A stretch of 64,000 nucleotides of DNA from Salinigranum salinum (lineage in GTDB: Archaea; Halobacteriota; Halobacteria; Halobacteriales; Haloferacaceae): contig NZ_VTOJ01000002.1 in assembly GCF_009176545.1 (NCBI RefSeq), positions 930,001-994,000 of the forward strand, in the 5' to 3' direction. The notes beneath the pieces are model-generated. The model was not told the origin of the DNA, did no database searches, and saw only the letters and a program-made list of their open reading frames with translations. Shown in pieces: positions 1-64,000 of the stretch. How positions within the stretch are numbered: the stretch's first letter is position 1; each line of letters opens with the position of its first letter. A program made the position numbers and the translations under genes.

Positions 1-19
1 TGCTTCGAGTAGTAGGATC

Positions 20-1201
20 ATGCCAACAAATGAGCCTGCGTCCAACGGTGGGAAGCGAAGCGATCGAACAACGACTCGTCGGCCGTTGCTCAAGACCGTC
101 GGGGCTGGACTGCTGGCGACGGGTCTCGCGGGATGTGCAGGCGGCGGTGGTGGTGGGAGCGGAGATGGCGGCAGTAGCGGCGATGGCGGCAGCGGCGACG
201 GTGGCAGTGGTGGCGACGGCGGCAGCGGCGACGGTGGCAGTGGTGGCGACGGCGGCAGCGGTGGGGGAGGCGGCAATGCCGAGGTCTCGATGACGATCGC
301 GAGCGCGTTCGCGGAGAGTCACGTCCTGATCAACGGCGCGGCCAAGCGCTTCAAGGAGATCGTCGAATCGGAGTCCGACGGGAACTTCACCGTCAACATC
401 TCCCCTGGTGGGGCTTACGGTGCCGAGGACGAAATCAGCGAACTCACGGCGGAGGGAGGGGTCGAAGCCCACAGTCAGGGAACGTTCCCGTTCCTGCAGT
501 ACGCCCCGGAGTACTTCTTCTTCGCCAACCCGTTCGTCGTGCGGGGTCACGACCACATCCTGGCCCTCCACGAGAGCGACCTGATGGCGCCAGCCTACGA
601 CCAACTGATCGAGAACGGAAACCAGCGGGCGGTCGGGAAGATGGTGTACCGCGGCGCCCGGCACCTGTGCACGCGGGAGAGCACCGGCGCGGTGAACACG
701 CCCGAACCGATCCAGGGACTGAACATGCGGGTGCCCGAGATCCCGCCGTGGACGAACATCTGGGCTGCGATCGGGGTGAGTCCAACGCCGATCGCCTGGA
801 CCGAAGTGTACAGCGCCCTCCAGACGGGGACCGCCGAGGCACTCGAGGCACCCCCGGGGGCGATCAACTCGGCGAAGCTCTACGAGGTGATCGACTACCT
901 CAACATGACCTCGCACCAGATCACGACCGGGAACATCTACGTGAACGAGGACTTCTACCAGGGCCTCGACGAGAGCTACCAGGAACTCGTCCAGAGTGCC
1001 GGAGACACCGCGACCGAGCACGCCAGTCAGATGGCGCGTGAACAGGAGCAGGGTCACCTCGACACCTTCGCCTCCGACTACGACGTCACGATCAACGACC
1101 AGACCGAGCGTTCGACGTTCTCGGACGCGGCCCAGCCAGCGATCCAGAAACTGTTCGACAACGAGTGGGCGCACACCTGGGAAGAGGTGAAAAACGTTTA
1201 A
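20..1201 (+). CDS. TRAP transporter substrate-binding lipoprotein (DctP family)
   Basis: 393 aa. This is the extracellular solute receptor of a TRAP (tripartite, ion-gradient-driven) transporter; it captures an organic acid and delivers it to the membrane pair encoded next. A twin-arginine (RR at residues 20-21) precedes a hydrophobic stretch and a lipobox LAGC with Cys39, so Tat export and lipid anchoring are likely. A Gly/Ser/Asp-rich linker at residues 40-88 separates the anchor from the DctP domain (about 90-393). DctQ follows after 24 bases and DctM overlaps that, the usual P-Q-M order. The substrate cannot be read from sequence, but an acyl-CoA ligase and a CoA-transferase just downstream suggest a carboxylate. 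Confidence 0.93.
   Translation: MPTNEPASNGGKRSDRTTTRRPLLKTVGAGLLATGLAGCAGGGGGGSGDGGSSGDGGSGDGGSGGDGGSGDGGSGGDGGSGGGGGNAEVSMTIASAFAESHVLINGAAKRFKEIVESESDGNFTVNISPGGAYGAEDEISELTAEGGVEAHSQGTFPFLQYAPEYFFFANPFVVRGHDHILALHESDLMAPAYDQLIENGNQRAVGKMVYRGARHLCTRESTGAVNTPEPIQGLNMRVPEIPPWTNIWAAIGVSPTPIAWTEVYSALQTGTAEALEAPPGAINSAKLYEVIDYLNMTSHQITTGNIYVNEDFYQGLDESYQELVQSAGDTATEHASQMAREQEQGHLDTFASDYDVTINDQTERSTFSDAAQPAIQKLFDNEWAHTWEEVKNV
185..250 (+). repeat. Two exact 33-bp tandem repeats in a Gly-rich linker
   Basis: Two identical 33-base units (185-217 and 218-250), followed by the start of a third, encode the Gly/Ser/Asp linker between the lipid anchor and the DctP domain. The unit is a multiple of three, so gain or loss of a copy changes linker length without breaking the frame. 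Confidence 0.85.
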
Positions 1202-1225
1202 TATCCCCCTGTCGACTACCCGTCA

Positions 1226-1795
1226 ATGGAGATCGACCAGTCGATCGAAATAACGGTCGAGAACGTGTTCGATCGCGTGATCCTGATAGCGGCGACTGGC
1301 CTCTTCGCGCTCACCGTTATCCTGACCACGTTGCAGGTAATCGTGAGACAGACACCGTTCCTGCCGTCCGAGTGGTTCATCTGGACGGTGCCGGCCGCAC
1401 GGTTTCTGCTGATCATCATGACGTACGTCGGTGGTGCCGTCGTGACGCGGAACAACGAACACATCTCGATCAGCCTCATCCTGGACTGGCTCGGGCAGTT
1501 CGTCCCCCGGCTTCGGACATCGCTCATGGTCGTCTCCGACGCGATCGTCATCGCGTTCCTCGGGATGGCACTGTACGGGACGTACCTGAGTACGACCGGG
1601 AACTGGCGGACGTCGGTCGGCGGCATCTCCGGAATCACGTCAGGGTACATCTACCTCGGGATCGGGCTCGGACTGCTGGCGATGCTCGTCTACGAGGTCG
1701 ACGACGCCGTCGAGGCGGTCCAGTCGTTGCTCACGGGCGACTGGCAGACGACCACCGACGAGACGGACGACGAGGGCGGGGTGGAAGATGTCTGA
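1226..1795 (+). CDS. TRAP transporter small permease (DctQ family)
   Basis: 189 aa, a typical DctQ length, with about four hydrophobic helices (near residues 15-35, 45-70, 85-110 and 130-155). It forms the small membrane subunit of the TRAP complex together with the DctM-type protein. The last 8 bases overlap the start of the next gene, indicating translational coupling. The acidic C-terminal tail (TTDETDDEGG) is normal for a haloarchaeon. The family call rests on position and topology as much as on sequence. Confidence 0.88.
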   Translation: MEIDQSIEITVENVFDRVILIAATGLFALTVILTTLQVIVRQTPFLPSEWFIWTVPAARFLLIIMTYVGGAVVTRNNEHISISLILDWLGQFVPRLRTSLMVVSDAIVIAFLGMALYGTYLSTTGNWRTSVGGISGITSGYIYLGIGLGLLAMLVYEVDDAVEAVQSLLTGDWQTTTDETDDEGGVEDV

Positions 1796-3089
1796 ACTCC
1801 TCTTCGTCGGCGGACTGTTCCTCGGCGTTCTTCTTCTCCTCTACGCAATCGGCGTGCCGGTGGCCATCGCGATGGGGATGAGCTGTATCGTGATGTGGCT
1901 CTCCCCGTTCGGCTCAGGCATCAATTTCACGCTGATCAGCACCCGCCTCTTCTTCGGAGTGAACAGCTTCCCGCTGCTGGCGATCCCGTTCTACGTACTC
2001 CTCGGACGGTTGATGAACCGCGTCGGGATGACCGAACGGATCTTCGCTTTCGCCGGGGCGATCGTAGGCCACTACCGCGGTGGGATCGCCCACGTCAACA
2101 TCGTCGCCAGCATGATCTTCTCGGGGATGTCAGGGCTGGCAACCGCGGACGCCGCTGGACTGGGCCGCATCGAGTACACCGCGATGCGCGAACACGGATA
2201 CGACAAGCAGACCGCGCTCGGTGTGACCGGTTCCTCCGCGCTGATCGGGCCGCTCATTCCCCCGAGCGTCGCGATCATCATCTACGGCGTGCTCGCCGAG
2301 GAGTCGATCGGGCAGCTGTTCCTCGGTGGGCTCGTCCCGGGCGTCACCCTCGGGCTCACTCTGATGGTGTTCGTGGTAGTCCTCTCGCGGCTCCGCGGCT
2401 TCTCTCCCGATCAGGAGTTCGAGCTCGGTGCGGTCTGGACCACGTTCAAAGACGCGTTCTTCGCGCTACTGACGCCGATCCTGATCATCGGTGGCCTGCT
2501 GTCGGGACAGTTCACCGCCACCGAGGCCGGTGCGATCGCGGTCATCTACATCTGTTTCGTCGGCTTCTTCGTCTACCGAGAGCTGACGATCGGCGGTCTG
2601 ATCGACGAGATGAAGTTCAGCATGATCGAGACGTGCGCGCTCACGTTCATCGTCGCTGTCGCCTCACTGTACGGGCTGGTCGCGCTCCAGCTGCAGCTGC
2701 CGCGGCTGCTCGTCGACGGCTTTGCGGGGGTTTCCTCGGACCCGACGATGATCCTGCTCGCCCTGACCGCCCTGTTTCTGGTCGTCGGGACCTTCATGGA
2801 CACTATCGCCGCGATGACGGTGCTCGTGCCGATCATCATGCCGCTTCTGGGCATCGCCAACATCGATCCGATCCACTTCGGTGTCGTCATGCTGCTGGCG
2901 CTACTGCTGGGACTGCTGACGCCGCCGTTCGGGATCGTCCTCTTCGTGCTCGAGAAGGTGACTGACGCCTCGCTCGAAGAGGTGATGAAGGCGGTGCTAC
3001 CGTACTACATCCCGATCCTGGTCGTGCTGCTCCTCGCGATCTTCTTCCCCGCGATCGTCACGTACGTCCCCTACAATGTAGTGGGATAG
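1788..3089 (+). CDS. TRAP transporter large permease (DctM family)
   Basis: 433 aa, polytopic, about twelve hydrophobic segments; the transport channel of the TRAP system. It has DctM-like features: the early SFPLLAIPFYVLLGRLMN stretch, GSSALIGPLIPPSVAIIIYG, and the late LLTPPFGIVLFV segment. It starts inside the end of the DctQ gene and ends 106 bases before the acyl-CoA synthetase, which has its own promoter-like box. Length and organisation are normal. Confidence 0.95.
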   Translation: MSELLFVGGLFLGVLLLLYAIGVPVAIAMGMSCIVMWLSPFGSGINFTLISTRLFFGVNSFPLLAIPFYVLLGRLMNRVGMTERIFAFAGAIVGHYRGGIAHVNIVASMIFSGMSGLATADAAGLGRIEYTAMREHGYDKQTALGVTGSSALIGPLIPPSVAIIIYGVLAEESIGQLFLGGLVPGVTLGLTLMVFVVVLSRLRGFSPDQEFELGAVWTTFKDAFFALLTPILIIGGLLSGQFTATEAGAIAVIYICFVGFFVYRELTIGGLIDEMKFSMIETCALTFIVAVASLYGLVALQLQLPRLLVDGFAGVSSDPTMILLALTALFLVVGTFMDTIAAMTVLVPIIMPLLGIANIDPIHFGVVMLLALLLGLLTPPFGIVLFVLEKVTDASLEEVMKAVLPYYIPILVVLLLAIFFPAIVTYVPYNVVG

Positions 3090-3158
3090 CGGGAACCGAC
3101 CCCCTCGCTGAGTCCCTCCGTCGCCACGTGGTTCCCGTCCGGCAGGAGCGGTCGACAC

Positions 3159-3171
3159 TTATAATTAAATA
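3159..3171 (+). promoter_or_regulatory. TATA-like promoter of the acyl-CoA synthetase gene
   Basis: The A/T-only stretch TTATAATTAAATA is centred about 30 bases before the ATG at 3196 in otherwise GC-rich DNA. That distance is typical of haloarchaeal leaderless transcripts and supports the chosen start. Confidence 0.6.
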
Positions 3172-3195
3172 TCGTCCCGGTGTAGCCGGAGACAC

Positions 3196-4887
3196 ATGGA
3201 CCTCTTCACCTCCGACGTTCACTCGCGGGAGTGGGAGTCGCTCGCGCAGCTTCGATCGGCGTTCGAGTGGGACCTCCCCGACTCGCTCAACGCCGCGGAT
3301 CGCCTCTGTGACCGGTGGGCGCGAACCGACGGCGAGCGAGCGGCCATCTACTACGAGGACGAGACGACCGACCGCGAGGGAGAGCTGACGTTCGCCGAAC
3401 TCGCGGACGCGACAGACCGGCTCGCGGGGTATCTGCGCGCCGTGGGAGTCGAGCCCGGCGACTTCGTGGCGATCAACGTCGCCCGGAAGCCGGAGACGTT
3501 GGTCGGCCACCTCGCCGCCTGGAAGCTCGGTGCCGTCTCGGCACCGTTGAGTGTGCTCTTCGGACCGGAGGCGCTCGCGTATCGACTCGGCGACTGCGAG
3601 CCGCCGGTCGCGATCGTGGACGCCGCGAACGTCGAGAACGTCCGGACGGCCGCGGATCGCACGGCCACCGCGGGAACCCGACTCGTCGTGGGCGCCGAGT
3701 CGCTCGGGGGCGAGTCGCTCGGAGCCGACGAGCGCGAGTTCTGGTCGGCGGTCGACGCCGCCGAGCCCATCGACAGCCCCGTCGAGACGACGAGTGACGA
3801 TCCGATGCTCCTGATGTACAGCAGCGGGACGACGGGGCCGCCGAAGGGGATCGTCCAGTGTCACCGGACAGTCGTCGCCCACCTCCCGGGGGCGATCACG
3901 AACTACTACAACCTCGACGTGGCGGGTGACGAGGTGTGGTGGACCCCCGCCGAGTGGGCGTGGGGCGCGTTCCTCTCCGTGATGATCGACGCGCTGTTCT
4001 TCGGTCGGCCGATCGTGGCCTCCGAGAGCGGTGCGCCGTTCGATCCAGTCCGCGCGTGCGAGGTGCTGGAACGGTTCGAGACCACCCACGCGTTCCTCCC
4101 ACCGAGCGCGCTCCGGCTGATGCGTCAGTCTAATGTCGGGGACCGCGAGTGGGCGTTCGACACGTTCCGACTCCTGACGAGCGGGGGTGAGTCGCTCGAC
4201 GGGGAGACGCGGCTCTGGGCGGAGTCGTTCTTCGACGTCACCGTCCACGAGGGGTACGGCTCCACCGAGATGTTCAACCACATCATCGGCGACTGCACGG
4301 CGCTCGAGCCGGCGACGCCGGGCTGGATGGGCTACGCGCTGCCCGGCCACCGGATCCAACTGCTCGACCCGGAGACGAGAGCGCCGGTCGACGTGGGCGA
4401 GACGGGAGAGATCGCGCTCTCCCGCGACGATCCGACGCTGTTCGAGGAGTACCTCGGCCGGCCGGAGGCGACGGCGGCCGCCTACCACGGGGAGTGGTAT
4501 CTCACGGGCGACCTCGCCCGGCGGAACGAGGCGGGACAGTTCCAGCACGTCGGCCGGGTGGACGACCTCATCATCTGCTCGGGCTACCGGATCGGTCCGA
4601 GCGAGATCGAGAGCGCCCTCACGGGGCACGCAGCCGTCGCGGAGGTCGGCGTCGTCGGCGTCCCGGACGACGAACGGGGGGAGGTCCCCAAGGCATTCGT
4701 CGTCCTCGACCCGGAACACGACCCGAGCGATCGGCTCCGGACGGAACTGCAGGACTACGTCCGCGACCGTCTCGCCAGCTACGAGTATCCCCGCGAGATC
4801 GCGTTCGTCGCGGCCCTCCCGCGGACGACGACGGGCAAACTCAAGCGGGGCGACCTGACCAATCTCCCCTCGGTCGAGGACGACTGA
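3196..4887 (+). CDS. AMP-dependent acyl-CoA synthetase (ANL superfamily)
   Basis: 563 aa. It activates a carboxylic acid to its CoA thioester through an acyl-adenylate. The ANL core motifs are present in order: the phosphate-binding YSSGTTGPPKG (about residues 208-218), GYGSTEM (353-359), the ribose-binding YLTGDLA with Asp439, and the C-terminal catalytic Lys548 in TTGKLKRG. Overall shape is closest to medium-chain or aryl-acid ligases; the exact acid is not readable. Flanking TRAP transporter and CoA-transferase genes suggest that an imported acid is activated here. Confidence 0.93.
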   Translation: MDLFTSDVHSREWESLAQLRSAFEWDLPDSLNAADRLCDRWARTDGERAAIYYEDETTDREGELTFAELADATDRLAGYLRAVGVEPGDFVAINVARKPETLVGHLAAWKLGAVSAPLSVLFGPEALAYRLGDCEPPVAIVDAANVENVRTAADRTATAGTRLVVGAESLGGESLGADEREFWSAVDAAEPIDSPVETTSDDPMLLMYSSGTTGPPKGIVQCHRTVVAHLPGAITNYYNLDVAGDEVWWTPAEWAWGAFLSVMIDALFFGRPIVASESGAPFDPVRACEVLERFETTHAFLPPSALRLMRQSNVGDREWAFDTFRLLTSGGESLDGETRLWAESFFDVTVHEGYGSTEMFNHIIGDCTALEPATPGWMGYALPGHRIQLLDPETRAPVDVGETGEIALSRDDPTLFEEYLGRPEATAAAYHGEWYLTGDLARRNEAGQFQHVGRVDDLIICSGYRIGPSEIESALTGHAAVAEVGVVGVPDDERGEVPKAFVVLDPEHDPSDRLRTELQDYVRDRLASYEYPREIAFVAALPRTTTGKLKRGDLTNLPSVEDD

Positions 4888-4928
4888 GTGGAGTCCGCGC
4901 CGCAGGATAGAGACGCCGTCGGATAGAG

Positions 4929-4936
4929 TTATTATC
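4929..4936 (+). promoter_or_regulatory. TATA-like box of the CoA-transferase gene
   Basis: TTATTATC lies about 28 bases before the ATG at 4962, which favours that start over the ATG at 4947. Confidence 0.45.
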
Positions 4937-4961
4937 GAGCCGTTAGATGGGTCGAGACGTC

Positions 4962-6155
4962 ATGGCACGACCACTCGACGGCATCACAGTCGCGGACTTC
5001 ACGCAGATGATGCAGGGCCCGTGGGCCAGCCAGAAGCTGGCGGACATGGGTGCCGACGTGATCAAGATCGAGCGTCTCGGCGGCGAGTGGGAGCGGTTCC
5101 TCGAAGCCGGCGGTGAACTGCTCGAGGGGACGAGCCCCTTCTTCCTCGCGATGAACCGCAACAAACGGAGCGTCACGCTCGATCTCAAGTCCGACAGGGG
5201 ACGGGAGGTCGCGCTCGACATCGTCGAGGGGGCCGACGTGGTCATGGAGAACTTCCGCCCCGGCGTGATGGACCGGTTCGGCCTCGGCTACGACGACGTC
5301 ACTGAAGTGAACCCCGACGTCGTCTACGTGTCGGGGTCGGGCTTCGGCGCGGACGGTCCCTACGTGGATCGTCCGGGCCAGGACCTGCTCCTCCAGGCGA
5401 TGAGCGGGCTCGCCTCGTACACCGGCAAGAAGGACGACCCGCCGACACCCGCCGGTACCGCCGTCGTCGACGAACACTCCGCGACGCTCATCGCGCTGAA
5501 CACCATGTTCGCGCTCTTCCACAGGGAGCGGACGGGCGAGGGACAGAAAGTCGAGGCGAACCTCCTCAACGCCGCGATCGACTTCCAGTGTCAGGAGATC
5601 ACGGCGGCGCTGAACATGGACCGGGAGTTCGAGCGGAGCGAGGAAGGGATCGCGCAGGCGTGGCTGGGCGGCCCCTACGGGATCTACGAGACGGCCGACG
5701 GCTGGATCGCCATCGCGATGGCGCCGATGGAGCAGCTCGCCGACGCCGTCGACGAGCCGGAACTCGCCGCGTACGACACGCCCGAGGCCGCCTTCGAACA
5801 CCGAGACGAGATCAAACGCCGGCTGGAAGCGCACACACGGGAACACGAGACGGCCGAGCTCCTCGACCGGCTGCTCGCGGCGGACATCTGGGTCGCGGAG
5901 GTGAACGACTTCCACGAGATGGCCGCCGATCCGCAGGTCGAGCACAACGAGATGATCGTCGAGATGGAACACCCGGAGGTGGGGACGTTCCGGACCCCTG
6001 GCCCGCCGGTGTCGCTCTCGGAGACGCCGGCGGAAGTCACCTCGCCACCGCCACTCGCCGGTGAACACACCGAGGAGGTGCTCGCCGAACTGGGGTACGA
6101 CCGCGAGACGATCGACGAACTGGCCGAGTCCGGGGTGACTGGACGGCCGGCGTGA
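4962..6155 (+). CDS. CaiB/BaiF family (class III) CoA-transferase
   Basis: 397 aa from this start (402 from an in-frame ATG at 4947). Class III enzymes move CoA between acids through an aspartyl-CoA intermediate. The N-terminal LDGITVADFTQMMQGPWASQ is the family opening, and Asp170 in AVVDEHS falls where the catalytic aspartate sits in formyl-CoA transferase. NRNKRSVTLDLKS and VMENFRPGVMDRFGLGYD are also family hallmarks. I chose 4962 because of the spacing to the TATA-like box. With the ligase upstream it could make a CoA-activation pair; acceptor and donor are unknown. Confidence 0.92.
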   Translation: MARPLDGITVADFTQMMQGPWASQKLADMGADVIKIERLGGEWERFLEAGGELLEGTSPFFLAMNRNKRSVTLDLKSDRGREVALDIVEGADVVMENFRPGVMDRFGLGYDDVTEVNPDVVYVSGSGFGADGPYVDRPGQDLLLQAMSGLASYTGKKDDPPTPAGTAVVDEHSATLIALNTMFALFHRERTGEGQKVEANLLNAAIDFQCQEITAALNMDREFERSEEGIAQAWLGGPYGIYETADGWIAIAMAPMEQLADAVDEPELAAYDTPEAAFEHRDEIKRRLEAHTREHETAELLDRLLAADIWVAEVNDFHEMAADPQVEHNEMIVEMEHPEVGTFRTPGPPVSLSETPAEVTSPPPLAGEHTEEVLAELGYDRETIDELAESGVTGRPA

Positions 6156-6213
6156 GCGGATCGGCAATCGTGAGCGATTCGGACGTCGACGGACGGTCTC
6201 CGGCGACGAGAAC

Positions 6214-6473
6214 CGCCGCTCACTCACGGAGACCGTCCGGAAGATGACGTCGCTTCCCGCCCGCGCGAGGGGCTGGAGCGGAAGAGTCCTGTCCGTCCGA
6301 GCATGGACGCCGGCCTGGTGGTCTTTCGCCCGACCGTCGTCGACTCACGGGCGAACGACGACCGACCCCGACGGTTTTCGAGCGGCATCCCCCACGTCGT
6401 CGTGAACGGCGAGTTCGTGGTCCGTGACGGGGAGTCGACCGGGGCGATGCCCGGGGGGACGATCAGCGTCTGA
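6214..6473 (+). pseudogene. C-terminal remnant of an N-acyl-D-amino-acid deacylase
   Basis: Only the last 85 or so residues remain, split over two frames. The first frame reads SLTETVRKMTSLPAR (6220-6264). After a shift near 6273 the second reads GLERKSPVRPSMDAGLVVF and continues GIPHVVVNGEFVVRDGEST (from about 6274) to the TGA at 6471-6473. These match the C-terminal signature of the D-aminoacylase/amidohydrolase family (metal-site end followed by an ADLVVFDP-like and a HVIVNGE-like segment). No N-terminal half exists upstream, because the CoA-transferase ends at 6155. The gene opposite acts on D-amino-acid-like substrates. Confidence 0.72.
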
Positions 6474-6509
6474 CGACCGACCGACAGACGGAACGGTGCC
6501 CCGGCCGAC

Positions 6510-7646
6510 CTACTTGACCTTCCCGCGGGCCTGGACGTCCCACACCGACCGGATCTCGCCGTCGCGGTGGCCGAGAAGCGTGTCGTGGAGGTTGACCGTC
6601 GTGCAGACGTGCGGGGGGATGAACTCGACCCGGTCGCCGACAGCGAGATCGCTCGCCCCGTCGAGCGTCAGCCAGCCGTGTTCCTCGGAGGCCCGCTCGT
6701 AGGAGAGGTCGTCCCGGTGTTTCGCGATCGGCAGTCGGTCGGTGTCCATCGAGATGGACTTGCTCCCCGCGTCGACGACGGCACGGTCGGCAGCGGGCTT
6801 CGAGATGACCGTCGAGAGGACCGTCAGCGCACAGTCCGACCGGTCGAGTTCGTACGAACGGATGGACAGCTCTCCGGTGTCGTTGAAGATGTACATCCCG
6901 GGGTTGATCTCGGTGGCGACGGGGTGACGACCGCTGAACTTCGAGGTCGCGGTCCCGCCGACTTTCACCTCCGGCACGGCTACGCCGGCGTCCTCGATCT
7001 CGGCGACGGCGACCGCGAGTTCGTCCATCGCCGCCTCACAGCGTCGCTCGAGTTGCGCACGGGAGTCGACACCGGACTTCACGTGCGCCTCGAACGACAT
7101 CACGCCCCCGAACGCCAGGTTGGGTGCGTCGCGGATGTGTCGGGCCAGTTCGATCGCGTGGTCGCCGGGTTCGACGCCGACGCGACCGTAGCCGATGTCG
7201 AGTTCGAGGATCGTCGTGACCACCGCGTCGTGGCGTGCGGCTGCGGACTGGAGCGGGTCGATGTTCCCCCGACAGTCCACGGTCGTCGCGAACGCCGACA
7301 GCCGCTCGGAGAGCCACACGAGGCGGTCGAGCTTCGACGGTTCGACGACCATGTACGACAGGTAGATGTCGTCGATGCCGCTCGTGGCCATCACTTCGGC
7401 TTCCCCGAGCGTCTGACAGACGATACCCCCGCCCCCGGACCGTCGGTGCTGCATGTGTGCGAGCTCCGGGATCTTGTGCGTCTTCACGTGTGAGCGGAGG
7501 GTGACGTCGTGTTCGCGGGCGAAGGTGACGTAGTCGTCGACGTTGCGGTCGACGGCGTCGAGGTCGACGAGCACCGCGGGCGTCTCGATACCGTCGACGG
7601 GGTCGAACAGGCTGGGTCCCGCGTCGCCGGGTGTCCGAACTGTCAT
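6510..7646 (-). CDS. D-threonine aldolase / D-serine dehydratase-like PLP enzyme
   Basis: 378 aa. Fold-type III (alanine racemase-like) PLP enzyme: ETPAVLVDLDAVDRN opens the barrel and SHVKTHK (residues 52-58) carries the PLP lysine. The C-terminal PPHVCTTVNLHD resembles the metal-binding His/Cys segment of D-threonine aldolases and eukaryotic-type D-serine dehydratases, so cleavage or deamination of a beta-hydroxy-D-amino acid is likely. A TATA-like AGTTATTAG lies about 25 bases upstream (7666-7675 region, minus strand). It converges on the D-aminoacylase remnant, pointing to a former D-amino-acid salvage module. The exact substrate is unresolved. Confidence 0.85.
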   Translation of the reverse strand: MTVRTPGDAGPSLFDPVDGIETPAVLVDLDAVDRNVDDYVTFAREHDVTLRSHVKTHKIPELAHMQHRRSGGGGIVCQTLGEAEVMATSGIDDIYLSYMVVEPSKLDRLVWLSERLSAFATTVDCRGNIDPLQSAAARHDAVVTTILELDIGYGRVGVEPGDHAIELARHIRDAPNLAFGGVMSFEAHVKSGVDSRAQLERRCEAAMDELAVAVAEIEDAGVAVPEVKVGGTATSKFSGRHPVATEINPGMYIFNDTGELSIRSYELDRSDCALTVLSTVISKPAADRAVVDAGSKSISMDTDRLPIAKHRDDLSYERASEEHGWLTLDGASDLAVGDRVEFIPPHVCTTVNLHDTLLGHRDGEIRSVWDVQARGKVK

Positions 7647-7696
7647 ACCACCACATTCCGGGGACCCCTAATAACTCTGGCCGGCCCACGACGGTC

Positions 7697-8379
7697 GTGT
7701 TAAGTTAGGAACGAGGCGGTCGATGTTCGAATGATCTATGCCCGAAACCGACCGCCTCAACGTGTGTACCGAGTGGATCGACTTGGAGTTTGTGGAGCGA
7801 GAGCGGACACCCCGACCTGCGATTCAAGTGGGTATTCAGCTCCACCTCGCCGGATTGTCGCTCTCGAATACCAAACAACATCTTGAGAGGTTGGGTGTCG
7901 GGCGGAGTCGAACCGCGATTCACGACTGGGTGCGGAAGGCCGATCTACAGCCCGACAGCGACGTCGAGCCGGATCAGATTGCGGTCGACGAGACGCTGAT
8001 CCGCGTCAACGGCCAGCGTCACTGGCTGTTCGCCGCGGTCGATCCTGAGTCAAACCAATTCCTCCACGTTCGGCTGTTTCAGACACGAACGACGCAACTC
8101 ACCGTGCTGTTTCTTCGCGAACTTCGAGAGAAACAGCAGCTGTCGAACGTCACGTTTCTCGTCGACGACGCCGCTCATCTCAAAGCTGCACTCGACCGAC
8201 TCGGCCTCCGATTTCGCGTGTGCCGACGTGGAAATCGAAACGCTGTCGAACGTGTCTTTCGTGAAGTAAAACGACGAACCTCTTCGTTCTCAAATACGTT
8301 CTCGAACGCGCAGTTACCGACCGCGGAATCGTGGCTGCAAGCCTTCGCCGTCTGGTGGAACCGATGCTAAAGCTAACAC
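7697..8379 (+). mobile_element. IS6-family insertion sequence
   Basis: About 683 bp. The left end GTGTTAAGTTAG and the inverted right end GTGTTAGCTTTAG form short imperfect terminal repeats around a single transposase gene. I could not find the 8-bp direct target duplication expected for IS6 elements: the flanks read CGACGGTC on the left and GAGGCCAC on the right. This implies an old insertion, a rearranged flank or recombination between copies. Exact ends are uncertain by a few bases. Confidence 0.75.
7738..8370 (+). CDS. IS6-family transposase (DDE)
   Basis: 210 aa, the small size usual for haloarchaeal IS6 transposases. The DDE triad can be placed as Asp in IAVDETLIRV, Asp in FLVDDAAHL, and Glu in NAVERVFREVKRRT. 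An N-terminal helix-turn-helix-like region (LSLSNTKQHLERLGVGRSRTAIHDWV) should bind the ends. Frame and length are intact, so it is potentially active. It is the only insertion sequence I recognise in the window. Confidence 0.93.
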   Translation: MPETDRLNVCTEWIDLEFVERERTPRPAIQVGIQLHLAGLSLSNTKQHLERLGVGRSRTAIHDWVRKADLQPDSDVEPDQIAVDETLIRVNGQRHWLFAAVDPESNQFLHVRLFQTRTTQLTVLFLRELREKQQLSNVTFLVDDAAHLKAALDRLGLRFRVCRRGNRNAVERVFREVKRRTSSFSNTFSNAQLPTAESWLQAFAVWWNRC

Positions 8380-8384
8380 GAGGC

Positions 8385-8456
8385 CACGACCGGGATTTCC
8401 GACAAGCTCACGACCGAGATTCCCGGCAAGCCCGCGACCGAGGTCCCTGGTCAGCA
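8385..8456 (+). repeat. Three imperfect 24-bp tandem repeats beside the IS
   Basis: Units at 8385-8408, 8409-8432 and 8433-8456 share the pattern CACGACCGnGATTCCCGnCAAGC with decay along the array. The first unit starts only 5 bases past the insertion-sequence end. The period is a multiple of three and one frame stays open (TTEIPGKPATEVPG), so this may be a scrap of a repeat-bearing gene cut by the insertion. No function can be assigned. Confidence 0.6.
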
Positions 8457-9430
8457 CGCGGTCGATGGCGTGACCCTGTCGTCCCACGGAACGACACCGT
8501 ACGTTAGCGAGCATACCGCAGAGGCCCTCACCGAACTGGGCTCTCCGAAACCACCTCCGCGAACGAGTCGAACACGTCGCCTCGCGCCCCGCGTCCCAGT
8601 CGGTCGTTCACCGTAATGGGTCGTCGGTGACACCTGGCTATGTGGTGACCGATACGGTGTTCCCGAGAGAGGAACGACGTATCGAACCGTGGTACCGAAC
8701 GCAGTACAGAGCAGAAGACTCGAAACGAAGAGATTACTCGGCAACGGTAACCGGGAGATCGTGTTTCTGTCAACTATTTGTATCTATGCTGACCAGAATG
8801 TGACAGTCGTCACCCGTCGCAGTCCGGCCCGACGCCGTTCGTGAGACGGGAACGACACGATCGCGCTGCCGGATCGGTCGAGTGATCGATCCACGGTCGG
8901 GTCGGGAACGAGCGTGACCGAAGTGTTCGCCGATCGCGGTGCTCCTCGTTCGTGCACGTTCCCACTTCGACAGCGGATCACTGGCTCTGCGGTGGTCGTC
9001 CGGCGATCTCGCTCCTCCGGAGTCGAACCCCCCGGCACGTATCTCGACCGCTCGCGTTCGTGTGAACCCTGCATTACATCTATACCTCTGTAATCTTCAG
9101 GGTGCCAGCGTCGGTCCGAGGTCGGCACGGGGAGCTTCGATCCGATCACTCCGTCTAGTAAACGCTCCCTATGCGAGTTTCACGGGGTACCTACTCCTCG
9201 CAACGGACCATTTCTTCGGACGACTCCGTGAGACAGAGACCCTCGTACTCTCGGTACACGCAAACGCGGTGTCTACCCGTGTGAATCCCTCACACGGCTA
9301 CAAAACAGTTCATTAACACGAATCAACGGGAGTCAAACGGTTCGGACGAGCCGGGTCGCGTGGGAGGAATCGGCCGTAACGGACGTATAACTCGGTCTCC
9401 GTCCACTGGGAGCGGGTGCGAGACCCGGCG
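8457..9430. other. Intergenic stretch with no supportable gene
   Basis: About 1 kb between the insertion sequence and the first DUF7344 gene. Short open frames exist on both strands, but none shows recognisable motifs, a start signal or haloarchaeal-type acidic composition. Base composition is mixed. I read it as decayed DNA. Confidence 0.5.
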
Positions 9431-9979
9431 TCAGGACCCGCGGAGGTGCTGTATCGCCGCGGCACCGCTGAAGAGCACGAGTACGGCACCGCCCAGCCAG
9501 AACGGGGAGAGACTGCTCAGTAGTGGGACGCCAGCGACGACAGCGATCAGAAGGACGAGACTCAGTCCCGAGAGACCGAGGTAGATCACGCTCTGGGGGA
9601 CGCTGTGCTCCGAGACGACGTCGAGGTGGAGGCTGAACTCGGCGAGCTGGTCGGAGGGCGTGATGAGGCCCTGTTCTTTGTCGAACTCCACGACGCCGAC
9701 GTCGTCCATCCGCGGGAGATGCGTCTGCTGGAGCGACGTGTAGACGCGCTTTCGTTCGGCGGTCGTCACTTCCTCGACAGTCGTATCGTTCTCGCGCGCA
9801 GCCACGCGGCGCGCGAGCGTGTCGAGGGACGTCGGTTCCTGGTGCTGTCGGAGGTAGTCGATGACGTACCTGCGTCGGCAGTTGCCGAGCAGGTCGTACA
9901 GTTCCTCGCGCTCGACGGTCGGTTCGTGGTCTGGCGCCTGAGGTTCCTGGGAAACGGTCGACTCCAGGACGCTACTCAT
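9431..9979 (-). CDS. DUF7344-type winged-helix regulator with C-terminal membrane hairpin
   Basis: 182 aa. Residues about 24-110 form the haloarchaeal DUF7344 wHTH: REELYDLLGNCRRRYVIDYLRQH, then ERKRVYTSLQQTHLPRMDDVGVVEFD. The C-terminal 55 residues hold two hydrophobic helices (VIYLGLSGLSLVLLIAVVAGV and SPFWLGGAVLVLFSGAA), so the DNA-binding domain may be tethered to the membrane. A paralogue lies just upstream in the same direction and both are divergent from the surface-protein array, consistent with local regulators of it. DNA target unknown. Confidence 0.82.
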   Translation of the reverse strand: MSSVLESTVSQEPQAPDHEPTVEREELYDLLGNCRRRYVIDYLRQHQEPTSLDTLARRVAARENDTTVEEVTTAERKRVYTSLQQTHLPRMDDVGVVEFDKEQGLITPSDQLAEFSLHLDVVSEHSVPQSVIYLGLSGLSLVLLIAVVAGVPLLSSLSPFWLGGAVLVLFSGAAAIQHLRGS

Positions 9980-10069
9980 GTGTACTCTCCGGCTGGATCG
10001 TCGGTTGATCGGATGCGTCTCCGTTCGTCCTGTGTCATATCCTGTCGAGACTCGCGTTCGTTCGTGCGT

Positions 10070-10642
10070 TCATTCTGGCGGTACCCCTCCGTGTCCGAGC
10101 CGACTCCGTCGCTGGTGAACGTGGTGGACGACCGACGACGAGGCGAACAGTGCGACCACGAACCCCAGCCAGACGAGTGGTTGCAGTTCGGTAAGTGGAT
10201 ACACGCCCGCCCACGCGGCGCCGAGGAAGCCGGCGCTGAGCGCGGCGACGCCGACGTAGTACGTCGACCACTGGATGTCCTGTTCGGGGACGAGTTCGAC
10301 GTAGATGTCGACGTCCGCGGCTTCGTCGGTCAGCTCTACCACGCTGTTCTCGTCGTCGAAGTCGATCATCCCGGCGTCTTCGAGGGTCGGGAGGTGACTC
10401 TGTAACAGCGAGATGTAGACTCGCTTGCGATCGTCCGCGGCAACCTCGACGGCGGGAGTGTCGGTCTCCCAGGCGGCGATCTGTTCGGCGAGGTCGCCGA
10501 CTGAGACGACCTCCTCACGCTGTTTCAGGTAGTGGAGCGCGTAGCGTCGTCGCTTGTTCCGGAGAACCCTGAAGATGGCTTCCTCGTCGAGCGGTTCGGG
10601 GCCCACTGACGCTCGGAGTGGTGATAGCCACGCGGTTCCCAT
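10070..10642 (-). CDS. Second DUF7344-type wHTH regulator with C-terminal membrane hairpin
   Basis: 190 aa from the start at 10642 (an in-frame ATG at 10651 is possible; the longest frame opens at 10708). A TATA-like TTTACTTATTA at 10668-10678 (minus strand) sits 26-36 bases before 10642. The wHTH reads EEAIFRVLRNKRRRYALHYLKQREE and later DRKRVYISLLQSHLPTLEDAGMIDFDD; two hydrophobic helices (YYVGVAALSAGFLGAAWAGV and LVWLGFVVALFAS) follow. It is a clear paralogue of the neighbouring gene and diverges from the vWA surface-protein gene across a 375-base regulatory interval. Confidence 0.82.
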   Translation of the reverse strand: MGTAWLSPLRASVGPEPLDEEAIFRVLRNKRRRYALHYLKQREEVVSVGDLAEQIAAWETDTPAVEVAADDRKRVYISLLQSHLPTLEDAGMIDFDDENSVVELTDEAADVDIYVELVPEQDIQWSTYYVGVAALSAGFLGAAWAGVYPLTELQPLVWLGFVVALFASSSVVHHVHQRRSRLGHGGVPPE

Positions 10643-10791
10643 CACGAACATGGTATTCGATTGATGCGTAATAAGTAAATGCGGGTTACGCCCATGAGAG
10701 TGACTCACAATGGGAACGGAGGTCAGTTCTGGCCGTCGTTAGGGATCGTTAAGGACGTGTTGTGTGGATCAGTGGCCCCCGCTGGGCTCTC

Positions 10792-10880
10792 CTAACGAAC
10801 TGCGTTCCCCGTCTAACCGTCTTCGTCCCTCGGCTAACTTCCCTCCACGCCGCGCTAACTTGGCACCCAGGAGTCCTAAT
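10792..10880 (+). promoter_or_regulatory. Five CTAA(C/T) words phased at exactly 21 bp
   Basis: CTAAC occurs at 10792, 10813, 10834 and 10855 and CTAAT at 10876, every interval being exactly 21 bp (two helical turns), while the 16-base spacers differ in sequence. Regular phasing with variable spacers is what a row of binding sites for a multimerising regulator on one DNA face would give. The array lies upstream of the vWA surface-protein gene and of the divergent DUF7344 gene, and ends 11 bases before the shared promoter box. Confidence 0.72.
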
Positions 10881-10891
10881 TTCCACAACAG

Positions 10892-10903
10892 GTCAATTCA
10901 TAC
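10892..10903 (+). promoter_or_regulatory. Promoter box GTCAATTCATAC (copy 1)
   Basis: This 12-mer recurs exactly at 14569-14580, in both cases 16 bases after the start of a CTAAT word. It probably contains the TATA element (AATTCATA) of the vWA surface-protein gene, giving a leader of roughly 90 nt before the ATG at 11018. Confidence 0.6.
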
Positions 10904-11017
10904 GGGGGTAGGGATGTAGTGGAATGATACGACGGTCGGTCGGGCTGAGACGACGACTAGGTCGGTCGGAACACGGGAAAACTACGAACCCGACGGCGAA
11001 ACAACCAGAACCCAACT

Positions 11018-12676
11018 ATGTCCAAAGAAGACGACAGAGGCCAGTTCGATTTCTCGCGGCGCAAGCTCCTCGGCTCCGTGGCGACACTCGGGGCCGCAGG
11101 CGCACTTGGCGGCGCGGGAACGATGGCCTTCTTCAGCGATAGCGAAGACTTCGCGAACAACACGCTCACCGCCGGTGAACTCGACCTCAAGGTCGACTGG
11201 GAGGAGCACTACTCCGACTGGTCGGAGGACGAAGACGACGGTCTGAACGGCAGCACTCTCGACATCCAGATGTCTGACCCGGGTAGCAGCGATTACACTC
11301 CGCTTCCGGATCCACAGAATCCGCTTATCTGGGTGGCCAATGGCGACCTCGGTCAGTTCATGGATAACACGTCGATCGAGGCGTACCCAGACGTGAACGA
11401 CGACGGTGTCCAGGATCCGTTCGGTGAGACGACCGACGGCGTTGACGTGGGTGACATCTGTGTCGATGGCGCGGATACCCCAGAAGCGCTCGATTCTGAT
11501 TTCCGGACCGAAGGGAGCCGCGGTGAGCCGCTCATCAACCTGATGGACGTGAAACCCGGTGACTTCGGTGAACTCACGCTGAGCTTCCACCTCTGTAACA
11601 ACCCCGGGTACGTCTGGTTGACAGGCGCACCCGTGAGTGCAGCGGAGAACGGACATACCGAACCCGAAGCGAAAGACGATCAAGAGGAAGGTCCCGCGGA
11701 CGAGGAAGCGACCGGTCAGGCCGTTCTCGACTCTGACGTCGAGCTACTCGACGAAATCCAAACCACGTGGTGGTACGACGACGGCGACAACGTCTTGGAT
11801 CCGGGCGGCACCGTGGAAGGTCAGTCGGCGGACGTCATGATTGTCTTCGACCGCTCCGGGTCGATGACTAACCAGGCGAACAAGTTCCAGAACGCGAAGG
11901 ACGGGGCGAAGGCACTCGTGGACGCGCTGGGTCCCAACGCAAACGTCGGTCTCGTCTCCTTCGCCAACACTGCCACTGTCGACGAGCCTCTGGGAACGGC
12001 TGGGTCCACCGTCAAGAGCACTATTGATGGTCTCAGTGCTAGTGGATCGACCAATATCAATGACGCTATTCAGGATGCGGCGTCTCAACTTAGCGGTGGG
12101 TCCGGAGATGAAAAGTACATGGTCCTGCTCAGCAACGGTGGGGCCAATGTGGGTGGCGATCCCCGTCCTGCGGCGAATAGCTTCAAGTCAAACCCTGACA
12201 GCACGCTCATCGGTATCGCCTACGGAACCGGTGCGAACGAGTCTCTGATCGAAGACCTTTCGAGCCCGCCGAAGAACAACAATGGTTCCGTTGATGCCGG
12301 AGACGCGAACGCCTTCTTCGGCAGCATCTCCACCATCCAGGACGTCTTCGACGACATCGGTGCCATCATCGCCGCACCGGGCGAGGAAGTCATCTTCCGT
12401 GGGTCGTTGCGGGATTCCCTGGACGCACTCTCCAGTGGGAACGGCATCCCACTCGACGGCGATCTGGAAACGTCGTTCGATGAGATCGATGGGGCGGAAG
12501 ATGCCGACGCACGCGAGTGCTTCGTGGCGAGTAACGACTACTACATCGGCTTCGCGTGGTACCTGCCGGTCGACCACGCCAACGAGATCCAGGGTGACTC
12601 GGTGAGCTTCGACCTCGGCTTCTACACCGAGCAGTGCCGCCACAACGACGGTATCGCCAACATGCCAAACAGCTAA
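11018..12676 (+). CDS. SipW-dependent TasA/camelysin-like surface protein with inserted vWA domain
   Basis: 552 aa. The N-terminus joins a twin-arginine (FSRRKLLG, RR 14-15), a hydrophobic core, and a SipW-type cleavage region (TMAFFSDSEDFANN then TAGELDLKVDW). The beta-sandwich core shared with the paralogues includes DVKPGDFGELTLSFHLC and the C-terminal PVDHANEIQGDSVSFDLGF with EQCRHNDG. A von Willebrand A domain (about 272-450) sits in a loop: MIDAS DRSGSMT with Asp278, Ser280 and Ser282, then STNINDAI. The third position reads LLSNG instead of the usual LLTDG. First gene of the array, behind the phased CTAAC sites. Role inferred: adhesive subunit of an extracellular fibre or matrix. Confidence 0.85.
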   Translation: MSKEDDRGQFDFSRRKLLGSVATLGAAGALGGAGTMAFFSDSEDFANNTLTAGELDLKVDWEEHYSDWSEDEDDGLNGSTLDIQMSDPGSSDYTPLPDPQNPLIWVANGDLGQFMDNTSIEAYPDVNDDGVQDPFGETTDGVDVGDICVDGADTPEALDSDFRTEGSRGEPLINLMDVKPGDFGELTLSFHLCNNPGYVWLTGAPVSAAENGHTEPEAKDDQEEGPADEEATGQAVLDSDVELLDEIQTTWWYDDGDNVLDPGGTVEGQSADVMIVFDRSGSMTNQANKFQNAKDGAKALVDALGPNANVGLVSFANTATVDEPLGTAGSTVKSTIDGLSASGSTNINDAIQDAASQLSGGSGDEKYMVLLSNGGANVGGDPRPAANSFKSNPDSTLIGIAYGTGANESLIEDLSSPPKNNNGSVDAGDANAFFGSISTIQDVFDDIGAIIAAPGEEVIFRGSLRDSLDALSSGNGIPLDGDLETSFDEIDGAEDADARECFVASNDYYIGFAWYLPVDHANEIQGDSVSFDLGFYTEQCRHNDGIANMPNS

Positions 12677-12707
12677 TCTCCCTTCGACATATCCCTCTCT
12701 GACTCTC

Positions 12708-12775
12708 GACTCACGCGGGTGCACGACGCGCGGTCACTTGACCGCACTACGGCGGTTCGACTCCGCCGGTGGGTT
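12708..12775 (+). promoter_or_regulatory. tRNA-like leader element A
   Basis: 68 nt ending 25 bases before the ATG at 12801. GACTCAC (12708-12714) can pair with GTGGGTT (12769-12775) as a 7-bp acceptor-like stem. CGGCGG-TTCGACT-CCGCCG (12750-12768) forms a T-arm with the canonical GGTTCGACTCC sequence. The interior holds another hairpin, GCGGTC-ACTT-GACCGC. No proper anticodon arm is present, so it is not a tRNA gene. A GC hairpin (CCCGGCCTGGG) follows. Confidence 0.68.
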
Positions 12776-12800
12776 CTCTCCCGGCCTGGGATCAACGCTC

Positions 12801-14333
12801 ATGAAAGACGACACACTCGGCGTTTCACGACGGAAGCTCCTCGGTGCGATGGGCACCATCGGTGGAGCCGCTGCACTGGGTGGTGCGAGCACGATGGCCT
12901 TCTTCTCCGACGAGGAGGAGTTCTCGAACAACGAGCTGGTCGCTGGCGAACTCGACCTCAAGGTCGACTGGCAGGAGTACTACTCCGACTGGTCGCCCGA
13001 CGAGTCAGCTGGACTGCGGTTCGATCCGGTAATGGATCTCGAAGACATCCCGGACAGCAACCCCGACGGGCTCACACCTGATCCTAGCGACCCGGCGTCC
13101 TGGATCGCGTTCCCGCCGGCACTCGACGACCTCCTGTACGTCTGGGCCGGCGACGCCGATCAGTTCATCGACAACACGGCCGTCGACGCGTATCCGGATT
13201 CGGACGGCGACGACCTCCGAGACGACATCAGGACCAGGAGGGAGATCGGGGAAGACAATCGGTTCCTCCCCGATTCGGAGATAGAACGTCTCTATCGGGA
13301 GCAGTTCGCAGACGTCCCCGACGACCTCCAGGGACGTCGCCCGCTCATCGATCTCACGGACGTCAAACCCGGGGACTTCGGCGAGGTCACGTTCAGCGTA
13401 CACCTGTTCGATAATCCCGGATATCTCTGGCTCGAGGGTGGCATCCACTCGCTCGACGAGAACGGCACCACGGAGCCCGAGCGACGCGACGAGGACGAGG
13501 AAGAGGGAGTAGTCGAACTGCTCGACGAGATCAGGGTCGCCGTCTGGCACGACGACGGGAACGACGTGCTCAACGACGTGGAGGACGTCATCTTCCCGAA
13601 GCCGGCTGATGGGCCCGATGCGGACGAAAACCTCGAAATACCCCAGGAGCAGGCGCTCATCACTCAGGGGACGCTCCGTGATCTGCTCGAACTGCTCTCG
13701 GCCGACACCGGAATCCCGCTGGATGCGGACCCGACGACCAGCGGGCGTGACTGCTTCCCGAATTCGACGACGCGGTTCGTCGGCTTCGCGTGGTGGCTGC
13801 CGGTCGACCACGCCAACGAGATCCAGACGGATTCGGTGACGTTCGACCTCGGCTTCTACACCGAGCAGTGCCGCCACAACGACGGCAGTGGGATGATTCC
13901 AGAGGGTCGAAGCAGCGTCTCCGTGACCGCGAGCGATCCGACCACCGACAGCAGCTCACGCCATCAGGTAGAAGTCGAAGTCGGTGACGACCTCGACGGG
14001 CATACGTTGGGCGAACTCGTCGTGGACTATCCGAGCGATTTCGACATCAGCGGCGTCGCTCCCGCCGACGCATCGGATCTGAGCTACGACGTCGATTCGT
14101 CGTTTGGTGGTGCACTCCCACAGGTCGTTCCGACGGTGACTCAGGTGAACCGAAGCGACGACGACACCCGTATCTCGTTCACGCTCTCGAACTCGCTTCC
14201 ACTCGCCGCACTCGAGCGGTTTTCGCTCGAGTACGGCGACGCACAGAACGCATCGTCGGCGAGAACATACTCCGTCGACGCCGAAATCAACGGTGTCGCT
14301 GTCGGATCTGCCGAGCTCTCGATAACGACATAG
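12801..14333 (+). CDS. SipW-dependent TasA/camelysin-like surface protein with C-terminal extra domain
   Basis: 510 aa from the ATG at 12801, which fits the paralogues' MxxxLxxSRRKLLGAMGT opening; an upstream in-frame ATG at 12738 lies inside the tRNA-like leader and is rejected. Twin-arginine plus SipW motif (STMAFFSDEEEFSNN, LVAGELDLKVDW), then DVKPGDFGEVTFSVHL and PVDHANEIQTDSVTFDLGF. After EQCRHNDG about 150 residues extend as a second beta-rich, Ig-like segment (VSVTASDPTTDSSSRHQVEV onward) that no other copy has. Secreted; function inferred to be structural. Confidence 0.85.
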   Translation: MKDDTLGVSRRKLLGAMGTIGGAAALGGASTMAFFSDEEEFSNNELVAGELDLKVDWQEYYSDWSPDESAGLRFDPVMDLEDIPDSNPDGLTPDPSDPASWIAFPPALDDLLYVWAGDADQFIDNTAVDAYPDSDGDDLRDDIRTRREIGEDNRFLPDSEIERLYREQFADVPDDLQGRRPLIDLTDVKPGDFGEVTFSVHLFDNPGYLWLEGGIHSLDENGTTEPERRDEDEEEGVVELLDEIRVAVWHDDGNDVLNDVEDVIFPKPADGPDADENLEIPQEQALITQGTLRDLLELLSADTGIPLDADPTTSGRDCFPNSTTRFVGFAWWLPVDHANEIQTDSVTFDLGFYTEQCRHNDGSGMIPEGRSSVSVTASDPTTDSSSRHQVEVEVGDDLDGHTLGELVVDYPSDFDISGVAPADASDLSYDVDSSFGGALPQVVPTVTQVNRSDDDTRISFTLSNSLPLAALERFSLEYGDAQNASSARTYSVDAEINGVAVGSAELSITT

Positions 14334-14509
14334 TGGAGCAGCTAACCTTCGACCGGCTCGAAGAAGAGTTATCTGCCGAGACAGTAATCTGGATCCCTCA
14401 CGAAGGACGCTGTTCATGCCGGGAGTGTCCCCCGCGGGAGTCCCGTCACCCTCGCCCAGACACTGACTGCTCGCCCTCCGATGGCCCTTCGACCCCGTTC
14501 AATAACCGA

Positions 14510-14580
14510 TTAATGACCTATCAGACCCGTATTAATTAGTCTCGCAGAATGTCTAATCGGAGCAATGAGTCAATTCATAC
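14510..14580 (+). promoter_or_regulatory. Second promoter: TTAAT/TTAAT/CTAAT words plus GTCAATTCATAC (copy 2)
   Basis: TTAAT at 14510 and 14532 and CTAAT at 14553 are 22 and 21 bp apart, and GTCAATTCATAC begins at 14569, 16 bases after CTAAT, exactly the geometry at 10876/10892. This indicates that the gene at 14780 starts a second, co-regulated transcription unit with a leader of nearly 180 nt that includes tRNA-like element B. The stretch 14334-14779 holds no gene. Confidence 0.62.
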
Positions 14581-14675
14581 CAACATTGGGTTCTAAGAAG
14601 GTGTAGAGCACCGACTGTCAGGCGGCGAATTCGACCCTGCAACGCGCTCCGCTCGGTCAGATTCGCCGACTGATC

Positions 14676-14757
14676 GACCCACGCAGGCGCTTCCAGTGCG
14701 ATCGTCGTCCCGCGGCGATCCCGCCCCGAAACGACGGTTCGACTCCGTCGGTGGGTT
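14676..14757 (+). promoter_or_regulatory. tRNA-like leader element B
   Basis: 82 nt. GACCCAC (14676-14682) pairs with GTGGGTT (14751-14757). The T-arm is CGACGG-TTCGACT-CCGTCG (14732-14750). The interior carries a GATCG...CGATC hairpin. Relative to element A, the second T-stem pair is A-T instead of G-C, a compensatory change that keeps the helix. It ends 22 bases before the ATG at 14780. Confidence 0.68.
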
Positions 14758-14779
14758 CTCCCTGTAGTGGGGGTTGACG

Positions 14780-16693
14780 ATGACAGACAAATTCGACATC
14801 TCCCGACGGAAGATGCTCGGTGCGATGGGTACCATCGGTGGTGCTGCGGCGCTCGGTGGCGCCAGCACGCTGGCGTTCTTCTCCGACTCCGAGGAGTTCG
14901 CGAACAGCCAGCTCACCGCCGGCGAGCTCGATCTCAAGGTCGACTGGTCTGAACACTACTCCGACTGGTCGGAAGACGAAACAGCAGGACTCTCCGACTG
15001 GAGCATGACCGACTCCAGTGTCGGTCCGGGGTTCCCCTCGGCGGCAGCGACCAAGTCGATTTACGTGAGCGACTCGTCTCAGTTCCTCGAGAACACGGCG
15101 ATCGAAGCCTACCCGGACCCGGACAACGACGCGATCCAAGAGGGCGAGTTCCCGGACGGGAGTGGGGGCAGCACGACCGACATCTGCGAGTCGCCTTCGG
15201 ACCTGCCTACCGCACTGAACAACGGCGACTGGCGGACTACGGGACCGGTTCCCGCCGGCAACGATGGTGCGAACCAACAGACCACGGAAGCGGGCGATCC
15301 GCTCGTCGAGATCAGCGACGTCAAACCGGGTGACTTCGGAGAGGTCACGTTCAGCCTCCACCTCTGCGGCAACCCCGGTTTCGTCTGGCTCACCGGCGAC
15401 CTCGTCGAGGCCAGCGAGAACGGGAAGACTGAACCCGAGGAAGACGACGGAGACGAGGGACCAGGGGTCGAACTCCTCGACGAGATCCAGGCCGCCGTCT
15501 GGTACGACACCGGTGCGGACGGACAGTACGGGACTGGTGACATGGGAGAGGGGGACAACTACAAACAGGCCGGCGAATCGTTCACTCCGCTCACTGGATC
15601 GCTCCGACGGGTTCTCGCTATCCTCCGAAACGGCATGCTGCCGCTCGACTACACGCCCGGAAGTGGTGGAAGTGGTGGAACGGGCGGCAGCGGAGGAGGC
15701 GGCGCCACGATTGTCTCGGACGCGTCGGCCGCGCTGGGGGCTAGCCCCTACACGAACTCGGACTTAGGAATCGATCAACCGAGCAATATTTCTTGCTCCG
15801 CGCTCGGTGGCATGCTCGACGAGATCGGGTTCTCCGAACGGCCACTCGTCGGAACGAAGTTCGAACCCGGCTCAGGTGGTGACTTCGATCTCTCACCTGG
15901 AACCTACAACATCGCTCCGGGTTCAATCACTATCGAGAGCGTGAATGTCGCTGGTGGGACCATCTCCCTGACAACCGACTTCGCAGTCGAGACGGTGATG
16001 GTGAAAGGTGGAAAGCCAGCCGACGGTGAAAACGTCTGGGTGTTCGATGACGATGGCGTCCGACTCAGTAACGTCCAGTTCTCGATTCCGGACTCGATAA
16101 GCCACGTCGAGGTCTGTTACGAGCCCAGCACGTCCAATGGGGGCAATGGTGGCCTCCAGCAGAACGGCCGCGAGTGTTTCCCGAACTCGACCACGGTGTA
16201 TCTCGGCTTCGAGTGGTGGTTGCCTGTCGACCACGCCAACGAGATCCAGACGGACTCGGTCAGCTTCGACCTCGGCTTCTACACCGAGCAGTGTCGCCAC
16301 AACGACGGCCAGATGGGCAACAATGGTGCAGGTGGTGGCGGCGGACCGGACAACGGTACTGATGGCGGTCAGGCTATCAGCTTCATCGCCTGGTGTACTG
16401 ACGGGGATGCGAGCGCCCTCAACCCCACCATCGACGAAGAACTCGCCTTCGACGACGACGGTGACCCGTCCTCCGTCAGGTGGTCGACCGACGCCGGCGT
16501 GGACAGAGTCGTCGTGTTTTACGCCAGTCGAGTGACGATTTACGAGTACGACTCCCCCGTGACGGGCGACGTGGCGACCACGGGCACCACGAGTGACGGA
16601 TCTGGTGTGACTGTCACGGATCGCGATGCAAACCTCCCAGAAGACGCAAATAATCCCTGTGGAGACCTGAACGGTGTGAAAGTGGAGTTCTGA
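14780..16693 (+). CDS. SipW-dependent TasA/camelysin-like surface protein with Gly-rich hinge and two extra domains
   Basis: 637 aa (a TTG six bases upstream is less likely). Opening FDISRRKMLGAMGTIGG, then STLAFFSDSEEFANS and LTAGELDLKVDW; conserved DVKPGDFGEVTFSLHLC and PVDHANEIQTDSVSFDLGF. A Gly/Ser hinge (SGGSGGTGGSGGGG) precedes an inserted beta domain of the VKGG...HVEVCY type (VMVKGGKPADGENVWVF ... SHVEVCYEP), which also occurs in the 1004-residue paralogue. After EQCRHNDG a further 125 residues form a beta-rich tail containing an IAWCTDGD motif. Behind its own promoter and leader B. Confidence 0.86.
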   Translation: MTDKFDISRRKMLGAMGTIGGAAALGGASTLAFFSDSEEFANSQLTAGELDLKVDWSEHYSDWSEDETAGLSDWSMTDSSVGPGFPSAAATKSIYVSDSSQFLENTAIEAYPDPDNDAIQEGEFPDGSGGSTTDICESPSDLPTALNNGDWRTTGPVPAGNDGANQQTTEAGDPLVEISDVKPGDFGEVTFSLHLCGNPGFVWLTGDLVEASENGKTEPEEDDGDEGPGVELLDEIQAAVWYDTGADGQYGTGDMGEGDNYKQAGESFTPLTGSLRRVLAILRNGMLPLDYTPGSGGSGGTGGSGGGGATIVSDASAALGASPYTNSDLGIDQPSNISCSALGGMLDEIGFSERPLVGTKFEPGSGGDFDLSPGTYNIAPGSITIESVNVAGGTISLTTDFAVETVMVKGGKPADGENVWVFDDDGVRLSNVQFSIPDSISHVEVCYEPSTSNGGNGGLQQNGRECFPNSTTVYLGFEWWLPVDHANEIQTDSVSFDLGFYTEQCRHNDGQMGNNGAGGGGGPDNGTDGGQAISFIAWCTDGDASALNPTIDEELAFDDDGDPSSVRWSTDAGVDRVVVFYASRVTIYEYDSPVTGDVATTGTTSDGSGVTVTDRDANLPEDANNPCGDLNGVKVEF

Positions 16694-16712
16694 CTCCCGC
16701 TCCGATTGGTCC

Positions 16713-16771
16713 GACCCACGCTGGTGCACCACGACGGTTCGATTCCGTCGGTGGGCCTTCCCGAAAGGGAA
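16713..16771 (+). promoter_or_regulatory. tRNA-like leader element C1 with following hairpin
   Basis: GACCCAC (16713-16719) against GTGGGCC (16751-16757), with one A-C mismatch. T-arm CGACGG-TTCGATT-CCGTCG at 16732-16750; its loop differs from the others at one position yet still fits the tRNA T-loop consensus. A TTCCC-GAAA-GGGAA hairpin (16758-16771) follows, then an ATG at 16776 that opens no gene and runs straight into element C2. Confidence 0.6.
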
Positions 16772-16777
16772 TTCCAT

Positions 16778-16884
16778 GACCCACGCAGGCGCCAACGTCC
16801 GGACGCGTCACCTGGCATTTTCCCAATGCATTCCCCTTCCCGACGCTCCGACGTCGCGCGGCGGTTCGACTCCGTCGGTGGGTC
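16778..16884 (+). promoter_or_regulatory. tRNA-like leader element C2
   Basis: GACCCAC (16778-16784) and GTGGGTC (16878-16884) pair perfectly over 7 bp across a 93-base interior. T-arm GGCGG-TTCGACT-CCGTC (16860-16876) keeps pairing through one G-T wobble. It ends 26 bases before the ATG at 16911. Together C1 and C2 look like two leaders left in tandem after loss of the gene between them. Confidence 0.6.
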
Positions 16885-16910
16885 CTCTTCCCGCCGTGGA
16901 ATGTCCACAC

Positions 16911-17501
16911 ATGAGCAAGCGGCGATTCGACGTTTCGTGACGAGAGCTCCTCGGTGCAATGGGTACGATTGGCGGTGCAGTCGCACTGGGTGGTGCCGGT
17001 ACGACGACGTTCTTCAGCGACACTGAAGAGTTCGCGAACAACGAGCTCACCGCCCGCGAGCTGGACAGGAAGGTGGCGTACTCTGCGCAGTACTCCGACT
17101 GGTCACCAGACGAAGACGGGAGTGACACATCCGGTGACACTACCGACGATGTCGATGTGGTCATGTGGAGTGGTGCGCCGGAGACGACCGGGACGGCCAG
17201 TGACCTCCCGACGCTCGACGCGATTCAGACCGGGCCAGTCGACCGGAGCGCGTACGGTGCGAACCTCACGACCACCCACGACTACCGCGACGAGAAGGTC
17301 CTGGCGCTATCGCTCCAGACCGGGAGCGTGTCCGGTATCGACCTCGAGGCGGACATCGGCAACGTCACGGTGATGCTCACGAGTGGTGAGACGTTGAACC
17401 TAGATCTCGAACCGTGGAGACGCTCGGTTCGAGGCACGTTCTCACGCCCTAACCCACACCGGTGTCCGACGGCGGGGCGACTCCGCCGAGGAGTCCCCTG
17501 A
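16911..17501 (+). pseudogene. Nonsense-mutated and shortened SipW-type surface-protein gene
   Basis: The frame opens MSKRRFDVS, then TGA (16938-16940), then RELLGAMGTIGGAVALGG and FFSDTEEFANNELTARELD, ending at 17501. In every intact paralogue the codon at the TGA encodes the first arginine of the twin-arginine pair; a single CGA-to-TGA change explains it. About 150 codons follow, but the conserved DVKPGDFGE and PVDHANEIQ blocks are absent and GELDLK has become RELDRK, so drift is advanced. Restart from an internal ATG (16959) would lack the twin-arginine motif. Confidence 0.82.
17453..17495 (+). promoter_or_regulatory. Degenerate tRNA-like element D
   Basis: CCCACACCGGTGTCCGACGG...CGACTCCGCC lines up with the other leaders. 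The T-stem GGCGG/CCGCC (17471-17475 with 17483-17487) is kept, but the loop reads GGCGACT and the 3' acceptor strand is lost. It overlaps the 3' end of the decayed gene. 17502-17808 holds nothing else recognisable apart from a CATTATG box at 17781-17787. Confidence 0.45.
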
Positions 17502-17808
17502 AACACGGCGAGGGACGGGATGATGGAGAGCCCCGAACTTGCTGTCGATTCGCTGTGAGTCCGAGCCGACACATCACGGATCAGTTGATCACGCGACAAG
17601 CGGCAGAAACGAACGGTCACCCGAATCCGGCGACGACGCTCTGCCGTGACCGTCACACGGCTACGAGCGACAGGTGAGGACTGTTCGGGTAGATACGTGA
17701 CTCATTCGAGCGGGAAACGCGACAGTCCGGGTCATCAAACTTTGTTCAGAGTGTCTCGACATCGAATGTATAGCAACAAACATTATGCTGGAGTGTGTAC
17801 GGTGTCCC

Positions 17809-18288
17809 ATGGGAGCTCAGCGCATAGAAGAGAATATGCTGCTCCACTGCTACCGGGAGCACGTCGCCGATCTCAGCGTGATCACGGAGAACGACGTGTA
17901 CGTGGGGTTCAGTGGAGTGATGGGGGGTATGGTGCTCAGTCTCACGGGCTGGATCGCGTATCTGTGGGCCGAGTTCGGGAACGTGAGCTGGGAGATGCTC
18001 TGGTCGGTCCGCGAACTCGCGTTCGGGAGCGTGGGGTTGGGCGTGCCACTGATGCTCGTGGGCGTCATCGCGGGTCTCATGGGCGTGCGGGACCTCGGGC
18101 GGGTCGCGCACGCGGGGTCGATCATGTGTCTGGCCGGACTCGCGGTGTTCGGCTTCGCCTACCCGACGCAGTGGAACGTGGTCGGGGCGACCGACTACAG
18201 CGCGCTCGGGATGACGATCTACGGGCTGGGACTCGGGTTGGTCGTCTTCCGCCTCGGGGGGGCAGTGAGTTGTCGTCTATACGACTGA
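17809..18288 (+). CDS. Four-helix haloarchaeal membrane protein of unknown function
   Basis: 159 aa from ATG 17809, chosen because CATTATG (17781-17787) lies about 25 bases upstream; an ATG at 17785 would fall inside that box. A soluble start (MGAQRIEENMLLHCYREHVADLSVITENDVYVGFSG) is followed by four hydrophobic helices with short loops. I do not recognise a family. The stop follows a run of seven G (18255-18261): one extra base there would extend the frame through GGWVSPDEIDRFGGGDE to the TGA at 18351-18353, which overlaps the next start, so the true C-terminus may be longer. Confidence 0.7.
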   Translation: MGAQRIEENMLLHCYREHVADLSVITENDVYVGFSGVMGGMVLSLTGWIAYLWAEFGNVSWEMLWSVRELAFGSVGLGVPLMLVGVIAGLMGVRDLGRVAHAGSIMCLAGLAVFGFAYPTQWNVVGATDYSALGMTIYGLGLGLVVFRLGGAVSCRLYD

Positions 18289-18349
18289 GAGACACACGAG
18301 GCGGGTGGGTTTCGCCTGACGAGATCGACCGCTTCGGAGGTGGGGACGA

Positions 18350-21300
18350 GTGACACTCGCCGAGGTTGTGTTCGTCGTCAGAGAGGTGATCGCAGTGCTC
18401 GGCCCGTGGGGGACGGTCGCTCTCCTGACGGCGATCGGGGTGCTGATCGGCACGTGGTACGTCGATCGATTCGAGTCCGACTTGCTCTCCGCCGTCGACG
18501 ACTCCGATGAGACGGGGACTGCTGAGGGGAGAGAGACGATGGACACCGAGGAACGGGAGCCAGTCGACGGGGAACAGACGCGAGCCGTGGATGCCGAAGC
18601 GACGGCAGGCGAGACGGACGTTTCGGAACCCGAACCCGTCGACGTCGCGTTCGCCGAGCTGGCCGACGTCTTCGCCGTGGTCACCGACCCGGAGTTCTCA
18701 CCGCCCGGGTTCGGCGAGGGGCCGACTGAGCTGGTGTTCGAGGGTCTGTCCCCCGCGGTCTCGGCAGTGTCCGAGTCGGTGGTGACTCCGGTCGAGATCC
18801 CGACGGAGCTCTCCTTCGACGAACGCACACCCGCCGTGTCGAAGAGTGTCGACCCCGTCGTGGCCCCGGTTCGGGCCCCAGTGGAACTGTCGTTCGGCAG
18901 TCTGGCTCACGCAGTCTCGGCGGCATCCGAGCCGGTGGTGACTCCGGTCGAGATCCCGACGGAGCTCTCCTTCGACGGACTGACTGACGCCGTCTCGGTG
19001 ACATCCGAGCCGGTGGTGACTCCGGTCGAGATCCCGACGGAGCTCTCCTTCGACGAACGCACACCCGCCGTGTCGAAGAGTGTCGACTCCGTCGTGACCC
19101 CGGTTCGGACCCCAGTAGAACTGTCGTTCGGCAGTCTGGCCCACGCGGTCTCGGCAGTGTCCGAGCCGGTGGTGGCTCCGGTCCAGACTCCGACGGATCT
19201 CTCCTTCGACGGGCTGACCGACGCCGTCTCGACGGTGTCCGAGCCGGCAGTGACGCCGATCGAGATCCCGACGGAGCTCTCGTTCGACGGAGTCACGGCA
19301 GTCGTATCGAGGTGTGCCGATCCCGTCGTAACTCCAGTTCGAGTTCCAACAGAACCCGCGTTCGACGACCTGACGAGCGTCGTCTCGGCGGCATCCGAAC
19401 CGGTGGTCGAACCCGTGGAACCGCCTGTCAGTGCCGCTGTCGACGACCCGTGGGACGTCAGGGCGGACGAGGGCGTCGGTCAGACCGAAATCGAACTGGC
19501 CGCCTCTCCGTCGCTGCTTTTCGGCGAGTCTGAGACGTCCCCGTCGATCGACGACCGGTGGGAGGTCGGGTCGGACGCCGACGCCAGTGCGGCCGAGAGA
19601 CGAGGTCGCACCGCGGGAAACGTGACGGCTCCGGATGGGGCGGCTGAACAGCGAGAACGGGGACAGAACGAAGCCGCGACCGAGAGAGAGGGAACAACCG
19701 CGGACCGAGTCGACGAGGGAGCGTCGACGACCGCAGACGGGGGCGACGACAGTGAAAACGATTCGACCGCTCTGCTGGGAGAGGATTCGTCCGTGCCTCG
19801 TCGGAAGCTCCTCGGGGCCCTCGCGACGATCGGTGGTGCGGCCGCGTTCGGCGGTTCGGGGACGAGCGCGTTCTTCAGCGACCGCGAGGAGTTCGCGAAC
19901 AACCAGCTGGTCGCGGGTGACCTCGACCTGAAGGTCGACTGGACCGAGCACTACTCCGACTGGTCCGACGACGAGACCGACGGTCTCACCGAGAGCCAGT
20001 TCAGTATGGAGCCGGGCGAGGGACTGGTCGGGTTCCCGTCGGCCGCGCCAGAAGGACAGCAGTCCGTCTTCGTCGACGAGGACGAGATACAGACGTTCCT
20101 CGACAACACGGCGATCGAGGCGTTCCCGGACGCCGACCCGACACTCGACCCGGAAACCGTCGACCAGGACGACTACGACGCGCTGCAGACACCGTTTGCG
20201 AACGACAGCGACATCTGTGACCTCGACGCGGACCTCGGTGACGCGCTGAGCCATCCGTACCGAACGCGGGGGACGTTCGGCGGTGGTGACAACCCGCAAA
20301 CGACGGAGCCGGGCGATCCGCTCATCGACATCTCAGATCTCAAACCGGGCGACTTCGGCGAGGTCACGTTCAGTCTCCACCTCTGCGGAAACCCCGGCTA
20401 CGTCTGGTTGACTGGCGCGCGTGGGGAGGCTTCGGAGAACGGAGTCACCGAACCCGAAAGTGAGTCGCCCGCGGAACAGGAGGGTGTCGTCGAGCTCTTC
20501 GATGCCGTGCAGGTCGCACTCTGGTACGACACCGGGGTTGACGGTGTGTTCGGTGCCGACGCGGACGACAAAGACGCTGGAGAGGGTGACAACTTCCACC
20601 AGACGAACGAAGCGCTCATCCCACTGATGGGATCGCTCGGTGACGTACTCACGCAACTCGAATCGGGGATGTACCCGCTCGACGCGGTTCCGATCTCGGC
20701 GGCCGACGGCGACGGCACGGGTGGAACGACTGGCGGCGTCACCGGTCCCGGTGACGCCGAGACGTACATCAGTACCGAGGACCCGTTCGATACGCAGGGG
20801 GCGGGAAACCTCACGTGTACTGATTACGGGAGGGTCCTCGGGATCGACGGGCTGGTCGGTACGGCGATCGAGGCACGGGTCGACACGGACGGTGATGGAG
20901 AGGAGGACCGCGACGTGTTGCAGGACGACACGGCGTTCAGTGCCTGCGGCGGGACCCTCACGGTGAACAGCGTCGACATCGACGGTGGAACCATCACGGT
21001 TTCGACGAACTTCCCGGTCCGCGTCTTCAGCGTCAAGGGCGGTAGGCAGGGAGAGAACATCTACGTGTGGCCCGAACCAGGCGTTGTCCTCGACGGGGTG
21101 ACGTTCTCAACGCCCACCGGACAGGCCATCAGCAACATCGATGTCTGTTGCGGGACCGATGACGGCAACGGCGGTGCTGGCGGCCAGAACGGAGCGCGCG
21201 ACTGCCTGCCGAACTCCACGACCGCGTACCTCGGCTTCGAGTGGTGGATCCCGATGGACGTCGGCAACGAGATCCAGACCGACTCGGTCAGCTTCGACCT

Positions 21301-21364
21301 CGGCTTCTACACCGAACAGTGCCGACACAACGACGGCTCGGGAATGGCCGACAGGGGTGGGTGA
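18350..21364 (+). CDS. 1004-residue fusion: membrane anchor + nine 26-aa repeats + SipW-type surface domain
   Basis: Starts at GTG 18350, overlapping the possible extended end of the preceding frame. Residues about 10-35 form one hydrophobic helix, 50-124 are acidic, 125-358 are nine consecutive 26-residue repeats (PTELSFDGLTDAVS...EPVVTPVEI), and 359-480 are acidic and low-complexity. At residue 483 a complete paralogue-type opening begins: PRRKLLGALATIGGAA, TSAFFSDREEFANN, LVAGDLDLKVDW. It continues through DLKPGDFGEVTFSLHLC and a VKGG domain to EIQTDSVSFDLGF. A GTG at 19793 with GGAGAGGA 7 bases before it could start the surface domain separately. Unusual architecture; whether one or two proteins are made is unknown. 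Confidence 0.8.
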   Translation: MTLAEVVFVVREVIAVLGPWGTVALLTAIGVLIGTWYVDRFESDLLSAVDDSDETGTAEGRETMDTEEREPVDGEQTRAVDAEATAGETDVSEPEPVDVAFAELADVFAVVTDPEFSPPGFGEGPTELVFEGLSPAVSAVSESVVTPVEIPTELSFDERTPAVSKSVDPVVAPVRAPVELSFGSLAHAVSAASEPVVTPVEIPTELSFDGLTDAVSVTSEPVVTPVEIPTELSFDERTPAVSKSVDSVVTPVRTPVELSFGSLAHAVSAVSEPVVAPVQTPTDLSFDGLTDAVSTVSEPAVTPIEIPTELSFDGVTAVVSRCADPVVTPVRVPTEPAFDDLTSVVSAASEPVVEPVEPPVSAAVDDPWDVRADEGVGQTEIELAASPSLLFGESETSPSIDDRWEVGSDADASAAERRGRTAGNVTAPDGAAEQRERGQNEAATEREGTTADRVDEGASTTADGGDDSENDSTALLGEDSSVPRRKLLGALATIGGAAAFGGSGTSAFFSDREEFANNQLVAGDLDLKVDWTEHYSDWSDDETDGLTESQFSMEPGEGLVGFPSAAPEGQQSVFVDEDEIQTFLDNTAIEAFPDADPTLDPETVDQDDYDALQTPFANDSDICDLDADLGDALSHPYRTRGTFGGGDNPQTTEPGDPLIDISDLKPGDFGEVTFSLHLCGNPGYVWLTGARGEASENGVTEPESESPAEQEGVVELFDAVQVALWYDTGVDGVFGADADDKDAGEGDNFHQTNEALIPLMGSLGDVLTQLESGMYPLDAVPISAADGDGTGGTTGGVTGPGDAETYISTEDPFDTQGAGNLTCTDYGRVLGIDGLVGTAIEARVDTDGDGEEDRDVLQDDTAFSACGGTLTVNSVDIDGGTITVSTNFPVRVFSVKGGRQGENIYVWPEPGVVLDGVTFSTPTGQAISNIDVCCGTDDGNGGAGGQNGARDCLPNSTTAYLGFEWWIPMDVGNEIQTDSVSFDLGFYTEQCRHNDGSGMADRGG
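18722..19423 (+). repeat. Nine 78-bp (26-aa) tandem repeats with a 234-bp super-repeat
   Basis: Nine units without any insertion or deletion. Each reads P-T/V-E-L-S-F, a variable D-x-x-T/A-x-A-V-S core, E/D-P-V-V-T/A-P-V, then two residues. Units 2-4 (DERTPAVSKS, GSLAHAVSAA, DGLTDAVSVT) recur in the same order as units 5-7, so the array grew by duplication of a three-unit block. The repeats encode a stalk-like segment. Confidence 0.9.
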
Positions 21365-21406
21365 TTCTCCCGAGTTCGCAGACCATCGTTCCCAGTGACG
21401 TTCCCC

Positions 21407-21448
21407 GACCCACGCTGGCGCACGACGGTTCGACTCCGTCGGTGGGCT
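21407..21448 (+). promoter_or_regulatory. tRNA-like leader element E (minimal form)
   Basis: 42 nt: GACCCAC (21407-21413), a short linker, T-arm CGACGG-TTCGACT-CCGTCG (21423-21441) and GTGGGCT (21442-21448; five firm pairs). This is the smallest copy, essentially an acceptor/T-arm minihelix. It lies 24 bases before the ATG of a small gene at 21473 and lacks the GC hairpin seen after A, C1 and F. Confidence 0.6.
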
Positions 21449-21472
21449 TCAAAAAACGCGGAGGCAACAAGT

Positions 21473-21751
21473 ATGCCGACAGATCAGACAGGCGGATCGC
21501 TACGGAAACGCCACGGAACGCCGGGCGACACGCGCGCCGGGTTTCCGGCCGACAGTACCCACTACCGACATCCGACAGACCCACCTGAAGACGAGCCAAC
21601 AGGTGTGAACGTCGGTGGGAGGCGACACAGCGGGCGTCTCCACCGATGCGGAGCGCGCGCCGCGACCGGCCGGCCGCTGCCGCGGGGATCGAGTCGACTG
21701 ACAGATCGTGAACAGGCCCGGCGGGACACGCCGGATTCGGATGTGGCATGA
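21473..21751 (+). CDS. Small basic protein of unknown function, coupled to PadR gene
   Basis: 92 aa. A strong Shine-Dalgarno (CGGAGG at 21459-21464) stands 8 bases before the ATG, and the stop overlaps the next start as ATGA (21748-21751). Both signs argue for real translation even though composition (Arg, Gly, Thr, Pro rich) is unlike a folded haloarchaeal protein. No domain or membrane segment is visible. It may serve mainly as a leader frame that delivers ribosomes to the PadR gene. Confidence 0.5.
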   Translation: MPTDQTGGSLRKRHGTPGDTRAGFPADSTHYRHPTDPPEDEPTGVNVGGRRHSGRLHRCGARAATGRPLPRGSSRLTDREQARRDTPDSDVA

Positions 21752-22065
21752 GCCGTGAACGAGGAACGTACAGGGGCGCGGGCATGATGTTCGATCTAAC
21801 CGGGTTCCAGCGGGACCTCCTCTACGTCACCGCCGGTCTCGAACAGCCATCGGGCCAGACGATCAAGGAGGCGCTCAGCGAGGACCGCGGAGAGGTCAAC
21901 CCAGGCCGTCTGTATCCGAACCTGGACACGCTCGTGGAGCGAAGTCTCGTCGAGAAGGGAGAACAGAACGGACGCAGCAACTACTACCAGATCACGGAGA
22001 AGGGACTCGAAACGATCCGGAGCCGACGCGAGTGGGAGGATAGACAGCTACCGGGTGGCGTATGA
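21748..22065 (+). CDS. PadR-family wHTH transcriptional regulator
   Basis: 105 aa, or 93 from the ATG at 21784 (MFDLTGFQRDLLYVTAGLEQ is the usual haloarchaeal PadR opening). The winged helix is complete: TGFQRDLLYV, TIKEALSED, GRLYPNLDTLVERSLVEKGEQ, then NYYQITEKGLETIRSR. Start and stop overlap the neighbouring genes by 4 bases each, so it is made with the surface protein that follows and is well placed to control that operon. Effector and operator unknown. Confidence 0.88.
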   Translation: MSRERGTYRGAGMMFDLTGFQRDLLYVTAGLEQPSGQTIKEALSEDRGEVNPGRLYPNLDTLVERSLVEKGEQNGRSNYYQITEKGLETIRSRREWEDRQLPGGV

Positions 22066-23831
22066 GCGCGCGAACCCCTGATCGCTCTGACACCGACATG
22101 ACCGACCGAAACGAGATACCGCGGCGCAGGCTCCTCGGTGCGCTGGGCACCGTGGGCGGAGCCGCGGCGTTCGGTGGAGCGGGGACGGTAGCAGTGTTCA
22201 GCGACGAAGAACGGTTCGCGAACGACCGGCTCGCGGCGGGCGAAGTGGACCTGAAGGTCGGGTGGGACGAACACTACTCCGACTGGTCGGCAGACGAGTC
22301 GATCGAGGGGGTGCAGATGCAGTCGAACAGCCGCGGCTTCCCGGTGTCGTTCGCCGACGACGACGTGCAGGAGGCGTTCATGCGAACGACGCGGCAGGAG
22401 CGGTTCCCGGCGGGCGGGCTCGACGGATCGAACCCGTGTACGACACTCACCGACGTTCCGGCCGAGTTGAGCAGCCGTCGACCGGTGATCGAGCTCTCAG
22501 ACGTCAAGCCAGGGGACTTCGGCGAGGTGACGTTCGATCTCTCGTTGTGCGACAATCCGGGGTATCTCTGGCTCGACGCCGACCTCCTCGAGAGCACGGA
22601 GAACGGGCAGACGGAGCCCGAGTCGAAGGATCCCGACGAACTGTCCGACGACGATCCGGCGACGAGTGGTCCCGAGACAGTCCTCGCGATCGAGAACGAC
22701 CGGCTCACCGTGGTGCTCTTCGGTGGATCCGGTGTCTTCTGGACGTACACGTTCCCGGACGGCCGGATCGCCAACGCCCTGCTCCTCGAGTTCTTTACGC
22801 TCCAGGACGGGAGCGCGAGCGGTGCACCAGCGTCGAGCCGAGACGTGGCGTTCGAGGGGTCGTTCCCGACGCCCGGCGTCCCGGGGACGAACTACAGCGC
22901 GACGGCACCGTTCGAGGTGAACGGTGCGACCATCGAGGTCACGCGCACGGTCGAACTCGACCCCGTCGATCCGCTCCTGGCGGTCGACTACGAGTTCGAG
23001 GTGCTGAGCGGTGGCCCAGTCGACCTCGTGTTCACCCAGTTCGTGGACTACGACCTCGGGCAGGCGACGGGCGATACGGCGAGGTTCCGTCGGGACGCCG
23101 CCCGCGACTTCGACTACGTCGAGCAGGTCGACGAGCGACCGATCGAGCGGATCGGTGCAGCTCCGATCGAGGATCGTGATCTCTTCGCCGGGTTCGGGGC
23201 GAATCGCGTCTCGGACGCTCACGACGTCGGCGAGGGAGACGACCTCGATCCGACCGACGGTTCGAACACGCCCTTCGACCGGGTGACGACGGGACAGGCG
23301 CTCGCCGGTCAGGACGTGTTCGGTCCCGGCGACGCCCAGTTCGCGCTCGAATACTCGCTGGGACCGCTCGAAACGGGCGAGACGGTCGCGCTCGATGGCG
23401 CCTTCGCGTTGGCAGATTCACCACAGGTACTCCGGTCGCTCCTCGTGAAGCGTCGGCTCGAGTTCGCACCGGGCGACCTCGCCGACGCGGTTCAGACGAC
23501 GCTCTGGTACGACACCGACGGCGACAACGTCCTCGACGAGGGGGAGGAGGTCTTCTTCGAGGGGTCGCTCGCGCAGTTGCTCGCGCTGGCGTCGACGGGC
23601 ACTGGTCTTCCGCTCGACGGCGACCGGTCGACCCCGTTCGACGAGGGCGACGACGATCCGACCAGCGAGGGTCGGGACTGTTTCGCCCCCACACCGACCG
23701 TCCACGACGTCGGCTTCCTGTGGGAGCTGCCAGTGGACCACGCGAACGAGCTCCAGGGGGACGACGTCGCGTTCGATTTCGGCTTCTACGCCGAACAGTG
23801 CCGTCACAACGACGGGCGGGGGCACAAATGA
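22062..23831 (+). CDS. SipW-dependent TasA/camelysin-like surface protein with large inserted beta domain
   Basis: 589 aa (577 from ATG 22098). Opening EIPRRRLLGALGTVGGAAAFGG, TVAVFSDEERFAND, LAAGEVDLKVGW. The DVKPGDFGEVTFDLSLC block is followed by about 260 residues absent from the other copies, a beta-rich insert (about 205-460; VLAIENDRLTVVLFGGSG, VEVTRTVELDPVDPLLAVDY, TGETVALDGAFALADS). The family core then resumes: TTLWYDTDGDNVLDEGEEVF and PVDHANELQGDDVAFDFGF. The insert resembles an accessory carbohydrate-contacting module but I cannot name it. Translationally coupled to the PadR gene. Confidence 0.84.
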   Translation: MSARTPDRSDTDMTDRNEIPRRRLLGALGTVGGAAAFGGAGTVAVFSDEERFANDRLAAGEVDLKVGWDEHYSDWSADESIEGVQMQSNSRGFPVSFADDDVQEAFMRTTRQERFPAGGLDGSNPCTTLTDVPAELSSRRPVIELSDVKPGDFGEVTFDLSLCDNPGYLWLDADLLESTENGQTEPESKDPDELSDDDPATSGPETVLAIENDRLTVVLFGGSGVFWTYTFPDGRIANALLLEFFTLQDGSASGAPASSRDVAFEGSFPTPGVPGTNYSATAPFEVNGATIEVTRTVELDPVDPLLAVDYEFEVLSGGPVDLVFTQFVDYDLGQATGDTARFRRDAARDFDYVEQVDERPIERIGAAPIEDRDLFAGFGANRVSDAHDVGEGDDLDPTDGSNTPFDRVTTGQALAGQDVFGPGDAQFALEYSLGPLETGETVALDGAFALADSPQVLRSLLVKRRLEFAPGDLADAVQTTLWYDTDGDNVLDEGEEVFFEGSLAQLLALASTGTGLPLDGDRSTPFDEGDDDPTSEGRDCFAPTPTVHDVGFLWELPVDHANELQGDDVAFDFGFYAEQCRHNDGRGHK

Positions 23832-23896
23832 AGGACGACGACATGAGACGGGGACGTCCACGTTCCGGTACGGCTCCGACGTACGCGATCCGTTTC

Positions 23897-23955
23897 GACC
23901 CACGCCGGTGCACGACGGGCGGTTCGACTCCGCCGGTGGGTCTTCCCGCAACGGG
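23897..23955 (+). promoter_or_regulatory. tRNA-like leader element F with following hairpin
   Basis: GACCCAC (23897-23903) and GTGGGTC (23936-23942) form a perfect 7-bp stem; T-arm GGCGG-TTCGACT-CCGCC at 23918-23934. A CCCG-CAA-CGGG hairpin follows (23945-23955), then the ATG at 23968. With elements A and D it carries the G-C version of the covarying T-stem pair. Confidence 0.68.
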
Positions 23956-23967
23956 ATCCCAGCCACC

Positions 23968-25050
23968 ATGAAAGACCACGAACTCGACCTCTCTCGACGA
24001 AGGATCCTCGGGGCGATGGGGACCATCGGGGGTGCAGCCGCGCTCGGCGGGGCGAGCACGATGGCGTTCTTCTCCGACTCCGAGGAGTTCGCCAACAACT
24101 CGCTCACGGCGGGCGAGCTCGACCTCAAGCTCGCCTGGGAGGAGCAGTACTTTGGAGAACAGGCCGAAGATCAATTCCAGAACGAATCGGGAGGCGGTGC
24201 GACGGCGAACCTGCTGAGCCTCTCGGACGCGAGGCTCGAGAGGTATCCGGATCCCACACAGGGCGCGGGTACGTCCTTCGAGCAACTTGCCGTCAGCGAT
24301 CCGTGTACCCAGCAGTCGCTGTATGCAGACACTCCCGACGACCTCGATCCGACACAGTCGGGGAGTTTTCGGACCGAGAACGACGACACGTACGAGGGCG
24401 GGGTGAAGCCGCTCATCTCGATCCAGGACGCCAAACCCGGCGACTTCGGATTCACGCGGTTCAAGCTCATCCTCTGTGACAACCCTGGTTACATCTGGTC
24501 GACAGGTGGGATCCAGTCGATCGAAGAAAACGGGCAGACAGAGCCCGAACGTAAGGATCCACAGTCCAGCGGTGCTCAAGCGTTAACAATCGCGGACGAG
24601 ATTCGTATTCGCGTCTTTCAGGACCTGACTCCGGGTGGGACCGCAGTCAGTAACTTCTTTAGTGGACTCACCGGGGTTACGACCGGTCCCGAGCTAATCG
24701 ACGCCGTCCTTGACTTCTTTCAGCTCAGGACGGCACCGACGCTGCAGGAATTCTCCGATGCGCTGTCGTCTGGTGCAGGCATTCCGCTCGATGGTGAGCC
24801 CCTTTCGGGGGCACAGCCCAGCGGAACAACGATCCAGAACAATACGATATTCCTCTACGACCTCCCGGGTGGACAGGCAACGGAGCGCGAGTGCTTCGAT
24901 ACGGCCGCCGGCGCAGCCAACCTCGGCATCGTGTGGGCCCTTCCGGTCAACCACGCCAACGAGATTCAAGGCGACAGTGTCTCGCTCGACATCGGCTACT
25001 ACACCGAACAGTGCCGACACAATGATGGTTCGGGAATAGGTAACACATAG
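23968..25050 (+). CDS. SipW-dependent TasA/camelysin-like surface protein
   Basis: 360 aa from ATG 23968, matching the paralogue opening MKDxxLxxSRRxLLGAMGT; the longer frame from 23908 lies in the leader. LDLSRRRILGAMGTIGG, STMAFFSDSEEFANN, LTAGELDLKLAWEEQY. Then DAKPGDFGFTRFKLILC and PVNHANEIQGDSVSLDIGYY with EQCRHND. This is the most compact full-length member, without the insertions seen in its neighbours, and so closest to the basic fold. The next gene starts 16 bases after the stop, suggesting one transcript. Confidence 0.87.
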   Translation: MKDHELDLSRRRILGAMGTIGGAAALGGASTMAFFSDSEEFANNSLTAGELDLKLAWEEQYFGEQAEDQFQNESGGGATANLLSLSDARLERYPDPTQGAGTSFEQLAVSDPCTQQSLYADTPDDLDPTQSGSFRTENDDTYEGGVKPLISIQDAKPGDFGFTRFKLILCDNPGYIWSTGGIQSIEENGQTEPERKDPQSSGAQALTIADEIRIRVFQDLTPGGTAVSNFFSGLTGVTTGPELIDAVLDFFQLRTAPTLQEFSDALSSGAGIPLDGEPLSGAQPSGTTIQNNTIFLYDLPGGQATERECFDTAAGAANLGIVWALPVNHANEIQGDSVSLDIGYYTEQCRHNDGSGIGNT

Positions 25051-25066
25051 TGAGGACTGATTCGCA

Positions 25067-25966
25067 ATGACCGACAAAGGTCGAATCACGAGACGGACGC
25101 TCCTTGCGGCCGGTGCGGGGAGCCTCGGGTTCGCGATGCTAGGGGGATCCGTGGTAGCACGGGCTCAGAAGGTTTCGTTCAACCGAAGCCAGCAGGTGCC
25201 AGCGGGAGCCGGCAACGGAAGTCAGAACGGAAACGGGAACGCGAATGAAAACGGAAACGAGAACACGAACGGAAACGGAAACGAGAACACGAACGACGGC
25301 GGATCGGAGGGAGCCAACTCGGATCTGCATCTCCAGGTCGACTGGAAGGAGTGGAACAACGGCGAAGTAGTCGAACAACAGGACACACCGACCGAGCGCG
25401 AGGACACCGCACCCGGCGTGTTGCGGCTCCCGAATCTCATGCCGGGGGACCGAGGGCGGCTCACGGTCGGGCTTTCCTCCGAAGCCGACCAGGGAACACC
25501 GCCGTCGATGGAAATCCTCTTTCGCATCCGAGAGGAGCCGGGAACGAGGCGAGAGAACGGCCGCAACGAGCCAGAACGAAAGGCCGGGGACACGACAGGC
25601 GACGTCGGTGAACTCCAGGAGCACATCGAACTCGACGTCTGGTACGACACGGGTATCAAGGTCGCCGGTAACCCGATCTACGGGTTTTGTGACGCGGAGA
25701 ACAACGCCGGTGACTCCACGTTTCTCTCGGGGTCGCTCGCAGAGCTCTCCGTCGTCGGGGAACGAGCAGACGTCGGGAACGACACGTGGCGAACGCTCAA
25801 CGCCAACCCGAGCAATCCCGTCGACTCGGGGGCGTGTCTGGGTCCAGACGAAGGGCTCTGTCTCACGATCGAGTGGTCGTTCACTGCGGACGGAGGTAAC
25901 GTCAACCGCGTTCAGGGAGACTCCGTCAGCCCGATCATCGAATTCGGAGCGATACAGTGCACATAA
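25067..25966 (+). CDS. Divergent secreted member of the surface-protein family with Asn/Gly-rich linker
   Basis: 299 aa. The twin-arginine signal ITRRTLLAAGAGSLGFAML is a plain Tat type without the FFSD motif. It is followed by a low-complexity Asn/Gly/Glu linker (about residues 45-85). The core is recognisable from DLHLQVDWKEWN, an LMPGDRGRLTVGLS block equal to the DVKPGDFGE block, ENGRNEPERK, LDVWYDTG, and the end RVQGDSVSPIIEFGAIQCT. It keeps the family layout but has lost the EQCRHNDG tail. Possibly a minor or capping component; this is speculation from its divergence. Confidence 0.72.
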   Translation: MTDKGRITRRTLLAAGAGSLGFAMLGGSVVARAQKVSFNRSQQVPAGAGNGSQNGNGNANENGNENTNGNGNENTNDGGSEGANSDLHLQVDWKEWNNGEVVEQQDTPTEREDTAPGVLRLPNLMPGDRGRLTVGLSSEADQGTPPSMEILFRIREEPGTRRENGRNEPERKAGDTTGDVGELQEHIELDVWYDTGIKVAGNPIYGFCDAENNAGDSTFLSGSLAELSVVGERADVGNDTWRTLNANPSNPVDSGACLGPDEGLCLTIEWSFTADGGNVNRVQGDSVSPIIEFGAIQCT

Positions 25967-26155
25967 TTGGTCATTTAGCCGGCAGGTTACAAACGAGGGG
26001 GGCCTTTGTGTTCGGACCACCGAGGCAATAGCACTGAATAACTAACCACCATCACCATCAAAGGAGAGCAAACAGAGACGTGAAACGAGTAATCGGTCAC
26101 TCGGAGCGGGCGGAACTCGAGCAGCAAGAGCCACGGGGAGGCATCCGGGGAACTG

Positions 26156-26980
26156 ATGACGGACCGATCTGACGACACTGGACGGGGAGACGGCACGCCT
26201 GCACCAGACGGGGATCACAGAGCGAGTGGTGAGTCGCAAACCGGCGGTGATGAAGAACGACAGCCACTGGATGGAGGACTCGATCTGACTCGTCGGGGTC
26301 TCCTCTCTGGAGTCGCCGCGATCGGCGTCGTCGGGTCGCTCACGGGCGTTGGAACCCAGATGGCGTTGTCGGACCGTAACCGGTTCGAGGAGAACCGTCT
26401 GGAATCCGGGAGCCTCGAACTCGGTCTCGCGTGGGAAGAACGCTACAACGGTACCACACAAGAAGACGAGGGCGTCTGTGGCAGTGAGACGTGGGACGCA
26501 TACCACGACGTCTCGGAAGCCATCGTCGAACTCGACGCTGTCGAGCCCGGTGATTCCGGAACGCTCGACGTCTGCCTCCGACTGTCTGCGAACGTGGATT
26601 CGACCTGGATGCGACTCCTCGTCCACTCGGTCGCCGAGAACGGCGTCAACTCGACCGAGGAACAGGCGGGCGATGTGACGCCCGACGTCGGCGAACTCCA
26701 GAAATATCTCGAGGTGACCGTCCAGACCGACAGTGATTGTGAGACCGCCCGCGAGACCAGTCCGCGCATCGAGGGCGACCTCGCGCAGATGGGAGCCGGT
26801 CCACTCGGGACTGGTATGCAGCTGGCGGAGGCGACACGCTGTGTCATCATCGAGTGGCAACTCCCGGAGGACGTCCCGGCGACGATCCTGACGGACTCGG
26901 TCGAATTCGCCATCGATTTCGCTGCCGTGCAGTCCCGTCCTGACGACTCACAGAGCCCCTGGGCAAACAGTAACTCATGA
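26156..26980 (+). CDS. Divergent SipW-dependent surface protein, coupled to signal peptidase
   Basis: 274 aa. A long acidic N-region precedes LTRRGLLSGVAAIGVVGSLTGVG and a SipW-like TQMALSDRNRFEENRL-ESGSLELGLAW. The core continues with DAVEPGDSGTLDVCLRLS, ENGVNSTEEQ, and ends LTDSVEFAIDFAAVQS. Its stop overlaps the signal-peptidase start (ATGA at 26977), a close link between substrate and processing enzyme like the tapA-sipW-tasA arrangement of Bacillus. The gap 25967-26155 holds no other gene. Confidence 0.78.
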   Translation: MTDRSDDTGRGDGTPAPDGDHRASGESQTGGDEERQPLDGGLDLTRRGLLSGVAAIGVVGSLTGVGTQMALSDRNRFEENRLESGSLELGLAWEERYNGTTQEDEGVCGSETWDAYHDVSEAIVELDAVEPGDSGTLDVCLRLSANVDSTWMRLLVHSVAENGVNSTEEQAGDVTPDVGELQKYLEVTVQTDSDCETARETSPRIEGDLAQMGAGPLGTGMQLAEATRCVIIEWQLPEDVPATILTDSVEFAIDFAAVQSRPDDSQSPWANSNS

Positions 26981-27627
26981 CACCGAAATTCACTCGCAGT
27001 ACCGTACTGAACACCCTCGGCGTCGTCCTGCTGATCGCACTGGTCGCACCGTTCGCGATGTACGCAGCGCCACAGACGATCGGGGCGACGGAGAGCTACG
27101 TCGTCATGTCCGGCAGTATGGAGCCGGCGATTCAGACGGGTGACGTCATCTTCGTCTACGATCGCGATCCGTCGACCATCGAGGAGGGCGACGTGATCAC
27201 GTACAACCTCGACGGACAGCGGACCGAAGTGACGACGCACCGCGTGGTCGACATCGTCGAGAACGAGGAGGGCCAGCGGGTGTTCGTCACGAAAGGTGAC
27301 GCGAACGAGGATCCCGACCCATACCGGGTGCCATCCGATGCAGTCATCGGCGTCATGCCGACGGACGGTATCCCCGCGCGGGTTCCGTTCCTCGGCCACG
27401 CACTGCTGTTCGCGCAGTCGAAACTCGGCATCGCGCTCCTCGTGTTCGTTCCTGCGGGACTCCTCGTGATCACGGAACTCTGGGACCTCTACAAGCACGC
27501 GACGAGTGGAGGCGATGACGGCACGGAGGAGACGGATGCAGAGCCCACAGACGACCAGCAGGAACAGATCGACGACAGCGTCCCGTCTGACTCATCCGCC
27601 ACGGCGGGCGCGGGAGACGACGACTGA
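26977..27627 (+). CDS. sipW: SipW-type signal peptidase I
   Basis: 216 aa, S26B (archaeal/ER/SipW) type. One N-terminal helix (11-30) precedes the catalytic serine in VVMSGSMEP (Ser47); the general-base position is His88 in TTHRVVD rather than lysine, and an acidic VTKGDANEDPDP box (Asp108) follows. A second hydrophobic helix near 137-160 anchors the C-terminus, followed by an acidic tail. It sits between a SipW-type substrate and a small membrane protein, overlapping both, so it is most likely the peptidase dedicated to this array. The symbol is by analogy. Confidence 0.92.
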   Translation: MTPKFTRSTVLNTLGVVLLIALVAPFAMYAAPQTIGATESYVVMSGSMEPAIQTGDVIFVYDRDPSTIEEGDVITYNLDGQRTEVTTHRVVDIVENEEGQRVFVTKGDANEDPDPYRVPSDAVIGVMPTDGIPARVPFLGHALLFAQSKLGIALLVFVPAGLLVITELWDLYKHATSGGDDGTEETDAEPTDDQQEQIDDSVPSDSSATAGAGDDD

Positions 27628-28016
27628 TGAGACCGACCCTGACGAGCGAGGCCGACGACAACGACGACGACGGCATCCTCGGGTTCTCGCAGTCGCGCGT
27701 CTACGCCATCTACGTCGTCTGGCTCGTCATCCTCCTCGTCTCGGTGGTGGCCGGAAGTTACACCCTGGGGTTCCTAGTCGATACGGAGTCCATCGGGACT
27801 GCAGAGGACCCGAACTCGTTCCAGGCCGTCGACGAGTGGGCGGGATTCACGGTGTCTAACGACGATGGAGGGACCGCGAACGACGACGGTGGGACCGCGA
27901 ACGACGACGGTGGGACCGCGAACACCCAGTCGGTGGACGTTCAGAGCGAGGGCGTCCTCGCGTGTGACGCGAACGCGTTCTGTGCCACACGCGACACGGT
28001 CGACCGATCCCGGTAG
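27627..28016 (+). CDS. Small single-pass membrane protein with DDGGTAN repeats
   Basis: 129 aa; start overlaps the signal-peptidase stop by one base. One transmembrane helix (about 28-52: AIYVVWLVILLVSVVAGSYTLGF) divides an acidic cytoplasmic start from an outside segment. The latter holds three DDGGTAN repeats and two cysteines near the end (LACDANAFCATRD) that could form a disulfide. Family unknown. Position at the end of the sip operon suggests an accessory factor, perhaps an anchor or assembly partner for the fibre proteins. Confidence 0.72.
   Translation: MRPTLTSEADDNDDDGILGFSQSRVYAIYVVWLVILLVSVVAGSYTLGFLVDTESIGTAEDPNSFQAVDEWAGFTVSNDDGGTANDDGGTANDDGGTANTQSVDVQSEGVLACDANAFCATRDTVDRSR
27861..27923 (+). 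repeat. Three 21-bp tandem repeats (DDGGTAN)
   Basis: Units 27861-27881, 27882-27902 and 27903-27923; the last two are identical and the first differs at two bases. In frame, so copy-number change would alter the length of the extracellular linker. Confidence 0.88.
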
Positions 28017-28039
28017 AACGTTTAAGAGAACCGAATACG

Positions 28040-28891
28040 ATGAGCCACTCGATGCCACCTGAACTCGGATGGATGGACCGGTTCCGACAGCCCGAGTACA
28101 CCGGCGAGAACCGGTGTACGCCGTGTACCGTCCTGAACGTCGTCATCGCGGCCGCCGTCAGCGGCCTTCTCGCAGTCGTCGCGCCCCCGCTCGGCGTCGT
28201 CGCGTTCGCGGCTGCGCTCGCTGTCATCTACCTCCGTGGCTATCTCGTCCCCTACACGCCCACGATCACGAAACGCTACTTCCCGGACCGGGTCCTGCGG
28301 TGGTTCGACAAGGAGTCGGGGACTCTGCAGAACACGACCGATCCGGACGAAGTCGAGGAGATCGACGTCGAGCGGACGCTGTACTCGCTCGGCGTCGTCA
28401 CCGAGTGTGAACACGTCGACGACCTCTGTCTCGACGCGGAGTTCCAGCGGGCGTGGCGGGACGAGGTCGAGAACCTCCGCGACAAGGAGACGAAGACCGA
28501 GGACATCCACGACCTCCTCGACCTCGACCCGGGCGACGACCACGAGATCGAAGAGCGCGGTGGACAGTCTGCGATCGTGATGATCGACGGACGGATGGTC
28601 GGACAGTGGGAGTCACACGCGGCGCTCACCGCCGATCTCGCGGCTGACAGGGTACTCCGCGAGTGGACTGACGAGTGGGAACGGTTCCACGTCATCAACC
28701 GGAGCGAACTGCTCAACTCGCTCCGCATGTTCCTCGAAGAGTGTACCGAGTGCGGCGAGCCGATCTCGGTCGGTCAGGAGACCGTCGATTCGTGTTGCCG
28801 GTCGTTCGACGTCGTCGCCGTCGCCTGTGACGGGTGTGGCTCTCGGTTCTTCGAGATCGAACTGACGGAGGAGATGCGCCAGCAGCTCTGA
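28040..28891 (+). CDS. Haloarchaeal membrane protein with C-terminal zinc-ribbon-like Cys cluster
   Basis: 283 aa; an ATG at 28052 fits the TATA-like GTTTAAGAG (28018-28026) slightly better. A short N-terminus with CTPC leads into two hydrophobic helices (about 32-70), then a long acidic region (90-225). The C-terminal cysteines ECTECGEP ... DSCCRSFDV ... ACDGCGS look like a zinc ribbon. I recognise no function. It lies between the sip operon and the STT3-like gene, which starts 6 bases after its stop, so it probably belongs to the secretion/glycosylation unit. Confidence 0.75.
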   Translation: MSHSMPPELGWMDRFRQPEYTGENRCTPCTVLNVVIAAAVSGLLAVVAPPLGVVAFAAALAVIYLRGYLVPYTPTITKRYFPDRVLRWFDKESGTLQNTTDPDEVEEIDVERTLYSLGVVTECEHVDDLCLDAEFQRAWRDEVENLRDKETKTEDIHDLLDLDPGDDHEIEERGGQSAIVMIDGRMVGQWESHAALTADLAADRVLREWTDEWERFHVINRSELLNSLRMFLEECTECGEPISVGQETVDSCCRSFDVVAVACDGCGSRFFEIELTEEMRQQL

Positions 28892-28897
28892 TTCAGC

Positions 28898-31300
28898 GTG
28901 TCGACCGCTTCAGGGGAGGCGACCACGCTCGTCGCCGATCACCCACACCTCGAACCGGCCCTGCGACGGTTGCTGGCCGCACGCGACGACGAGCCCTGGG
29001 CACGGACGGCGCTGCCCGTCGCCGACGAGGCGGTCGACGAACTCGTCGCACGGGACGTCCTCGAACGATGTGCCGAGGGGTACCGACTCGCCGACCCAGA
29101 GGGGGTTCGAACGGCGCTCCGCACCGAGTCGGGGACGACGACCCGGTCCACCTCCCGAGGTGTCGACGCCGCACGCGACGCACTCGAGGACCTTCGGCGG
29201 TTCCTCGGTCGACGGCGCACGATCGCGGTCGGCATCTCGCTCGCGCTCGTCGCCGTCGTCCGACTGCTCCCTCTGCCCGAGGTGTACCTCGGAGGTGACG
29301 TCGTCCTCTCCTCGAACGACCCGTACCTCTACCGGTATCTCGTGGAAGAGACGACTCGGGCGGCGTCCGGTCCGCTCGATCTGGATACCCTCCTCCGGTT
29401 CCCCGACGGAGTCACGAGTGGGGAGCCGCTCCTGGTGGCGACCCTCGCAGTCGTCGCCGAGTTCCTCGGAGGCGATCCCTGGACGACGGGGACGCTCCTC
29501 GCGTGGTATCCCGTCGTTTCGGCCGTTCTCACCGGTGTCGGCGTCTACCTGCTGGCGGCCCATCTGAGCGAGGACGTCCGTGTCGGACTGGTCGCAGTCG
29601 GGCTGTTCGCCGTCGTCCCCGGACACGCCTTCCGGACGGGCCTCGGATTCGCCGACCACCACGCCTTCGACTACCCGTGGCTCGTCCTGACGGCACTCGC
29701 GTTCGTGTACCTGGCGACCGAGGACGGCGTCGTGAGCGAGTTCGGAGACGAGAACGAGGGCGTGTGGCCGTGGCGTCGACGCACGACGGGACTCGTCGTG
29801 GCGCTCGCCGTCGGGGTGGCCGGACAGGTGCTCGCGTGGGAGGCCGGTCCACTCCTCCTCGCGCCACTCGCGCTCGCCATCGCCGTGTACGCCCCGTTCG
29901 CGGTCTCCCACGACCGCGTCGCCTCCTTCGGGCCGATCGTCGCCGGTGTCTCGCTCGGCGCGGGACTCGCGATGGGGGCACATCTCACGCTGGGGTGGCA
30001 GTCGTTCGTCGTCGCAGCCGTCCCGGGACTGCTCGCGGTCGGGGCCGTCGTGGTCGCCGCCGCGACGCTGGCAACCGACCGGTTGGGGCTCCCCGCGGTG
30101 ACCATCGGCGTGGCCGAATTTCTCGGGGCTGGCGTTGCCGTGCTCGTCGTGACGACGGCGTTTCCCGATCTGGTCGCCGAACTCGACAGTGGCGTCGCCT
30201 TCCTCTTCCGGTCGTCGTCGATCGGTGAGATGCAGTCGCTCCTCGACCAGTGGGGGCCGCTGTTCGGCCCGCTCATCATGCTGGGGTTCACGCCGTTCCT
30301 CGCCATCCCGGCGATGGGCTGGGTCGTCTGGGACGCGGTCGCGCGACGGTCCGACTACGGCTGGTTGCTGATCGGCTGTTACGCGTGGACGTTCCTCGGC
30401 CTCTCGTTCGTCCAGCGGCGGTTCACGGGCGAACTCGCGCCCTTCATCTCGGTGTTCGCGGCCCTCGGGTTCGTCGTCCTGATCTCGTGGCTCGATCTCG
30501 CCTACGGACCGCGGTTCCTCCGAACGCGTGGGGCCGGGGAGACGACCGACGTCGGCAGCGCGGAGCGGGAGTTGGCCATCCCCAGCCGACGCCGGTTCGT
30601 CATGCTCGGTGGGTTCGCGGCCGTCTTCGCGGGGTTCCCGAGTGTCTTCAGCGGGGCGATCCACGGTCGGCTGACGATCGACCCCCGGAAACACGCTGCC
30701 GCGCGGTGGATGGGTGCGTACGCCGACGAGCGTGGGTGGGAGTATCCGCGGAGCTACGTCTTCTCCGAGTGGGGCGAGAACCGGATGTTCAACTACTTCA
30801 CGAACGGGAACTCCCGGTCGTACTGGTACGCCCAGCGAAACTACGAGGACTTCCTGTTCTCGAGCGATCCACAGGGGTGGTACGAGGAACTCCGTGACAG
30901 GGCTGGGTTCGTCGTCACGACGGGCCCCGCGTCGCGGTTCGTCACGAGTCGCATCAAGGATCGACTCCACGACGGGTTCGGGAGTCGTGCGAACGAGGTC
31001 CCGGGACTGGCTCACTACCGGGCGGTGTACGCCGGGGACGAGGGTTTCGTCAAGGTGTTCACGCTCGTCCCTGGAGCGACGATCGTCGGAGCCGCTTCGA
31101 GCGACGAACCGATTCCCGTCCGGACCGACGTCTCCATCGACGGGGCGACGTTCACCTACGAACGACGCGCCGACCCGGCCGACGGCGAGTTCTCCGTGAC
31201 CGTCGCTCAGCCCGGAACGTACCGGGTGGGCGACCGCGAGATGACCGTCCCCGAGCGTGCGGTCGTCGAGGGCGAGACCGTGTCGCTGTCGAACGAGTAG
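28898..31300 (+). CDS. STT3/AglB-like oligosaccharyltransferase with N-terminal winged-helix-like segment
   Basis: 800 aa, GTG start. STT3 enzymes transfer a lipid-linked glycan to asparagine of exported proteins. The STT3 pattern is visible: first acidic motif SSNDPYLYRYLVEE with Asp141, then GFADHHAFDYPWL with Asp253-His-His, and more than ten membrane helices to about residue 590. Where AglB has WWDYG this protein reads SEWGE (Trp625), so the acceptor-site motif is altered. Residues 10-95 precede the first helix and resemble a winged helix (EPALRRLLAAR ... AVDELVARDVLERCAEGYRL), unusual for this family. The C-terminus ends in a beta-rich outer domain. It may be dedicated to the neighbouring surface proteins. 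Confidence 0.8.
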   Translation: MSTASGEATTLVADHPHLEPALRRLLAARDDEPWARTALPVADEAVDELVARDVLERCAEGYRLADPEGVRTALRTESGTTTRSTSRGVDAARDALEDLRRFLGRRRTIAVGISLALVAVVRLLPLPEVYLGGDVVLSSNDPYLYRYLVEETTRAASGPLDLDTLLRFPDGVTSGEPLLVATLAVVAEFLGGDPWTTGTLLAWYPVVSAVLTGVGVYLLAAHLSEDVRVGLVAVGLFAVVPGHAFRTGLGFADHHAFDYPWLVLTALAFVYLATEDGVVSEFGDENEGVWPWRRRTTGLVVALAVGVAGQVLAWEAGPLLLAPLALAIAVYAPFAVSHDRVASFGPIVAGVSLGAGLAMGAHLTLGWQSFVVAAVPGLLAVGAVVVAAATLATDRLGLPAVTIGVAEFLGAGVAVLVVTTAFPDLVAELDSGVAFLFRSSSIGEMQSLLDQWGPLFGPLIMLGFTPFLAIPAMGWVVWDAVARRSDYGWLLIGCYAWTFLGLSFVQRRFTGELAPFISVFAALGFVVLISWLDLAYGPRFLRTRGAGETTDVGSAERELAIPSRRRFVMLGGFAAVFAGFPSVFSGAIHGRLTIDPRKHAAARWMGAYADERGWEYPRSYVFSEWGENRMFNYFTNGNSRSYWYAQRNYEDFLFSSDPQGWYEELRDRAGFVVTTGPASRFVTSRIKDRLHDGFGSRANEVPGLAHYRAVYAGDEGFVKVFTLVPGATIVGAASSDEPIPVRTDVSIDGATFTYERRADPADGEFSVTVAQPGTYRVGDREMTVPERAVVEGETVSLSNE

Positions 31301-31443
31301 CCCGACTCGGTCTCAGTCGATCCTCTGGAGGCGCAATTCGTCACTACGGTCGGTTCACGCGCTCGCTACCTCCCCCTAACCGGGGGTGGGAGCATCATTA
31401 CTCGTCCGCAACGACCGAGTAACCATGGGGATCGGGAACGAGG

Positions 31444-32886
31444 ATGGAGGTGATGCCGACAGGCTGGCGGTATCGCTTCGCGAGCGCAGCGGGCGTTACC
31501 GTACTCACCACTGGCGCGGTCGCGGTGGCCAACCACCCGCAGGTCCAGCACCTGCTCGTCTCGCTCCCGATCGTGAGCCGGTTGCCGGCGACGACCCTGA
31601 GCAACGGCGACCTCTCGCTGGCGATCACCACGACGTTGTTCGTCGTGCTCGGAGCCTGCGTTCCGCTGTTCAAGCCACAGCCGCGACGGCGGCTCGACGT
31701 GCTCAGCGTCGCCGAGAAACGGGTGTTCCTCGCGGTCGTGGCGCTGGCGGCGATCGGCTACTTCGACTACACGTACCGACTCCCCCGGACGACGCTCCTC
31801 CTGCTCGGGGGATTCCTCGCGATTCTGATTCCGGTCTGGTTCGTCGCGATACGCGGGCGGCCGGAAGGCGGGGCGGGGCGAGTCGTCATCGTCGGCGACG
31901 ATCCGGAGACGATCGAAGACGTCCTCGACACGCTCGACGTGCCCGTCATCGGCTACATCTCACCACCCCCGCCACGGACTCGTGACCGCGACCGTCTGCC
32001 GCCGATCGGCGCTCCCGACGGTGGGCGCGTGATCGGATCGTCGGGTCTCTCGAATCTCGAGTGTCTCGGTGGCCTCTCTCGGCTCGTCGAAGTGTTCGTC
32101 ACCTACGACGTCGACACGGCGGTCCTGGCGTTCTCAGAGCCGGACCGGGCGGAGTTCTTCGGCACGCTCGACACCTGCTACGAGTACGGCGTGACCGCGA
32201 AGGTCCACCGCGAACACGCCGACACGGTACTGACGAGCGATACGGAGGCGGACGACCTCGTCGACGTCGATCTCGAACCGTGGGACTGGCAGGACTACGT
32301 GCTGAAGCGCGCGTTCGACGTCGTCTTCGCGTCGGTGGGGCTGGTCGTGCTCGCGCCCGTGATGGTGCTCGTCGCCGTGGCGGTCAAGCTGGACAGCGAG
32401 GGGCCGGTGCTGTACAGTCAGGAGCGGACGGCGACGTTCGGGGATACGTTCACCGTGTACAAGTTCCGGAGCATGGTGGCGAACGCCGAGGCCCAGACCG
32501 GCGCGACCGTCAGTGACGAGGACGCCGGTGGGGTCGACCCGCGTGTGACACGGGTCGGCCGGGTGATCCGTCAGACGCATCTGGACGAGTTGCCGCAGCT
32601 CTGGTCGATCCTCGTCGGGGACATGAGCGCCGTGGGCCCGCGACCGGAGCGTCCCGAACTCGATCTCGACATGCAGTCAGATGCGAACTCGTGGCGTAGG
32701 CGGTGGTTCGTCAACCCGGGATTGACTGGACTCGCTCAGATCAACAACGTGACCGGGGCGCAACCGAAGGAGAAACTGCGTCACGACGTGACGTACATTC
32801 GCAACCAGTCGTTCTGGTTCGACCTGAAGGTCCTCGTCAGGCAGTTGTGGATGGTTCTCGTCGACGCGGTGCGGTTCGTTCGCTGA
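31444..32886 (+). CDS. Polyprenyl-phosphate sugar-phosphotransferase (WbaP/PglC-type initiating transferase)
   Basis: 480 aa. It starts a lipid-linked glycan by moving a sugar-1-phosphate to a polyprenyl phosphate on the inner membrane face. N-terminal four-helix membrane region (20-140), a Rossmann-like middle (VVIVGDDPETIEDV), then the catalytic bacterial-sugar-transferase domain: KRAFDVVFASVGLVVL re-entrant helix, YKFRSM, QTHLDELPQLWSILVGDMS and VGPRPERPE, ending with PGLTGLAQIN. It probably supplies the first step for the polymerase, flippase and glycosyltransferases downstream. Sugar unknown. Confidence 0.92.
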   Translation: MEVMPTGWRYRFASAAGVTVLTTGAVAVANHPQVQHLLVSLPIVSRLPATTLSNGDLSLAITTTLFVVLGACVPLFKPQPRRRLDVLSVAEKRVFLAVVALAAIGYFDYTYRLPRTTLLLLGGFLAILIPVWFVAIRGRPEGGAGRVVIVGDDPETIEDVLDTLDVPVIGYISPPPPRTRDRDRLPPIGAPDGGRVIGSSGLSNLECLGGLSRLVEVFVTYDVDTAVLAFSEPDRAEFFGTLDTCYEYGVTAKVHREHADTVLTSDTEADDLVDVDLEPWDWQDYVLKRAFDVVFASVGLVVLAPVMVLVAVAVKLDSEGPVLYSQERTATFGDTFTVYKFRSMVANAEAQTGATVSDEDAGGVDPRVTRVGRVIRQTHLDELPQLWSILVGDMSAVGPRPERPELDLDMQSDANSWRRRWFVNPGLTGLAQINNVTGAQPKEKLRHDVTYIRNQSFWFDLKVLVRQLWMVLVDAVRFVR

Positions 32887-32925
32887 ACGCGAATTCGGAC
32901 GGCTTCCAGACGACGTACGCTACTC

Positions 32926-33555
32926 ATGTCATCCGACCCTCGAAGCATCACCGATGGTCCCCGAGGCTGGCTCACACTCGCCGCGACGTTCGTGTTCGTC
33001 TTTCTCTTCCGACTCGAACAGAACGTCGCGTACGTCTTCGGGCTGTCGTCGGCTCGAGAGCTCGTTGGGATCGACTTCCTGCCCGCCGAAGTCGTCGTCT
33101 ACACGCTCGCCCCGTTCCTCCACGTGACTCCCGACCACCTCGTCGGGACGCTCGTCTGGTTCGTGCCGTTCGGCTACCTGCTCGAGTCGCGAACGTCGTG
33201 GGAGGGGTACGTTGGGTACGTCGTGTTCGTGGGCTACCTGACGACGACGTTCGTCCCACTCTTCTTGTTGCTCGTCGGCGTGCCGGTCGGACAGGGAATC
33301 GGTGCGAGTGGGATCACGAACGCGCTCATCGCGCGTGAGGCGACCGTCAGGGGTGTGTGGGTACTCCAGCGGCGGTCGTTCTCGTGGCGACAGCGGGGAG
33401 TTCTCGTGCTCGTCAGTGCCGTCTTCCTGTTCAAGCTGTTCGGACTCGTGACGGGTGAGCCACCGGGGACGAGTGTCGCTGGACACGCGGCCGGGCTCCT
33501 CGTGGGTGTCGTCGCGGGTGTCGGCGAGCAGTATCTCTCGGCGGGGAGCGAGTGA
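32926..33555 (+). CDS. Rhomboid-family intramembrane serine protease
   Basis: 209 aa, about six membrane helices. The catalytic serine lies in GASGITNAL and the histidine in SVAGHAAGLLVGV, the GxSx and AxxAHxxG-like rhomboid pair. TPDHLVGTLVWFVPFGYLLE corresponds to the preceding H-x-x-x-N helix, although the usual asparagine is replaced by Val/Trp. Rhomboids cleave membrane-anchored proteins. Its place after glycan and surface-protein genes makes release of anchored surface proteins a reasonable guess. Confidence 0.83.
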   Translation: MSSDPRSITDGPRGWLTLAATFVFVFLFRLEQNVAYVFGLSSARELVGIDFLPAEVVVYTLAPFLHVTPDHLVGTLVWFVPFGYLLESRTSWEGYVGYVVFVGYLTTTFVPLFLLLVGVPVGQGIGASGITNALIAREATVRGVWVLQRRSFSWRQRGVLVLVSAVFLFKLFGLVTGEPPGTSVAGHAAGLLVGVVAGVGEQYLSAGSE

Positions 33556-34834
33556 GAGATACCGACGCGCTCGTGAGCCAGAGTTTCATAACTACTGTGG
33601 CACCGCAAGAGAGGTCGAGAAGTCGATTTAGCGGTTCTCCACGTCTAGAGCTCTGTTCATAATCGGTCGAACGCTCCGCAAGGGAGCGGAGGAGACGACG
33701 CTAGAAGTCATAATGAACTGGGGTACTGCCTGCGTGCACACCGTATCGTCTGTCGCAGACAGCTCGGTGTTTCCACGCGGCGCTCGGTACGTCTCGTGAT
33801 CGTCGACCAGATCCGACCTCGGTGCAGTGATCCACGAACAATCGCTCATATCTGTGTCTCTGTCTGACCCACACACGCCCTCTTGCGGGGACGAGAGCCG
33901 ATTATGAATCACTCACGAGCAGTGGATACGAGGCGAGACCCCGTGTCGGCCCACCAAACTCGTTTTTTGTGATTATGATCGGGATGGACGCTCGCGGCAG
34001 TGCGTGGAGCGACACCGGAAGTAGTGGCCGCCCTCGCAGTAGCACTGGTCCGGGTACCAGATTCGTGGATGACCACTGAGCGAATGCAGCCGAAGTGGAG
34101 CTGCTGAGCCATACACAACATCGATGGAGAGATGACCCACGTTATCTCCTCTATCGACACTCGAGGGTTGCACTGACCGGAGACTGCGAAGCGACATTGG
34201 AGACGGGGGGAGTCGGGAATTCTTCGTCCCAGACAGGTGGTGAGGGAACTAGTAATGGATCGTTACCCCGGCACGGACACGGAGCGACCAACGACCCGTG
34301 CAGACTGGGAAATAGTAACCTTCTGGTACCCGACGTTGCTGAACAACGCCCCAATTGGTATTTGTGAAGGATTAATCGTCAGTTACGTTCGACCGTAGTT
34401 CTTTCAGTATACTCACACTATCGTGGCGTAGAACCCGACCCGTACGATCGCAGTCGAGAGTCTCACAGGAATACGGCATAGCCGATCGCGACCTACAATC
34501 CGGATCTCAGCGGACAGATGGCAGACCTGGCCTCCTCATCGTCTTCGGAGCCACTCGCCTTCCTCGGCCCGGACACGAGTCTCGAAACGAAGTTGCGAAC
34601 GTCGGTCGGGATCCTCGGCGTGAAGAGTGTCTCTCCGGGGGATCTCTGCGTGTGTTACTCGAGGCCCTCGCGTCGCCCGAGCCGAACGGTGTGGCAAGTA
34701 TCCCGCTCGACGGGAATCGAATCACTGCGTTCGGCCAAGTTACTGGCACCGGCACAGGTGGTCCCTCGAGAACGTTCGAACCGGCTGGTCTACCGAGCGT
34801 AACGTTCTTGTGAGCATATATCCGAATATATGGC
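33556..34834. other. Gene-poor interval with decayed fragments
   Basis: About 1.3 kb with lower GC than its surroundings. On the minus strand at 33973-34090 a short cysteine-rich stretch (YCEGGHYFRCRS) looks like a zinc-finger scrap, possibly from a transposase. On the plus strand a frame ending at 34813 reads ASIPLDGNRITAFGQ and may be a decayed gene tail. Neither is supportable as an intact gene. ATATAT boxes at 34816-34833 probably belong to the antitoxin promoter. Confidence 0.45.
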
Positions 34835-35089
34835 ATGGTGAAGACGATCCGAGTGTCGGAGGAGTACCATGCGTGGCTGAGCGCACACAAACGAGACGAC
34901 GAGACGATGGAGGAAACGCTCCGTCGAATGACTCGGGGACCGAATCCCGAGGATGTCGCTGGCCTCCTCACGGAAGCCGAGGCCGAAGAGGCGAAGGAGG
35001 CAGTCAGAGGTCTCCGAAACCGGGACCGGGATCACAGCCGCTTCGATGCCGCTCGCGAGGCGTTCGCTGGCGAGGACGCCGACGAGTGA
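34835..35089 (+). CDS. vapB: VapB-type antitoxin
   Basis: 84 aa. The N-terminus MVKTIRVSEEYHAWLSAHKRDDETMEETLRRM is a ribbon-helix-helix-like DNA-binding unit typical of haloarchaeal VapB antitoxins; the acidic C-terminal half would wrap the toxin. The stop overlaps the toxin's GTG start. Such pairs autoregulate; ATATAT-rich DNA just upstream is the likely promoter and operator. It separates the glycan initiation genes from the rest of the glycan region and may help keep this variable region. Confidence 0.85.
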   Translation: MVKTIRVSEEYHAWLSAHKRDDETMEETLRRMTRGPNPEDVAGLLTEAEAEEAKEAVRGLRNRDRDHSRFDAAREAFAGEDADE

Positions 35090-35481
35090 TCATCGATTCG
35101 TCGTACCTGTTCGACCTGATGGCGAACGATCCCGATGCGTTCGCCAAGGGAACGGAACTCGTCGAACGGGGTGAGATGCAGTGGTTACCGACCCCTGTCG
35201 TGGCCGAGGCGTATTACGGCGTGGCGACGGCTCGAAGCGAGACCACCGAGCAGGAGGTTCGCAATCGGCTGCTCGGCTATCCGCGGGTGGACGTCGACGA
35301 AGAGGTTGCCCGGGTGGCAGGCATCCTCCTCGCTGGGGCGGACGACCGAGCGGACGGGGGTGCCGGTGTGGGTGCGAACGACGCGTACATCGCCGCGATG
35401 GCTGAGATCCTCGATGACGCCGTTCTCACGGACGATGTGGATGACTTTACTGCTCTCGGCGTGTCGGTCGAGACGTACTGA
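35086..35481 (+). CDS. vapC: VapC-type PIN-domain toxin
   Basis: 131 aa from GTG 35086, overlapping the antitoxin stop (GTGA). PIN acidic residues are in place: Asp in VIIDSSYLFDL, Glu in PVVAEAYYG, Asp in GVGANDAYIAAMA, and Asp in VLTDDVDDF. These coordinate metal for RNA cleavage in VapC family toxins. Length is normal and the frame intact, so the pair should be functional. 35482-35672 contains no gene. Confidence 0.9.
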   Translation: MIIDSSYLFDLMANDPDAFAKGTELVERGEMQWLPTPVVAEAYYGVATARSETTEQEVRNRLLGYPRVDVDEEVARVAGILLAGADDRADGGAGVGANDAYIAAMAEILDDAVLTDDVDDFTALGVSVETY

Positions 35482-35672
35482 GCGAGGTCGGTCAGAGTTA
35501 GCTGTCAGTGGTCCCGTCTCGGTGAAAACTCGTGTGTTCACGGCTAGAGGGCTCTGTCGACGAGTGTTCCGATGCAATAAATACTCTTCTCAGAATAGTT
35601 CCGGTTACGCGTCCAGGTTGCTCAGGTACGAACCGCTCGTTTCGAACTCCCGATACGCAACGTGTGAGCGGC

Positions 35673-36284
35673 TCACTCGTCGCGGTCGTTGGCGTCGACG
35701 GGTTGGCTGTCTGTAGGCGGTTCAAGCGCAGCGATCACAAGTTGCCCCACCCGTGAGTCGGCGAGGTCGGCCCACGAGATGGTCACCTGCGTTCCGGCCA
35801 GCCCAGCGAGCGCGATAGCTGCGAGCACGACAGTCACGATAGCTCCGACTACACCGAGGACAGCCCCGACGAACAGTGTGAGTGAACTCCCGAGTGCGAC
35901 GGCGGCGCCGAGCAGGCGAACGGGCGCGGCACGGAACTCCGCGAGCAGGCCTCGGCCGACGACGACCGAACTGGACGACTCAGCCGCGGCGTCGAGCCAC
36001 CCAGCGAATCGATCGAGCAATGCGACGAACGGACCGACAGTGACGGTCTCGCGGAGGTCGATCACGATCACGTCGGGCTCCGGTTCGGCCGTGAGCCAGT
36101 GGTAGGCGAACGAGCTGGTGACGACGCGGCGGACCCAAGCGCCGAGTCGCGCCGCGCGCTCCCCACGCCCGAACGACGAGAGGCGATCGTCGAGACCGCC
36201 GAGAACGGCGACGACCCGCGAGTCGGCCACGGCAGTCGCGAGACTCGACTCCGACGCATCGGTCGGATCGTCGGCGTGGCTCAT
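35673..36284 (-). CDS. Haloarchaeal membrane protein, second gene of a DUF4330-type pair
   Basis: 203 aa. An acidic soluble half (1-120) containing DVIVIDLRETVTVGPFVALLDRFAGWL is followed by two adjoining hydrophobic helices (LLGAAVALGSSLTLFVGAVLG and AIVTVVLAAIALAGLAG) and a short tail. Start overlaps the stop of the DUF4330-type gene by 4 bases, so the two are made together. I know of no function; the pair often accompanies surface-polysaccharide genes in haloarchaea as far as I recall, which suits this setting. Confidence 0.75.
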   Translation of the reverse strand: MSHADDPTDASESSLATAVADSRVVAVLGGLDDRLSSFGRGERAARLGAWVRRVVTSSFAYHWLTAEPEPDVIVIDLRETVTVGPFVALLDRFAGWLDAAAESSSSVVVGRGLLAEFRAAPVRLLGAAVALGSSLTLFVGAVLGVVGAIVTVVLAAIALAGLAGTQVTISWADLADSRVGQLVIAALEPPTDSQPVDANDRDE

Positions 36285-37381
36285 TCGACGCTCACCACCG
36301 TCGCCTCGACGGTCACGGTGCCGAAATCGAGGAAGACCGTCCGGCCATGACGCAACGGCGCGCCTTTGAATTGCAGGCCCGCGTTCGTCTCGCGCACCCG
36401 GAGGTCGGCCGTCAGCGTCACGTCCTCCTCGACTGGATGCTCGCGCCGGTAGACGTTGCCGTCCTGGCTCGTGACCACCATCGTCGACGGTTCGACAGCG
36501 ATGTCCGTGAGTTCGACCACTGTCTCGCCGCGGACGCGTTCGGTCATCCCGGTGCGGAGCGCGTCGCCGAGGTCGGGATCGGTGTTCTCAATTTCCAGCC
36601 GGACAGTGCGGGTCGCCTCCGTTCCGCGTGGCTCAGTGGCGCCGACTCGGACGACCTCGCCATCGAACGCGGTGGCATCGGTTTCGAGGGGCAGGGTGAC
36701 GCCCTCGCGGACGTGCGTGCCGGCGAACTGTGGCCCGTCGTTCGTACGGTAGGTCCGGTAGGTGACGCCGACGTAGGCTCGGACCTGACCGGGGGTGTCA
36801 GTCTTGTGTGCCATCACCGACTGCACCGTGGCGACTGTCCGGCCGTCGATCCGGTACTCATCACCCGTGCGCATCGCATCGACGGCGTCGGCTGGGAGCG
36901 TCGTTCGGAGGAGGACATCCGTCTCGCCGACCGGGAGGTCGGGGGTGGTGGCATCGACGGCGGTGATCGTTCCGCTGGTGGCGTACGCTGGTGTTGTTAA
37001 GGAGAGGTTGCGCCCGACGCGAAGGGGGTCGCCGTCGTAGGTGACCGTCTCGTCGTGTATCATGCCGTTGATCCGGACGCGAGTGTAGAGATGGCGCCCG
37101 TCGCCCGTTTTGAGGGAGTAGACGTCGGTGATCGTCATGTTCTCTACGTTATCGGGCTGGACGGCGTCACCCTCGGAGATGTGCGTCGCGACGTAGGCGG
37201 GTTGGACGCCGAGATCCAGGGTGGCGTAGCGGACGGCCGTATCAGAGGTGGGCGTGTCGGAGTCGCCACCGATAACGAACGTGACGCCGGCGACGAGGAT
37301 TGCAAGGACGACGAGGACGACGAGGGCGTCGACGAGGTTGACGAGGCCGAAAAGACGACCCTGCTCGTCTATCACCACCAT
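36281..37381 (-). CDS. DUF4330-family membrane-anchored protein
   Basis: 366 aa. DEQGRLFGLVNLVDALVVLVVLAILVAGVTFVIGG is the DUF4330 opening: a short cytoplasmic motif and one transmembrane helix. The outside part is built from three similar beta-rich stretches, each with a hydrophobic pattern around EGDAVQPDNVENMTI, VGRNLSLTTPAY and VREGVTLPLETD, suggesting an internal repeat of about 110 residues. Probably a periplasm-like, membrane-anchored scaffold. First gene of a two-gene minus-strand unit. Confidence 0.82.
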   Translation of the reverse strand: MVVIDEQGRLFGLVNLVDALVVLVVLAILVAGVTFVIGGDSDTPTSDTAVRYATLDLGVQPAYVATHISEGDAVQPDNVENMTITDVYSLKTGDGRHLYTRVRINGMIHDETVTYDGDPLRVGRNLSLTTPAYATSGTITAVDATTPDLPVGETDVLLRTTLPADAVDAMRTGDEYRIDGRTVATVQSVMAHKTDTPGQVRAYVGVTYRTYRTNDGPQFAGTHVREGVTLPLETDATAFDGEVVRVGATEPRGTEATRTVRLEIENTDPDLGDALRTGMTERVRGETVVELTDIAVEPSTMVVTSQDGNVYRREHPVEEDVTLTADLRVRETNAGLQFKGAPLRHGRTVFLDFGTVTVEATVVSVE

Positions 37382-37520
37382 GGTTTCTTATTCGCTGACA
37401 TCCTGATTAGCTTTTTCCACCTAGGACTAGCAGTGAGTAGCTTCTGAAACGTCGTAGCTACAGACCGGTCCCCTGTCGCTAGCGGGACGGAAAGTCAGGT
37501 CGGCCGCCAAGCTCGGACAC

Positions 37521-38357
37521 TCAAGCTCTGAACACGTGCCGATAGACCCGTCCCAGAAGTCGTTCCGGGAGTAATCGGAGCGGGACTCTGACTAAGAGGT
37601 TGGCCAGCGCGACCGGCCATCCGTAGAACCCGGTATCAACGATGGCGCGCTGTAACCGGACCTCTCTCCAAGCGATGTCCAGCCCGCCCCGTCGCCCCAT
37701 TAGGCCGTCCGCGCGGGCATTGACTAGCACCTTGGGTAGATTCGTCAGCGTCCCACCGTCGGCTAACAGCCGGCACCAGAGCTCGTAATCCTCGCCGTAC
37801 TCCATCTGCCGGTAGTTCCCAACGCCTAGAACTGCCTGGCGCCGGAACGTTACAGTCGGGTGGTTCAGCGGACACCGGTAGTACGCCATCCGCCTGACTG
37901 CGACCGGGTCCGTCGGGACTCTCCGGACCGCTTTGACCTCGTCGGGCGTCGTCTCGAACTCGCCGACGTACCCGCCGACGGCGTCGACCTCCGGGTTCGC
38001 ACCGAGGAACGCGACCTGCCGCGCCAGCCGGTCCGGGCAGGCGACATCGTCAGCGTCAATGACCGCGACGAGCTCCGACGTCGCCTCCCTGACCGCGACA
38101 GCCCGCGCGTGGCCGCGCCCCCGGTCGTCCACGCGGACATCCCTGACAGGGTACGGCGCCGTCTCCGCCGCGTCGGCGACGACTTCGACTAGGGCGGACG
38201 GGAGGCCGTGGTCGCGGACGACGACCAGTTCCTCCGGGGAGCGCTCCTGCCGGCAGACGCTGTCGAGACACGCGCGCAACGCCCCGGCGTCGTCGCCCGC
38301 GTACGTCGTCAGGACGACGGATACCGCCGGCTCCCGAGCGTCGCTCACTGTGGACAC
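37521..38357 (-). CDS. Family 2 glycosyltransferase
   Basis: 278 aa, GT-A fold. VSVVLTTYAGDDAGALRACLDSV is the nucleotide-sugar-binding start, VAVIDADDVACPDRL holds the metal-binding DxD-like motif (DADD), and CPLNHPTVTFRRQAVLGVGNY with EDYELWCRL (catalytic-base ED motif) completes the family pattern. It adds a sugar during assembly of the local glycan; donor and linkage unknown. Same strand as the GT4 gene upstream, 130 bases apart. Confidence 0.9.
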   Translation of the reverse strand: MSTVSDAREPAVSVVLTTYAGDDAGALRACLDSVCRQERSPEELVVVRDHGLPSALVEVVADAAETAPYPVRDVRVDDRGRGHARAVAVREATSELVAVIDADDVACPDRLARQVAFLGANPEVDAVGGYVGEFETTPDEVKAVRRVPTDPVAVRRMAYYRCPLNHPTVTFRRQAVLGVGNYRQMEYGEDYELWCRLLADGGTLTNLPKVLVNARADGLMGRRGGLDIAWREVRLQRAIVDTGFYGWPVALANLLVRVPLRLLPERLLGRVYRHVFRA

Positions 38358-38487
38358 CGACCCCGACTCCGGCGTCCGAACGGCGGCGACTGGTCCGGTC
38401 TCCGAGCGGATGGAATCGGTCGCCAGTCAGATCCGTGGTCAACTGGCCCCGCCGACGCTCCCCGACCGACCGGGAATCGTCGTCCAA

Positions 38488-39645
38488 TCATGCGACCGTG
38501 CGATACACCTCCCTCGTCTGTGCTGCGATCGCGGTCCAAGTGGGGATCGACTCCGCCAGGTCGCCGACGCGTTCGCTCATCCGGGCGGACAGGTCGGGGT
38601 CGGACAGTATCCGGTCCATCGCCCCCGCGAGGGCGTCTGCGTCGTTCGGCGGGACCAGGAACCCGTGTTCCCCGTCGGTCAGTACTTCCGCGAACCCCGA
38701 GATATCCGTCGCCAAGACCGGCTTCTCGTACTGGAGGGCAGTCAGGAGGGCGCCGCTTTGGTCGATGTCGTCGTATGGGAACGCCACCAGGTCCGCCCCG
38801 GCGAAGAGTTCCGGCACCTCCACGTCCGGAACGAACCGCAGGTCCCACCGGACGGCGGAGGCGATGCCGAGGGAGTCCGCGAGACCCTTCAGCGGTGCGA
38901 CGTCCACCTTCGGGTTCCCCGCGATACGGAGGACTGTCCCCTCGCGCGTTTCGGGTGGAAGCGACGCGAACGCCTCCAGCAGGGTGTCGACGTTCTTGTA
39001 GGGCTTGATCGTCCCGAAGAACAGGACCTCGTCTACCCCGTCTTCCTCCTCCACCCCGCCGCCGCTGGCCGGCGCAGTGGGCTCCGGGTACTCGAGAATC
39101 CCGTGAGGGATCACCGACACGTCGCTCGCCAACACGCCCTGTCTCACGAGTTCGTCACGCGAGGTCCGGGTGTGGACGATCAGGCGGTCGAAGGCGTCGT
39201 AGACCGACCGGGCACCCAGGAGCTGGAGCCGGGACGTGCTGGCGCCGTGGAAGGGCGTCGTGTCGTGGACGGTGAACACGAGCGGCGCGACCCGGGCGAG
39301 CGCGCGAAGGTAGACCCGGTCGACGACCGGGAGCGGCAGCCACTGGAAGTGGACCACGTCGGGGTCGCGCGACCTGATCTCGCGGAGGACCCGCGCCATG
39401 TCGAGGACGTGTTCGACACCCTTGACGGCCGTCCGACCCGGGAGCGAGTCGTGGCCGGCGTAGAGCCCGTTCGTGTGCCCGTAGAAGTACTCGACCCGGT
39501 CGTAGGCGGTCTTGTCGTCCCACAGGAAGTAGTCCGCGTCGGTCGTGAGGAGCGTGAGGTCGCACCCGACGGCGGCCAACCCCGTACAGAGGTGGTGGTC
39601 GTAGGGGGGCGTGAACGCTGACGGGTCGAGCATGACGACCTCCAT
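38488..39645 (-). CDS. Family 4 (GT-B) glycosyltransferase
   Basis: 385 aa from ATG 39645 (MEVVMLDPSAFTPPYDHHLC); longer in-frame starts run into the divergent gene and are rejected. GT-B layout: an N-terminal acceptor half with DPDVVHFQWLPLPVVDR and VFTVHDTTPFHG, then the C-terminal donor half with VLFFGTIKPYKNVDTLLEAF, a PELFAGADLVAFPYDDIDQSGAL loop and the E-x7-E region KPVLATDISGFAEVLTDGEHGFLVPP. Likely extends the surface glycan. Shares a 95-base divergent promoter region with the sulfatase-like gene. Confidence 0.9.
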   Translation of the reverse strand: MEVVMLDPSAFTPPYDHHLCTGLAAVGCDLTLLTTDADYFLWDDKTAYDRVEYFYGHTNGLYAGHDSLPGRTAVKGVEHVLDMARVLREIRSRDPDVVHFQWLPLPVVDRVYLRALARVAPLVFTVHDTTPFHGASTSRLQLLGARSVYDAFDRLIVHTRTSRDELVRQGVLASDVSVIPHGILEYPEPTAPASGGGVEEEDGVDEVLFFGTIKPYKNVDTLLEAFASLPPETREGTVLRIAGNPKVDVAPLKGLADSLGIASAVRWDLRFVPDVEVPELFAGADLVAFPYDDIDQSGALLTALQYEKPVLATDISGFAEVLTDGEHGFLVPPNDADALAGAMDRILSDPDLSARMSERVGDLAESIPTWTAIAAQTREVYRTVA

Positions 39646-39662
39646 CGTGGTATCAATTGAGG

Positions 39663-39717
39663 AATACGTATTTCGGCTTTTCGGTGGGCCGAGTGTCGAG
39701 CCCCGGACAGATATTTG
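39663..39717. promoter_or_regulatory. Divergent promoter pair
   Basis: AATACGTATT (39663-39672) lies about 23 bases before the GT4 start on the minus strand, and AGATATTTGG (39709-39718) about 27 bases before the ATG at 39741 on the plus strand. Both spacings suggest leaderless transcripts and fix the two starts. Confidence 0.55.
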
Positions 39718-39740
39718 GTCGTCGCCCGCGACGTCAGCGT

Positions 39741-40997
39741 ATGGGCGACCGACCAGACGTGGTACTCCTGACCGTCGACTGCTGGCGCCACGACGCCATC
39801 GAGCGAATGGATCGGTTCCGCTCCCTGACCTCCGAGTACGTCCGAAGCGAGGCCGTCTGTCAGTCGGCCGCGACCCCCGGCGTGTTCCCCTCGATTCTGG
39901 CCAGCCTGTACTACCCGCAGGCGTACACCGCGTCGGGCGCGCTCCGGTCCTCGGTGCGGACCCTGCCAGCCGTCCTCGCGGACCACGGCTACCGGACGGG
40001 TGCGATCGTCGCCGACAACCCATTTCTCGACCGGTTCGCCGGGGAGTTCGACTTCTTCTGGAACGGCGGCGCCGCCGAGACGAAGCTGGAACGACTGTTC
40101 AGGCTCGCCCGACAGCGCGACACCGTCCCCGTGACGGAAGTGGCGGACCGCGCCCACGAGTGGTTCGACGCCACTGACGGGCCGCGGTTTCTCCTCGCGC
40201 ACCTGATGGACCCCCACGAGCCGTACCTGCCGGGGTTTCGCCGCGGCCTCGGCGAGGGAGTCGTCGACTCGTACCGGACCATCTGGAAGTTCGCACGGGA
40301 CCGTCAGTCGCTCTCCCCGGCCGAACGTGAGACCGTCGAGAACCTCTACTGGCGCTGCGTCGACTATCTCGACGACCACGTTGAGGACCTCTTCTCGCTC
40401 GTCCCCGACGACGCGATAGTGATCCTCGTCGGCGACCACGGCGAGGAGTTCGCCCACGGCGCTTACCGACACGCCAGACTGTACGACGAGTGCGTCCGGG
40501 TGCCGCTCCTGACGAAGAACCTCTCCCGCGACCGGGTCAGGGACGGAGACGCGGCAGTGCGGCAGTTAGACCTCGCACCGACCGTCCTAGAGGAACTCGG
40601 TATCGCCATTCCCGAGAGGTGGGAGGGGAGACCGGCGAACGGCGACCCGCGGCCGAGTTTCATGCTGAACCACTCCCCCCATCTCGGGAAGAGCTACGTC
40701 GGGCGGCGGACCGAGACGGCGAAACTCGTGAAGACCTACGACCGCGTGGACGCGGAGCCCACGCGGACGGAGTTCTTCGACCTCCGCGCCGACCCGGCCG
40801 AGGAGGAGAACCGCTACGCAGCGCAGTCCCAGTCCGGGGACGAACGACTGGAGCGACTCGAACGGGACCTCGCGGAATTCCTGGACCGCCCTGAGATACG
40901 CGAAGGGATCCGGCGCGGCACCGAACCCGACGTTGACGACGCGACGCTGGCCGACGACGCCGTCGCGGAGCGACTCAAAGCGCTCGGGTACAGGTAG
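39741..40997 (+). CDS. Sulfatase/alkaline-phosphatase-superfamily protein (1)
   Basis: 418 aa. DVVLLTVDCWRHDAIERM gives the first metal site and LVGDHGEEFAHGAYRH the second. The nucleophile region reads AATPGVFPSILASLYYPQ, with Thr where classical sulfatases have the Cys/Ser that becomes formylglycine, so it may be a phospho- or sulfo-transfer enzyme rather than a true sulfatase. Soluble, with no signal peptide. Ends AERLKALGYR, a tail shared by the other three superfamily members here. Within a glycan cluster it probably modifies or transfers to the glycan. Confidence 0.82.
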   Translation: MGDRPDVVLLTVDCWRHDAIERMDRFRSLTSEYVRSEAVCQSAATPGVFPSILASLYYPQAYTASGALRSSVRTLPAVLADHGYRTGAIVADNPFLDRFAGEFDFFWNGGAAETKLERLFRLARQRDTVPVTEVADRAHEWFDATDGPRFLLAHLMDPHEPYLPGFRRGLGEGVVDSYRTIWKFARDRQSLSPAERETVENLYWRCVDYLDDHVEDLFSLVPDDAIVILVGDHGEEFAHGAYRHARLYDECVRVPLLTKNLSRDRVRDGDAAVRQLDLAPTVLEELGIAIPERWEGRPANGDPRPSFMLNHSPHLGKSYVGRRTETAKLVKTYDRVDAEPTRTEFFDLRADPAEEENRYAAQSQSGDERLERLERDLAEFLDRPEIREGIRRGTEPDVDDATLADDAVAERLKALGYR

Positions 40998-41060
40998 TTC
41001 CGTCGTCGACGGCCCGACGACCGCGTCCGTCCGGACGGTGCGGTCCCGACACAACCTGTG

Positions 41061-42005
41061 CTACTTATACCCGAGTGCGGCCAGCTTCTCATCGAGGTCC
41101 ACTTGCGGGTCCGACTCGGACTCGTCCGCCGGTTCGTAGCTCGGCCGGCGCGTCCCCGTGTCGGACGCGGACGTCACGCACCACGGGACGGTCTTCAGGA
41201 CGTCGACGTAGGTGTAACAGGGGTGCGACCACACTCCGTCCTCCCCAAAGGCCTGCCCGTGGTCCGAGGAGACGACGACGGTGTCGGCGTCGACGTTGTC
41301 CAGCAACACGGCCACGTCGTCGAGGACGTAGCGGAGGTTCTCGACGGACGCCTCCCAGAGTTCGTCCCTCCTGTATCCGCACTCGTCGTGCAGTTCGCCG
41401 AGCGTGTACCCCTCGCCCTCGACGCCGACTGGTGTGACTACGTTGCCGTCGATGTCTGCCTCCACGAACGGCAGGTGCGGTTGCATGTAGTGGACGATCG
41501 TCCGGTCGGCGTCGTACTCCCGCGTGAGGGAGATGGCGCGGTCCGTCACCGTCCGTGCGGGGATGGTCCCGAGGTCGGCGTCCCAGCCGTCGCGCCAGAC
41601 CTCCTCCAGGTGGAGGAATCGGTCGGCGTCGAGGCGTCGCTCCGAGGAGGTGTTGGCCGTCACGTGGAGCGTCCTCGCCATCTCGTTGCGATACCGTCCG
41701 GTGAACGTGTGGTTCATCCACTCGTCGGAACAAGTCCCCGGGCTGATGTGTTCGCCAACCGTCCCGACGAACTCGTACTCGTCGCGGACCTCCTCCATCA
41801 TATCGACGGTCGCACAGTCGAGGAGGATCAGCAGATCCCACTCGCGGTCGTAGACGTTCGTTGCCTCCGGGGCGTGGGAAACCCGATACCGGAACTCGTT
41901 CGAGACGTACCGGCCGGCCGAGCGGAGCGTCTTCGACAGGCCACGCACCCCGTGTTCGTCGATATCTTCCATGCAGGCGTTCAGGAATTCTCGTACTACG
42001 TTCAT
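41061..42005 (-). CDS. Sulfatase/alkaline-phosphatase-superfamily protein (2), divergent
   Basis: 314 aa from ATG 42005 (MNVVREFLN). DLLILLDCATVDMMEEV and VVSSDHGQAFGE provide metal sites; VHYMQPHLPFV sits between them. The classical C/S-x-P-S-R nucleophile motif is not seen: that region reads HISPGTCSDEW. Same subfamily as the protein at 43963 (matching VVHYIQPHYPF and DEDHGTVLPETV-like segments). Ends DEKLAALGYK. Convergent with the preceding gene, with a 63-base gap. Role inferred from context only. Confidence 0.78.
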   Translation of the reverse strand: MNVVREFLNACMEDIDEHGVRGLSKTLRSAGRYVSNEFRYRVSHAPEATNVYDREWDLLILLDCATVDMMEEVRDEYEFVGTVGEHISPGTCSDEWMNHTFTGRYRNEMARTLHVTANTSSERRLDADRFLHLEEVWRDGWDADLGTIPARTVTDRAISLTREYDADRTIVHYMQPHLPFVEADIDGNVVTPVGVEGEGYTLGELHDECGYRRDELWEASVENLRYVLDDVAVLLDNVDADTVVVSSDHGQAFGEDGVWSHPCYTYVDVLKTVPWCVTSASDTGTRRPSYEPADESESDPQVDLDEKLAALGYK

Positions 42006-42211
42006 TGTCTCGTCGAGCCGTCCCCTGACCGGTGTCCGCGGTGTTCTCGGCCGACTACAGCCTCTCGGTTCGATACCTCGTCCGACGCGGGCGTCTCTCA
42101 TAAATGTGGGCGTCGGGACCTCCAAGGTCGATGGTGTCTCCGACCGGAGACGCGGCCCGTTCATTCGGCGTCGGGGGAAAAGTTGTAGTGGGTCGGCTTG
42201 TCAGATTGTGT

Positions 42212-43825
42212 ATGGACTGGGGGCAAATGTGGCGGGACTCACGAGTATATAATGTGTCCAGTGTGGTACGTGACCGTGGGATCATCTCCACCGAAGAAGG
42301 GTCGTTAGTGGAGGCGATTTTCGGTACACCCCCCCGTGAGGATCTCCGACATATATCGCTCACGAGTTCGGATTTAGTACGCTTGGTCCTCCCTGTGGCA
42401 TCTCCGTTGGCCCACTTGTGGCGAAATTCCACGATCCGGCGACTCATCACGGCTCAACCGCCGGGAGAAATTTCACAGGTGTTTCAGAGCGCTAGCGCAG
42501 GTTCGGGCAATCAACTCCAGTCATCCGCTCGTCGACTTAATATCGTCCGTTCCCGATTGGGATTGCTCGCGCTCGCGGTGACCTACACATCGCTCTTGCT
42601 TGCTACGGTGTGGTACATGGACACGTCGCTCTACGACGGCTGGTCTCCGTACACGTTCACCGTACCCCACCACTTGTCGGTGTTGTTTGTGGTCGGGCTA
42701 GCAATCCTCCCGGTGTTCTGGTTGCCACGCGAGTACCGACGGCCGTCACAGGTGATCCTCTGGTGGCTCTACCCGGTTGCGTATATTCCTGTTGTTACGC
42801 TGCACGCGTTCCTTTTAGAGGAGCCACGTCTGGTATTCGCCCTTACTGTCGCGATTTCGTTTTTTATACTCAGATTGTCATATTATCTCCCACAGGTCCG
42901 TGTGCGTGAGACGGTCCCACATCCGATCTTCTATCGACTGTTAGTTCTAGTGACTGTGGCTCTGATGAGTCTGCTACTCGGTGTATTCAGCCAGTCGATC
43001 ACGATAGCTAATTTGAGCGAAATATACGAAGTTCGGTCGTCGTTCCGTGAGACGCTCCAGTCGTTTGGGGCCGTGTTCTTCCGGGTAATCGCGTACGGTA
43101 TCACGTGGTTGGAGAACGTGTTGGTCCCGATCCTGATCGCAAGTCCACTGGCTGGACTCATGCCCACGTGGGTGTTTGGGGTCGGGGTCGCCGCTACGCT
43201 AGTGGTCTACGCTGTCGGTGCGTTCAAGTCCGCAATATTCGCTGTCGGCATGGCGATCATTCTGTACGTGACGCTTCAGGACGATGGCAAGTATCTCCCC
43301 GCTTATGCCATGTTAGCCGGTCCAACGACCCTTGGCACTTTTCTCGTCCTCGACCGCCTCGGCGCACCTTCGCAGGTACTTGGCCTTGTACGAAGGATGT
43401 TCGTCTCGCCAGGGATGGTTACTGCGTTTCACGTCGACTTCTTTAGCACAAATCCGCACACTCTATGGGCCGGACGAACGTGGATCGGGCTCCCATATCC
43501 CTACAGCAAACCAGTCGCGAACCTCATCGGGAGCGTCTACTTTGGTATTCCAGATATGGTCGCGAACGGACCATTCTGGGCCTCCGGGTACGCTGGTGCC
43601 GGGATTCTGGGGATCGTACTCGTCGCTATAATATTCGCTGTGGCACTGTACGCGCTTGATTGTGCGTCGGCGGGCCTTCCCAAACGGTTCGTCGGGGCCG
43701 TCGTCGCCGGACAACTGACCGGAATTGCGTACTCAAGTACTCTCAACGTGTTGTTGCTCGGTGGGTTCGGTTTACTCGTAGTTCTGCTCTTGTTCATGCC
43801 TGTGCCGAATCGCGGGGTCGGGTGA
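42212..43825 (+). CDS. Wzy-like oligosaccharide repeat-unit polymerase
   Basis: 537 aa from ATG 42212 (an A-rich box lies about 30 bases upstream); the frame is open back to 42104. About eleven hydrophobic helices and a large loop in the second half (HVDFFSTNPHTLWAGRTW ... PVANLIGSVYFGIPDMVANGPFWASGYAGAG), a pattern of O-antigen/oligosaccharide polymerases. It would join lipid-linked repeats outside the membrane, next to the flippase gene. Its DNA is clearly richer in A and T than all neighbours, suggesting recent transfer. Sequence identity in this family is low, so the call relies on topology and context. Confidence 0.75.
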   Translation: MDWGQMWRDSRVYNVSSVVRDRGIISTEEGSLVEAIFGTPPREDLRHISLTSSDLVRLVLPVASPLAHLWRNSTIRRLITAQPPGEISQVFQSASAGSGNQLQSSARRLNIVRSRLGLLALAVTYTSLLLATVWYMDTSLYDGWSPYTFTVPHHLSVLFVVGLAILPVFWLPREYRRPSQVILWWLYPVAYIPVVTLHAFLLEEPRLVFALTVAISFFILRLSYYLPQVRVRETVPHPIFYRLLVLVTVALMSLLLGVFSQSITIANLSEIYEVRSSFRETLQSFGAVFFRVIAYGITWLENVLVPILIASPLAGLMPTWVFGVGVAATLVVYAVGAFKSAIFAVGMAIILYVTLQDDGKYLPAYAMLAGPTTLGTFLVLDRLGAPSQVLGLVRRMFVSPGMVTAFHVDFFSTNPHTLWAGRTWIGLPYPYSKPVANLIGSVYFGIPDMVANGPFWASGYAGAGILGIVLVAIIFAVALYALDCASAGLPKRFVGAVVAGQLTGIAYSSTLNVLLLGGFGLLVVLLLFMPVPNRGVG

Positions 43826-43962
43826 TTTATAGGATCATATATCAACGAGTCAGGAAGAGGCGAGTATTTACAAGCTGGAAAGTGATTTATGACATGTGTT
43901 CAATGACTCGATAAGTGAAGACGGGTAGAACTGCACCCAATCTACAGATTACAAATGGAAAA

Positions 43963-44895
43963 ATGAATATCACGGACCGCCTGCGTCGCGCCGTCGAGAG
44001 TCCGAACCTGTTCGGCCGGGGCGTCAACCGGCTCTACCACCGCAGGTTCAACAGCCGGTCGTACAACACCGACGGAACGGATATCTTCGCCGAGGACTGG
44101 GACGTCCTCCTCGTCCTCGATGCGTGCCGGTACGACACTTTCGAGGCCCACCACGACCTGCCGGGCCGTCTGGAGTCCCGGGTGTCTCGGGGCGCCGCCA
44201 CCGTCGAGTTCCTGCGCGGGAACTTCGTCGGCCGGACGCTCGCGGACACGGTGTACGTGACGGCAAACCCGCAGCTCTACCGGAACCGCGACCGTCTCCC
44301 GACGGACCTCCACGCGGTGGTCGACGTCTGGCGCGCCGACGGATGGGACGAGGACCACGGGACGGTCCTCCCGGAGACAGTCAACGAGTACGCGAGGCGG
44401 GCGGCCGAGCGGTACCCGAACAAGCGACTCGTCGTCCACTACATCCAGCCCCACTACCCGTTCATCGGGGCGGACACGTCCTTTGACGAGGGCCACCTGG
44501 ACGTCGAGAATCCCGACGAGGAGCGGGTGTGGGACCGGCTGATGACCGGGACCCTCGACGTCGCCCCCGAGGAGGTTCGGCGGCTGTACGTCGACAACCT
44601 GTTGCGGGTTCTTCCACACGTCGAGGACCTGCTGACCGACCTGACCGGCCGGACGGTCGTGACAGCCGACCACGGGAACATGCTCGGCGAGCGGGCGTCG
44701 CCAGTCCCTGTCAGGGAGTGGGGCCACCCCCGCGGCATCTACACCGAACATCTGGTGAGGGTTCCGTGGCTCGTCTCCGACGAGGGGTCGCGGCGGACGG
44801 TCGTGGCTGAGGAGACGGCGGACATCCGCGAGACCGTCGAGGACGTCGACGAGGACATCGTCTCGGAACGGCTCGAGGATCTAGGCTACCGCTGA
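43963..44895 (+). CDS. Sulfatase/alkaline-phosphatase-superfamily protein (3), divergent
   Basis: 310 aa from ATG 43963 (MNITDRLRRAVE). DVLLVLDACRYDTFEAHHDL and VVTADHGNMLGERAS are the metal-site segments, VVHYIQPHYPFIG is shared with protein (2). No canonical nucleophile motif is visible (RVSRGAATVEFLRGNFVG in its place). Ends SERLEDLGYR. It converges with the flippase, one base between stops. Probably acts on the same glycan. Confidence 0.78.
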   Translation: MNITDRLRRAVESPNLFGRGVNRLYHRRFNSRSYNTDGTDIFAEDWDVLLVLDACRYDTFEAHHDLPGRLESRVSRGAATVEFLRGNFVGRTLADTVYVTANPQLYRNRDRLPTDLHAVVDVWRADGWDEDHGTVLPETVNEYARRAAERYPNKRLVVHYIQPHYPFIGADTSFDEGHLDVENPDEERVWDRLMTGTLDVAPEEVRRLYVDNLLRVLPHVEDLLTDLTGRTVVTADHGNMLGERASPVPVREWGHPRGIYTEHLVRVPWLVSDEGSRRTVVAEETADIRETVEDVDEDIVSERLEDLGYR

Positions 44896-44896
44896 G

Positions 44897-46348
44897 TCAC
44901 TCCAGTGACTCCAGCAGGAGGTAGTCTTGGTCGGTCAGCCCGAGGCGCCAGACGATAGCCCCAAAAACCGCCGTCGCGGCGACGCCGGTGACGACGACGC
45001 GGACGACGCCGGGAAGCGGCAGCGTTCGCCCGAGGAGCATCGCCGGGACAGCACCGCAGACCGCGACCAGGCCCCGCCAGTACCCCCGCGAGTACGGCTG
45101 CAGATTGAGGAGGTACCACGTCTGGACCAGTCGCAGGGCGTTCAGCACTACGAACGACACGCCCGTCGCGGCGGCCGCGCCGACGATGCCGTACGCCTGT
45201 ATCAGCACGTAGTTGAGACCCACATTCGCCACACTCACGACTACCGAGTTAACCATCTGGAGCCGTTCGTACTCCGACATGGTGAGGAGGTACCCTGCCG
45301 GGCCGACGACGGCGGCGGTCACCTGACCGAGAGCCAGCACGAGTAGCGCCGACTTCGCTGCGGGGATGGCGGTTCCGAAGAGTCCGAGTATCTCGTCGAG
45401 GAAGACGAACAGGAACGCGAACCCGAACAGCGTCAGCGTGGCGACCCACTTCGTGACGGCCGTGTAGACGCGCCCGAGGCGGTCGTGACGGCCCGAATGG
45501 TACAGCTCCGACGCCAGCGCCGGGAAGATAGAGTACGTCGCCTGGAGGACCACCGCGAGGAGGACGGAGGTCTGGTAGGCGGCCTGGTACCAGCCCACCT
45601 CGGCCGGGGTGGTGAAGACGCCCAGCATGAGGATGTCGGTCCACGTGATCAGGTACAGCGTCACTGCGGCGACGGTGAGGGGCAGGGCGAACCCGAGGAC
45701 CTCCCTGTACGGGAGGCTCGGCCGGACGTCGAGGGACAGCGCGCCCTGTCGCGCGAGGTAGTAGACAGCGAGGACGACGCCGACGACGATCGAGACCAGG
45801 TAGCCGGCGACGACCGTCTCGACATCCGCGAGGACGAACGCCCCGACGGCGACGAGGACGAACGCCACCACGGACTGTCCGACATCGCGGACGTAGACGT
45901 AGTACTTCGTCTCTTTGAATCCTCTTGTCGCCGTCGCCCCGACCATCATCGCCGAGAACAGCGGAACTCCGACGAGGAACAGCTTGGCGGTGGAGCCGAA
46001 CCCGGACTGCAACACGCCGTCGAGTACGTGCCACTGACTGTGCAGGAGGGCAGCGACGACGGTCCCGAGGACGAAGGGGACACCGAGGCAGATGACGACC
46101 GTCCCACTCACCAGAGCTGGGCGGTCGTCAGCCACGTATATCGGGATGTACTTCTGGGCGGCCCGGTCGAGCCCCAGCTGCGAGACGACGGAGACGGCCT
46201 TCATCAGGACGGTCCCGAACGCGAAGAGGCCGAGGGCCTCGGCCCCGAGACCGCGCGCGACGACCACGTTGATTCCGTACCGGAGGCCCTTGCCGACCAT
46301 TCCACCGACGAACGCTATCGAGACGAGGTTCGTAATGTTCTGTCTCAT
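44897..46348 (-). CDS. Wzx-like polysaccharide flippase (MOP superfamily)
   Basis: 483 aa with twelve or more hydrophobic helices. The opening NLVSIAFVGGMVGKGLRYGINVVVARGLGAEALGLFAFGTVLMK and the later PALASELYHSGRHDRLGRVYTAVTKW are typical of the MOP exporter family. It would move lipid-linked repeat units across the membrane for the Wzy-like polymerase encoded next to it. Upstream, 46349-46585 holds no gene, only a probable promoter. Confidence 0.92.
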   Translation of the reverse strand: MRQNITNLVSIAFVGGMVGKGLRYGINVVVARGLGAEALGLFAFGTVLMKAVSVVSQLGLDRAAQKYIPIYVADDRPALVSGTVVICLGVPFVLGTVVAALLHSQWHVLDGVLQSGFGSTAKLFLVGVPLFSAMMVGATATRGFKETKYYVYVRDVGQSVVAFVLVAVGAFVLADVETVVAGYLVSIVVGVVLAVYYLARQGALSLDVRPSLPYREVLGFALPLTVAAVTLYLITWTDILMLGVFTTPAEVGWYQAAYQTSVLLAVVLQATYSIFPALASELYHSGRHDRLGRVYTAVTKWVATLTLFGFAFLFVFLDEILGLFGTAIPAAKSALLVLALGQVTAAVVGPAGYLLTMSEYERLQMVNSVVVSVANVGLNYVLIQAYGIVGAAAATGVSFVVLNALRLVQTWYLLNLQPYSRGYWRGLVAVCGAVPAMLLGRTLPLPGVVRVVVTGVAATAVFGAIVWRLGLTDQDYLLLESLE

Positions 46349-46585
46349 CGGCGTCGGACGATGGGCCGTGTCATCAATTCACTGTCCGAGGGGGACTCAG
46401 CCGTCGTGCGGACCGTCTGCGCGTCCGGTCGTCGCGGTCGTCTCTCGCCGGCGTCACGTCGCCGTCCCACGAACAACACGGTCGTCTCTCACGACGGTTC
46501 CACACCGTATGAAGATACCGCACGGGCCCGACTGCCGTGTGGCCCCTGAGCGTCGACGTACCCCGTGCGGCGGCCGTCGTGGGGA

Positions 46586-47941
46586 TCAAAAATAGCCCAA
46601 GTTCCGCAGCCGGGCGGCCGTCGATGGGTCGACGGAGACGTTGGTTCCCCCCTCGACCGCGTCGTGCTTGAAGGTCGAGATGTCGCGACCGAATCGTCTC
46701 GTGGCCCACGACGGTGGGCGGGCGAGGGATCCACTGGCCCGCTGAGTGTTCGCCTCGCCGGGGAGATCGTATCGTGTACAGGTCCCGAGGGAGCTCCACA
46801 CCACTTTCTGATCGCCGTCATAGGCACAGCGGATCGCTCGGTCGTAGTACTCGTAGTCCGCCTCCGGGTCCGGACCGGCACTCATCCCGGCCAGTTCCGC
46901 GAACGCCCGATCACGGGATAGGTCTTTGACCCGGTCATCTCGGATCCCTCGGATCAGGTCGGGGAGTGACAGGTGTGAGAGGTAGCGTCCAGTCTGTTCG
47001 GCTACCTCGGGGGGATTGATCAGATAGAGCGGGACGTGGAGAAGTCTCTCACTCAAACTACTCTTGTGGTTTGCGAGCCCCTCGTCGGCTTCGGTTCCGA
47101 GGTTGTCGCCGTGGTCGGCGGTTACGACGACAGTCGTCTCACCGTCCAGCTCGTCGAAAAACTCCGAGAGACGGCGGTCGAGGTACTCGACGGCCGCCCG
47201 GTAGAGTCCGTTGCGCCGGCCCCAGTATCGCTCGTCGTACTCCGCAGCGAACAAGTCCCAGACATCCCTCTTGGCTGACGACCAGCCGCGGGGGCATTCG
47301 TAGAGGTCGTCGTCCAAATATCGTGCGGGTCTGTGTGGGATATGTGCCTCCATCAAGTTCAGAAACACGAACGTCGGTTCGTCAGTCGAGGCGAGTTCCC
47401 GCCGGACGACTCCGAGCCCCGGCTTGGCTCCCTCGTCGAACAGCCACGCCAAACGGTCGTAGGTTGAGTCCAACAGTTCGAGCGCACCGTTGAACAGTGA
47501 GCGCACGGGTTTCTCGCTTTTTACACATGCCAGCGCGTATCTGCGAAACTCGTCGAGCGATCCATCGAAGGAGTAAGGGTCGAGAGCATCGGGGAACCGG
47601 ATCCCCCGGCCCAGCGGAAAGAACTCATCGAAGTAGCGGTCGAAGTCGTGTGCGGGTCCGGCGTAAACATTGGAACTAACGCCGACCGTTCGGTACTCCG
47701 TGAGGTCGTCGAATACCGTTCGTTCACGCGGGAGCGACGCGAACGACCGAGAGTGGGTGTGGACGCCGTGCTCGTGTGCTAGTAGGCCCGACAGCATACT
47801 GGCGTGACTCGGCGTGCTCCAAGAACTCGCCGCCCGACACCCGTCAGAAGAGATGTCGGCTGCATCTTGGACTCGGACGGCGACGTCATCGAAAATATCC
47901 TCGCGGACCGAGTCTAGACAGACCACTGCGACATTCTGCAT
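46586..47941 (-). CDS. Sulfatase-family protein (4)
   Basis: 451 aa from ATG 47941 (MQNVAVVCLDSVREDIF). Closest of the four to classical sulfatases: nucleophile region SSWSTPSHASMLSGLLAHEHGV (S-x-P-S-H), metal sites VCLDSVRED and VVVTADHGDNLGTE, and FVFLNLMEAHIPH. The nucleophile position is Ser or Thr, so formylglycine formation would need an anSME-type or other activity not seen here. Ends AARLRNLGYF. Last recognisable gene of the glycan block. Confidence 0.85.
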   Translation of the reverse strand: MQNVAVVCLDSVREDIFDDVAVRVQDAADISSDGCRAASSWSTPSHASMLSGLLAHEHGVHTHSRSFASLPRERTVFDDLTEYRTVGVSSNVYAGPAHDFDRYFDEFFPLGRGIRFPDALDPYSFDGSLDEFRRYALACVKSEKPVRSLFNGALELLDSTYDRLAWLFDEGAKPGLGVVRRELASTDEPTFVFLNLMEAHIPHRPARYLDDDLYECPRGWSSAKRDVWDLFAAEYDERYWGRRNGLYRAAVEYLDRRLSEFFDELDGETTVVVTADHGDNLGTEADEGLANHKSSLSERLLHVPLYLINPPEVAEQTGRYLSHLSLPDLIRGIRDDRVKDLSRDRAFAELAGMSAGPDPEADYEYYDRAIRCAYDGDQKVVWSSLGTCTRYDLPGEANTQRASGSLARPPSWATRRFGRDISTFKHDAVEGGTNVSVDPSTAARLRNLGYF

Positions 47942-48035
47942 ATTGCTCGGACGGTCGTCTAAAGTCTGCCGGGGACGGGTACCCGACAACGGGCCCGTCC
48001 AGCGATCACTGATTTGGTCGGGTTGGTTACCGCAG

Positions 48036-50003
48036 TTACGGCTCGGTGATCGGTCCCGACTCGAAGGCCATCGTGGCGACGTACTCGCGGACGTGCGAGG
48101 TCTCGCCGTCGGCGGACTTTTCCTCTTGGATCTTCAGTTCGCAGGACGATTCCAACTGGTTGCGGGCGCGGACGTCGGCCGCGTTCCGGCCGAAGAACGA
48201 CTGTGTCCGGTGGACGGTGACCGGTGGACTGCCGTAGGTGTCCTGCAGGCCGGCGGTCGACCACGCGTCCGTCGATAGCGCGGACGCGATGCTCTCGCCA
48301 GTCCCACCGGCTCCGCCGGACCGGGGCTGGGTCACAATGTAGCCGACGGTCTCGTCGCCGTGGTCGTTCGTCCAGGTGTCGCCGGCAGTCGTGTTGGCCT
48401 CCTCCTCTTGGCAGATGACGTCGAAAGAGTCCTCGCCGGTCCGAGTTACCCGCGTCGATGTCGGTGTCGGATCGTTGTCGGACATGACCTGCGTGTAGGT
48501 GTGCGACTGCGCGTTCCAAGTCGGCGAGAACCCGACAGTCGTCCACCCGCCACCGTTGGCGGTGACCTTGCCGGCGACCAGTTCGAAACCCGCGTCCGTG
48601 GGGTGTGGCCCAGATTCGACGACGACGTAGTTCACGTCCTCTTTTTTATGTGCCCCGTCCTGATATTCCCACTCCTCCAACCGAACCTCAAAACTTTCAC
48701 TCTGAGCGTTCCGCACGCGAGCGTGGACAGGGTCGGGGTCGTTGAATGTCCCCACCGACGTCACTACCACGGGGTCCGTGTACGAACCGCTCAAGCTGAC
48801 TGTCTGCCAATTCTCGTTGACCGAAACCGTTCCTGCTTCGCCAATCATGTTTTCGTTCTGGTTGTTTCCGAGTGCCGCTTCGACGTCCAACAATCCGTTC
48901 CCCTGCTGATTCCCCGACAGCCCGAGGTCCTCGGCCGTCTCCTCCAGCCGCTTCCGAGCCTCCGTATTCGAATACCCGTTGGCCATCAACAGCCCGGCTG
49001 CCCCACTCACGTGCGGGCAGGCCATCGACGTCCCGGAGAAGTGCGCCGTTCCGCCACCGGCGACGGTCGACAGAATCGAGGAGCCCGGCGCGGCGATGTC
49101 GATCTCGGGCCCGGTGCTCGAGAAGTACGCGAGGTCGTCGCTCGAGTCGGTCGCACTCACGGCCATCACGTCGGGGTGACGCGCGGGGAACTTCACGCAG
49201 TCCGAACACGGACCGCTGTTGCCTGCTGCGGCGACACAGAGGACGCCATTGCTGGTCGCGTACTCGATGGCGTCGTCCATCGTGGAGGAGTTGCTACTGC
49301 CGCCAAGACTCATGCTGGCGACATCCCAGCCTTCGTTAGCGACGTGGATTATGCCGGCAGCGATGTCGGAGTACGACCCCCAGCCACTACTGTTCAGCAC
49401 CTTGACCGCGTGGAGCGTCGCACCCGGGGCGACGCCGACGACAGCCTTGCTGTTGTCGACCGCCGCGGCGATCCCGGCGCAGTGGGTGCCGTGATTGTTG
49501 TCGTCGTCCCACGGCTCCGCACAGCCACTGCAGGTGGTGAAAGATTCACCGGCGCCGAGGTTCGCCTGGAGGTCGGGGTGGTCCGAGTCGATCCCCGAGT
49601 CGATGATCGCGATGTCGGCACCATCGCCGGTGTAGCCGTCGTCCTGCGTGGCGTCCGAGTCGGTCCGGTCGATCCCCCACGGGAGCGACTGTCCGATAGC
49701 CTCCATCTGGCCGTCCACCTCGATGTACCGGATGTTGGGGTTCTTCTCGAGCGCCTTGCGCGCCTGCTCGGGGAACCGCCCGGCGACGGCCTGGCCGACG
49801 TCGCCGAAGTCGAGCTCGCGGTGGACGTCGCTGGCGACCTGTTTGGCCTTCTCGAGTCCACGGTTGTTCTTCGTGCCGACGACGTGTCGGCCGGTCGGTT
49901 CCGCTCCCGCGACGCCGGTGCCGACGACGCCGACTGCCGCACCCGCGCCGATCGTCCGGAGGAGATCTCGTCGTTTTAGTGATACGTTATTCTTGTCTCT
50001 CAT
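48036..50003 (-). CDS. Tat-exported subtilisin-like serine protease (halolysin type)
   Basis: 655 aa. Twin-arginine signal SLKRRDLLRTIGAGAAVGVVG (RR 11-12), a propeptide to about residue 105, then an S8 domain with Asp135 (IIDSGIDSDHPD), His171 (NHGTHCAG) and Ser326 (GTSMACPH), plus the oxyanion Asn in AAGNSGP. From about residue 390 to the end, two beta-sandwich repeats (VSVNENWQTVSLSGSYTDP and VTANGGGWTTVGFSP openings) may bind substrate or surface. Secreted; it could trim or degrade extracellular proteins, including those of the surface array. Long AT-rich upstream region. Confidence 0.94.
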   Translation of the reverse strand: MRDKNNVSLKRRDLLRTIGAGAAVGVVGTGVAGAEPTGRHVVGTKNNRGLEKAKQVASDVHRELDFGDVGQAVAGRFPEQARKALEKNPNIRYIEVDGQMEAIGQSLPWGIDRTDSDATQDDGYTGDGADIAIIDSGIDSDHPDLQANLGAGESFTTCSGCAEPWDDDNNHGTHCAGIAAAVDNSKAVVGVAPGATLHAVKVLNSSGWGSYSDIAAGIIHVANEGWDVASMSLGGSSNSSTMDDAIEYATSNGVLCVAAAGNSGPCSDCVKFPARHPDVMAVSATDSSDDLAYFSSTGPEIDIAAPGSSILSTVAGGGTAHFSGTSMACPHVSGAAGLLMANGYSNTEARKRLEETAEDLGLSGNQQGNGLLDVEAALGNNQNENMIGEAGTVSVNENWQTVSLSGSYTDPVVVTSVGTFNDPDPVHARVRNAQSESFEVRLEEWEYQDGAHKKEDVNYVVVESGPHPTDAGFELVAGKVTANGGGWTTVGFSPTWNAQSHTYTQVMSDNDPTPTSTRVTRTGEDSFDVICQEEEANTTAGDTWTNDHGDETVGYIVTQPRSGGAGGTGESIASALSTDAWSTAGLQDTYGSPPVTVHRTQSFFGRNAADVRARNQLESSCELKIQEEKSADGETSHVREYVATMAFESGPITEP

Positions 50004-50700
50004 TAGCTGTTGTTCGTGTTTGATATCCTGCTGGTTCGCGTGCCATACTGGACCGGCCGCCGTGCCAGGTCGTCGTTACGGATGTCACCAATCTCTCCCT
50101 CGTTCCCGACATGTTCGATCTCAATTTCTGCAGCCGTGCCGACTCGTTGGAACATCTCGTATACCACTTTATATCTGGTTTAAGAGTCCATTAAGACTCC
50201 TTAGAGGCATCGTTATCAGACGGTCATAAAAACGTTCGCCGAATATTATCTATATTGATACCGAAATAGCATCCATTACAAATTTTTCTGATATGATTTT
50301 GTTAGGTCTTGCTGGCCAGGGACGGCAGCGGATTTCTGGCAAGAACTAACAACTAGATTATATTTGTTCGCCGCGACCGAGCCGTCTCGTCGAGTGCTGG
50401 AATCAGTTCCAGTGGACTCGCTGAGTTTATTTTCGCCTGTGATATCTCAAGTCCGACGGGAGTTATCGCTGGTGAATCGAGTGACACGGAGGACCCGGCG
50501 ATCTTTTCCGCATTTAAGTGTCAGTCACCTATCTATCGAACGCTGAAATCGTGATTGGCCCGAACTGGTGAGCCCACTGGCGTGTCCGCGGACACGGAAG
50601 CCGAGGATTGAGCGGGGACCGTGATCTGCACACAATCGAGGGACGAGAGAGACAAGGGGTCGACTGTTCCCCCCACTGACGTCGGACGCGGTCTCGGGGG
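50004..50700. other. AT-rich intergenic region upstream of the protease
   Basis: 50004-50360 is strikingly AT-rich for this genome and presumably contains the protease promoter (several TATA-like runs such as ATATTATCTATATT near 50243). 50361-50700 is GC-richer and shows only short frames without motifs. Confidence 0.5.
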
Positions 50701-50704
50701 ACGA

Positions 50705-50884
50705 GGGGTCACGAAGATCTCCGCGTCTCGCCGGTCGGAAGCGAGCGGTCGTCCCTGCTCCCCCGAGTGCGCCAGCCGCACCGAGCGTCGCCATCGAACT
50801 GAGGATCGACCGTCGAGAGAACGGGGCCGTATCGTTCGTATCACTCGAGATGGTAATAGCGAGCGAATACCCGAGTGAAGACAC
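50705..50884 (-). pseudogene. Remnant of a SipW-type surface-protein signal peptide
   Basis: On the minus strand a GTG-started frame reads to FSRRSILSSMATLGAAGALGGAGTTA, nearly the same as the signal of the vWA protein (SRRKLLGSVATLGAAGALGGAGTMA). Just after the cleavage region the frame shifts (SDRRDAEIFVT in the next frame replaces FSDSEDFANN), and no core domain follows. It is a stranded 5' fragment of the family, 24-40 kb from the main array and in opposite orientation. Confidence 0.72.
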
Positions 50885-50989
50885 GAGACAACGAAGTCGT
50901 CACGAGTCCGAGCCACCTCCGGATGACCAGTCGCGAGAGCCGTCGGACGCGACACAAGAGCTAATAAACGCTCTGTCACAACCGGCAGT

Positions 50990-51805
50990 ATGGATCGGGC
51001 CCTCGTCGTCGCGCTCGTCGTCGGCACCCTCCAGGGCGTCTTCGAGTGGCTCCCCATCTCCAGCGAGGGGAACATCACGCTGTACCTCGTCGTCGTCGAG
51101 GGGATGGATCCCACGGTCGCCGTCCAGCTCTCGCTGTTCCTCCACGCGGGCACGGGCGTGGCCGCCTGTGCGTACTATCGTAACGAACTGCGCGAACTCC
51201 TGAGCGCCGTCCCTCACTGGCGCCCGACTCGTTCGTTCACACCCGAGGGGGCGACGCTCTCGTTTCTCGTCGTCGGGACGCTCTCGTCCGTGGTCGTCGG
51301 ACTCGCCGTCTACCGGCTGCTGACCGAGATCGTGACCGAGCTCGCCGGCGGGACGTTCGTCGCGCTCATCGGCGTGCTCCTCGTGGGCACGGGAGTGATC
51401 CAGCGCGTCGGCGACGACCTGGTCACCACGCGCGAGGAGCCGTCGCTGTTCGATGCGGTGCTCGTCGGCTCCTTACAGGGCGTGGCGATCCTCCCGGGCG
51501 TCTCGCGCTCGGGCGTCACCGCCGGGACGCTCCTCCTTCGAGGACACGAGGGTGTCGACGCGTTCCGGCTGTCGTTTCTCCTCTCGATTCCCGCGGCGTT
51601 CGGTGCCGGCGTCCTCGTCCTCCTGGACGTGGGCGTACCCAGCGTCTCGCCGCTCGCTGCTGGCGTCGCGCTCGTGACGAGCGCCGTCGTGGGCTACGCG
51701 ACGATCGGCCTCTTGCTCGCGGTCGTCCGCCGCGTCGCGTTCTGGGCGGTCGCGATCGGACTCGGCGTGCTCGCGATCGTCGGCGGCATCGGTGTCGGCC
51801 TGTGA
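50990..51805 (+). CDS. uppP: Undecaprenyl-diphosphatase homologue (BacA/UppP family)
   Basis: 271 aa, eight or so helices. The two family motifs are clear: GTLQGVFEWLPISSEGN (catalytic Glu and Ser) and LQGVAILPGVSRSGVT, followed by FLLSIPAAFGAGVLVL. The enzyme removes a phosphate from polyprenyl diphosphate and so recycles the lipid carrier released when glycans are polymerised or transferred. That fits the sugar-phosphotransferase, polymerase and STT3-like genes in this window, although the archaeal carrier is dolichol-type. Confidence 0.93.
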   Translation: MDRALVVALVVGTLQGVFEWLPISSEGNITLYLVVVEGMDPTVAVQLSLFLHAGTGVAACAYYRNELRELLSAVPHWRPTRSFTPEGATLSFLVVGTLSSVVVGLAVYRLLTEIVTELAGGTFVALIGVLLVGTGVIQRVGDDLVTTREEPSLFDAVLVGSLQGVAILPGVSRSGVTAGTLLLRGHEGVDAFRLSFLLSIPAAFGAGVLVLLDVGVPSVSPLAAGVALVTSAVVGYATIGLLLAVVRRVAFWAVAIGLGVLAIVGGIGVGL

Positions 51806-51874
51806 CGGAGTGCAGCGTCGTCCGCACGGACCCCCAGGATGTCGCTCGCTGGAGGATGCCGGTTCGGGCGGGAG

Positions 51875-52572
51875 TTACCCCACCCGCTCCGCCTTGTCCG
51901 CCACCGATTCGGGCGGGTGTTGTGTGACGACCCGCTGGGCGGTTCGTTGTGACGAGACCAGGAGAGCCGACGAGCCGACGAAAAGAGCCGCGACGAGGGC
52001 GGTCCAGGCCACGTCCGGGACCGCCCGGAAGAGTGGGAGATCGAGCGCCGAGACGACGACGATGGCGACCGACACCCCCGACAGTCCCATGAACAGCTGT
52101 GGAATCCACTCCCTGTCCTCGGTCGCATCGAGGTCGAGCCGAAGGTTCTCCCCGTACTTCGTGAGTTCGATCGTGCTCTGCCGACGGTCGTACTCGATGA
52201 GCCCGAGGTCGGCTAGCTTCGGTGCGTGGAACTGGTACAACGACGTGTGGACGTTCTTCCGATCGTCGTATCTGATCGTGTCAGGATCGGTGCCTCGTTC
52301 CCACGCCGCTACCTGTCGTGAGACGTCCGCGAGGTCTACCGGACCGACTCCACCGTACTCTTGGAGATAGTGGAGGTGTAGCGTCGCCGGCGATTGTGGA
52401 TCGCTTCGAGAAGTTCCTCTCGTGACGGTACAGTCGCCTCGTCGGCCGGGGTCGCGACCGTGTGTTCCTGTTCGTTTTCTTGACCCTTCTGTTCTGAAAC
52501 GGGTCTCGATTGACCCGACCCCCCCTGTGCCCCTGCAGCGTTCTCCCTCCCTGCGGCGTGCTGTGTGACCAT
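51875..52572 (-). pseudogene. Frameshifted DUF7344-type membrane-anchored regulator
   Basis: Starts at ATG 52572 (MVTQHAAGRENAAGAQGG) and reads to REELLEAIHNRRRRYT, after which the domain continues one frame over as LHYLQEYGGVGPVDLADVSRQ, then DRKNVHTSLYQFHAPKLADLGLIEYD and two C-terminal hydrophobic helices. Comparison with the two intact paralogues (9431 and 10070) places the break at about 52380-52383, explained by loss of one base (TAC-AC-CTC in place of TAC-ACN-CTC). Real decay or a sequencing error cannot be told apart here. Confidence 0.78.
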
Positions 52573-53324
52573 GTGCACCTCTGTCCCCGGTTGCAATTCG
52601 CAAGACAGTATTGCTCGCGAAGCGGTTGTTCCATTGTCATTAGTGTCTAATAAGTGTTTGGGAGAGTATATGTCGGTTCCAATGTTATATTGTTTTGACC
52701 GTATATCGCGAGAATATTTCGCTCGATAATGTTGTGTAGATTGATGAATGAGACCAATCGTATCGTTGTCACATCTGACTGGCGGAGACGTCTCGATTGT
52801 CTGCGTCGGTTCTGAGGGATGGTCGGACGTGTCACGCTCAGAGGTAACAGTATTCTGATTTGGTTCGAAAGCGGTATTTTGGAAAAGTTCTGTCCGGTGA
52901 TAGCAGTATACTATCGTACGAAACACGGTAGTCGGTGGTCCACGACCGAAGTCGTGGGCTTCCACCTCGCACTCGTGTGAGTCCCGGTCGATCGTCTCCG
53001 CCCCGAACCGCATCACGGGCGGTCCTCCGTCGTCTCGACTCGTGTTCGACACTCCTTCGGCCGGAAGTGCCAGTGCAGTTTGATACGAAGTGAACGGGTA
53101 GGTGAGGTACGAGGGGCTCACGGTGTGCGGCACGAGTGGCGTGACTGGATGGGCCGGTCGCTCCCCCCCTTCGTCCGGGGATCGGGATAAACGCCCACAG
53201 GACGATGGGACGCCGTATATCCCGTTCGCAGTTCACCTGTACTTAAATAGAGTATGCCACCCGTATCACGTGCTCCAGTTCCCCGGGGAGACGGCCAGTT
53301 CGTGAAGAGCGGGCGTGAACAGCG
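52573..53324. other. Gene-free interval with AT-rich control DNA
   Basis: About 750 bases between the decayed regulator and the nitrate reductase operon. 52620-52760 is AT-rich and probably served the regulator's promoter. Longer open frames here have no motifs and poor composition. The operon promoter is near the right end. Confidence 0.5.
53243..53249 (+). promoter_or_regulatory. TATA-like box of the nitrate reductase operon
   Basis: TTAAATA in GC-rich surroundings, about 75 bases before the first ATG (53325), giving an expected leader near 50 nt. I looked for the palindrome CGAAC-N4-GTTCG reported for haloarchaeal denitrification promoters and saw only a half site (GTTCG at 53224-53228). 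Confidence 0.45.
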
Positions 53325-53939
53325 ATGAGACGGGGGACAGTGGTCGTGGTCGTCGTCGTCGCAGCCGTGTTGCTCCCGATGTGGTTCGTCGCCAGTCAGG
53401 GCGAACCGCCGAGCGAGGAGATCGCGATCGACCAGAGCGTCAACGAGATCCGCCCACTCGACGGCTTCGTCGACACGCCGAACAAGCTCTCGCCGAGTCA
53501 GGTGGGGGTCATCGTCTGGGTCGCGCTGCTCGTCCTGCTCGGTGTCCTTGCGTTCTTCCATCGGTTCATGAACAGGGCCGCGAGGCCGACTGAGAGGAGC
53601 GGGAACGGAGGAGTGACGCCCCGAAGTGGTCGAGAATCCGAGACCGCGCCGGATGGTGGGACAGTCGGTCGGTCGTGGCTGGTGACGGAGGATCGCTGGA
53701 TCGTCGAGTACGCGCCCGCGAGCGACGCGATCGAGGGACTGCTCGCGATGGGGTTGCTCTCGGTGCTGACCATCGTCTTCGCGGCGCTGTTCACCGGGGA
53801 GTACTTCACGCTCGCACGAACGCAGTACTTCGGTATCTACGCGTTCGGCATGTTCATGTCCCTGACCGGACTGACGGTGTCGTACTACGCCTGGTTCATG
53901 CCCCACATCGAAGTCGCCGAACGGAGGGAGCACCGATGA
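53325..53939 (+). CDS. Membrane protein, first gene of the nitrate reductase operon
   Basis: 204 aa. N-terminal signal-anchor helix (4-25), a segment EIAIDQSVNEIRPLDGFVDTPNKLSPSQ, a second helix (about 63-84), a basic/acidic linker, then two further helices (142-195: LLAMGLLSVLTIVFAALFTGEY and YFGIYAFGMFMSLTGLTVSYYAWFMPH). I do not recognise a domain; an equivalent gene heads other haloarchaeal nar clusters as far as I recall. The stop overlaps the Rieske start (ATGA), so it is probably part of the electron-transfer membrane module. Confidence 0.78.
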   Translation: MRRGTVVVVVVVAAVLLPMWFVASQGEPPSEEIAIDQSVNEIRPLDGFVDTPNKLSPSQVGVIVWVALLVLLGVLAFFHRFMNRAARPTERSGNGGVTPRSGRESETAPDGGTVGRSWLVTEDRWIVEYAPASDAIEGLLAMGLLSVLTIVFAALFTGEYFTLARTQYFGIYAFGMFMSLTGLTVSYYAWFMPHIEVAERREHR

Positions 53940-54607
53940 CGGCGAAAGACGACGACGCAGATCGAGAGTCCGTCTCGAGCGTCCCCGACGACTCCTGCGC
54001 CTGCGGGGACGCCAGCCAGCCGACCATCTACCGGCCGTTCTGGCGAGACAGTCGGGGCCGGATGGGTCGCCGCGGGTACGCCAGAGTGCTGGCGACCGTC
54101 GGTGGCCTGGCCGCGCTCGCGAGTCTCACCGCACCGGTGCTCGGACTGACGCGAGTCTTCGAGCGCTCCTACACCGGGCCCGTCTACTCCGACGGCGTCG
54201 CCCTCGTCGACAGCGAGGGCGACCGCATCGCGGAGACCCGTCTGTCGGAGGGCGAACAGCTGACGGTCTTTCCGGAGCCCCGGCCCGGAATCGACCGTGC
54301 GCCGACGCTGCTGGTCCGGTTCCCGGAGGAGGAGTACGGTGGGGAGACGCGCATGGAGTTCACCGTCTCCGGCTACGCGGCCTTCTCGAAGGTGTGCACG
54401 CACGCGGGCTGTATGGTCGCCGACCGCGACGATACGACGCTCGTCTGCCCCTGTCACTCCGGGCGGTTCGACCCGCTGTCGGGTGCGTCGGTCACCGGTG
54501 GGCCACCACCACGACCACTCCCGCAACTGCCGATCACGCTGTCGAGCGACGGGGAACTGATCGCCACTGGCGACTTCGAGGGGCACGTCGGCCCCGGAGG
54601 TGAGTGA
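53936..54607 (+). CDS. narB: Rieske [2Fe-2S] protein of the nitrate reductase complex
   Basis: 223 aa from ATG 53936. After an acidic start and one membrane helix (about 48-68: [20 protein letters not shown]), the Rieske ligands appear as CTHAGC (Cys and His) and CPCHSG (Cys and His). The twin Arg in [11 protein letters not shown] fits a Tat-inserted anchor. With the cytochrome b that follows it forms a bc1-like quinol oxidation unit feeding an outside-facing NarGH, as described for haloarchaeal pNar. Start and stop overlap neighbours. Confidence 0.92.
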
Positions 54608-56028
54608 CGACGATGGACCGACTCGAGCGGCTCTACGGCTGGGTCGACGACCGACTGGACGTCGCCGGCGCCCAGTCGTTCTTCGGGAAGGCGTTCCCCG
54701 CCGAGGACTCCTTCCTGCTCGGCGAGGTGGCGCTGTTCTGTTTCCTGCTCTTGGTGTTCTCGGGCGTCTTCCTCGGCTTCTTCTTCGAGCCCAGCATTAG
54801 CGAGGTCGAGTACGAGGGCAGCGTCGCGGAGTATCAGGGCGAGGAACTGCCCGAGTCGTTCGTGAGCGTGTTGAACATCACCTACGACGTCCCCTTCGGG
54901 ATGCTCATCCGCCGGATGCACCACTGGGCGGCCCACCTCATGATCGCCTCGATGGCCCTGCACATGTTGCGGGTGTTCTTCACCGGCGCCTACCGTAACC
55001 CCCGCGAGCCCAACTGGCTCGTCGGCACCGGGCTCGCGGGCGCGACGATGTTCGCCGCCTACACGGGCTACGCCCTCCCGTTCGACGAGTTCGCGAGCAC
55101 GGCCGTCGGGATCGGCTACAACGTCACCCTCTCGATCCCACTCGTCGGCGAGACGCTCGCGCAGCTCGCTTTCGGTGGGTCGTTCCCGTCCAGTGCGACG
55201 ATCCCGCGCTTTTACTTCCTGCACGTGCTGGTGTTACCGGCGGCCATCGCGGGGCTCATCGGCCTGCACATGCTGATCCTCGTCAGGCAGAAACACACGG
55301 AGGCCCAGCGGGACGCGGACGTGCCAGCCCCCGACCGAGACGACACGACCGCCGCCGACGGCGGCAGCGTCGCTCGGGACGACGACAGCGTGGTCGTCGG
55401 CCTGCCGGCCGTCCCGAATCAGGTGGCCGTCAGCGCCGTCGTCTTCTTCCTGACGCTGGCGACGCTATCGCTGCTGGCCGGCTTCCTCCCGGTGCACAAC
55501 ATCGCCGAGTACGGGCCCAACGACCCGGCGTCGACGCCGTCGCTCATCATGCCGGACTGGTTCCTGATGTGGGGGTACGGCTTCCTGAAGCTGACACCGT
55601 CGTGGCTCAGCTTCGACGTCTTCGGCGTCCACATCAGCGCCGAGTTCATCGGCGGGCTGGCGCTTCCGAGCCTCGTCTTCGGTCTCGTCGCGGTGTGGCC
55701 GTTCATCGACTACGAAGAGACGGCCGTGCACTTCACCGCCGATCCGCTGGAACGGCCGTTCCAGACCGGGGTCGGTGTCGCCGGCGTCGTGTTCATCATG
55801 CTCGCGTCGATCGCGGGGATGGACGTGATCGTCGCCGACATCGTGGGGCTGACCACGGCGCAACTCAAGCCCTACCTGATCGGGGCACTCCTCGTCGGGC
55901 CGCTGGTCGCCGGACTGATCGTCTACGCGGGTCTCGGCGGATTCGAAGACGACCCGCCGGACGACGACCCACCGGACGACACGACACCGAACGAGGAGAC
56001 GCCAGCAGACACGGAGGGCGACGAATGA
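54604..56028 (+). CDS. narC: Cytochrome b of the nitrate reductase complex
   Basis: 474 aa from GTG 54604 (ATG 54613 is possible). Heme-ligating histidines are visible in [21 protein letters not shown] and again in [23 protein letters not shown], the cytochrome b/b6 four-helix pattern. The second half ([20 protein letters not shown] onward) is the subunit IV-like portion with [14 protein letters not shown] in place of the Qo PEWY motif. It oxidises quinol and passes electrons to the Rieske protein. Acidic C-terminal tail. Overlaps both neighbours. Confidence 0.93.
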
Positions 56029-56219
56029 GCGCAGCGTCCGGTGGGAGGGTGACCCTCTCCACCCGGCAGTATCGCTGGCTGGATCGGACGACGAAACTCG
56101 CCGGTGTCGCCCTGATCGCCGCCGGCCTCGACGCCGGCGGCGGGACGCTGGCCGGCATCGCGCTGGCAGCGACCGGCGTTGCGTGCGGACTCACGACCGT
56201 TCTCATCGACAACCCATGA
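56025..56219 (+). CDS. Small two-helix membrane protein in the nar operon
   Basis: 64 aa. Translation is supported by 4-base overlaps with the cytochrome b stop and the narG start. Two short hydrophobic stretches ([14 protein letters not shown] and [20 protein letters not shown]). No family recognised; perhaps a small subunit of the membrane module. Confidence 0.72.
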
Positions 56220-59197
56220 GCGAACGAGAAAACGAGAACTACCGCGATTCGACATCGGCATCGGCCACGGGAGACGTCTCGACCGCGCGACGGGACTTCC
56301 TGAAAGGCATCGGCGTCGCATCACTCCTCGGCGCGACGGGCACCGGCCTCGGCGCGACTGGCGACGAGCTCGACGAGTTCTTCCAGCTGGATGGCATCGA
56401 GGTCGTCGACGACCCCATCGGCGACTACCCCTACCGGGACTGGGAGGACCTCTACCGCGAGCAGTGGGACTGGGACTCGACGGCCCGCTCAACCCACAGC
56501 GTCAACTGTACCGGGAGCTGTTCGTGGGAAGTGTACGTCCGCAACGGGCAGGTCTGGCGCGAGGACCAGGCCGCGGACTACCCCGTCTTCGACGAGAGCC
56601 TGCCCAACCCAAACCCGCGGGGCTGTCAGAAAGGGGCCTGCTACTCGGACTACGTCAACGCCGACCATCGCGTGCTCCACCCGCTCCGGCGGACCGGCGA
56701 ACGGGGGTCGGGCAAGTGGGAGCGCATCTCCTGGGACGAGGCGCTGACCGAGATCGCCGAGGAGGTGATCGAGACCGTCGCGGAGGAGGAGAACTACGAC
56801 GGCATCAGTGGGTTCACACCGATCCCGGCGATGAGCCCCGTCTCCTTCGCGGGTGGGTCGCGACTCGTCAACCTCCTCGGAGGGGTCTCGCACAGTTTCT
56901 ACGACTGGTACTCGGACCTGCCGCCGGGCCAGCCGATCACCTGGGGGACGCAGACGGACAACGCGGAGAGCGCCGACTGGTACAACGCCGACTACCTCAT
57001 CGCGTGGGGTTCGAACGTCAACGTCACGCGCATTCCCGACGCGAAGTACTTCCTCGAGGCCGCCTACGACGGCACGAAACGCGTCGGCGTCTTCACGGAC
57101 TACTCCCAGACGGCCATCCACTGCGACGAGTGGATCAGTCCCGAACCGGGTACCGACACCGCGCTCGCACTGGGGATGGCCCGGACGATCGTCGACGAGG
57201 GCCTGTACGACGAACCCCACCTGAAGGAACAGACCGACATGCCGCTGCTCGTTCGGGAGGACACCGGGAAGTTCCTCCGGGCCTCGGAGATCGGACTCGA
57301 TGTCGACGCCGACCGCCCCGACCACGTGTTCGTGATGCAGGACGGGGCCGGCGAGCTACGCGCCGCACCGGGGTCGCTCGGCGCACGCGACGGGCAACAC
57401 GACGCCACCGCCAGTATCGACCTCGACTTCGACCCGCAGCTCGCGGTCGAACGGACGGTCTCGACGTCGGACGGCCCGGTCGCGGTGCGATCGGTGTGGA
57501 ACGAACTCCGCGACGAACTGTCGACCTACACGCCCGAGCACGTCCACGAGCTCACCGGCGTCGGCCGCCAGACGCACCAGGAGATCGCCCGCGAGTTCGC
57601 CGACGTCGACCGCGCGAAGATCATCCACGGGAAGGGCGTCAACGACTGGTACCACAACGACCTCGGCAACCGCGCGATCCAGCTGTTGGTGACGCTGACC
57701 GGCAACCTCGGCCGACAGGGGACGGGCCTCGACCACTACGTCGGCCAGGAGAAGATCTGGACGTTCCACGGGTGGCAGACGCTCTCGTTCCCGACCGGCA
57801 GCGTGCGAGGCGTGCCGACGACGCTGTGGACGTACTACCACTGCGACGTGCTGGACAACGCCGATCCGGAGACGACCCGGCGCGTCCGGGAGGCCATCGA
57901 CAACGACTGGATGCCCGTCTACCCCGAAGAGCGGGCGGACGGGTCGCGGCCGGACCCCTCGATCCTGTTCGTCTGGCGGGGGAACTACTTCAACCAGGCG
58001 AAAGGGAACGTCGCGGTCGAGGAGCAGCTCTGGCCCAAACTCGACCTGGTGGTCGACATCAACTTCCGGATGGACTCCTCGGCGCTCTACTCGGACATCG
58101 TGTTACCGTCCGCGAGCCACTACGAGAAACACGACCTCTCGATGACGGACATGCACACGTACGTCCACCCCTTCACGCCCGCGGTGGAGCCGCTGGGCGA
58201 GTCGAAGACGGACTGGCAGATCTTCCGCGAACTCGCGGCGAAGATCCAGGAACTCGCCGAGGAACGTGGGATCGAGCCGGTGCCCGACCGAAAATTCGAC
58301 CGCGACATCGACCTCCAGTCGGTGCACGACGACTACGTCCGCGACTGGGAGACCGGTGAGCCGGGGGGCCTCGCCGACGACAGGGCGGCTGCCGAGTACA
58401 TCCTCGACCACTCCGAGGAGACGAACCCCGAGGGCACGAACGAGCGGATCACGTTCGACGACATCGACGACCAGCCCCGGCGCTTTCTCGCCACTGGTGA
58501 CCACTGGACGTCCGACATCGAGGAGGGTGAGGCGTACGCCCCCTGGAAGGACTACGTGCAGGACAAACAGCCGTGGCCGACGTTCACCGGCCGGCAGCAG
58601 TACTACATCGACCACGACTGGTTCTTGGAACTCGACGAACAGCTCCCCACCCACAAACAGGCACCCACGCTGCAGGACAAGGCCGACTACCCGCTGCGGT
58701 ACAACACGCCCCACGGCCGGTGGTCGATCCACTCGACGTGGCGCGACAGCGAGCGGATGCTCCGGCTCCAGCGTGGGGAGCCGGTCGTCTACCTGAACCC
58801 CGACGATATGGCCGAGCGGGGGATCGAGGACGGCGACACGGTCCGCGTCTACAACGACCTCGGCGAGGTCGAGGTGCAGGCGAAACGGTATCCGAGCAGC
58901 GAACCGGGGACGGCACGGATGTACTTCGCCTGGGAGCGCTTCCAGTACCCCGATCGAGGAAACTTCAACTCGCTCGTCCCGCTGTACATGAAACCCACAC
59001 AGCTCGTTCAGTACCCCGAGGACACCGGCGAACACCTGCACTTCTTCCCCAACTACTGGGGACCGACCGGCGTCAACAGCGACGTCCGCGTCGAGGTCGA
59101 ACGCGTGGGAGGCGGCGACAGCGACGACGACGGAGACGACGGAGACGACGGTGGCAGTGGTGGCGATGGAGGCGGCGACGGAGGTGAGGGGGCATGA
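56216..59197 (+). CDS. narG: Respiratory nitrate reductase catalytic subunit (outward-facing NarG)
   Basis: 993 aa. Reduces nitrate to nitrite at a molybdenum bis-MGD centre. The Tat signal TARRDFLKGIGVASLLGA (RR 25-26) shows export, so the active site faces outside. The FeS-binding start reads HSVNCTGSC (His94, Cys98, Cys102), with a later Cys in GCQKGACYSDYV. The Mo ligand is Asp259 in YNADYLIAWGSN, which marks nitrate rather than DMSO reductase. C-terminal molybdopterin-binding domain from about residue 830 (GRWSIHSTWRDSERML, VYLNPDDMAERG). It ends in an acidic Gly-rich tail. Overlaps narH. Confidence 0.96.
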   Translation: MSERENENYRDSTSASATGDVSTARRDFLKGIGVASLLGATGTGLGATGDELDEFFQLDGIEVVDDPIGDYPYRDWEDLYREQWDWDSTARSTHSVNCTGSCSWEVYVRNGQVWREDQAADYPVFDESLPNPNPRGCQKGACYSDYVNADHRVLHPLRRTGERGSGKWERISWDEALTEIAEEVIETVAEEENYDGISGFTPIPAMSPVSFAGGSRLVNLLGGVSHSFYDWYSDLPPGQPITWGTQTDNAESADWYNADYLIAWGSNVNVTRIPDAKYFLEAAYDGTKRVGVFTDYSQTAIHCDEWISPEPGTDTALALGMARTIVDEGLYDEPHLKEQTDMPLLVREDTGKFLRASEIGLDVDADRPDHVFVMQDGAGELRAAPGSLGARDGQHDATASIDLDFDPQLAVERTVSTSDGPVAVRSVWNELRDELSTYTPEHVHELTGVGRQTHQEIAREFADVDRAKIIHGKGVNDWYHNDLGNRAIQLLVTLTGNLGRQGTGLDHYVGQEKIWTFHGWQTLSFPTGSVRGVPTTLWTYYHCDVLDNADPETTRRVREAIDNDWMPVYPEERADGSRPDPSILFVWRGNYFNQAKGNVAVEEQLWPKLDLVVDINFRMDSSALYSDIVLPSASHYEKHDLSMTDMHTYVHPFTPAVEPLGESKTDWQIFRELAAKIQELAEERGIEPVPDRKFDRDIDLQSVHDDYVRDWETGEPGGLADDRAAAEYILDHSEETNPEGTNERITFDDIDDQPRRFLATGDHWTSDIEEGEAYAPWKDYVQDKQPWPTFTGRQQYYIDHDWFLELDEQLPTHKQAPTLQDKADYPLRYNTPHGRWSIHSTWRDSERMLRLQRGEPVVYLNPDDMAERGIEDGDTVRVYNDLGEVEVQAKRYPSSEPGTARMYFAWERFQYPDRGNFNSLVPLYMKPTQLVQYPEDTGEHLHFFPNYWGPTGVNSDVRVEVERVGGGDSDDDGDDGDDGGSGGDGGGDGGEGA

Positions 59198-60249
59198 GTT
59201 CGCACGCCGAGGACGGCGACGACACGGTCGACCTCGCGGAGGGTGTCGACCACCAGGTCGCGATGGTGATGGACCTCAACAAGTGCATCGGCTGTCAGAC
59301 GTGTACGATCGCGTGCAAGACCAACTGGACGGACGGGGGCGGTCGCGAGTACATGTACTGGAACAACGTCGAGACCAAACCGGGCGCCGGCTACCCCCGC
59401 GACTGGGAGGAGATGGGTGGCGGGTGGACCGACGACGGGCAAGAGCGCACCCCCGGCGAACTCCCCGACGAAGACGACTACGGTCGGCCGTGGGAGTTCA
59501 ACCACGAGCAGATCATGTACGAGGGGAGCGATTCCCCGCTCCGTCCGATGGACAACGCCGCCGACTGGAGCCCGAACTGGGACGAGGACGAGGGCGCCGG
59601 CGAGTACCCCAACTCCTACTACTTCTACCTCCCGCGCATCTGCAACCACTGCACGCACCCTTCGTGCGTCGAGGCCTGCCCCCGGTCGGCGCTGTACAAA
59701 CGCTCCGAGGACGGGATCGTCCTCGTCGACCAGGACCGCTGTCGCGGCTACCGCTACTGCGTCGAGGGCTGTCCGTACAAGAAGGTGTACTACAACGCGA
59801 TGAAGAAGGTGTCCGAGAAGTGTATCTTCTGCTACCCCCGGATCGAGGGCGAGGGGCCGGAGGGCGAGGTCCGCGGGACGGCCTGTGCGGAGGACTGCCC
59901 GCCACAGCTCCGGATGGTCGGCTACCTCGACGACGAGGAGGGACCGATCCACAAGCTGGTCAACGAGTACGAGGTGGCGATCCGGCTCCACCCCGAGTTC
60001 CGGACGGAGCCGAACGTCTACTACATCCCGCCGTTCGCCCCGCCGCAACACTCCGAGGAAGGCGAGTCGCTCGACGCCGAGCGCATCCCGCGAACCTACC
60101 TCGAGGAGCTGTTCGGCCCGAAGATCAACGACGCGCTGAACACCATCAGCCGGGAGCGCGACCGGGTCCGGCGCGGCGAGGAGAGCGAACTGATGGAGCT
60201 GTTGAACAGCGACCGGGAGGAGAAGTACCGACTGGAGGTGTTCGAATGA
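59194..60249 (+). CDS. narH: Nitrate reductase iron-sulfur subunit (NarH)
   Basis: 351 aa. Four cysteine clusters carry electrons to NarG: CIGCQTCTIACK, CNHCTHPSCVEACP, CRGYRYCVEGCP (with Tyr/Arg in the first spacing) and the CIFCYPRIEGE ... CAEDCP pair. No signal peptide, so it is expected to cross the membrane with NarG on the Tat system. Slightly shorter than bacterial NarH, as in archaeal pNar and the chlorate/selenate reductase group. Confidence 0.95.
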   Translation: MSSHAEDGDDTVDLAEGVDHQVAMVMDLNKCIGCQTCTIACKTNWTDGGGREYMYWNNVETKPGAGYPRDWEEMGGGWTDDGQERTPGELPDEDDYGRPWEFNHEQIMYEGSDSPLRPMDNAADWSPNWDEDEGAGEYPNSYYFYLPRICNHCTHPSCVEACPRSALYKRSEDGIVLVDQDRCRGYRYCVEGCPYKKVYYNAMKKVSEKCIFCYPRIEGEGPEGEVRGTACAEDCPPQLRMVGYLDDEEGPIHKLVNEYEVAIRLHPEFRTEPNVYYIPPFAPPQHSEEGESLDAERIPRTYLEELFGPKINDALNTISRERDRVRRGEESELMELLNSDREEKYRLEVFE

Positions 60250-61208
60250 GCGACGCGGATCGCGCCGGGGAGCGCGACCGGGAGCGGGCGGGGAACGCGA
60301 CCGATCGCCGGAGCAGGGACCCCGAACCGTCGGGTCGAAGAGCCAGCGGAGGCCGACGGCCGGCCGCGAGGCGGGAACTGCTCCTGGCGAGTACCTTCGC
60401 CGCCCTGTTGCTCGTGACGGCGACGGTCGGGCCAATGGTGGTGGACGCTCGTCCCGCCTTCGAGATCCCCGTCGAGGCAGGCACGGAGAACGAGAACCTC
60501 GAGAGCGCCACGGCGGACGCGTGGACCCGAGTGCCCGCGGCCACGGTGTCGATGTCCGCCTCGGGGGCGTCGGTCCCCGGCGGCGACGACTCTACCGTCG
60601 AGGAGGCGAAGGTACAGGCGGTGCAGACCGACCAGCGGCTGTACCTGCGACTCGCGTGGGACGACGCGACGGTCGACCGGTCGACGGGCTCCACGCTGGC
60701 GTTCGCCGACGCGGTCGCCGTCCAGTTGCCGGCGAACGCGAGCGCCCGCCCACCCATCACGATGGGCAGCACCGACAACCCGGTGAACGTCTGGTACTGG
60801 TCGGCTGACGGCACCACCGACGAACTGCTCGCCGGCGGCCCCGGGAGCACGACACGGTTCGACCAGGGGACGATCGTCACGGACGCGACACACCGAAACG
60901 GCCGCTGGTACGTGGTGCTCTCGCGGTCGCTCGATGCGACCAGCGAGCACAGGACGGCGATCCCGGACGACGCGGACATGGACGTCGCCGTCGCGGTGTG
61001 GAACGGCTCCAACATGGAGCGCTCGGGGAAGAAGTCCGTCAGCGAGTGGCACTACCTCGCGCTCGGTCCCGGCCCCCAGGGACCGCCGTACCAGACGATC
61101 CTCTGGCTCGTCGCGGGTCTCGCTATCGTCGGCTCCGTGCTCGTGACGATCGAGGGCGTCCGCCGGACGCGGGACGAAGGAGACGGACGAGGGGAGGAGA
61201 GTGACTGA
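60246..61208 (+). CDS. Heme-binding gamma-type subunit (ethylbenzene dehydrogenase/DMSO reductase type II family)
   Basis: 320 aa from ATG 60246. A basic N-region (RRPAARRELLLASTFAALLLV) acts as signal-anchor and a C-terminal helix (ILWLVAGLAIVGSVLVTI) anchors the other end. Between them is the beta-sandwich heme-b domain of EBDH/DdhC-type gamma subunits: VQAVQTDQRLYLRLAWDDAT, FADAVAVQLP, NPVNVWYWSADG. It likely carries electrons from the Rieske/cytochrome b side to NarH. Heme ligands cannot be fixed by eye. Confidence 0.85.
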   Translation: MSDADRAGERDRERAGNATDRRSRDPEPSGRRASGGRRPAARRELLLASTFAALLLVTATVGPMVVDARPAFEIPVEAGTENENLESATADAWTRVPAATVSMSASGASVPGGDDSTVEEAKVQAVQTDQRLYLRLAWDDATVDRSTGSTLAFADAVAVQLPANASARPPITMGSTDNPVNVWYWSADGTTDELLAGGPGSTTRFDQGTIVTDATHRNGRWYVVLSRSLDATSEHRTAIPDDADMDVAVAVWNGSNMERSGKKSVSEWHYLALGPGPQGPPYQTILWLVAGLAIVGSVLVTIEGVRRTRDEGDGRGEESD

Positions 61209-61911
61209 GATGGTCACGGACGAGAGACGGCGGGCCGACCTGGCGGCGCTCGCCGACGAGATCACGACCGACGCCGGGGCTCGCGGCGGGGTGTACGCGC
61301 TCGCGGCGAAGGCGTTCGACCAGCCCAGCGAGCGGTTCTACCGGGAACTCGAGACGGGGCGCGTCGACGACCTGTTCGCGGCGCTGGTCGATCGCAGCGG
61401 GCTCGACGTTCAGCCGCCCGACGCGACGGTCGACGAGGACCGTGAGACGGTCGCGGCGCGGTTCAACGACCTCTTCGTCGTCGGCTACTCGGAGGTCGTC
61501 GACAAGACCGACGGCACCGTCGAGAGCTACGGGCCACCGGTGTCGCTGTACGAGTCCGACTACCGCTCCGAGGTCTCCTGGAACGACGTCAACCTCGACC
61601 TCGCTCGCGCCTACGAGTACTTCGGCGTACAGGTCGACCGGGAGACGCGGCGCAACCACGACCACGTCCGCCTCCAGCTGGAGTTCATGGGCTATCTCTG
61701 CCGACGCGAGGCGGCCGTCGATCAGAGCGTGGCCGCCGCACGGCTGGACTTTCACGACCGTCACCTCCGCGTCGTCACGGAGGGGATCGCCGGCGCCCTC
61801 GGTGACGAGCCGGGGACGGGGCTCTACGGCCGACTCGCGGCCTTCCTCGACCGGTTTACCGCGGCCGACGTCGACGACCTGGCGGCACGGCAGGAGGGTG
61901 AGTCACCGTGA
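61201..61911 (+). CDS. narJ: NarJ/TorD-like molybdoenzyme chaperone
   Basis: 236 aa from GTG 61201 (ATG 61210 also in frame). Helical TorD/DmsD/NarJ-type protein: RGGVYALAAKAFDQPSERFYREL, RFNDLFVVGYSEVVDKTDGTVESYGPPVSLYESDY and VRLQLEFMGYLCRREAA. The family inserts cofactor and proofreads Tat export of the catalytic subunit. Position after the structural genes, overlapping both neighbours, supports a NarG-specific role. Confidence 0.88.
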   Translation: MTEMVTDERRRADLAALADEITTDAGARGGVYALAAKAFDQPSERFYRELETGRVDDLFAALVDRSGLDVQPPDATVDEDRETVAARFNDLFVVGYSEVVDKTDGTVESYGPPVSLYESDYRSEVSWNDVNLDLARAYEYFGVQVDRETRRNHDHVRLQLEFMGYLCRREAAVDQSVAAARLDFHDRHLRVVTEGIAGALGDEPGTGLYGRLAAFLDRFTAADVDDLAARQEGESP

Positions 61912-62867
61912 CTGCGGATCCGACGCCCGACCCCGACGTCCACGAGGCGGACGTGGAGGTGGGCCACGCGCCACGGGCGAACGCGATCGCCACGGCCGAC
62001 GCGCTCGGACCCGCGGTGTCGGTTCTCGGGGCAGGTGCTCTCGCAGCCGTCGCGATCGAACGGGGCGTCACCATCCTCGCCAACGCTCCCTTCGACCCGA
62101 TCGTGGTCTCGCCGGCGGCTCGCGACGCGACTGCCGCGTGCGTAGTCGTCACCGTCGTCGTCACCCTCCTCGCCGTGGCGGTGACCGACGGGCGAGCGAC
62201 CGTCAGAGTCGGCCTCCTGTTCGCTGCCGTCTTCGGTCTACTCCCGCTCGTCGCCCCGGGAACAACGCTGGTTGCCGTCGTCGCGGTGGTCGGCGGAGGC
62301 GCGCTCGCTCTCGTGGGGACGCTCGGTGCTCCCGCGGAGTGGTCCTACCGTGGCGTCCGCCGGCGCCTCGTGGCCGTCGGAGTCGTCGCGGCGCTCGCGC
62401 TGGCGCTCGTCGGCGTGACCGGCCTCCTCGGGGGGGTCCGTACCCCCGGGGCAGTCGCCACACTCGCAGTCGTCGCGGCGGTCGGCACGCGGTCGGACGG
62501 ATCGCGGCTGGCCGCGGGCGCTGGCCTCCTCGCCGTCGGTGCAGTGGGTGTCGCCAGCGTCGTGAGCCCGTTCGTCGTCGGCAGCACGCTGCTCGTCGCG
62601 CTCGCGGTCACGGGCGTCCCGTCGCTGCTGGTGATGCTCGCGGTCGCCGGCGCCGTCGCGGCCACCGTCGCCGGCCTCCACCGGGGCGAGTACGCACTCG
62701 CCACCGGGGCCGCCGTCCTCCTGGGAGCGGGCGTCCCCGTGACGTTCCCACGGGCGTTGACGTTCCTGCTCGGCGCAGTGCTGGTACTGCTCGTCCACGA
62801 CGGTACGACGGGGAATCCGGGACGCACGAGGCGGGGGTCGGAGCGCTCGACGGGGGGTCCGGAATGA
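61908..62867 (+). CDS. Polytopic membrane protein of unknown function in the nar operon
   Basis: 319 aa from GTG 61908, overlapping narJ by 4 bases. After a soluble acidic start, about ten hydrophobic helices made almost wholly of Ala, Val, Leu and Gly, with few charged loops (WSYRGVRRRL, TRSDGSR). No family recognised. Its place between the chaperone and the HEAT-repeat gene suggests a part in assembly or transport of the nitrate reductase system. Confidence 0.75.
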   Translation: MTADPTPDPDVHEADVEVGHAPRANAIATADALGPAVSVLGAGALAAVAIERGVTILANAPFDPIVVSPAARDATAACVVVTVVVTLLAVAVTDGRATVRVGLLFAAVFGLLPLVAPGTTLVAVVAVVGGGALALVGTLGAPAEWSYRGVRRRLVAVGVVAALALALVGVTGLLGGVRTPGAVATLAVVAAVGTRSDGSRLAAGAGLLAVGAVGVASVVSPFVVGSTLLVALAVTGVPSLLVMLAVAGAVAATVAGLHRGEYALATGAAVLLGAGVPVTFPRALTFLLGAVLVLLVHDGTTGNPGRTRRGSERSTGGPE

Positions 62868-63694
62868 GGGACGAGGAGGAGGCGACGGACGGGCCGACCG
62901 ATCCACGGGTCCACCCCGAACAGAGCCCGGGATTCGGCGAAGACCACGGCGGACTCGCGGACATCGAGGTGAGTCGTGACGTGACGATCGGTGAGGCGAC
63001 CCCGCGCGAACTCCAGGCCACCGACGTCACGCCGGTCGCCGACGACGCCGTGGCCGAGAAGATCGGGGACCTCCGTGACGGGGACGTCGTCGAGCGTCGC
63101 CGCGCGGCACTCGCCCTCGCCGAGGAATCGACAGAGGTCGTCGACGCGCTCGTCGAGTTCGGCCTGTCGGACGATGACAGTGACGTCAGACAGTTCGCCG
63201 TCGAGGCACTGGGCGAACTCGGCGGGGAACGGGCGGGGAGCGCGGCGGTCGCCACGCTGGACGACCCCGACCCGTGGGTTCGCGCGGAAGCCGTCGTCGC
63301 CCTCGACCGGATCGACCGCCGAGCGTACGAGCCGCACGTCGAGCGCGCGGTCGACGACGACCACCACGCCGTCCGACGCAACGCCGCCGTCTCGCTGTTC
63401 AAACTCCGCGGGGAGGAGACACTCGAGATCCTGCTCGACCAGTCCCGCGCGGACAGCGAGCGGCTCCGGGAGTGGGCGGCCCACCTGCTGGCCGGCGTCG
63501 ACGACGACCGTGCCACGGAGCGCCTGCGCGAACTCGCTGTCGACGACTCCGAACCACAGGTCGTCCGGAGCACCGCCGCCCGCTCGCTCGAAGCCGACCC
63601 CGGGAAGTTCCGCCGGCAGTTCACCGGTGGCACCGAGAACGACAGCACCGACCCCCCGGGCGAGAGCCGACTGAACCGCAGACCGAACCTCTGA
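62864..63694 (+). CDS. HEAT-repeat protein of the nar operon
   Basis: 276 aa. Acidic start with an EVSRDVTIGEATPREL segment, then about five HEAT-like helical pairs (ERRRAALALAEESTEVVDALVEF, DVRQFAVEALGELGGERA, WVRAEAVVALDRID, AVRRNAAVSLFKLRGEE, REWAAHLLAGVDDDRATERL). HEAT arrays serve as protein-binding scaffolds; here the partner is probably a nar subunit during assembly. Starts inside the stop of the preceding gene. Confidence 0.85.
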   Translation: MRDEEEATDGPTDPRVHPEQSPGFGEDHGGLADIEVSRDVTIGEATPRELQATDVTPVADDAVAEKIGDLRDGDVVERRRAALALAEESTEVVDALVEFGLSDDDSDVRQFAVEALGELGGERAGSAAVATLDDPDPWVRAEAVVALDRIDRRAYEPHVERAVDDDHHAVRRNAAVSLFKLRGEETLEILLDQSRADSERLREWAAHLLAGVDDDRATERLRELAVDDSEPQVVRSTAARSLEADPGKFRRQFTGGTENDSTDPPGESRLNRRPNL

Positions 63695-63695
63695 C

Positions 63696-64000
63696 ATGTC
63701 ACGAGACGCTCCCACGGACGCGACCGACGCATCGGCACGGCTGAGCGACCACGTCGAAGCCGCACTCCGGCGGGTCAGGGATCCCGACGCGGACCTGACC
63801 GTGTTCGAGGCGGGGCTCGTCGAGGACATCCACGTGACCGACGGCCGGGTGACGATTGATGCCGACCTGAGCGACTTCCCGCCCCGGGAAGCCGAGTCGG
63901 TGACGGCGACGATGATCCGTGCCGTCTCCGAGGTGCCGGGCGTCGAACGGGCGCACGTCGAACACGTGCAGTCGGCGCCCGCCATCGACGACCGAGCGAT
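63696..64000 (+). CDS. DUF59/MIP18-type iron-sulfur assembly protein (partial, cut by window edge)
   Basis: First 101 residues of a frame that runs off the right edge. After an acidic start, LSDHVEAALRRVRDPDADLTVFEAGLVEDIHVTDGRVTIDADL and FPPREAESVTATMIRAVSEVPGVERAHVEHV match the DUF59 fold, including the DPxxxxxVxExGLV-like loop. Such proteins help load Fe-S clusters; as the gene after the HEAT-repeat protein it probably assists maturation of NarG, NarH or the Rieske protein. Only 1 base separates it from the previous stop. Confidence 0.85.
   Translation, partial: MSRDAPTDATDASARLSDHVEAALRRVRDPDADLTVFEAGLVEDIHVTDGRVTIDADLSDFPPREAESVTATMIRAVSEVPGVERAHVEHVQSAPAIDDRA

Follow-up and report, generated by a model that had tools for sequence, protein, structure and literature searches.

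A cluster of SipW-type genes in the haloarchaeon Salinigranum salinum is preceded by five copies of a short word, CTAAY, spaced exactly 21 bp apart. We hypothesize that this array is a multi-site operator to which a regulator binds cooperatively, and that the protein concerned is most likely the product of the divergent DUF7344 gene; for this explanation as a whole we estimate a probability of about 0.6. It is very probable that the array is an operator of several helically phased sites and that a cooperative regulator reads it, and the proposal that DUF7344 is its likeliest reader stands at roughly even odds. The window, as we call the whole 64,000-nucleotide stretch analysed here, comes from a 4.69-Mb genome in 5 contigs.

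The array and its gene cluster

An initial annotation had described five words at an exact 21-bp period, separated by unrelated spacers and leading into a promoter box. A check of the sequence confirmed every one of the five starts:

10792..10796, plus strand: word 1, CTAAC (read in sequence)
10813..10817, plus strand: word 2, CTAAC (read in sequence)
10834..10838, plus strand: word 3, CTAAC (read in sequence)
10855..10859, plus strand: word 4, CTAAC (read in sequence)
10876..10880, plus strand: word 5, CTAAT (read in sequence)
10892..10903, plus strand: shared promoter box GTCAATTCATAC, a probable core-promoter element

The spacers are indeed unrelated, as the mean identity between array units is 0.46, approximately what the shared 5-mer plus chance would give, with no leftover repeat identity between the words. 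The five TA steps are all in phase. Word 5 ends 11 nt before the box, such that several short copies adjoin the probable core promoter, and the TTCAT of GTCAATTCATAC at 10897 falls a further 21 bp past word 5 (10876). When the whole 64-kb window was scanned for all 5-mer classes (four fixed bases plus a purine or pyrimidine) at periods from 8 to 60, the CTAAY words at 10792-10876 were the sole five-copy array of any class at any period. The shuffled-sequence test that had been proposed for a chance origin was run, and the shuffles fail to yield such arrays: none appeared in 100 dinucleotide shuffles of the window, and with the last word held fixed 0 of 20,000 local shuffles gave at least two consecutive in-phase words, against four observed. 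The exact pattern of three YTAAY words at 21 bp has no second occurrence in the genome.

The array is located between two minus-strand DUF7344 genes and a run of SipW-type genes, midway in the divergon. The run extends from 11018 to about 27 kb, carries TIGR04088 signals and Camelysin-like N-termini, and has a signal peptidase at its end; it qualifies as a SipW-type secreted protein cluster, since TIGR04088 signals occur in it and a SipW-like signal peptidase is linked to it. Its main features are the following:

11018..12676, plus strand: first SipW-type gene, with TIGR04088 signal, Camelysin/M73-like N-terminus and inserted VWA domain
12801..14333, plus strand: second SipW-type gene
14780..16693, plus strand: third SipW-type gene, preceded by the second phased promoter
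18350..21364, plus strand: SipW-type gene whose N-terminal part contains a long repeat region
26977..27627, plus strand: archaeal signal peptidase I, SipW-like (TIGR02228, 1.3e-32; NF046067, 1.3e-29, below its cut-off)

Within the long N-terminal part of the gene at 18350-21364 are seven 78-bp direct repeats (18715-19416), and the SipW-type copy at 16917-17501, which has an in-frame TGA near its start, is probably a decayed paralogue. Elsewhere in the window, at about 50.7-52.6 kb, a DUF7344 gene (51875-52603, minus strand) has in its vicinity what remains of a SipW-like signal, lacking the FSD motif. A literature search found no paper on haloarchaea with SipW.

The third SipW-type gene has a phased promoter of its own, whose words were found by sequence scan:

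14510..14514, plus strand: TTAAT word
14532..14536, plus strand: TTAAT word, 22 bp on
14553..14557, plus strand: CTAAT word, 21 bp on
14569..14580, plus strand: second copy of the box GTCAATTCATAC, at a 16-nt offset from the last word, as in the first promoter

The observation that this promoter repeats the end of the first layout (CTAAT at 14553, 11 bases, then GTCAATTCATAC at 14569) was borne out, both copies of the box being exact, and the two TTAAT words at 14510 and 14532 are additions that the earlier reading had missed. With spacings of 22 and 21 bp the phasing here is 21-22 bp and not exact, and its chance probability is about 1.5e-4 (local shuffles, last word given). There is no divergent DUF7344 gene at this second promoter, which has words, spacing and box in common with the first.

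Phase is conserved among homologous promoters while the word changes

Comparison of the promoters of homologous SipW-type genes, which the initial annotation had recommended, indicates that two-turn phased words are kept and that the word itself depends on the lineage. Homologous gene regions were taken from same-family genomes, and the window was excluded from the test. The first set held 26 SipW-type promoters (25 from the same family, plus L033) and the second held 12, mostly from other haloarchaeal families of the order; one member is common to both, as L144 in the second is the same Haloarchaeobius promoter as L033 in the first. Motif search alone proved not to be diagnostic. The exact pattern of the window array, searched in 171 same-family genomes, gave remaining matches that were tandem repeats or unrelated, and a looser pattern recovered SipW-linked arrays together with many unrelated matches, reversed control patterns being similarly numerous. 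We therefore used a word-agnostic autocorrelation, in which identical 5-mers are counted at each distance with no word chosen beforehand.

In the first set the signal is at 21 bp (z 15.8) and 20 bp (z 7.2), with every other distance at or below 3.7, and in the second set it is at 10 bp (z 5.2), 21 bp (z 10.7), 32 bp (z 9.2) and 54 bp (z 4.2). These z values overstate significance because related sequences are not independent; that the families agree with one another carries more weight. In the pooled spectrum the peak is at 10.6 bp, with a power of 154 against a maximum of 86 in shuffles. Taken one by one, only 13 of 28 promoters reach significance (p<0.05). Control intergenic regions have raised multiples of 3 (9, 18 and 36), with 21 bp only about 2-fold up versus about 11-fold in the SipW-type promoters. 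Codon periodicity was rejected as a cause, as periods 18 and 24 are unraised in the SipW-type promoters.

Helical phase is kept from promoter to promoter, but the word is not: it reads GTTAG, GGTAGG, CCGTAG or GGTACG in relatives and CTAAC in the window. A YTAAY scan at 20-22 bp found three-copy arrays 5' of SipW-type genes in several relatives, and CCTACCG arrays at 22 bp were found in three more. Spacings are 20,20 for a GTTAG array, 22,22,22,21 for GGTAGG and 32,32,22,32 for GGTACG; in an array spaced 11,10,11, CCGTAG alternates with its near-complement GCTATGG one turn on. All single-promoter spacings are near multiples of 10.5 bp, and a central TA step is common to all word types. Identical short words at about 10.5-bp multiples 5' of a SipW-type gene define the class that we propose, and the window fits it. 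The CTAAC of the window is the complement of GTTAG, and is thus reversed relative to the SipW-type gene when compared with most relatives. Word orientation may matter little, however, as one group of relatives alternates both directions. In the GGTAGG group the array is closer to the DUF7344 start.

Boxes of the form [AG]TTA(G)CTAT or GTAACTAT are found in the relatives 59-191 nt 5' of the start codon, with the last phased word often merging in, and by visual alignment the GTCAATTCATAC of the window can be likened to them. In five loci (L068, L082, L083, L084 and L098) the DUF7344 side of the divergon has its own ATTACTAT-like box, resembling the core box of the SipW side.

DUF7344 as a candidate reader

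Two DUF7344 genes adjoin the array:

10070..10708, minus strand: divergent DUF7344 gene, candidate regulator (PF24035, 1.6e-30); translation may start near 10654
9431..9979, minus strand: second DUF7344 gene (PF24035, 3.6e-29)

Their PF24035 scores of 105.7 and 101.4 bits compare with a curated Pfam cut-off of 27.8, and the genome has 22 matches to the family. The earlier suggestion that a DUF7344 protein is the regulator gained ground on three counts, namely its position, its modelled fold and the agreement of word with clade, and it continues to be a candidate. In 24 of 28 promoters the gene on the divergent side is a DUF7344 gene. The AF2 model of the product of 10070-10708 (mean pLDDT 82.5) has a winged-helix domain at residues ~40-130 (pLDDT 88-98) followed by two hydrophobic predicted membrane-type helices at 147-166 and 177-202. 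Only about 15 residues separate the winged helix from the first of these, with no HAMP or sensor domain there. A Foldseek search of the PDB returned weak winged-helix matches only, to ArsR/MarR-type regulators such as HlyU, YodB and BigR (best E 0.1). A literature search found no paper on DUF7344.

Mapped on the DUF7344 tree, word type requires only 4 changes, the lowest number possible, compared with a shuffled mean of 11.3 (0 of 200 as low); the window protein itself has a long branch (2.7). Linkage alone could produce this correlation, as neighbouring promoter and regulator gene are co-inherited as a divergon. In each of two genomes, G071 and G077, two DUF7344 paralogues are paired with two different words. 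There is no 20-21 bp signal in the upstream regions of 18 DUF7344 matches elsewhere in the genome, which suggests that the arrays belong to SipW-type promoters and not to DUF7344 genes generally. At the other SipW-type locus of this genome (contig C1) a divergent DUF7344 gene is present and an array was not found; CAATTCAT nearby proved to be the start-codon region of that DUF7344 gene, and we dismissed it as a coincidence. The phased SipW-type promoters of one genus (L069, L076, L094 and L118) face an archaeal histone gene in place of DUF7344. These histone-linked promoters carry GTTA words, as does the DUF7344 divergon (L077) that accompanies one of them (L076) in the genome G074, where both kinds were compared; words common to both kinds of promoter point to a trans-acting factor.

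PadR, the other regulator that the initial annotation had named, lost support. The PadR-family gene (21787-22065) lies inside the SipW-type cluster, 11 kb from the array, and has a homologue in only one of ~60 related loci. We rejected it as the reader of the array, since the gene is in the cluster here yet is absent from nearly all related loci; it may regulate something local.

Alternative explanations

The most substantial rival accepts the phased operator and assigns it to another trans-acting reader, neither DUF7344 nor PadR, such as an unlinked haloarchaeal regulator, with DUF7344 as a conserved neighbour or a regulated gene. The four histone-linked promoters, together with the second promoter of the window, are phased without a DUF7344 neighbour, and the other DUF7344 genes of this genome are without arrays. 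However, no other regulator is seen conserved beside the promoters, in contrast to the 24 of 28 for DUF7344, and the pairing of paralogue with word differs within a single genome. We regard a different reader as a serious but unlikely possibility. Less probable again is a chromatin or DNA-shape element, in which phased TA steps bend or wrap a GC-rich promoter, with an archaeal histone or nucleoid protein and no sequence-specific reader. The central TA step of every word type and the in-phase TA steps of the window are consistent with such an element, as is the histone gene that is the divergent partner in some relatives. Yet the flanking bases are also identical within a promoter (CTAAC x4; CGGTAGG x4), which a bend would not need, the spacing is mostly 20-22 and not 10-11 bp, and both words and box are common to the second promoter.

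We likewise give little credence to pure autoregulation, in which the array would act on the divergent DUF7344 gene alone and its place before the SipW-type genes would be incidental. The position of the array midway in the divergon, and nearer the DUF7344 start in the GGTAGG group, would suit it, but the second promoter has the same words, spacing and box with no divergent DUF7344 gene, and arrays are kept in the histone-linked SipW-type promoters. That AT-containing words fell into this arrangement by chance, or that the array is what is left of a tandem repeat, has a negligible probability: chance is statistically refuted by both sets of shuffles and by a phase conserved independently in relatives, and a tandem repeat is opposed by spacers without residual repeat identity.

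Proposed mechanism and comparison with known systems

Computation establishes the array, its departure from chance, the helical phase kept in independent relatives, the DUF7344 linkage and the predicted fold; from these we infer the binding of a protein, its cooperativity, its identity and the direction of control. Hypothetically, a DNA-binding protein recognizes the short TA-centred words one by one; their spacing of two helical turns would place its copies along the same side of the double helix, where they would bind cooperatively across ~110 bp. The shuffles and the phase in relatives support this earlier suggestion of a cooperative regulator along one face. The bound array would switch the SipW-type cluster, and probably its divergent partner too; activation is the preferred reading, for the sole reason that the last word leads into the promoter box. 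The most likely protein would be the divergent DUF7344 product, a predicted winged helix with two C-terminal membrane-type helices, in which case the cluster may be controlled from the membrane. More broadly, and with somewhat less than an even chance of being right, we propose that such operators, with fixed phase and drifting word, are haloarchaea-wide and are read by DUF7344, a membrane-anchored family that would assemble on promoter DNA and link the genes for secreted SipW-type fibres to membrane state.

The layout has bacterial counterparts. At OmpR/PhoB-type operators winged-helix proteins line up head to tail along a single DNA face, in steps of 10-11 bp or twice that; these are two-component response regulators, and their words differ from those of the window. 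In the tapA-sipW-tasA operon of Bacillus, controlled by SinR and others, SipW-type signals, a dedicated signal peptidase and Camelysin/TasA-like substrates occur in one cluster, as SipW-type signals, signal peptidase and Camelysin-like substrates do in the window; we know of no phased array of the window type for that operon.

Membrane-spanning transcription regulators have been reported as widespread in archaea (PMC10269533). ArnR and ArnR1 of Sulfolobus acidocaldarius are membrane-bound one-component regulators of surface-filament operons, form oligomers, and combine an HTH with HAMP and sensor parts and with two membrane segments at the C-terminus (PMC6396743). Compared by features, the window DUF7344 is like them in its predicted N-terminal HTH and two predicted C-terminal membrane segments, and unlike them in having only a short stretch before the first membrane helix, without a HAMP or sensor domain. 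The ArnR boxes are two 15-bp inverted repeats, TCGAC-N5-GTCGA, both needed for binding (PMC6396743), whereas here there are 3-5 short words in helical phase (CTAAY, 21 bp apart, in the window). EarA of Methanococcus maripaludis has four 6-bp words just 5' of the BRE, needed for transcription of an archaeal surface-filament operon (PMC5512572). The window is similar in having several copies of a short TA-containing word directly 5' of the core promoter, but its word is CTAAY and not TACATA, the EarA word (quoted in PMC6396743). The window system may resemble ArnR and EarA in its working, and the features tested do not establish membership in either class.

Only a small number of archaeal operators are known, and multi-site examples are very rare. 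The type described here can be found by phase instead of by motif, and it offers a testable function for DUF7344, a large haloarchaeal family of unknown function, and suggests a possible switch for haloarchaeal secreted SipW-type clusters. Changing words in a fixed phase amount to a natural experiment in the co-evolution of regulator and operator.

A tRNA-like leader element

A tRNA-like leader is conserved across haloarchaeal genera. In the loci read it stands in front of 67 of the 104 SipW-type genes, a majority, and it usually lies 43-51 nt upstream of the start codon. Its consensus, CCCAC...(C)GGCGG-TTCGACT-CCGCC(G)GTGGG, looks like a tRNA acceptor and T-arm, with a near-invariant T-loop (TTCGAYT). 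An Rfam search gave no match at the gathering score. In the stems 5 of 11 pairs are changed on both sides (23 such cells), a result that 0 of 500 shuffles reached and that is lost in slid controls; pairing holds in 99.5% of cells, but rows were picked for pairing, so the double changes count as evidence and the percentage does not. In engineered Haloferax constructs, tRNA-like 't-elements' are described as processing signals (PMC4946936, PMC4326828). We hypothesize that the leader is a candidate natural t-element, at which RNase P and/or tRNase Z may cut polycistronic mRNA before each gene. The window contains these copies:

16715-16755, 21409-21446 and 23899-23940: leader elements, acceptor plus T-arm
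12751-12773, 14733-14755 and 16860-16882: T-arm part of the leader
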